Source of the DNA: a virus
Reading direction: 5' to 3' (one strand)
Length of the DNA stretch: 23,374 nt
IMG/VR virus record: IMGVR_UViG_3300036819_000346
Span: 1 to 23,374 of that record
Shown here: positions 1-23,374 of the stretch, piece by piece
Layout of the letters: each line of letters starts with the position of its first letter
Position numbering within the stretch: the first letter of the stretch is position 1
Program-made: the position numbers and the translations under genes
Notes under the pieces: model-generated
Told to the model about the DNA's origin: nothing
Seen by the model: the letters and a program-made list of their open reading frames with translations, nothing else
Databases searched by the model: none

Positions 1-474
1 TTACCCGGCGGTCAGCGTGGCGACCTGTCCGACCAGTTGACCGAGCCAGATCACCGTCGACAGCGGGTCGCCAGCCGGTGGATTGGCGCAGGCTGCATCG
101 CCGTAGCTCTCAACCGATGTCAGCTTTGCGGCAGCCGCCGCCGGTACGATGCCGGTGGCGACAACCGCATCCGCGGCACTTTTACCCTTCGTGTATTCGC
201 CGCAAGCGGTGGCAATCGCGCTATCCGCCGCAACAAGATCGCTGCAGGCCGACAGCATCGGCGCCACCGCACACACCAGCAGGAGCGCACCGATCAAGCC
301 GCGCTCCTTCAGAAACAAGGCCAGGAGACCGCATCCCGCGGCGCAGAACTGCGCCACTTGCCCCAGCGTGGTGTCGGGCAGGTTCCAGCCAAGCAGCGCC
401 AACATGGCGCCAACGCCGGCATAACTCGACGGTTCACTGAACCGGGCGAGGCAATAAGCGAGGATTTGCTGCAT
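1..474 (-). CDS. Holin-like membrane protein fused to a lipoprotein-like domain
   Basis: This 157-aa protein is the last gene of the lysis cassette. Residues about 19-57 form two hydrophobic segments with a small polar turn, as in small phage holins, ending in LFLKERG. A third hydrophobic stretch (about 60-76) follows at once and ends in a lipobox-like LSAC (Cys77). The rest (78-157) is a small Ala-rich domain with three Cys residues, resembling phage lipoproteins seen next to lysis genes. The start at 474 is chosen because AAAGGAG lies about 7 nt upstream; a longer in-frame extension would read through a hairpin. Holin plus outer-membrane lipoprotein (o-spanin-like) is an inference from layout; I know these parts better as two separate genes. 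It follows the endolysin after a terminator-like hairpin. The function of the C-terminal part is unknown. Confidence 0.7.
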   Translation of the reverse strand: MQQILAYCLARFSEPSSYAGVGAMLALLGWNLPDTTLGQVAQFCAAGCGLLALFLKERGLIGALLLVCAVAPMLSACSDLVAADSAIATACGEYTKGKSAADAVVATGIVPAAAAAKLTSVESYGDAACANPPAGDPLSTVIWLGQLVGQVATLTAG

Positions 475-493
475 ACTGGCTCCTTTCAGGCAC

Positions 494-516
494 AAAAAAA
501 GCCGCACGGAGGCGGC
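494..516 (-). terminator. Hairpin with T-tract before the holin-like gene
   Basis: On the minus strand GCCGC-N6-GCGGC is followed by seven T residues. It lies between the endolysin stop and the ribosome binding site of the holin-like gene, about 20 nt before its ATG. It has the form of an intrinsic terminator, but the downstream gene has no obvious promoter of its own, so it is probably leaky, antiterminated, or an mRNA processing or stability element. Confidence 0.6.
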
Positions 517-541
517 CGAACGTAGCGATTGGAAAGATGTG

Positions 542-1246
542 TTAGGGCGTGGCGGCAACCTCCTCCACCCTGCCGGGGAGCGCTCCGGTGGCAAACCACG
601 CTTTCAGATCGGCCGAGGTGCCAACCCAGATCGAGCGATCGACTGGAGTTGCGATACCGCCGACATGCCCGGCGGGCGTGTATTGATGAAAATCGTAAGG
701 ACGCGGCGCCACACCCCACGAGGCCGGCCGACCGGGCGGCAGCCTCGGCGCGCGACTGACCAGCGTTTCGTAGCGCCCCGCCGTATTGCCGCGCGGATAA
801 GCCGGCAGCATCAGCGGCCAGCGCGACAATTCCGGGCTTGCTTGCCGCAACTGAGCAAAGCCGTAATACGCCACAGGATCACGCTGCGAACGCTCGGCGA
901 TCGCCGCCCCAAACGCCACCGCGGTCGACAGCGTCGCCGTCGTCTCCCAATCGATCATTGCCGGCTGAGCCGCCCCAAGATCAGTCACATCGATGAAATG
1001 CGCGGCCTGATCGTCACCGTCTCCAGGATCGAGAAAATGATACGGTACGACGGCAATCCCGGCCGCGACCGCACGTTGTCGATTAACCGCAAAGTTCGGG
1101 TCGATAAAGTCCGTACCCTGGCTTGCCTTGATAAAGGCGAGGGCAATCCCGGCCGCCGCGACGGCCGGCCAATCGATCGTGCCGTTATGGTGCGACACAT
1201 CGATCACACCGTCGAAAACGCAATCGGGCAGTGAACAAATCGTCAT
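542..1246 (-). CDS. GH25 family lysozyme (endolysin)
   Basis: The 234-aa protein matches glycoside hydrolase family 25 (Chalaropsis-type muramidase), which cuts the MurNAc-GlcNAc bond of peptidoglycan. Visible motifs are GVIDVSHHNG near residues 13-22 (Asp16), AFIKASQG at 38-44, PYHFLDPG at 69-75, the catalytic DxE as IDWET (Asp99, Glu101), and a C-terminal HQYTPAGHVGG. It has no signal peptide, so it needs a holin to reach the wall, consistent with the holin-like gene downstream. It starts 3 bases after the stop of the upstream membrane protein gene, which suggests translational coupling. Length is normal for a single catalytic domain with no separate wall-binding domain. Confidence 0.92.
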   Translation of the reverse strand: MTICSLPDCVFDGVIDVSHHNGTIDWPAVAAAGIALAFIKASQGTDFIDPNFAVNRQRAVAAGIAVVPYHFLDPGDGDDQAAHFIDVTDLGAAQPAMIDWETTATLSTAVAFGAAIAERSQRDPVAYYGFAQLRQASPELSRWPLMLPAYPRGNTAGRYETLVSRAPRLPPGRPASWGVAPRPYDFHQYTPAGHVGGIATPVDRSIWVGTSADLKAWFATGALPGRVEEVAATP

Positions 1247-1249
1247 GGG

Positions 1250-1642
1250 CTACTTCCGATCCTGTTTCTGGACGAGTTCAGTGCGCAGCCCGCCGATCGC
1301 CTGCATGACACGATCGAGGGCGGCGCGCATTTCCGCTTGGAATTCGCGGTCTTCGGTACGGCGTTCGTCGAGAATGTGCTCGGCAACGGTCAGCCGCGCC
1401 TCGTGTCCGGCAAGCGCGACACGAAACTCGGCGCGCTGCATTTCAAGATCCCTGCGCAGGCTCATATAGCCGCCGAGGATGCCGCCGCCGACCGTGGTGA
1501 CGACGACAATCGCCTGCATCAGATGGCCGAGATTGATGTCGGGCGTGAAACGCGGGTGCATGACACCGCCGAGCCAACCCATATCATGGCCCGATTGTGC
1601 CGGTTGCGATGGGTCTTGCGTGGTATCTGTTACCAAAGGCAT
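1250..1642 (-). CDS. Single-TM coiled-coil protein of the lysis cassette
   Basis: This 130-aa protein has a polar N-terminus of about 40 residues, one hydrophobic segment (about 42-60, LMQAIVVVTTVGGGILGG), and a long charged helix (about 63-125) rich in Arg and Glu that should form a coiled coil. Such one-TM proteins are common beside phage endolysins. The topology resembles an inner-membrane spanin, which would pair with the lipoprotein part of the holin-like gene downstream, but the N-terminal tail is longer than usual for an i-spanin. The ribosome binding site before the ATG is weak. Function is inferred from position only. Confidence 0.6.
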   Translation of the reverse strand: MPLVTDTTQDPSQPAQSGHDMGWLGGVMHPRFTPDINLGHLMQAIVVVTTVGGGILGGYMSLRRDLEMQRAEFRVALAGHEARLTVAEHILDERRTEDREFQAEMRAALDRVMQAIGGLRTELVQKQDRK

Positions 1643-1665
1643 GTGTCACCGTTTCTGGCGGATCG

Positions 1666-2712
1666 TCACAAGGTGCCGCTGAGGGTCCAGGCAAGATTGG
1701 CAAGGGTCGCGTCCGGCGTGCCCGGTGCCACGATCGTCAGCACATCGCCGCCGATAAAGCTGACCGCCGCAGCCATCGTGAAAGTCGCGGCGGTGGCGCC
1801 CGTGGCGAATTGCATTGTGCCGACGGCGCTGCCGTTCTTTGCGATCATGAAACTAACCGCGCTGGTCGCAGCAGTACCCGCAGTGCCATAGCTGCCGGCA
1901 AGCCCCGCCGGAAAACTCTCCGGCGACGCAAAGACATAGCGCTCGACGACCTGGCTGGCGGCGGGGCTCCCCGCAAAAGAGTCGGACACATAGGCCGGCG
2001 CCGCGACCGCACCACCGCCGGTCAGGCTGTAGCTTGTCGCGGTCAGCCCGGACAAATCCTGCAAGGCCTGTCCGAAAATATTGAATGCCGGCAGCTTTAC
2101 CGACACCGTCTTGCCGACAAAGCTGGCGGGATAGCGATAGCGGAACAGCGACGGATCGTTTGGCCCAAACCGCGCAAAACCGGCGCCGCTCGAATGCGCG
2201 CTGATCGGCGTGCCATAAACACCGCGCCGCAGATAGGTCAGATCGTATTTATAAGCGGCGGTTAGTGTCGCGGTCTGGTAGGTGACCAATTCGCCGTCGC
2301 AATAGCACAATGTCACAAAATCGTCGGCATCGGTCATCGTGCCCGACAACAACTGGCCGCGGCTTTGACTGAGATCGGCCGATAATGTGTCGGTCGTATC
2401 CGGGTCGGCATGATTGGCGAGCGGCGCGGCCAGCACACCCTGGCGGCCGCCCCGATAGATCGTGCCGGCCATCGCGTAGGTGTTGCCGTCGCTCGACACC
2501 CAGACCTGGCAACCGCCCCAATTCACGCCACCCGACGCGATAAGCCAGATTTCCAGATCTCCTCCGGACAGCGCCGCCGGCGGTTCAAAGATGATCGGCG
2601 GGTTGCTGTCACCCGGCGCCACCAGCGTATCGACGCCGCTGCCAGCCGTGGCCTGCCGCGCATAAACCGCCGCCACCGTGCCGACCCCGATCGGGGTTAT
2701 CGTTCCGGGCAT
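1666..2712 (-). CDS. C-terminal half of a phage tail tip/host-specificity protein
   Basis: The 348-aa product resembles the C-terminal half of alphaproteobacterial phage tail proteins of the Phage-tail_3 type (GTA gp15-like). Recognisable stretches are PPIIFEPPAALSGG, LEIWLIASGG, WGGCQVWVSSDG, LCYCDGELVTY and YDLTYLRRGVYGTP, followed by KLPAFNIFGQALQDLSG. Residues about 255-348 form a separate beta-rich domain ending in ATLANLAWTLSGTL, seen at the end of other phage tail proteins. In relatives I know, these motifs continue directly from those in the upstream ORF, so this looks like one gene broken in two. It has its own ATG, with only a weak AAAGG about 10 nt upstream and an in-frame TAA three codons before the ATG. 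It could still be made as a separate tip subunit. Confidence 0.75.
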   Translation of the reverse strand: MPGTITPIGVGTVAAVYARQATAGSGVDTLVAPGDSNPPIIFEPPAALSGGDLEIWLIASGGVNWGGCQVWVSSDGNTYAMAGTIYRGGRQGVLAAPLANHADPDTTDTLSADLSQSRGQLLSGTMTDADDFVTLCYCDGELVTYQTATLTAAYKYDLTYLRRGVYGTPISAHSSGAGFARFGPNDPSLFRYRYPASFVGKTVSVKLPAFNIFGQALQDLSGLTATSYSLTGGGAVAAPAYVSDSFAGSPAASQVVERYVFASPESFPAGLAGSYGTAGTAATSAVSFMIAKNGSAVGTMQFATGATAATFTMAAAVSFIGGDVLTIVAPGTPDATLANLAWTLSGTL

Positions 2713-2744
2713 GTCGCTTTAACCTTTGGCAGGAAATTCAACTT

Positions 2745-2821
2745 CGTCATCGCCGCAAGGCGGAGACCCGACGTAAGCAACGGAGCGGTTGCTCTGGGAT
2801 CTCGCTTGCACGGGAGTGACG
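2745..2821. repeat. 77-bp imperfect palindromic repeat between the tail tip ORFs
   Basis: The outer ends are imperfect inverted copies of each other (CGTCATCGCCGCAAGGCGG at the left; CGTCACTCCCGTGCAAGCG when read from the right). The centre holds AGCAAC-N6-GTTGCT. The whole could fold into one long hairpin. The pattern resembles dispersed bacterial palindromic repeats with GTCA-type ends, and a shorter related sequence occurs at 12683-12706. It sits in the longest intergenic gap of the window (2713-2879), where the tail protein would otherwise be continuous. Confidence 0.6.
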
Positions 2822-2879
2822 CCGTAGTGGAACAAAAATCGGCGCGGGAGGCCGCCCCGCAGGCACAACTATTGTTTAC

Positions 2880-4220
2880 TCAAGGAGTGCCGCCGGGGAT
2901 TTCCTCCGCCGTCACGGTCAACTCGCCGTTATCGTCCTCGTCGATCTGAATGATCCGCACGGCCGCTCCGGCAAGGCCCAACGCCGCGTCGGTCAGCAGC
3001 ACGATGTCCATCGGCTCCAGTAGCGAGTAGCGCCAGCCCAGCTTGAATTTGTAGTTGTTGCGGACATACGCCTTGCGTTGCAGCATCAACTGCGCCGACA
3101 CCACGGCACTGGTCGGGTTGGTGAATTCATGCGCCTGGATCGACGGCTCGCTGCGCACGCCGTAGCGGTCGATCAGCCCTTGGTCGAATACCGGTACGAT
3201 CTGCGGGTTGTAGCTGTTGCTTGCGTCCATATATTCGAGGCTCAGCCAGTTGGTCGCCTGCGCCGGATCCGCCCGGGTCAACACCACCGGATCACTACCG
3301 CCGCCGAAATCGATAAAATCGCCGTCGCCGAGGCTGTATTGCCAGGTGAGATTCGGCGTCCACGCGGCGCCGTTGGCGGACAGCGCCACATCGCCATACG
3401 GGATGACCTTCAGCGTACTGCCTGACCACACCACTGCCGACACTGTCAGTTGCGCAATCTCTTCGAGCCAGCGGGCGCAAGGTTGCTGGCGGTCGAGAAG
3501 CAGCGACACGGCCAGTTCCGCAGCTTGGCAATAATTGCCCCAATCGGCGACGCTGCCGCCGCTGTCGAGATTGCCGGCGGGAAAACCCGCGCCGTAGCGT
3601 GGGTTGGTCAACAGGTCGATGACGATCGCGTCGGGGCGTGCATCGCCGGGATAGCTCGGCCCGGCACTACCGGCGGCGAAGCCGGTGATCTCGAACGAGA
3701 TATTGGGCAGCGCCGGCGACGACCCCAACTGCATCGGCGTGCCGGTGACATAACAGGTGCCGGAATAGCCCAGCACCGGCGTGTTTGGATCGGCGCTGGC
3801 GAAAACGGGGTCGGGCGTCTGGCCGTCATCGCCGGCGTAGCCATTCAGTCCGACATTGCCGAGCCCGGCAGCGAGACCGCTATTCGACCAGACCAGGTTG
3901 TTGCCGCCAATGCCGTGCGGCGAGCCGGTAAATCCGACCGGCCCTTGGCATAGACCAAACGCGACATCGACAGCATAATTCTGGTTCGACCCCTTTTTGC
4001 CGCCGGAACTGCCGAGTCCCTTGCCGCCTTTGCTGCCGCCCGACCCGGTAAAGCCCCAGAACTCGATCAGGTTGACAGCGACCCGCTGGGTTCCATAGCA
4101 GATGTTGATTGGACTGCCGGCCTGGCTCGTATTGTAGCGCAGCGAGCCGAGGCTCGGGTTTGAGAAGGCGTTGACGAACGGACTCGGCCCGCCGCCTTTG
4201 CCAGCGCTGAATCCCGGCAT
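2880..4220 (-). CDS. N-terminal half of phage tail tip protein (Phage-tail_3 type)
   Basis: This 446-aa protein resembles the putative tail protein family (Phage-tail_3; GTA gp15/host-specificity type) that forms the tail tip and base of siphoviruses. The N-terminus (LRYNTSQAGSPINICYGTQ, RVAVNLIEFWGF) is typical, as are DLLTNPRYGAGF, a Cys-rich helix around QQPCARWLEEIAQL, and the C-terminal EPMDIVLLTDAALGL followed by a beta segment ending VTAEEIPGGTP. In relatives the chain runs on into FEPP and WGGC motifs, which here are in the next ORF. No Shine-Dalgarno is visible before the ATG at 4220; the upstream 90 bases carry an inverted repeat, so the normal leader may have been replaced. Probably only functional if the two halves assemble, or else the tail tip is defective. 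Confidence 0.82.
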   Translation of the reverse strand: MPGFSAGKGGGPSPFVNAFSNPSLGSLRYNTSQAGSPINICYGTQRVAVNLIEFWGFTGSGGSKGGKGLGSSGGKKGSNQNYAVDVAFGLCQGPVGFTGSPHGIGGNNLVWSNSGLAAGLGNVGLNGYAGDDGQTPDPVFASADPNTPVLGYSGTCYVTGTPMQLGSSPALPNISFEITGFAAGSAGPSYPGDARPDAIVIDLLTNPRYGAGFPAGNLDSGGSVADWGNYCQAAELAVSLLLDRQQPCARWLEEIAQLTVSAVVWSGSTLKVIPYGDVALSANGAAWTPNLTWQYSLGDGDFIDFGGGSDPVVLTRADPAQATNWLSLEYMDASNSYNPQIVPVFDQGLIDRYGVRSEPSIQAHEFTNPTSAVVSAQLMLQRKAYVRNNYKFKLGWRYSLLEPMDIVLLTDAALGLAGAAVRIIQIDEDDNGELTVTAEEIPGGTP

Positions 4221-4230
4221 GTATTTACAG

Positions 4231-4329
4231 TGAGGCAGTGCGACAACGAGGCACTGGAGCGGAGCGCCCTAAATTCACCTGCACCAATCTTTGGCCGATG
4301 CTGTGGAACGTCATTGCCTCACTGCCTCA
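4231..4329. repeat. 99-bp segment with perfect 10-bp terminal inverted repeats
   Basis: TGAGGCAGTG at 4231-4240 is matched by its exact reverse complement at 4320-4329. A second partial copy of the same motif flanks each end (GAGGCACTG near 4249 and CATTGCCTC near 4312). The segment covers the gap before the tail tip ORF and includes the last six codons of the NlpC/P60 gene. It could be a small inserted palindromic element or a structured RNA; no ORF is present. Confidence 0.45.
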
Positions 4330-4754
4330 TCGTCGATAAACGGACTGAAAAATCGCACTGGTCGCCCGGCAAGCGGGTGCAGGCCGGCGCTGCCCCAGAC
4401 GACGCCGATTGCCCAATAGGCGTGGATCAGCCGCGGCCACGCCGTGACGATCGCCCCGTGGCTGAACGTGCGCCCGAACTTGAATAGCGCGATATCGCCG
4501 GGGCGCGGCGGCGCATCGATTGCGCAGGCGTAGCGCAGCAGACCCTCCATGTAGCGCTCGGCATCGCGATGCAGGTGCCAGTCCGGCACATAAAATGGCG
4601 GTTCGACACGCGGCACGATGCCGGCTCGCTCGTACACTTCGGCGAGCAGCATCAGGCAATCGACACCGGCCTGCTCAACCCGTGCGGCGTGATGAAACGG
4701 CGTCCCGATCCAGCGCTCCGCTTCTGCGACGACCGCCTGCCGCGGGCCGCTCAC
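4311..4754 (-). CDS. NlpC/P60 family tail peptidase
   Basis: The 147-aa protein is a phage NlpC/P60 cysteine peptidase of the GTA gp14 type, thought to cut peptide bonds in peptidoglycan during genome entry. The triad is visible: Cys33 in GVDCLMLL, His99 in FSHGAIV, and His111 in IHAYW. The N-terminal WIGTPFHHAA is also typical. It starts with GTG in a GTGA overlap with the DUF2163 stop, so the two are translationally coupled. The C-terminal residues DDEAVRQ are encoded by one arm of the inverted repeat at 4231-4329, so the original end may have been altered. The catalytic core appears intact. Confidence 0.9.
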   Translation of the reverse strand: MSGPRQAVVAEAERWIGTPFHHAARVEQAGVDCLMLLAEVYERAGIVPRVEPPFYVPDWHLHRDAERYMEGLLRYACAIDAPPRPGDIALFKFGRTFSHGAIVTAWPRLIHAYWAIGVVWGSAGLHPLAGRPVRFFSPFIDDEAVRQ

Positions 4755-5704
4755 GCCGCGGTCTCCGGCGGTGGAATGTAGGGAAAGCCGCCATAGCGCA
4801 GAAGATTGGTAAAAGTGCCGTTGCAGGTCGCCACCGTATGGTCGCAGCCCGGCAGCAGTTGAAACCGATCGCCGGGCAATACCGGTGACAGGAACGGCTG
4901 CAATAGAGAGGCGATGCCGCCGGCGAGCTGCGCAATCGTCCGCGAGGCGCCGCCATTGGCGCCGGACGTCGCGGCAATTGTGCCCTGGTCGTAAGCGGTC
5001 GCCGGCGTCGGTACAAACCCCGTGACGATTTGCGCCTGAGTCGAGCCAGCCAGCGCGCCGACCGACACCGCACCGAGCCCGGTCGCCCCGCCGGCAGCGT
5101 TATGGCCGGCAACCCGGTCATAGCCGCACATCGCATCGCCAAAGGCATGGCTGCAACTCGCGCCGTAAAGTCGCCGCGGCATCTGCTGCACCGCCAGCAG
5201 GTTCATCAGCGACTTGACCTTGATCGCGATCGCGCTGCGCCCGACATCGCATTCAGCGACCCGGCCGTAAAACCACAGGACCGCGCCAAGGCTGGTATCG
5301 ATCGCGCCTGAGCCGGCAGCAGCCGGCGGCGCAAAAAGCCGATCGAGTTCGACGGTCGCGCCGTCGAACAGCCCGACCCGCACCGCCTCGGCAAACGGCG
5401 TCGTGCCAACGACGTCGCCCGCGCCGGCATAGACCGTGATGTCGAGTTCGGTCGCCTCGACACCGATCTTGGTCGACACCTGGGATCGCCCAAAGCGTGG
5501 CCCCAAGGCAAACCCAACGGGCTCGACGCCAGCGCTGTTGTGGCTACCGGCAGGAAACGCCGCCAACGGCAGGGACAGCGCGGTCGTCCAGCCGGAATAG
5601 CGCAATACTTCGCCGCTGGTCAGGGCGAAGGTGTAGAGGTCGGCCATGACGATACTGTCATTCGCTGCCAGATAGGCAGCGAGCGCTGCCGAACATGGCC
5701 TCAT
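4751..5704 (-). CDS. DUF2163 tail protein (GTA gp13-like)
   Basis: This 317-aa protein matches the DUF2163 family of minor tail proteins found between DUF2460 and NlpC/P60 genes in alphaproteobacterial phages and gene transfer agents. Typical parts are ADLYTFAL and LRYSGW near the N-terminus, a beta-rich body, CSHAFGDAMCGYDR around residue 190-200, and a C-terminal LLPGCDHTVATCNGTFTNLLRYGGFPYIP with conserved Cys residues. It contributes to the distal tail hub. The ATG at 5704 overlaps the DUF2460 stop by ATGA, which decides the start over the 71-codon longer frame. Confidence 0.9.
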   Translation of the reverse strand: MRPCSAALAAYLAANDSIVMADLYTFALTSGEVLRYSGWTTALSLPLAAFPAGSHNSAGVEPVGFALGPRFGRSQVSTKIGVEATELDITVYAGAGDVVGTTPFAEAVRVGLFDGATVELDRLFAPPAAAGSGAIDTSLGAVLWFYGRVAECDVGRSAIAIKVKSLMNLLAVQQMPRRLYGASCSHAFGDAMCGYDRVAGHNAAGGATGLGAVSVGALAGSTQAQIVTGFVPTPATAYDQGTIAATSGANGGASRTIAQLAGGIASLLQPFLSPVLPGDRFQLLPGCDHTVATCNGTFTNLLRYGGFPYIPPPETAA

Positions 5705-6327
5705 GGCAGCACCGACTGCAATTTGACCTGCTTCAACTGCCATAGCTGATACATGAAGTTTTCGAACTCCAGAGTGTCGTCGGCAAATCGGACGCGGAAC
5801 CGGTAGGTGAAATCGGCGGTGATCGCCTGCCCGGCGGTCGGCGGTGTGGTGAACGTCACCTGTCCGGTCGCAGCATCGATGGCATAACTCGCCGAGTCCT
5901 GCCGTACGCCGTTGCAATAGAGGGCGTCAACCGTATCGGGCGCGGTGATCGGCTCGGTAAAGCCGCCCATATTGCGCACCAGCTGAAACACATTGGCGCT
6001 GGAATCACCGGTGCCGAGCATCTGTCCGCTAACCGCGTCGTCGCTCGGGTCGTGGAACAGAAACGGCGCGAAACTGCCTTGCTGTTGCAGGAAAAACCCG
6101 GCGATCGTCCGCAACTCGTCATATCCGACGCCAGGGCCACCGGGCGCCCGCGCGTCCCATTGGTCGCGCAGCAGCGCATAGGTCAGCGTCCAGGTCCAAA
6201 TCGGCACCGGCTGGTCGAGCACGCGCAATTCGCGGCCCGAAACCGCGCGCTGAGTGCGTGTCGCAAAACGCGGCGCTTTTTTGATTGACCAGCCAAGACC
6301 TGGCAGCACTGGAAAGATCGCGATCAT
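5701..6327 (-). CDS. DUF2460 distal tail protein (GTA gp12-like)
   Basis: The 208-aa protein matches DUF2460, the family that acts as distal tail protein in Rhodobacter gene transfer agent and related siphoviruses. Evidence includes IFPVLPGLGWSIKKAPRFAT at the N-terminus, TWTLTYALLRD, an ELRTIAGFFLQQQG segment, FLFHDPSDDAV, and a C-terminal DTLEFENFMYQLWQLKQVKL. Length is normal. GAGG lies upstream of the ATG, and the gene follows the tape measure stop by 10 bases and overlaps the DUF2163 gene by 4 bases. It should sit between the tail tube and the tip. Confidence 0.92.
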   Translation of the reverse strand: MIAIFPVLPGLGWSIKKAPRFATRTQRAVSGRELRVLDQPVPIWTWTLTYALLRDQWDARAPGGPGVGYDELRTIAGFFLQQQGSFAPFLFHDPSDDAVSGQMLGTGDSSANVFQLVRNMGGFTEPITAPDTVDALYCNGVRQDSASYAIDAATGQVTFTTPPTAGQAITADFTYRFRVRFADDTLEFENFMYQLWQLKQVKLQSVLP

Positions 6328-6337
6328 GCGGTTCGCC

Positions 6338-7570
6338 TCAGATGGAGCGCGGGGTCAGCGCATTGGAGCGCAGCATGTTGCGCACCGTGCCGGGGCTGCG
6401 CGCCAGGAGGCCGGTGAACCAGCGCTCAACGGCCGGGCCGTCGGACGGGCCGTGAAAATGCAGGTGCATATCACCACCAGTTCCAGCAGCGCCGCCTTGC
6501 GCAATCATGCCCTGCAGGCCTTCGCTGATCGGCGCCGGCAACACCATTTCGCGGGCGTGCAGCAGGGCCGGCGTCGCGCCCTGAAAATTCGGCAAGGCCC
6601 AACCGCCTGCTGCCGACGGCACGATACCGCCGCCGGCAAACGCAAACAGCCCGCCGAGCCAGCCGAACAACCCACCACCCCCAGCCGACGCGCCGAGTTC
6701 GGCGGCACCGCCGGCCGCTGCGGCACTGCCGCCCAGCACACCGGCGCTACCGGCGGCGGCAGCGCCGCCCAGTGTCGTGGCAAGCGCGCCGAGCGCCGCG
6801 GTATTGGCCGTCAGTGCGGCAGTATTCGCGGTTGCCGCCGCTGCCTGGCCAAGCTGTTGCGGCGCACCGCTCAGCAACCGGCTGACCGCATTGCCGAGGA
6901 CGTCGCCGACCCCTTCCCCGGCCGCCGGCGTCGCCAATCCCAGCAGCGACGCCAGCGGCCCGGCCGCGGCGCGCGACAGTGTCGTCTGCGCCATCCCGAT
7001 AAAGCCGCTCTCGACCGAACGCGCCACCTGCAGGGCGGCGCCGCCGAAATTCACCGTGCCCGCGACCAGCCCCGTCACCGCCGAGCGCCACGCCGCGCCG
7101 ATCTCGTTAAACACCTGCCGATAGGGCTCGGCGAGCCGGTTCGCCTCCTGGCGCGTCGCTTCGGCGATGCGCTTCTGGTCTTGCGACAACTGTTGCTGGT
7201 ATCGCGCGCTGAGATCGATCAGCGCGCTGTAACTCGCAGCTTTGTCAGCCAGCGTCGTAGCATCGCTGGCAAGCGTATCCGACAGCCGCGCACGCTCCTC
7301 GGCGCTGCGCTGCGCAGTGTATTGAATGTCAAAGCCGAGTGCCTGCTGCGTGGAAATCGCCTGCGCCGCGACCATCGCCTGCATGTCGGCCTTGAAGGCG
7401 GTGAGCGCGGCAGTGCTGCTGCGCTGTACGGACACGCCGACATCGGCAAAGGCGGCCTTCAATTGCGCCACCGGCTGCGTCGCGCCGGCTACCGCTTGTT
7501 TCAGCGTATTGAGCGCCGCGACGGCATCACCGAGATCAGCGCCGACCTTGATCTGCACTTCGTCAGCCAC
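6338..7570 (-). CDS. Tail tape measure protein
   Basis: This 410-aa protein has the form of a short tape measure. A helical, Gln/Ala-rich N-terminal half (including QQQLSQDQKRIAEATRQEAN) is followed by Ala/Gly-rich hydrophobic stretches (about 190-315) and the C-terminal signature FAGGGIVPSAAGGW, LLHAREMVLPAPISEGLQGM and HLHFHG. Position just before DUF2460 agrees. If length sets tail length at about 0.15 nm per residue, the tail would be only about 60 nm, shorter than many siphoviruses. It starts with GTG, with GAGG 7 nt upstream, directly after a terminator-like hairpin. Confidence 0.85.
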   Translation of the reverse strand: MADEVQIKVGADLGDAVAALNTLKQAVAGATQPVAQLKAAFADVGVSVQRSSTAALTAFKADMQAMVAAQAISTQQALGFDIQYTAQRSAEERARLSDTLASDATTLADKAASYSALIDLSARYQQQLSQDQKRIAEATRQEANRLAEPYRQVFNEIGAAWRSAVTGLVAGTVNFGGAALQVARSVESGFIGMAQTTLSRAAAGPLASLLGLATPAAGEGVGDVLGNAVSRLLSGAPQQLGQAAAATANTAALTANTAALGALATTLGGAAAAGSAGVLGGSAAAAGGAAELGASAGGGGLFGWLGGLFAFAGGGIVPSAAGGWALPNFQGATPALLHAREMVLPAPISEGLQGMIAQGGAAGTGGDMHLHFHGPSDGPAVERWFTGLLARSPGTVRNMLRSNALTPRSI

Positions 7571-7581
7571 GCGTCACCTCA

Positions 7582-7607
7582 AATAAAAAGGGGCGCCGAA
7601 GCGCCCC
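7582..7607 (-). terminator. Strong intrinsic terminator-like hairpin before the tape measure gene
   Basis: On the minus strand GGGGCGC-TTCG-GCGCCCC forms a perfect 7-bp stem with a stable TTCG tetraloop, followed by TTTTTATTT. It lies between the stop of the secreted 221-aa protein and the tape measure start, only about 12 nt before the GTG, and the tape measure ribosome binding site follows directly on the T-tract. Confidence 0.75.
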
Positions 7608-7640
7608 AAAGCGATGCCAAATTGTTCCTGCGCGGAACGG

Positions 7641-8306
7641 TTATTGCAGCTGGATTGACGATAGACTTTTCTCGCTGCGTCCCGCCCGCACATCCGACGA
7701 GCCACGCCACTCGACAAAATTCGTGTACCCGACCGTAACACCGCCACAAAGCGGCACTCCAGCGACATGCGACAAAACCCGGTGCAGCCCGAACAGGCCG
7801 TTCGCGAGATCCTGGCGCTCCCGGTGAATGCGTGGCTTTACCGAGTTCTCGAAAAACCGATAAAGCTCGATCTTGCTGGTCGGGGGACAGCGCCGCCCAA
7901 GCAACCGGGTGACGATTTCATACACTGCGCTCTGGTCGTAAAGCTCTTCGGTATGCGCCGGGATCAGATCGCGCAACAGGTTCGATTCGACGCTCTGCAC
8001 GCGGTCATCCGCTCGCAAATGCAGCAGGATCACCAACGGCTCGATATGACCCGGCAACCGGGCATAGACCGTGATCAACCCGCCGCCGAGCGGCTTGCCG
8101 TTGACATCCACCTGATGCCGCTGCGCCAGGGCCGTAGCGAGAAACCCCTCGTCAAGCGTCATCGTCGTGCGCAGCCAGCGCACGCACTCCTCCGCCGTAA
8201 CCCCCAGGCACCCAGGGCCGTCCGCCACGCCAGCCGCGCTCGTCATCTGCGGCCAGAGCCAAGCCGCCAACCCCGCCAGCAGTGCCAACTGCCGCAGCCG
8301 TCGCAT
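7641..8306 (-). CDS. Secreted protein of unknown function inside the tail module
   Basis: The 221-aa protein has a clear Sec signal peptide (Arg-rich start, hydrophobic LALLAGLAAWLW, cleavage probably after TSA-A near residue 24). The mature part is mixed alpha/beta with Cys pairs (GPGCLGVTAEEC, GRRCPP) and segments such as GGGLITVYARL, ELYDQSAVYEIVTRLLG and FGLHRVLSHVAGVPLCGG. I do not recognise the family. It interrupts the usual chaperone-to-tape-measure order, is followed by a strong terminator-like hairpin, and is preceded by an 82-bp gap in which I see no convincing promoter. GGAGAGG before the ATG supports this start over an in-frame extension of 61 codons. A lysogenic-conversion (moron) gene is plausible. 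Confidence 0.75.
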   Translation of the reverse strand: MRRLRQLALLAGLAAWLWPQMTSAAGVADGPGCLGVTAEECVRWLRTTMTLDEGFLATALAQRHQVDVNGKPLGGGLITVYARLPGHIEPLVILLHLRADDRVQSVESNLLRDLIPAHTEELYDQSAVYEIVTRLLGRRCPPTSKIELYRFFENSVKPRIHRERQDLANGLFGLHRVLSHVAGVPLCGGVTVGYTNFVEWRGSSDVRAGRSEKSLSSIQLQ

Positions 8307-8388
8307 TCCACCTCTCCCTTTTGTTGAAGGAAAGGTAAACAAAATCGCTGTTGGCGGGAATGAGGCGCAATGGCCGCCGGCGAACCAG

Positions 8389-8676
8389 TCAACGGCGGTC
8401 GCGCTTTGCCCTCTCGACGGCTCGGGCCCGGTTCCGCCCGCGCAAGGCCGCGGCATCGAGCGGCGCGGGCATGCCGAAATCGACATCACGCTGCACCACC
8501 ATTCCCGGCGGCGGCGTGGCGGCTATATCGCCGATCGGACTGGCGCCGCCAGACGCCGGCTGCGGCACCCAGCCGATCAGGCGCGCGATTGCTTGCAGCA
8601 TTAGATGCGGTGGCGGGTTGGCTTCCCAATAGCCGAAGATTTCGCCGGCTTCGGCAAGGCTCATGCCGTCGATCAC
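8389..8676 (-). CDS. Tail assembly chaperone, second part (frameshift extension)
   Basis: This 95-aa ORF begins with an ATG overlapping the stop of the upstream chaperone gene (ATGA). Its frame is open and protein-like well upstream of that ATG: reading from 8733 it gives LGAIYGALATGCGYSYGVID before MSLAEAGEIFGYWEANPPPH. That pattern suits a phage G/GT arrangement, in which the second part is normally made as a fusion by -1 frameshifting (total about 222 aa). It may be made alone as well. The YWxxNPPPHLML segment resembles tail chaperones in which a short helix recruits the tape measure protein. The C-terminus is Arg-rich. Confidence 0.75.
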   Translation of the reverse strand: MIDGMSLAEAGEIFGYWEANPPPHLMLQAIARLIGWVPQPASGGASPIGDIAATPPPGMVVQRDVDFGMPAPLDAAALRGRNRARAVERAKRDRR

Positions 8677-9056
8677 GCCGTAGGAATAGCCGCAGCCGGT
8701 GGCGAGGGCGCCGTAAATGGCGCCGAGCTGTCGCCCGGGATCAGCCCGGGGCTCGCCACCGGCGGCGCTTCCCCCGCGGGGTGCAGCCCGGCGATGTGCA
8801 GCACGGCAGCAACCGCTTCATTCAGTTCTGTGACGGTCGCTTCAAGATCGAGTACGGCCTCGGCGGTCAATTCGGGCTGCGCCGGGGCGAGGCCGGCGGC
8901 AACGATCGCGGCGGCCGCCTCGATCAGCGCACCACCCGATTTGCCACTCATCTGCTCCAGCGCGTCGAGTACGCGCCGCAACTGCCCGAGTTTCAGCGGG
9001 CGGGCGTCAAACCGCCGTCCGCCCAGCGTAATCGTTTCGGTGATCATGCTACTCAT
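8673..9056 (-). CDS. Tail assembly chaperone, first part (GTA gp10-type)
   Basis: The 127-aa protein starts MSSMITETITLGGRRFDARPL and continues with helices LGQLRRVLDALEQM and LTAEAVLDLEATVTELNEAVAAVLHIAG, as in the chaperones encoded between major tail protein and tape measure. Its last 20 or so residues are Pro/Ala-rich and look like the by-product of a frame whose real continuation is in -1. It overlaps the major tail protein gene by 8 bases. Its job is to keep the tape measure soluble and recruit tail tube subunits. Confidence 0.78.
   Translation of the reverse strand: MSSMITETITLGGRRFDARPLKLGQLRRVLDALEQMSGKSGGALIEAAAAIVAAGLAPAQPELTAEAVLDLEATVTELNEAVAAVLHIAGLHPAGEAPPVASPGLIPGDSSAPFTAPSPPAAAIPTA
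8707..8739 (-). other. Programmed -1 ribosomal frameshift site in the tail chaperone pair
   Basis: In the frame of the first chaperone the sequence reads C CCG GGC (8739-8733), a canonical X XXY YYZ heptamer. Eight nucleotides downstream is a GGCGCC-N6-GGCGCC stem-loop (8724-8707). A slip of -1 enters the frame of the second chaperone and yields about 108 + 114 residues. The same heptamer at 8750-8744 is not in the slippery frame. Confidence 0.7.
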
Positions 9057-9813
9057 TGACGCTCAGCGTGCCGATTGTGCCGGTCGCGTCGGCAAAGGCA
9101 CTGAAATCGAACTCCTGGATTTCGTAATCGTCGATCTTGGTCGGCAGCGACAGCTTTGTCGCCGTACAGGCGTTCAGCATCAGCGCGAGGCCGGCCGGCA
9201 CGCCTTGCGTCGTCTTCGTCGTGTAGAACGTCGCCTTGAAGGTCGGCGTATAGCCCATCAGTTGGTTGGTCAGCATCAGCTTCTTGCCCGACGCCCTGGT
9301 ATAGACATAGCTGATCAGCACCGCGGCGCCGGCATCAGCGGCGGCAAACGTATAGATGCCAGTCGCCGGGTTCATCGAATACTGGCCCGTACCCGACGGT
9401 GTCTCGACGCGGGTAAAGCGCCCGCCGGCATTGGCGCCCGACGCAAAAAACACGCCGAGATCATCACCGAAATCCGCCGCATTGGCGACGGTCACGGTGT
9501 AGGTCGAGGACGACGGCACCGTCGCCGCCTCGTTTTCCGCCACCGTCAGTTGTCCGCTGGCGGCCGTCTGGCCAAAGAACAGATCACCGTAGATCGCGCC
9601 AAAGATGCGGGCGAATTTGGCTTTGCCGGTGATCTTGCCCTGGCCGCGTGCAATATCGACCGGAAACTGGTACTGGCCCCATAATTCCTTGGTCTGCCAA
9701 TCCCAGTCGATCTGCACGTCCTGCAGAATGCCGAACTGGTCGGGCCCGATGCCGGACCCGGTAACATCCGTCCGGTTGCCCCACAAGGCACCCGCGCCAA
9801 ACGCAAGCTGCAT
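9049..9813 (-). CDS. Major tail (tube) protein
   Basis: This 254-aa protein is placed and built as a tail tube protein. The N-terminal MQLAFGAGALWG and DVQIDWDWQTKELWGQYQFP resemble the start of related phage tube proteins, followed by GKAKFARIFGAIYGDLFFG. The middle (about 85-165) looks like an inserted beta domain (STYTVTVANAADF, GRFTRVETPSG). The C-terminus, IQEFDFSAFADATGTIGTLSVNE, is typical for the family. The ATG at 9813 is chosen because GGGAGGG lies 7 nt upstream and it follows the 68-aa gene stop directly; ten upstream codons in frame are disregarded. Confidence 0.82.
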   Translation of the reverse strand: MQLAFGAGALWGNRTDVTGSGIGPDQFGILQDVQIDWDWQTKELWGQYQFPVDIARGQGKITGKAKFARIFGAIYGDLFFGQTAASGQLTVAENEAATVPSSSTYTVTVANAADFGDDLGVFFASGANAGGRFTRVETPSGTGQYSMNPATGIYTFAAADAGAAVLISYVYTRASGKKLMLTNQLMGYTPTFKATFYTTKTTQGVPAGLALMLNACTATKLSLPTKIDDYEIQEFDFSAFADATGTIGTLSVNE

Positions 9814-9814
9814 G

Positions 9815-10021
9815 TCACTGCCCTCCCTGCGACAGATCGGCAACGCGCCGCTTCAGGTCTTCCTTGGCGGTGAAGGCGTGGTTCCAGGCCTGCGTCACCT
9901 GGGCCACCGGCGAGCCGGGGAAGTGATCTTCCCACCACCGCTCGATCATGTTCGCGATGTCGGCGCTGCCCGGCGATGCCGGCACGGTCGGCGGCGCGCC
10001 GGAGGTGGCGTTTTCTTCCAT
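9815..10021 (-). CDS. Small protein between tail terminator and tail tube genes
   Basis: The 68-aa product is Pro-rich at the N-terminus and then helical (IERWWEDHFPGS, VTQAWNHAFTAKEDLKRRVADL). AGGAG lies 7 nt before the ATG at 10021. Small ORFs with a WNHA-type helix occur at this place in alphaproteobacterial phages; the function is not known to me. It ends one base before the major tail protein ATG, so it is clearly part of the operon. Confidence 0.65.
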   Translation of the reverse strand: MEENATSGAPPTVPASPGSADIANMIERWWEDHFPGSPVAQVTQAWNHAFTAKEDLKRRVADLSQGGQ

Positions 10022-10047
10022 GTGTCGGCTCCTGTTAACGGCGGGTT

Positions 10048-10482
10048 TCAAAGACAGAGAATTTCAACAGGGATCATCGCAGCGGCCTGATCGCGGATCG
10101 TGCCCTCGTCGATGGCGATCTTGCCGGCGAGGTAAGCGTGCTGCACCATCGCCGGCAGGCCGAGATCCTGCACGCCAGTCGCCGCCAGCGGGGCCAAAGC
10201 CGCCTCGACCGCGTCGAGCAGCGGGTTCAGCACCGTCGCCGGCGCGGCATAGGGGTCGCTGGCGTGGGCGTAGACGTAGAGCTCAACCCCCAGTGTCCAC
10301 ACCGTCGGCGCGCCAAGCGTCGGGACCGTGGCAATCTCGGTCTTCTGCCGCATAAACAAGGCCGGCTGCTCCGCCGGCGTCAGTTCGCTCCAATGACGCA
10401 GCCGTCTTGCCGCGGTGACGAAATCAGCGGCGCCGCTGAGCCGCGCATACAACGCGGCATAAATCGTCTCGCGCTCGATCAC
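10048..10482 (-). CDS. Tail terminator/tail completion protein
   Basis: The 144-aa protein (REtiyAALYARLSGAADF, TPAEQPALFMRQ, TLGVELYVYAHA, NPLLDAVEAALAP) resembles the small proteins that cap the head-proximal end of siphovirus tails or complete the neck. The alternating helix/strand layout and place between the connector and tail tube genes agree with this. It starts with GTG in a GTGA overlap with the connector stop. The exact role (tail terminator or stopper) cannot be settled from sequence alone. Confidence 0.72.
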   Translation of the reverse strand: MIERETIYAALYARLSGAADFVTAARRLRHWSELTPAEQPALFMRQKTEIATVPTLGAPTVWTLGVELYVYAHASDPYAAPATVLNPLLDAVEAALAPLAATGVQDLGLPAMVQHAYLAGKIAIDEGTIRDQAAAMIPVEILCL

Positions 10483-11078
10483 AGCAGCATGCCGGGCGTG
10501 GCCGAGACCGGCGCCGTTGCCCGGTATTGCGCCAGCGCAAGCCGCACATCGTCACCGATGTCCTTCAGCGAAAACGTCGCGGTATCGCCGCCGCTGACGG
10601 CGCGCGACACCTCGCCGATGCGGGTGCGCTCGCGATAGCGGCGGCACACCAGCTCGACGCAGGCCTGCGCGATATCGGGCGGTGTCTCGGCGTAGCCGGC
10701 GGTGTAGGCGACAACCACGTTTTGCGGACGCCGTGTGAAGACATAACCGCGCAACGCCAGTTCGGTCGGGCTGAAGACATAGCCGGCGCCGAAACCGCCA
10801 TCGGGCGGCGCCGGTGGGATCGACAGCCCGTCGATCGACAGCGACAGCACTGCAGTCACCGGAAAATTGGCAAAGGCCAGACGCTGCCCACCGGTCCCGT
10901 CGCGCACTTCCTGCCAGTCTCCAACTGCGATCTGCCGGCTGAGCCAGCTCTGAATGAACCGGCTCGCCGCCGTGATCAACCGCGTCAGCAAGGCATCGTC
11001 GGTATCGGGAAACGCACTCTGCCCGGTCTGCAGCCAGGCTTTGACATCACTCAAATTAGTCAGGTCGCCGACCGCCAT
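10479..11078 (-). CDS. Head-tail connector (gp6-like adaptor)
   Basis: This 199-aa protein fits the phage head-tail connector family (HK97 gp6/SPP1 gp15-like). The N-terminus DLTNLSDVKAWLQTGQ, TDDALLTRLITAASRFIQSWL is the typical helical start. The middle has an inserted beta part around VTAVLSLSIDGLSIPP and the C-terminal half VVAYTAGYAETPPDIAQACVELVCRRYRER is highly typical. It should form a ring beneath the portal. AAGGAGG lies 4 nt before the ATG, a strong site suiting high expression after the capsid gene. Confidence 0.88.
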   Translation of the reverse strand: MAVGDLTNLSDVKAWLQTGQSAFPDTDDALLTRLITAASRFIQSWLSRQIAVGDWQEVRDGTGGQRLAFANFPVTAVLSLSIDGLSIPPAPPDGGFGAGYVFSPTELALRGYVFTRRPQNVVVAYTAGYAETPPDIAQACVELVCRRYRERTRIGEVSRAVSGGDTATFSLKDIGDDVRLALAQYRATAPVSATPGMLL

Positions 11079-11121
11079 GCAGCCTCCTTACGTTGACTTG
11101 AATGCACTGGGTTGGCGGTGG

Positions 11122-12612
11122 TCAGCCATTGCCGATATTGGTAATGACCCCCATCGCAAACGGCGCGTAGACCGCCAGCACCTCTTCGGCATAGACACCG
11201 ACCTGGCGCTGCCGCGTCACCACCGGCCAGTCGATCTGGTAATAGTCCTGCCGGGTCTTGACCTCGGCGACGTTCGGCACGTCGTTCGACTGGTACTGGA
11301 TCGGCAGGTTCTCGGCCCAGCCGATGATCGTGCCCGGCGGCACCCGCGGATGGATCTTGACCGGGATGCGCAACCCGCCGTTCAGCGCGAACGGGTTGAA
11401 GTAAAACGAGACAGCCCCCGCCGCCGCCAGGTCGTAGGCATTGCCGTCACCGCTGACCTCATAGCGCAACAGCGGCCCCGATGCGTTCGACAGCACCTTG
11501 CTGGTGATGTTCTTCAGCTCCTGCACATTGACGTAGAGCACGGTCGGCGAAAGCTGAAAATTGTTCCACATCGTCTGGAACATCGTGTCGATCTCGACCA
11601 CCGAGCCGCGCCCCGACGCGGTCAGCGGGGTGCCGGCCCCGGCCGTTCCGGTCGCCAGGTTGCTGACATAAGCATTCGAACCGCTCTTCAGCGCTGAAGT
11701 CAGCAGTCCGTCATATGCGTAATTCGGATTGGCCGAGTTGTCGGCAGTAATTGCACCCTGGGCCTGTCCCGTTCCGGCCAGCGGCGCCGAAAACGACGCG
11801 CTGTTGATCGTCGTGATCGCTTCGAGCTTCTCGCCGCCGCTGGAGCTGCTGACATACCACGCATAGGCGACCGCGCCTTTCAGCGCCGTGACGCTGGCGA
11901 ACAGTGTCTGGCCCAGCGTCACCGCCTGGCTTGCTTCTGCACTGATGTTCGACGAGCCACCGGCCAGCGTGTAGCTCTGTCCGTCAGCGCCGGTGATCTC
12001 CTTTGTCGTCGCGACGCCGGAAGCGAGGCCGGAATTCTGGTAGCCCTCCAAGGTCAGAGTCACGACCTTCACATAATAGGTCGCGCTCGGCAGCGACGCG
12101 CCGCTCCCCGACGCCGACAGCACCGGCGTCCCTGGCGTGCCGAGCGCCAGCGAGGCGTTACCGGCGAGGATCGCCATCTCCTCCTTCAGCATCATCTTCT
12201 GCAGCAGGCGGTAGGTCATCCGCGCCTGGATGTCCTCAAAATTGCGGCCGGCACTGATCGCCTCGTAGGTTGCCGCGTCTTCCTCGCCGATCGTCACATA
12301 AGTCGCGGATTTTGTGGCGGTGGTGTACGACATCTGGCCGGAGCGCTGCCCTTCCGGGACCCACCCCATCGCATCGAACCCGGAACCGATCAGCGCCGTC
12401 ACCTGCCGCCAGTTGGTTGCCGTGCCGGTGCCGCCGCCAACCCGTGGCACCGAATTGCGCAGCGGCGTCACCACTGGATAAAGATTCTTTGCCGGCGCCT
12501 GAAGGTCATAGGCAACCAGGCCGGTACTGGTCGAAATCGTCTTGTTGAGCGGGTCGTCGGGCGAGCGCAGCGCGCCCTTGACCAGATCGAGCGTGTCCTG
12601 CGTCGGGTTCAT
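11122..12612 (-). CDS. Major capsid protein with an inserted beta domain
   Basis: The 496-aa protein is encoded between the protease and connector genes, as expected for an HK97-fold major capsid protein. N-terminal residues 1-155 (LNKTISTSTGLVAYDLQAPAK, PEGQRSG, a long helix around 127-150) and the C-terminal part 335-496 (YVNVQELKNITSKVL, PVKIHPRVPPGTIIGWAENLP, WPVVTRQRQVGVYAEEVLAV) look like capsid core. Residues about 159-285 look inserted: a Ser/Thr/Gly-rich beta stretch (ATYYVKVVTLTLEGYQNSG, VAYAWYVSSSSGGEKLEAI) like an Ig or fibronectin fold. The ATG at 12612 has GGAAGGA 7 nt upstream; longer in-frame starts would translate the terminator-like hairpin. Confidence 0.9.
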   Translation of the reverse strand: MNPTQDTLDLVKGALRSPDDPLNKTISTSTGLVAYDLQAPAKNLYPVVTPLRNSVPRVGGGTGTATNWRQVTALIGSGFDAMGWVPEGQRSGQMSYTTATKSATYVTIGEEDAATYEAISAGRNFEDIQARMTYRLLQKMMLKEEMAILAGNASLALGTPGTPVLSASGSGASLPSATYYVKVVTLTLEGYQNSGLASGVATTKEITGADGQSYTLAGGSSNISAEASQAVTLGQTLFASVTALKGAVAYAWYVSSSSGGEKLEAITTINSASFSAPLAGTGQAQGAITADNSANPNYAYDGLLTSALKSGSNAYVSNLATGTAGAGTPLTASGRGSVVEIDTMFQTMWNNFQLSPTVLYVNVQELKNITSKVLSNASGPLLRYEVSGDGNAYDLAAAGAVSFYFNPFALNGGLRIPVKIHPRVPPGTIIGWAENLPIQYQSNDVPNVAEVKTRQDYYQIDWPVVTRQRQVGVYAEEVLAVYAPFAMGVITNIGNG

Positions 12613-12637
12613 CGGCGGGTCCTTCCGTTCGGGCATG

Positions 12638-12663
12638 AAAAAACCCGGCTGCGACGCCGGGTT
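12638..12663 (-). terminator. Hairpin with T-tract before the major capsid gene
   Basis: On the minus strand AACCCGGC-N6-GCCGGGTT is a perfect 8-bp stem whose last pairs run into a tract of six T residues. It ends about 26 nt before the capsid ATG. It resembles an intrinsic terminator, yet the most highly expressed gene of the operon lies just after it, so read-through, antitermination or a role in mRNA stability must be considered. Confidence 0.65.
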
Positions 12664-12682
12664 GAGTTGAATCCATCTTCCG

Positions 12683-12706
12683 GTCACTCCCGCGGAAGGC
12701 GGGAAT
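12683..12706. repeat. Short palindromic repeat related to the 2745-2821 element
   Basis: The sequence GTCACTCCCGCGGAAGGCGG followed by GAAT forms a TCCCGC-N5-GCGGGA hairpin. Its GTCACTCCCG start is shared with one end of the 77-bp element in the tail module. It lies in the 109-base gap between the protease stop and the capsid start, next to the terminator-like hairpin. It looks like one arm of a dispersed repeat. Confidence 0.5.
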
Positions 12707-12721
12707 ACATACGAGGGATTG

Positions 12722-13492
12722 TTACCGCTGGAATAGCCGGGCCGGCGTCGCGTGCGCCGCCTTGATCAGCGTCAGCGCGCGTTCCTCGTCACTCATGCGC
12801 GCGAGCGCCGCGACGACATCGTCTTGCGTCGCAATAACGTCCGACCCGTCCTCACGCTTCGACAAGCCGGCAACGCCGCGCGCTGCCGTCAGTGGCGGCA
12901 GTGGCGTGCGGGCGATATCGTCGACCCGTTTCTGCAGCGCATCGAGCCGCGGCAGGATGTCGTCGGCGAGTTTCGCGAGACGTGCCGTCACCGGCCCCAC
13001 GCCGGCCAGCAGGGCCTTGGAAATTCCGTCATGCAAGGCCGTAGTGGAAAAATCCACCGGAGGGTCACGCGACGCGAGTTTCCAGCAATCGAACACGGCT
13101 TCGGGGTTGGCCGGGCGGTCGACCACCGAAATCTCGGTCAGGCACAACCCCGTGATCGTGCGCCGATCTGCCGGATCGCGCGCCGTGACGCGTCCGCCGA
13201 TCGAGAAGCCCTTGTAGACGCCCTCGACAACCTTGCGCCAAGCGTCGTCATCGATGATGCGGGCGCCGAGATAAAGCCCACGCTCGTCGATTGCCGCCTC
13301 TGTGGCGACTCCAACCGCAGATGCCTGATGCATTTCGCGGATGTTGGCAAAGCGCATGTAATCGTCAAACGCCGCCGCCAAGGCATCGCGGGTGACGGTC
13401 TCACCCTGGTCGTCCTCGGCTTCGGTCGAAGCATAGCCCCAGACCATGCGCTGCTCGGCGTCGACCTTGGCAATCGGCCAGTAAAATCGCAT
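12722..13492 (-). CDS. Prohead protease (XkdF-like) with C-terminal scaffold-like region
   Basis: The 256-aa protein resembles the XkdF-like putative serine protease family. N-terminal KVDAEQRMVWGYASTEAEDD, REMHQASAVG (His55), GVYKGFSIGGR (Ser97) and the following TEISVVDRPANPEA give the usual His/Ser arrangement. Residues about 150-256 are helical and charged (RLDALQKRVDDIA, LARMSDEERALTLIKAA), as expected for a scaffold fused to the protease, since no separate scaffold gene is present. It would remove the scaffold during prohead maturation. GAGAGG precedes the ATG. Confidence 0.85.
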   Translation of the reverse strand: MRFYWPIAKVDAEQRMVWGYASTEAEDDQGETVTRDALAAAFDDYMRFANIREMHQASAVGVATEAAIDERGLYLGARIIDDDAWRKVVEGVYKGFSIGGRVTARDPADRRTITGLCLTEISVVDRPANPEAVFDCWKLASRDPPVDFSTTALHDGISKALLAGVGPVTARLAKLADDILPRLDALQKRVDDIARTPLPPLTAARGVAGLSKREDGSDVIATQDDVVAALARMSDEERALTLIKAAHATPARLFQR

Positions 13493-13513
13493 CGGGAACC
13501 TCTCAAATCCGTG

Positions 13514-15361
13514 TCAGTGCTGCCAGGCGATCTGCGGATCGACCCAACCGATCGTCGCTGCCTGAAAGGTCGTCGAACTGTTGTTGGAAACGGCGCGGAT
13601 TTGCTGCGCCGTGTTGGTCATCAGCCGGTCGGTGCCGTACATGCCGACGCCGCTGCTGCATTGGCAAAAGGTGCCATTGCCGGTCGGCGTGTTAACCGCG
13701 GCGCTCGTTTCGTCCGGCGAGGTCAGCAATACGTTGCGGGTGCCGCTCGAAAAGATGTCATAGCGAAAATGCGCCTCGACCTTGTAGCCCAAGGGGACGT
13801 TCGTCATCGCGAACAGCGTCGCTGTCGTGCTCAGCGCATTGGTGTTGATGTCCTCGACCGGCACCGACCAGACGAATTCGTTGCCGGTCTGGACAAAAGC
13901 CAGGATGTGCGCGCTGCCATCGGTCTTGAACGGCCCGATGTAGCGCTTGCGCCCGTAATTCGTCGGCATCGTTGGGGCGCCATAGGTCGCTGTGCACAGG
14001 TAATCGGCCGCGCCGGTATCGCCGCGCTGGACTTGATAGAGATAGTACCAGGTCGCATTCGCCACGGTGCCGGTGTCGAGGCAACCATTGCCGCTGCCGA
14101 CCGCCCATGATCCCGTCGTCTTGGTGTAGGCGCTGGTCTGCGGCATAACGTAATAGGTCGTGTCGTCGGCCGTGGCGCAGGCCGCGACGTCGATCACGGT
14201 GTTGGGCGTCGTGCCGTCATTCGCCAGCGTGCAGCCGCTGCCATAGCCCGGCAGCAGTAGTGCAGCATGCGTCGCGTCAAAAGTGAAATTGGTGAGGTGG
14301 CCGGTATTGTTTCGCCAGAACAATGTCGCCGCGCCGTTGATGACCGGGTTCGGCGCGCCGCTTTCCTGGTCGAGATAAAGCGTGTTCTTGAGGCTCGGGA
14401 AGATGTCGCTTTCGGCCGTGACCGCGCTCGTCGCAAAGCCGGCGACCCCGAACATGCCGCTGAACTGGTTGGAGCGGCAGGCACGCAGTACACTCGATGA
14501 ACTCGCCATCAGATTAAGGCTCTTGCCGGTGCCGCTGCCGACCGGTTCGATCTGCGCGTGGGCGATTTCGTTCCCGTCCATCGCGCCGCACTGAAACCCG
14601 GTGCCGTTCTGATAGGTGACGACTGGTTCCAGCCAGTAATTACGGTTGGTATCGTTGCCGGCGATGCTACCCGGTCCGATCAGCCAGCCATTGGCGTTGA
14701 GCGACGAGGCGTCTGTCAGGTCGGCATAGGTGCGGATGAAATGATTGAAGGCGGTCTGCACGTTGGCGGTCGCGCCGACATCGACATCCCAGGCATTGGC
14801 CGTTACCCGCTCGATGTAAAGGTCTTGAAACCAGCCCCAATCGGCGCTGCGCAGCTTGACCGCGGTGCCGGCCACGGTCGCGCCGTCGAGGCAGAATTGC
14901 GACAGCCCGATACCAGCAACCTGATGCGCCGCGCTGTCGCTGCCGCCGCTCACCATCACGCCGCTCGACGCGCCAAGCCATTTCAGCGTCGTGGCGCACT
15001 GCCCGTAATTGGCGCCGCCGGCGCCGACGACCCGCACGCCGTTCAACAGGTCGATCGTCGTCGACAGCCCCAAAATGCCAGCCGGCACCGTGACCGTGCC
15101 GCCTCCGCCCGCGCTCGCCGCCGTTATCGCGCTGTTGATGCACGTCCCGACATCGTGGCTGGCGTCCCAGATGCACCCGGCGTAATCCTTTGCGTAATAG
15201 ACCGCGCTCTGCCCGCTGCCGATACCAAGGTTGTCGCGTGCATCCGGCAGCGCCGCATTCGTAGCGTCGGGATACATCGCGGGCGGCTGCACCGGATCGG
15301 CGACAGCCGCTATCGGCACCGTCAGGGCGGCCGACAGCAGGGCAACAGCATAACGCTTCAT
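13514..15361 (-). CDS. Secreted beta-helix (tailspike-like) protein
   Basis: This 615-aa protein has a clear Sec signal peptide (KRYAVALLSAALTVPIAAVA, cleavage after AVA near residue 21). It continues with DARDNLGIGSGQSAVYYAKD and a pectate-lyase-like start (CINSAITAASAGGGGTVTVP), then many short beta repeats that suggest a right-handed beta-helix (about 80-330). The C-terminal half (NTNALSTTATLFAMTNVPLGY, NVLLTSPDETSAAVNT, FQAATIGWVDPQIAW) resembles the ends of phage tail fibre proteins. I see no clear catalytic motif. GGGGAG 7 nt before the ATG at 15361 supports the start directly at the signal peptide. The place between portal-proximal genes and the protease is unusual for a tailspike. It may be a spike, a secreted depolymerase, or a surface protein made by the lysogen. 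Confidence 0.78.
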   Translation of the reverse strand: MKRYAVALLSAALTVPIAAVADPVQPPAMYPDATNAALPDARDNLGIGSGQSAVYYAKDYAGCIWDASHDVGTCINSAITAASAGGGGTVTVPAGILGLSTTIDLLNGVRVVGAGGANYGQCATTLKWLGASSGVMVSGGSDSAAHQVAGIGLSQFCLDGATVAGTAVKLRSADWGWFQDLYIERVTANAWDVDVGATANVQTAFNHFIRTYADLTDASSLNANGWLIGPGSIAGNDTNRNYWLEPVVTYQNGTGFQCGAMDGNEIAHAQIEPVGSGTGKSLNLMASSSSVLRACRSNQFSGMFGVAGFATSAVTAESDIFPSLKNTLYLDQESGAPNPVINGAATLFWRNNTGHLTNFTFDATHAALLLPGYGSGCTLANDGTTPNTVIDVAACATADDTTYYVMPQTSAYTKTTGSWAVGSGNGCLDTGTVANATWYYLYQVQRGDTGAADYLCTATYGAPTMPTNYGRKRYIGPFKTDGSAHILAFVQTGNEFVWSVPVEDINTNALSTTATLFAMTNVPLGYKVEAHFRYDIFSSGTRNVLLTSPDETSAAVNTPTGNGTFCQCSSGVGMYGTDRLMTNTAQQIRAVSNNSSTTFQAATIGWVDPQIAWQH

Positions 15362-15375
15362 CACCAGGCTCCCCG

Positions 15376-15822
15376 TCACCAGCTTCGCGCCGCCATCTGG
15401 CACCCGGCGCCGCTCGAATAAATCCGGATGCGTCCGGTATGCGGCATCCCCGCCATGCTGAGCGAGCCGCCCTGGCCGCCATTCGCTGCCGCACCGGCCA
15501 GCACCACCACAGTCGGCGCCAACCCACCGGCCGCGTCGTCGAACACGACCGACAGGCCCGCCGTGCACTGCGCCTGGATGAAATACCCCAGTCGCGGCAC
15601 AGCCGGCGCCGGCATCGTCGCAAGCAGTGTCAGTCCGCTCAACGAGGGCGCGTTGGCACTGTAGTCAGTGCCGTTCTTCCCCGGCTCGGTCATCGCCTCG
15701 CTGGCGCCAAGCTGGCGATAAGCCGGCACCTCAACCGCCTGTGCCTGTGCCTGTGCGCGAACCGGCACGGCGAGCACCGCCAATAAAAAAGCCGCCCGAA
15801 GGCGGCGCGTGTCCATTTTCAT
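15376..15822 (-). CDS. Small secreted beta-rich protein in the head module
   Basis: The 148-aa protein begins KMDTRRLRAAFLLAVLAVPVRAQAQAQA, a signal peptide with likely cleavage at ARAQA near residues 23-28. The mature part (LGYFIQAQCTAGLSVVFDDAAGG, LAPTVVVLAG, TGRIRIYSSGAGCQ) looks like a compact beta sandwich with two Cys residues. Small beta proteins of similar style occur in phage head modules, where decoration is one role, but those lack signal peptides. The ATG at 15822 has GAGGAG 8 nt upstream. A terminator-like hairpin lies in codons 3-13. It is followed at 14 bases by the 615-aa beta-helix gene, so the two may work together. Confidence 0.7.
   Translation of the reverse strand: MKMDTRRLRAAFLLAVLAVPVRAQAQAQAVEVPAYRQLGASEAMTEPGKNGTDYSANAPSLSGLTLLATMPAPAVPRLGYFIQAQCTAGLSVVFDDAAGGLAPTVVVLAGAAANGGQGGSLSMAGMPHTGRIRIYSSGAGCQMAARSW
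15785..15806 (-). terminator. Terminator-like hairpin inside the start of the 148-aa gene
   Basis: On the minus strand GCCGCC-TTCG-GGCGGC is a perfect 6-bp stem with a TTCG tetraloop, followed by TTTTTTATT. It lies 14 nt after the ATG of the 148-aa secreted protein, where it encodes part of the signal peptide. A translating ribosome would melt it, so termination might depend on translation. Confidence 0.6.
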
Positions 15823-15878
15823 TACGCAGACTCCTCGAAATCTCCTTGGCCGGACGTGTCCTTGGGAAGGCGGAGTTT

Positions 15879-17201
15879 TCAAGACGCAGAACCCGCGGGT
15901 GGCGCGCTGCGGTCGAACATCCGCACCACATTACCGCCGGCAACCGGGCCGAAACCAAGAATGTTGCGCGCCTCGTTGACCGTATAAATTCCGTCGCGCA
16001 CATAAAGATCGAGCATGCGCGCCTGCTCGCCCGGATCGGCCGGACGCTGGTCGATCCAGGCAAATTCGAGATCGCTGTGCCCCATGCGGTCCTGGATGAC
16101 GTGGTCGACCAGCCGCTTCACCCAGCCCATCAGCGGCGCCATGCCCTCGGCAATCGCCGCGTCCTGCGTGGTTTCGGCGGTGGCGCGGTTGACCTGGCGG
16201 GTGAACGCGGTCGCCGGCAGCGAAAACGCATAGCAGACGATGCGTGCCAGCCACTCGTCGAACTCATCCTTGTACGGCGCCTCCTTGAACGGCTGATAAC
16301 GCGTGCCGCTCGGCCCCCAGACGAGCCGCGAGCGCGCCCCGGTATTGCCGGCGAGCACACTGTCGAACCATTCCTGAAACTGCCGGATCTGTTCGGCGCT
16401 CCAGCCGTCCGGCGCATTCAAAAGGCCGGCCGGCACATTGCCTTCGGTAAAATGCTGCAGCTGCATCGACTGCCGGCGCAGCGCAATGTTGACCGTCATC
16501 ACGATCTGCTCGACCGGGCCAAACCCGTAGGCTTTGTGCGCCCGTACATTGCGCGGCAGATAAAGCAGCTCATCGCCGGTCAGCAACTTCCACGGGCGGC
16601 CGTGAATGACCTGTTCGAAGGCCGGCGCCGGTGGCCGCGGCCGCCGCCCGGTCTCATCGAACAGCACCTTGATTGTCGCGCCATCGACGACGTCGAGGCC
16701 GATAATATCCCCGCCGCGATTGCGCCGCATCTCCAGTGCCGGCGCATCCAGCACCAGCAAATCCTCGACGACCTCACGCAGCCAGCCGGCAAACGGCCGC
16801 TCGCCATCCGGCCGCCGCCAGAAACCGGCCAGCCCGGCAGCGCGCACCTTGGCGTCGCCTGCGATCGGATCGAGCGCGCGCGGCTTGATCGTCCAGTCGA
16901 GCTTTTCGAGTTGGTCCTTGCGCGTCTCGATCGCCAGCCGCGTGATGTCGTGCGCGTCGGCAAGCGCCCGCAACTCCGCAAACGAAATCGGCTCGTAGGC
17001 CCGCGGCGTGTAGATCGTGTTGACACCGACCGGGAAATCCCAAAGCCGCAACCGCTCCGGCTCCGGCGGCGCCAGCGGATACCCCGGCGAGAAAATCCCC
17101 TGGCCGGGCTGAAACACCCTGCCGAACCGGGCTTCGAGGCCTTGCTGGCCCCAGCTATAAGAAGCCGTAAGCGGCGTGCGCGGCATATTGGCGGGCGGCA
17201 T
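15879..17201 (-). CDS. Portal protein
   Basis: The 440-aa protein matches phage portal proteins. Recognisable parts are ITRLAIETRKDQLEKLDWTIKPR (about 85-107), FAGWLREVVEDLLVLDAPALEMRRNRGG, YLPRNVRAHKAYGFGPVEQIVMTVNIALRR, LNAPDGWSAEQIRQFQEWFDSVL, the PFKEAPYKDEFDEWLARIVCYAFSLP region and a C-terminal LYVRDGIYTVNEARNILGF. It forms the dodecameric DNA channel. The ATG overlaps the stop of the upstream 860-aa gene by one base (TGATG); an alternative start five codons in (MPRTPLTA) is possible. Length is normal. Confidence 0.93.
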   Translation of the reverse strand: MPPANMPRTPLTASYSWGQQGLEARFGRVFQPGQGIFSPGYPLAPPEPERLRLWDFPVGVNTIYTPRAYEPISFAELRALADAHDITRLAIETRKDQLEKLDWTIKPRALDPIAGDAKVRAAGLAGFWRRPDGERPFAGWLREVVEDLLVLDAPALEMRRNRGGDIIGLDVVDGATIKVLFDETGRRPRPPAPAFEQVIHGRPWKLLTGDELLYLPRNVRAHKAYGFGPVEQIVMTVNIALRRQSMQLQHFTEGNVPAGLLNAPDGWSAEQIRQFQEWFDSVLAGNTGARSRLVWGPSGTRYQPFKEAPYKDEFDEWLARIVCYAFSLPATAFTRQVNRATAETTQDAAIAEGMAPLMGWVKRLVDHVIQDRMGHSDLEFAWIDQRPADPGEQARMLDLYVRDGIYTVNEARNILGFGPVAGGNVVRMFDRSAPPAGSAS

Positions 17202-19783
17202 CAGAAAGTGCTCCAGGCAGCGCGTTTCCAGGTATTGGGTGCGGTGCAGGCGTAGAGGTAGTTCGAGTCGAGCTGTACCTCGCCGGTCTGACAGACGGCG
17301 GAACTTGATGCAGGTGTGCCGGCGGCCGGGAACATGCCATTGGCCGATGCAGTGGCCGGCGTCGTCGACATCACCCGAAAGTTCGAGCCGTCAAACTCCA
17401 GCCGCACCAGTTCGTAATTGCCGCCATACATCGTCAGTGCCGACTGGGCGCCGCGGGTGCCGGGCAGCAAAATCGTTCCACCGCTACTGCCGTTGACCTG
17501 CACGGTCAGCGTTTTGTTGTTGTCCGAGGCAAAGCTCATCGCCCAGCCCGCCGTAATCGCGGTGGTGGACGGCAGCGTCACCGTCAAGCTCGATGTCGGC
17601 GCGTTGAAGTTGGAGATCGCCGTGCCGCAATCCGTCACCCCGGCCGCATAAGTGCTGACCGACGGAAAGCTCCATTTCTCGGTGCAGGTGCCGCCGCGCA
17701 GCCCGATGGCGGCGGCACTTGCCGGGGTTATTTGCGACACTCGAAAATTCGACCCGTCGAATTGCAGTACCGCCGTTTCGTAATCGCCGGCGGCGAGTTG
17801 CAGCGACGTGACACTGGCGCCGCTGCCGGGATAGAGGATCTTGCCGCCGGACGTATCATTGACCTGCACCGAGGCGAGCTTGCTGTTTTCGTTGGCGATC
17901 GCCAGGGTCCAGCCGGTGTTGATCGCTGTCGTCGAGGGCAGCGTCACGGTCAGGTAACCGAGCGGACTGTTAGAGGCGGAGATCGCGGTGCCGTTATCCG
18001 CGGTTGCGGTGCTGTAGGCGCTGACCGCCGGAAAGCGCCAGCGCGACACTCCGCCGATCCCGGCCATGCCGAGCTGTTGCGCCGTCCCCGGCGTCACCTG
18101 CTCGACGCGGAAATTGCCGCCGCCGTCATATTGCAATGTCACATATTCAAAGGAATTGCCTGCCAGCGACAGCGATGTCTGTGTTACGGCATTGGCCTGG
18201 GGATAGAGAATGTGCCCGCCGTCGGTGCCGTTGACCTGCACCGTCATCGCCTTGCCGTTATCAGTGGCAAATCCCATCGACCATCCCGACGGCAAACCGG
18301 TCGTCGGCGGCAATGTCACACTCAACCCGCTCGTCGTATTAAAACTCGATACGACATTGCCGTTGTCGCTGAGCGCCGCGGCGTAGCCGCCGCTCGTCGG
18401 ATAGAGCCAATTTCCCGGCCAGTCGCGGCTCTGCATGCCATTCGCCGCTAATGTCCCGCGCGTCGCAGTGACGATCCGGTAGTTGTTGCCGTCCGATTCT
18501 AGCTGTAGGTATTCGTAATTATTGGGACCGAGCGTGAGCGAACTCACGGTCTTGCCGCCCGACAGAATCTGCCCCGATGCCGGGGTGATGCTGAGGCCTT
18601 TGCCGTTATCGGTTGCAAAACCCATCGACCATCCCGCCCCCACTGTGGACGGTGCCGGCAGGGTCACGGCCAGTGCCGCGCCGGTCGCGTTAAACGACGA
18701 CAGCACAATCTTGTCGTCGATCGGCGCTGCGGTATAGGTGGCGGCCGCCGGGAACTGCCAGCGCCCCCAATTTCCGCCGCCGATGACCTCGATACCGGTC
18801 GATTGCGGCCCGCGATTGACGACATTGCCGGCATAAGTCGGGTTGATCAGCACGTTGTGGCTGCTCGCCGTCGCGTTGACCGCCGTAGTGCATGCGAAAT
18901 AGGGCGACACAAAACTGTTCATGCCATCATGGACATCGGTGATGCCGAGACAGGTCGGCGCATTTTCCAGATCGAACGCGAAGATCGTGTTGGCATAGTT
19001 AAAGCCCTGCTCCAGCAACAACCCGGTGCCACCCGTGCCGAGCGCCGATCCGGCCCCGGAAATGCGCGAAAACTCGGTCTGTTCCAGTGCCAGCCCCGCC
19101 GCGCCGCCCGCCGCATCGGCAATCGCGAAAATATCGGAGTCGAGGACGTAATTGAGCTGCAACCCGCCGCTCGCCGCCGCCGTCGAGGCGTTGTTGACGA
19201 CCAGATGATCGATCTTGGCCGAGTTGTGCGCGTCGGAAAAATCCGTCTTGCCGATCACCACGGCATAAGCCGGCGTATCGGCATTGACGAACAACGTACC
19301 TTCTTCCTTGAAATAAAAGCAGTTGGTCGGGCTGCCGCTGGTGCCGCCCGAACATTGCACCTGCAATACCGGGCCGCTGGCAATCGTGCGCCCGTCGAGC
19401 GTCGCGCCCTCCGAAACCAGCCGGAACCCGGCGCTCGCCTGCCCGGCATAATCGATCGATAATTTCGACGTTACTTTATAAGTACCGGCCGGCAGATGAA
19501 CCGGCCAGCCATGCGTCACGGCATTGTTGATCGTCGCCTGAATCGCGCTGGTGTCATCATGGCTGCCGTCGCCGACCGCGCCGTTGCACTTGACATCAAT
19601 CCACGGCTGCCCCGAGCACATTTGCACGTTGCCGTTCAGCATTGCGGTGCCGGTCGTGCTGAGCGTCGAGAAATTGCCTGGCGACTGTGCCAGCGCCGGC
19701 GACGCCGTCAGCAGGCCGCCGCCGATCATGGCAATTACCGCCGGTGCGCCGCGGTCGAAGACCCTTTTGCCAAACCGTGTCAT
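17201..19783 (-). CDS. Secreted beta-helix protein with four tandem beta domains
   Basis: The 860-aa protein (from ATG; a TTG one codon upstream at 19786 is also possible and better spaced from AGGAG) starts with a signal peptide ending in TASPALA-QS near residue 33. Residues about 60-110 read DVKCNGAVGDGSHDDTSAIQ, LPAGTYKV, the typical start of pectate-lyase-like beta-helices of phage tailspikes. The helix extends to about 335. Four domains of 117-123 residues follow (starting near 342, 459, 582 and 704), each with YxxxxxDNG, LxVTLP, GWxMxFAxDN, and DGxNFRV motifs. The end, PASSSAVCQTGEVQLDSNYL, is a known phage fibre tail. It lies between terminase and portal genes with one-base overlaps on both sides, so it is firmly part of the operon. 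A virion spike, a secreted enzyme, or a lysogen surface protein are all possible. Confidence 0.8.
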   Translation of the reverse strand: MTRFGKRVFDRGAPAVIAMIGGGLLTASPALAQSPGNFSTLSTTGTAMLNGNVQMCSGQPWIDVKCNGAVGDGSHDDTSAIQATINNAVTHGWPVHLPAGTYKVTSKLSIDYAGQASAGFRLVSEGATLDGRTIASGPVLQVQCSGGTSGSPTNCFYFKEEGTLFVNADTPAYAVVIGKTDFSDAHNSAKIDHLVVNNASTAAASGGLQLNYVLDSDIFAIADAAGGAAGLALEQTEFSRISGAGSALGTGGTGLLLEQGFNYANTIFAFDLENAPTCLGITDVHDGMNSFVSPYFACTTAVNATASSHNVLINPTYAGNVVNRGPQSTGIEVIGGGNWGRWQFPAAATYTAAPIDDKIVLSSFNATGAALAVTLPAPSTVGAGWSMGFATDNGKGLSITPASGQILSGGKTVSSLTLGPNNYEYLQLESDGNNYRIVTATRGTLAANGMQSRDWPGNWLYPTSGGYAAALSDNGNVVSSFNTTSGLSVTLPPTTGLPSGWSMGFATDNGKAMTVQVNGTDGGHILYPQANAVTQTSLSLAGNSFEYVTLQYDGGGNFRVEQVTPGTAQQLGMAGIGGVSRWRFPAVSAYSTATADNGTAISASNSPLGYLTVTLPSTTAINTGWTLAIANENSKLASVQVNDTSGGKILYPGSGASVTSLQLAAGDYETAVLQFDGSNFRVSQITPASAAAIGLRGGTCTEKWSFPSVSTYAAGVTDCGTAISNFNAPTSSLTVTLPSTTAITAGWAMSFASDNNKTLTVQVNGSSGGTILLPGTRGAQSALTMYGGNYELVRLEFDGSNFRVMSTTPATASANGMFPAAGTPASSSAVCQTGEVQLDSNYLYACTAPNTWKRAAWSTF
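17327..18760 (-). repeat. Four tandem ~120-codon repeats within the beta-helix gene
   Basis: Approximate units are 18410-18760, 18041-18409, 17675-18040 and 17327-17674. Each encodes a domain beginning with Trp and a WxFP-like motif (WQFP, WLYP, WRFP, WSFP) and ending with a TPA/TPG-type motif followed by a short link. The first unit is the most divergent (SITPASGQILSG instead of the VQVNxxxGGxIL pattern of the others). This suggests duplication of a carbohydrate-binding-like or spacer domain. Confidence 0.75.
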
Positions 19784-21120
19784 CAACCCTCGCTCTCCTG
19801 TGCGGCAAGCCGCCGATAGGCTTCGAAAATCGCGTCACCGGCGCGCGGTTCGACCAGCAACTCGGTCAGGGCCCACACCAGGGCGTCGACCCGGTCCGGC
19901 GAGTAGCCCGCCGTCGCGCGGTCGAAATCGCTGGTGAATGAGCACATCTGGTCTTCGAGCTGCGGGAATGTGCCGAGATGATGGACTCGCCCTTGTTCGT
20001 AAAGCGCCGCCACCGGCTCGGCCCGCGCAACCTTGCCGCGCGACGCCCGGACGGCGCCGAACGACACCGCCGGATCGACCATGCGCAACGTCGCCTCGAC
20101 CATCTCACCGCCGTTGTTGATTTCGGCGACGACGCGGTCGGCGGCATGCGCGGCACAGGCGGCAATCGCGACGCGCGCCCATTCCGCCGGGGCATAGCGC
20201 CCCGACGCGTCGGCCAGGATATAGCCGTGCCCGTCACCGTCACGCCCGGCGACCACGATGCCGGTTTCGTCCGCCTCGGCACTGGACGCCGCGGCAGGGT
20301 CAATCGCCACCACCACGCGCGACAGATGCGGCGTCGCATTACGGCGCGCCGCCTCGATCATGCCGCGCTGCCACAGCGCGCCCGGCATATCGTCGAGAAT
20401 TTCGCCGTCGAGTTCCTGACGCCCGAGCCGCGTCCCTTCATAGCGCCGCACGATCTGGTCGAGAAAAACGGGTGCCAGGTTGCTGCGGTTTTCGGCAGTA
20501 CGGCCGCGCGTCGCGGCCACTTTCGGGTCGGCGAGCAGCAGGCGGATCAGCTTGGTCGGCCGCGGCGTCGTGGTCACTACGGCGCGCGGATCAGTGCCGA
20601 GCCGCAGCCCGAACATCAGCATGTCCCACGCCTCGGGATAGCGCCACGCCGCCAGCTCGTCGCACCACGCAAGATCATGCTGTGGCCCGCGCAGCCTTTC
20701 AGGCTCGTCGGCGCTGAACAGTGTCGCGACAGCACCGTTCGCCCAGGTCAGCCGTCGTTTCGACGGCTCGTAAAGCGGCCGGTCCCAGGGCGGCGCGATC
20801 GCCAGCAGGCCACTTTCGCCTTCAACCATCACGTCGCGGGCATCGGCCGCCGTCGGCGCCACCAGCGCCACTCGCCGCGCCGTACGTGCGGCAACACGGC
20901 CACGCACAAACTCGGCGCCGGTGCGCGTCTTGCCAAAGCCGCGCCCCGCCAGCAGCAGCCAGATGCGCCAGTCGCCGTTTGGCGGCAGTTGTGCCTCGCG
21001 TGCCCGGTAGGCCCAATCATATTTGATCTGTTCGGCCTGCTTCGGGCTTAGCGAGCGGATCAGCTCATTTCTCAGCGGTTCCGGCAGCAAGGCGAGCGAG
21101 CTCGCGCGCAAGGAATTCAC
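19783..21120 (-). CDS. terL: Terminase large subunit
   Basis: This 445-aa protein is the packaging motor and nuclease. Walker A is GRGFGKT (59-65), Walker B is DLAWCDE (149-155), and the coupling motif is VVTTTPRPTK (181-190). The nuclease half has VVVAIDPAA (Asp274), VVAEINNGG (Glu333) and SPDRVDALVWAL (Asp409/Asp412), the usual acidic set. It belongs with the GTA/HK97-like headful-type large subunits, although the packaging mode cannot be read from the sequence with confidence. It starts with GTG, has AAGGAG 9 nt upstream, and overlaps the small subunit gene by 56 bases. Confidence 0.95.
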   Translation of the reverse strand: MNSLRASSLALLPEPLRNELIRSLSPKQAEQIKYDWAYRAREAQLPPNGDWRIWLLLAGRGFGKTRTGAEFVRGRVAARTARRVALVAPTAADARDVMVEGESGLLAIAPPWDRPLYEPSKRRLTWANGAVATLFSADEPERLRGPQHDLAWCDELAAWRYPEAWDMLMFGLRLGTDPRAVVTTTPRPTKLIRLLLADPKVAATRGRTAENRSNLAPVFLDQIVRRYEGTRLGRQELDGEILDDMPGALWQRGMIEAARRNATPHLSRVVVAIDPAAASSAEADETGIVVAGRDGDGHGYILADASGRYAPAEWARVAIAACAAHAADRVVAEINNGGEMVEATLRMVDPAVSFGAVRASRGKVARAEPVAALYEQGRVHHLGTFPQLEDQMCSFTSDFDRATAGYSPDRVDALVWALTELLVEPRAGDAIFEAYRRLAAQESEG

Positions 21121-21538
21121 GCGGATCTTCTCCTTCCTCTACCGGGGTTTCGGCATCCGGCCGGCGCGACGCCGCCGGGAACATGCCGAGATGCCGTGCA
21201 ATCGCATCAAGCGCCGCTTTCTTGTCGTACAGTTTGACCCGGGAATGCCCGGGATCGCTGCCGGGAACGATCTCGGAGATCGCCGCGGCATCTTCCGAAC
21301 TCAGCTCGGCTGCCGCCTTGATCCGGAACCCGTCCGGACCCCATTCGATGATGTGCCGCAAATCGGCAAACGCGATATGCGCGTATTCCAGCAATACCCG
21401 CTCTGGCGTGATGCCGAGCCGGGCGGCGCGCGCCGCAACCTCCTCGATATCACCACTGCCGGCCGTTTCCGGCGCCACCTTTCGCGGTTTGGTTCCCGGC
21501 CGTTTGGCGGTGCCGCGCCGTGGAGTACGAGGTGCCAC
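21065..21538 (-). CDS. terS: Terminase small subunit (Terminase_2-like)
   Basis: The 157-aa protein has a basic N-terminus, then GITPERVLLEYAHIAFADLRHIIEW and a closing motif HSRVKLYDKKAALDAIARHLGMF, both typical of Terminase_2 small subunits, which recognise phage DNA and load it on the large subunit. The usual N-terminal helix-turn-helix found in some relatives is short or absent. It starts with GTG at 21538 with no good ribosome binding site; no ATG is available in frame upstream. A candidate promoter lies at 21601-21629. Confidence 0.85.
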   Translation of the reverse strand: MAPRTPRRGTAKRPGTKPRKVAPETAGSGDIEEVAARAARLGITPERVLLEYAHIAFADLRHIIEWGPDGFRIKAAAELSSEDAAAISEIVPGSDPGHSRVKLYDKKAALDAIARHLGMFPAASRRPDAETPVEEGEDPREFLARELARLAAGTAEK

Positions 21539-21600
21539 CAGGGATGCCCGCCGAATTTGCCGTCGGGCACCGCCGCGCCCAGATCATTCAGTGTGAAGAA

Positions 21601-21629
21601 TGTCTATCAGTTCGATCCGGATTTGTCAA
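21601..21629 (-). promoter_or_regulatory. Candidate late promoter before the small terminase gene
   Basis: On the minus strand a perfect TTGACA (21629-21624) is followed after 17 nt by TAGACA (21606-21601). The -35 is consensus and the -10 weak, so an activator may be needed. The site is about 63 nt before the terS start and directly beside a copy of the probable repressor operator. Confidence 0.5.
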
Positions 21630-21635
21630 CATATA

Positions 21636-21653
21636 ATTGCTATTTTGATAATA
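21636..21653. promoter_or_regulatory. Candidate repressor operator at the late promoter
   Basis: ATTGCTATTTTGATAAT (21636-21652) matches 15 of 17 positions in the reverse complement of the divergent switch, where the same sequence reads ATTGCTATTATCATAAT. It sits just upstream of the -35 of the late promoter and overlaps the last codon and stop of the DUF6456-like gene. Confidence 0.55.
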
Positions 21654-22203
21654 CCCGTGCGCCTGCTAAATGCGCTTCAAGCGCCCCCAGAGCCGCGATG
21701 AGTATCCCCGACGCCGCCTCCTGACTGACCCGCCGACCGCTCCAGCCTTGCCCCAGCGCCCATTCCTTGACCGAACATTCCCAACCAACGACGTGCCACA
21801 GGCACGAGCCCGCTGGCGAAGCAATGCCGCCGACTGCCTGGATCGCCCGCCATACCGCGTTGCGCGCCGCCTCGATGCGCAACCCCGGCCCGTCGCGGTC
21901 GGGCCGCACACCGCGTTCCCCGAGGCGCAGGGTCGAAAGGTCAACCGCTCGCAGCGGGTCGAGCTGGGCTACCGCGAACCGGGCCCGAAAATCCTCCCCC
22001 GCCGCGCGCATGCCGGCGGTAATCGAGCCGCGCCGCTCCATCATCGCCAGTGTGTCGACCGCCCGATACGGCCGCGCCGGCTGCCCGGCTGCATCGGCAA
22101 TCGTTTGCGGCAGGCGTTCAATCAGGCCGTGCTGCTGGCGTTCTTCCGTCGGCCAGTCTTCGTTCGGCATATCAAAGGCCCCACGCGTGCGTCGGCCAGC
22201 CAT
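21640..22203 (-). CDS. DUF6456-like protein, possible transcription regulator
   Basis: The 187-aa protein carries, from about residue 50 on, a domain like DUF6456: YRAVDTLAMMERRGSITAGM, AGEDFRARFAVAQLDPLRAVDL, then RNAVWRAIQAVGGIASPAGSCLWHVVGWECSVKEWA and GQGWSGRRVSQEAASGILIAALGAL. In cellular proteins this domain accompanies helix-turn-helix regions. The C-terminal helices here look able to bind DNA. GGAGGT lies directly before the ATG at 22203. Placed right before the terminase promoter, it may act like a late-gene activator (as RinA or ArpU do in other phages), but this is inference. Confidence 0.75.
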   Translation of the reverse strand: MAGRRTRGAFDMPNEDWPTEERQQHGLIERLPQTIADAAGQPARPYRAVDTLAMMERRGSITAGMRAAGEDFRARFAVAQLDPLRAVDLSTLRLGERGVRPDRDGPGLRIEAARNAVWRAIQAVGGIASPAGSCLWHVVGWECSVKEWALGQGWSGRRVSQEAASGILIAALGALEAHLAGARVLSK

Positions 22204-22234
22204 TCTTACCTCCAGAGAATAAAACGTGAACAAC

Positions 22235-22570
22235 TCAGTCGTGCGAAAAATTTCGCTCGATGCGTCCGAGTCGGCGCAGCAGCGTCTTTGGGGGGTCCCG
22301 CGTGACTCGCCCTTGCTTGCCGCCGACCGCCGTTGCAAGAGCTTCGATTTCCCGTAACTTTCGGTGCTCACTGTGGCTGCCGGGCGCGATATGACACGCG
22401 ACGTGATGTTCGGGGCAATATGCTGAACCCGGCAGGCACGGCATTCCACAAAACCTGACCGCGGCTGCAGGCCCCGCCGCTCCCGGTCTAGGCTCGATAA
22501 GGAAAGCACAACAATCGTCACCGCCCCTGGGGCCTCCCGCCATTACCATTGCATTCTGTTCCGCCCGCAT
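22235..22570 (-). CDS. Small GcrA-like cysteine/histidine protein
   Basis: This 111-aa protein contains DDCCAFL, then RFCGMPCLPGSAYCPEHHVACH (broken here as residues 39-60), which resembles the C-terminal Cys motif of GcrA-type regulators, where a CG...PG..YC..H pattern binds metal or stabilises the fold. A basic helix (about 67-78) and a C-terminal Arg-rich helix follow. No DNA-binding GcrA N-terminus is present. It is the first gene on the minus side of the divergent switch; GGGAGGT lies 6 nt before its ATG. Its function is not established; regulation of host or phage transcription is a guess. Confidence 0.65.
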   Translation of the reverse strand: MRAEQNAMVMAGGPRGGDDCCAFLIEPRPGAAGPAAAVRFCGMPCLPGSAYCPEHHVACHIAPGSHSEHRKLREIEALATAVGGKQGRVTRDPPKTLLRRLGRIERNFSHD

Positions 22571-22600
22571 ACGCCGACCTCCCTTGCCAAAGGCGTCGGC

Positions 22601-22629
22601 GAGATATATTATGATAATAGCAATGTCAA
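22601..22629 (-). promoter_or_regulatory. Candidate lytic promoter of the divergent switch
   Basis: On the minus strand a perfect TTGACA (22629-22624) is followed after 17 nt by TATCTC or after 15 nt by TATATC. It would drive the GcrA-like and DUF6456-like genes, and its spacer is filled by operator-like sequence. Confidence 0.55.
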
Positions 22630-22638
22630 TATCGCAAT
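22607..22638. promoter_or_regulatory. Tandem operator sites between the divergent genes
   Basis: On the minus strand two 14-bp sequences abut: ATTGCGATATTGAC (22638-22625) and ATTGCTATTATCAT (22624-22611). The third copy at 21636-21649 matches them at 11 and 12 of 14 positions. A perfect palindrome TATTATGATAATA (22607-22619) overlaps. Binding here would block the lytic promoter and cover the area just before the repressor promoter. Confidence 0.6.
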
Positions 22639-22643
22639 ATAAT
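22638..22643 (+). promoter_or_regulatory. -10 element of the repressor gene
   Basis: A perfect TATAAT lies 11 nt before the repressor ATG. No -35 consensus is visible, as for promoters that need activation by their own repressor. Transcription from it would begin about 5 nt before the ATG, giving an essentially leaderless message; no ribosome binding site is present. Confidence 0.55.
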
Positions 22644-22654
22644 CACGGCGAACG

Positions 22655-23374
22655 ATGGACGCGACATGGTTTCAGCAGGCGCTCGACCAGGCCGGCGTGT
22701 CGCAGGCCGATCTGGCGCGGCATCTGCGCCTCGCACCCTCGGCGATCTCGCGCATGCTGAAGGGCGAGCGCCAGATGAAGCTGCTGGAGGCGGTGCAGGT
22801 CGCGACGTTTCTCGGCATCGCGCAGGACGAGGTTCTGCGCCGAGCCGGCGCCGATATCGACCCGCCGCCAAATAGCAAACTGTCGCGGAGCGAGCCGCCG
22901 CGTCGCGGTCGGCCACCCCGCCCCCTCGGAAGCCGCGTCGTGACGCCGGCATTCCCGCCACTGCTCGCCACCGCCACCCCCACCCCACGCTCGGAGTCGA
23001 TCCCGATCCGCAGCGCCGCGCGCGGTGGCAACGATCAGCAGATGTTTCTGCAAGACGGCCCGATCGGCTTCACACAGCGCCCCGCCAATCTGACCCGCGT
23101 GCGCGACGCCTATGCGATCTACATGATCGGCGACAGCATGGAGCCACGCTACGAGCAGGGCTGGCTGCTGCACGTCAACCCGTTCAAGCCGCCAGTCCGC
23201 GGCCGCGACGTCGTCGTCTACAAGAAAGGCGATGCAGTGCTGATCAAGCAGTTCATCCGCTGGGAAGGCGACATGATTCTGTTACGGCAACTCAACCCGG
23301 AGGGCGAACTGCGCATCCCGCGCGACGACATCATCGAATGTCACCTCGTCGTCGGCGTCGATCAGGAAGGATGA
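22655..23374 (+). CDS. XRE/S24-family phage repressor
   Basis: The 239-aa protein has an N-terminal helix-turn-helix (about 6-60, with VSQADLARHLRLAPSAISRML), a Pro/Arg-rich linker (about 68-115) and a C-terminal LexA/CI-type S24 domain. The catalytic pair is Ser161 in IGDSMEPRYEQGW and Lys198 in DAVLIKQF; their spacing of 37 equals that in LexA. No Ala-Gly or Cys-Gly lies 35-40 residues before Ser161 (the region reads SAARGGND); an Ala-Gly at 64-65 is far off. Autocleavage upon SOS is therefore uncertain. It is the only plus-strand gene and probably the lysogeny repressor that binds the operators at 22607-22638 and 21636-21653. Confidence 0.9.
   Translation: MDATWFQQALDQAGVSQADLARHLRLAPSAISRMLKGERQMKLLEAVQVATFLGIAQDEVLRRAGADIDPPPNSKLSRSEPPRRGRPPRPLGSRVVTPAFPPLLATATPTPRSESIPIRSAARGGNDQQMFLQDGPIGFTQRPANLTRVRDAYAIYMIGDSMEPRYEQGWLLHVNPFKPPVRGRDVVVYKKGDAVLIKQFIRWEGDMILLRQLNPEGELRIPRDDIIECHLVVGVDQEG

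Follow-up and report, generated by a model that had tools for sequence, protein, structure and literature searches.

Phage tailspikes are assumed to be parts of the virion that stay in the cytoplasm, and annotation pipelines name a phage beta-helix gene as a tail spike or, if it is pectate-lyase-like, as a host-helping metabolic gene. Among the closest described systems, WceF of Pantoea stewartii is a Tat-exported hydrolase with the tailspike fold whose substrate is the exopolysaccharide of the cell itself (PMC7949094). T5 Llp is a periplasmic phage protein that blocks re-infection (PMC9586334), and GhsA and GhsB of RcGTA are capsule-binding head spikes borne on the capsid (PMC8601537). The locus described here belongs to a conserved group of uncultured phages that appears to export tailspike-like proteins during head assembly.

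Organization of the late operon and its relatives

The window, meaning the whole stretch of DNA analysed (23,374 bases of a virus record, GC 64%), holds a single late operon on the minus strand with terS, terL, portal, prohead protease, capsid, connectors, tail, tape measure and a GH25 endolysin, the tail end being RcGTA-like by its Pfam domains (Phage-tail_3 and Rcc01698_C). The terminase large subunit (19783..21120, minus strand; PF03237/PF17289), the portal protein (15879..17201, minus strand; PF04860, PHROG 2662) and the prohead protease (12722..13492, minus strand; PF04586) have family matches, and the major capsid protein (11122..12609, minus strand) was named by its position after the protease. 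Capsid protein identity is mostly 75-89% across relatives with the same gene order. Three ORFs that the earlier note had reported within this operon are present on the minus strand at 19783-17201 (860 aa, here S860), 15822-15376 (148 aa, S148) and 15361-13514 (615 aa, S615). The one-base overlaps reported for all three hold for S860, which overlaps terL at 19783 and the portal gene at 17201 and is the only exported gene with such overlaps, but not for S148, which starts 56 nt after the portal gene, or for S615, which follows S148 after 14 nt.

Relatives were gathered from IMG/VR by S860, S148 and portal searches. The order terL-spike-portal, which the earlier note had proposed to look for, was found in 48 of the 54 distinct contigs showing both flanking genes (47 from IMG/VR and one MAG contig), one of the 48 (L045) matching S860 in the C-terminal domain only. 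S860 was absent from this position in six contigs and likewise in Brevundimonas phage Polewnik, the portal of which is 45% identical. A screen of 50,697 phage records gave no match to S860 or S148, and the literature searched, mainly open-access papers, yielded no account of such spikes being exported from within a head operon. Of 84,980 species genomes, S860 turned up in only two MAG contigs, and it was absent from 384 further genomes of that MAG's class. The host is probably a member of the Alphaproteobacteria.

Several other features of the locus were recorded. A terminator-like hairpin lies between the protease and capsid genes (12663-12642, minus strand), with a similar CCCGGC stem and T-run before the capsid gene in many relatives; no promoter-like site in the window rose above chance, and the overall counts of promoters and terminators were at chance level. 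The GTA gp15-like tail gene is split into two ORFs (4220-2880 and 2712-1666, minus strand), the one covering positions 150-464 of PHROG 1101 and the next 463-677. For loci L039 (contig 3300027773_000004) and L016, the 80.8-kb contig carries a pair of head modules, both of which include exported spike genes; it may be a chimera, a set of tandem prophages or a large phage. In another relative (L023:4521-6266) S860 (1 to about 370) continues in frame into the C-terminal portion of the 348-aa protein of the tail end; this contig carries an integrase, misses the genes between the two and may be either a deleted element or an assembly chimera.

Predicted export and structure of S860

Signal peptides were scored with a home-made rule, not SignalP, applied uniformly and requiring a 10-residue uncharged core with a mean hydropathy of at least 1.6, a net positive n-region and an A-x-A-like site. 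In the window the rule accepts S860, with predicted cleavage between MTRFGKRVFDRGAPAVIAMIGGGLLTASPALA and QSPG, S148 (between MKMDTRRLRAAFLLAVLAVPVRA and QAQ), S615 (between MKRYAVALLSAALTVPIAAVA and DPV) and a fourth protein at 8306-7641, and no other gene. Among homologs it was passed by 37/49 for S860, 14/14 for S148 and 4/4 for the fourth family, and by 0/413 of the identically handled control homologs (terS, TerL, portal, protease, MCP, connectors and tail genes). When checked by eye, the failing S860 homologs had zero n-region charge, a cleavage site outside the narrow rule or a misplaced start. Averaged over all pairs of 38 aligned S860 proteins, identity rises from 0.19 in residues 1-14 to 0.30 in 15-31 and 0.73 in 32-60, the break coinciding with the predicted A-x-A site preceding QSPG. 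The signal-peptide pattern is under selection, its n-h-c layout being kept while the sequence diverges and the controls remain negative. The S860 signal is by prediction Sec-type rather than Tat, while the RR in the n-region of S148 makes a Tat route possible for that protein. No lipobox with a Cys at +1 was found in these three proteins, the first cysteine being residue 56 (S860), 86 (S148) or 62 (S615), far past the cleavage sites, and as such they are not lipoproteins.

S860 (17201..19783, minus strand) is an exported tailspike-like protein as judged from its translation, PF12708, PHROG tail protein 17312, an AF2 model and signal-peptide conservation. The single-chain model (mean pLDDT 77) begins with the signal helix (signal peptide 1-32) and a disordered linker, with only about 30 disordered residues from the cleavage site to a right-handed beta-helix (61-330), followed by four tandem beta modules of about 115 aa each (341-450, 466-570, 581-692 and 703-814) and a C-terminal fibre domain (830-860). 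Comparison by VIA-align gave Z scores of 25.5 to 7chu / Geobacillus virus E2 ORF18, 25.4 to alginate epimerase/lyase, 24.8 to AlgE4 and 24.2 to the Sf6 tailspike; the Pfam match to PF12708 agrees with the beta-helix of the model, at the start of which there is a DDT motif. Klebsiella phage tail fibres and cyanophage structural proteins end in a stretch that matches the final 37 residues of S860, and the beta module also occurs in an ORF of a MAG (G001) that adjoins a tail-end gene and has no evident signal peptide.

The cysteines of S860 are conserved in pairs. Cys 144/155 and 278/298 are invariant in the 38 aligned proteins and Cys 56/66 are present in every alignment row covering both positions, while three further pairs are all-or-none, with both, one or neither cysteine in 17/0/21 proteins (208/222), 21/0/17 (700/719) and 30/0/8 (831/846). 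Each of these three changed once on the tree, such that they represent three concerted events and not many. In the two cultured Klebsiella phages examined at that end, the C-terminal fibre domain of this type has one cysteine only. Such pairing is in line with a protein that folds in an oxidising compartment. Signal peptides that are conserved, identity that changes abruptly at the cleavage site and cysteine pairs that are all-or-none bear out the export signals that the earlier note had read on the three ORFs, and make it very probable that the proteins leave the cytoplasm. The tailspike-like nature proposed for two of them is supported for S860 and extends to several proteins at the position of S615, through the beta-helix model, PF12708 and matches to tail-spike or tail-fibre PHROGs; a beta-helix is well supported in S860 (Z about 25, PF12708), and in S615 it is suggested by weak matches to PHROG 2234 (E=0.0016) and AlgE4 (E=0.016).

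The S148 cassette, the variable slot and a fourth protein with a predicted export signal

S148 (15376..15822, minus strand) is a small beta-rich protein with a predicted signal peptide (1-23) and a cysteine pair in its mature part, Cys86 and the C-terminal Cys, both of which are absent from a diverged 136-aa homolog. Its model is poor (pLDDT 63) and all fold neighbours have a Z of 7 or less, for which reason a fold assignment was dropped. In the 16 distinct loci where the 3' flank of S148 is available the next ORF starts -7 to +14 nt away and begins with a signal peptide, 15 passing the test and the sixteenth having the core and ARA followed by D with no n-region charge; the start choice for these ORFs favoured signal peptides. 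By gene order, S148 and a predicted exported spike form a fixed two-gene cassette. The cassette recurs on 81-91 kb contigs (L038/L039), in another head module whose capsid gene is different and where an S148 homolog (45%) is followed by an exported 237-aa fibre-like protein containing LRADGTWAAP and an exported 822-aa protein. One relative (L047) has a different small exported protein in the place of S148. In another (L018) the candidate fusion of a small exported domain with a spike was rejected as two genes joined by reading-frame overlap. Many relatives carry a non-exported 147-aa protein (MTLLVKDANT...AARRW; e.g. L002:3189-3629) between terL and S860 that is absent from the window, to which the C-terminus of S148 has a weak resemblance (hhalign E 0.018, probability 2.6%). 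Within the signal-peptide codons of S148 there is also a terminator-like hairpin (GCCGCC-TTCG-GGCGGC-TTTTTT; 15806-15791, minus strand), the stem of which is retained in most of 14 relatives; conserved dual coding at this site was rejected as the covariation was not above that of shuffles.

The spike partner of S148 in the window, S615 (13514..15361, minus strand), has a predicted signal peptide (1-21), a probable beta-helix start and a C-terminal domain (369-610) that recurs in cultured Rhizobium/Bradyrhizobium phage proteins starting without a signal peptide. A single-protein search of IMG/VR gave no close relatives of S615, and only L036/L037 (55%) were reached through S148. By comparison of the relatives, S860 is a core gene and S615 occupies a highly variable slot between the portal and protease genes, in which the protein bodies are mostly unrelated. 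Common to most slot proteins is a mature N-terminal motif of about 20 residues near PPxMxxDAxNAxLPxARxNLG, directly after the signal peptide (PPAMYPDATNAALPDARDNLG in S615). The signal peptides upstream are not similarly conserved, which suggests that selection acts on the motif and that it does not mark a recombination border. PF12708 matched 5/10 slot proteins tested, with two of the matches falling short of the curated cut-off, and several slot proteins match tail-spike or tail-fibre PHROGs only from inside the profile, starting at 183-185/757 (PHROG 2234), 148/654 (20911) and 538/1096 (4492). In these alignments the virion-anchor region is absent, its place being taken by the predicted signal peptide and a short linker.

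The fourth exported protein (221 aa; 7641..8306, minus strand) has a predicted signal peptide ending in MRRLRQLALLAGLAAWLWPQMTSA before AGV, and its gene has tail chaperone-like genes on one side and the tape-measure gene on the other, with a strong terminator-like hairpin (7607-7590, minus strand) after it. Homologs at 32-65% identity are found in several relatives. No family match was found in Pfam, PHROG or PADLOC, the last of these having no match for any of the four exported proteins. A signal peptide in the tape-measure neighbourhood recalls superinfection-exclusion or moron genes.

Possible roles and comparison with known systems

S860, S148 and the slot protein, which is S615 here, may be tailspike modules re-routed to export. 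The roles offered in the earlier note, action on surface polysaccharide, coating of the cell and uptake by virions after lysis, are all still candidates, although the lack of virion-anchor regions favours a free protein. The favoured explanation, to which about an even chance is given, is that they are free, glycan-directed proteins made late and acting on host polysaccharide in the periplasm or at lysis. Such tailspike- or fibre-type modules, with a cleavable signal peptide and no virion anchor, would be translated in the late phase along with terminase, portal and head proteins, reach the periplasm by Sec (possibly by Tat for S148) and fold in that compartment, where disulfides would probably form. 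S860 would be the constant component, binding or cleaving glycan, and S148 with the variable spike would form a second, host-matched two-part unit. The target would be surface polysaccharide of the host itself, in the periplasm during chain synthesis or in the envelope and matrix after lysis, with the benefit that progeny are not trapped on debris and slime and that re-infection is blocked. The sequences themselves show that signal peptides are conserved, which domains are present, that anchors are lacking, that gene order is fixed and that one slot varies; export itself, disulfides, the S148-spike pairing, the glycan target and the benefit to the phage are inferred.

This explanation is favoured because the fold is glycan-active, the virion anchor is missing, constant and variable components occur together and the tail-tip proteins are separate. 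The C-terminal domain that S615 shares with cultured-phage proteins lacking a signal peptide also counts for it, as does WceF, a cellular precedent for an exported tailspike-fold hydrolase. Against it, the conserved slot motif after the signal peptide suggests docking, possibly to the virion, and the head-operon location and tail-fibre building blocks fit virion proteins. A further difficulty is that Sec delivers to the periplasm only, and crossing the outer membrane before lysis would need another step. Counted against it too is that each all-or-none cysteine pair traces back to one change on the tree. The main rival, on account of the motif, S148 and the fibre modules, is that the proteins do belong to the virion, maturing in the periplasm with disulfides and docking to capsids or tails after lysis through S148 or the mature N-terminal motif, in the manner of decoration proteins. 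The conserved position in the head operon in 48 contigs, the C-terminal fibre domain, the ARNNLG-like motif and the LRADGTWAAP of the exported L039 protein speak for docking, as do slot bodies that vary behind a short constant motif, as in virion receptor-binding proteins, and the likeness of the S148 C-terminus to its non-exported 147-aa neighbour, a link that is weak in hhalign. However, the known virion-anchor regions of tailspike families are missing and no precedent for post-lysis assembly of tailed virions was found in the literature searched, such that docking is considered possible and clearly less probable than free action. A broader formulation, a secreted spike apparatus with a constant S860 beta-helix, an S148-anchored host-matched spike and periplasmic disulfide maturation, serving either as a free receptor-destroying enzyme at lysis or joining virions only after lysis, is put forward tentatively.

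The proteins could also be secreted to serve the lysogen or host, in biofilm or exopolysaccharide remodelling, adhesion or nutrition, as lysogenic-conversion genes within the head operon. In keeping with this, an integrase was present in 3/10 related records, a terminator-like hairpin of its own comes after the fourth exported gene, as in morons, and the folds are pectate-lyase-like; but the one-base overlaps of S860 with terL and portal mean that it should be silent in a lysogen, promoter-like sites do not exceed chance and the gene order is conserved with the head genes, and such a role is improbable. A role as late blockers of superinfection, masking the receptor from the periplasm or outside without degrading glycan and functionally resembling T5 Llp, has the precedent of exported phage proteins that block re-infection (PMC9586334) and would suit a variable slot, yet is rated lower still, in view of the absence of a lipobox, of large beta-helices that indicate glycan proteins rather than porin plugs, and of late expression that leaves little time to protect. 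Finally, the hydrophobic N-termini might not be export signals at all, the proteins being ordinary cytoplasmic tailspikes. The evidence for export is a sequence test by a home-made rule, but the retention of the n-h-c pattern over divergent sequence in dozens of homologs, the identity break at the A-x-A site before Q, the absence of any passing control and the cysteine pairing make this very improbable.

If the proteins are free, their release would serve to destroy receptors, a purpose like that of viral neuraminidases, and if they dock after lysis, tailed-phage assembly would have an undescribed extracytoplasmic branch. In either case a signal peptide in place of a virion anchor is a clear sequence signature by which other phages can be screened, and the predicted exported spikes suggest candidate glycan-active enzymes.

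Like the superinfection-exclusion lipoproteins T5 Llp and Cor, the exported proteins are phage-encoded and predicted to act outside the cytoplasm; unlike them they have no lipobox, are much larger and contain a beta-helix. T5 Llp and Cor are early genes, whereas the exported spike genes here are late. RcGTA has a related tail architecture (an Rcc01698_C domain is encoded in the window) and likewise has spike-like proteins that are not part of the tail module, a likeness of domain content and gene placement; GhsA/GhsB differ in being virion parts that are encoded elsewhere. In common with WceF, S860 is a tailspike-type beta-helix behind an export signal, but WceF is chromosomal, lies in an exopolysaccharide operon and is Tat-exported, whereas S860 is phage-encoded, lies in a head operon and has a Sec-type signal, with hydrolysis being putative. 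The phage tailspike depolymerases (Sf6, K2-2, phi29 gp12, Geobacillus virus E2 ORF18; PHROG 2234, PF12708) resemble S860 in the beta-helix (Z 22-25), the DDT motif at the helix start and the virion-fibre C-terminal domain. S860 differs from them in its predicted cleavable signal peptide and paired cysteines, in having no N-terminal virion-anchor region and in the place of its gene, between terL and portal and not in the tail module. The beta-helix body of a virion tailspike is present in S860, and weakly indicated in S615, but the N-terminal anchor is absent and, by the sequence test, a signal peptide is found where cytoplasmic assembly would call for none; S860-type proteins should therefore not be annotated simply as tail spikes.
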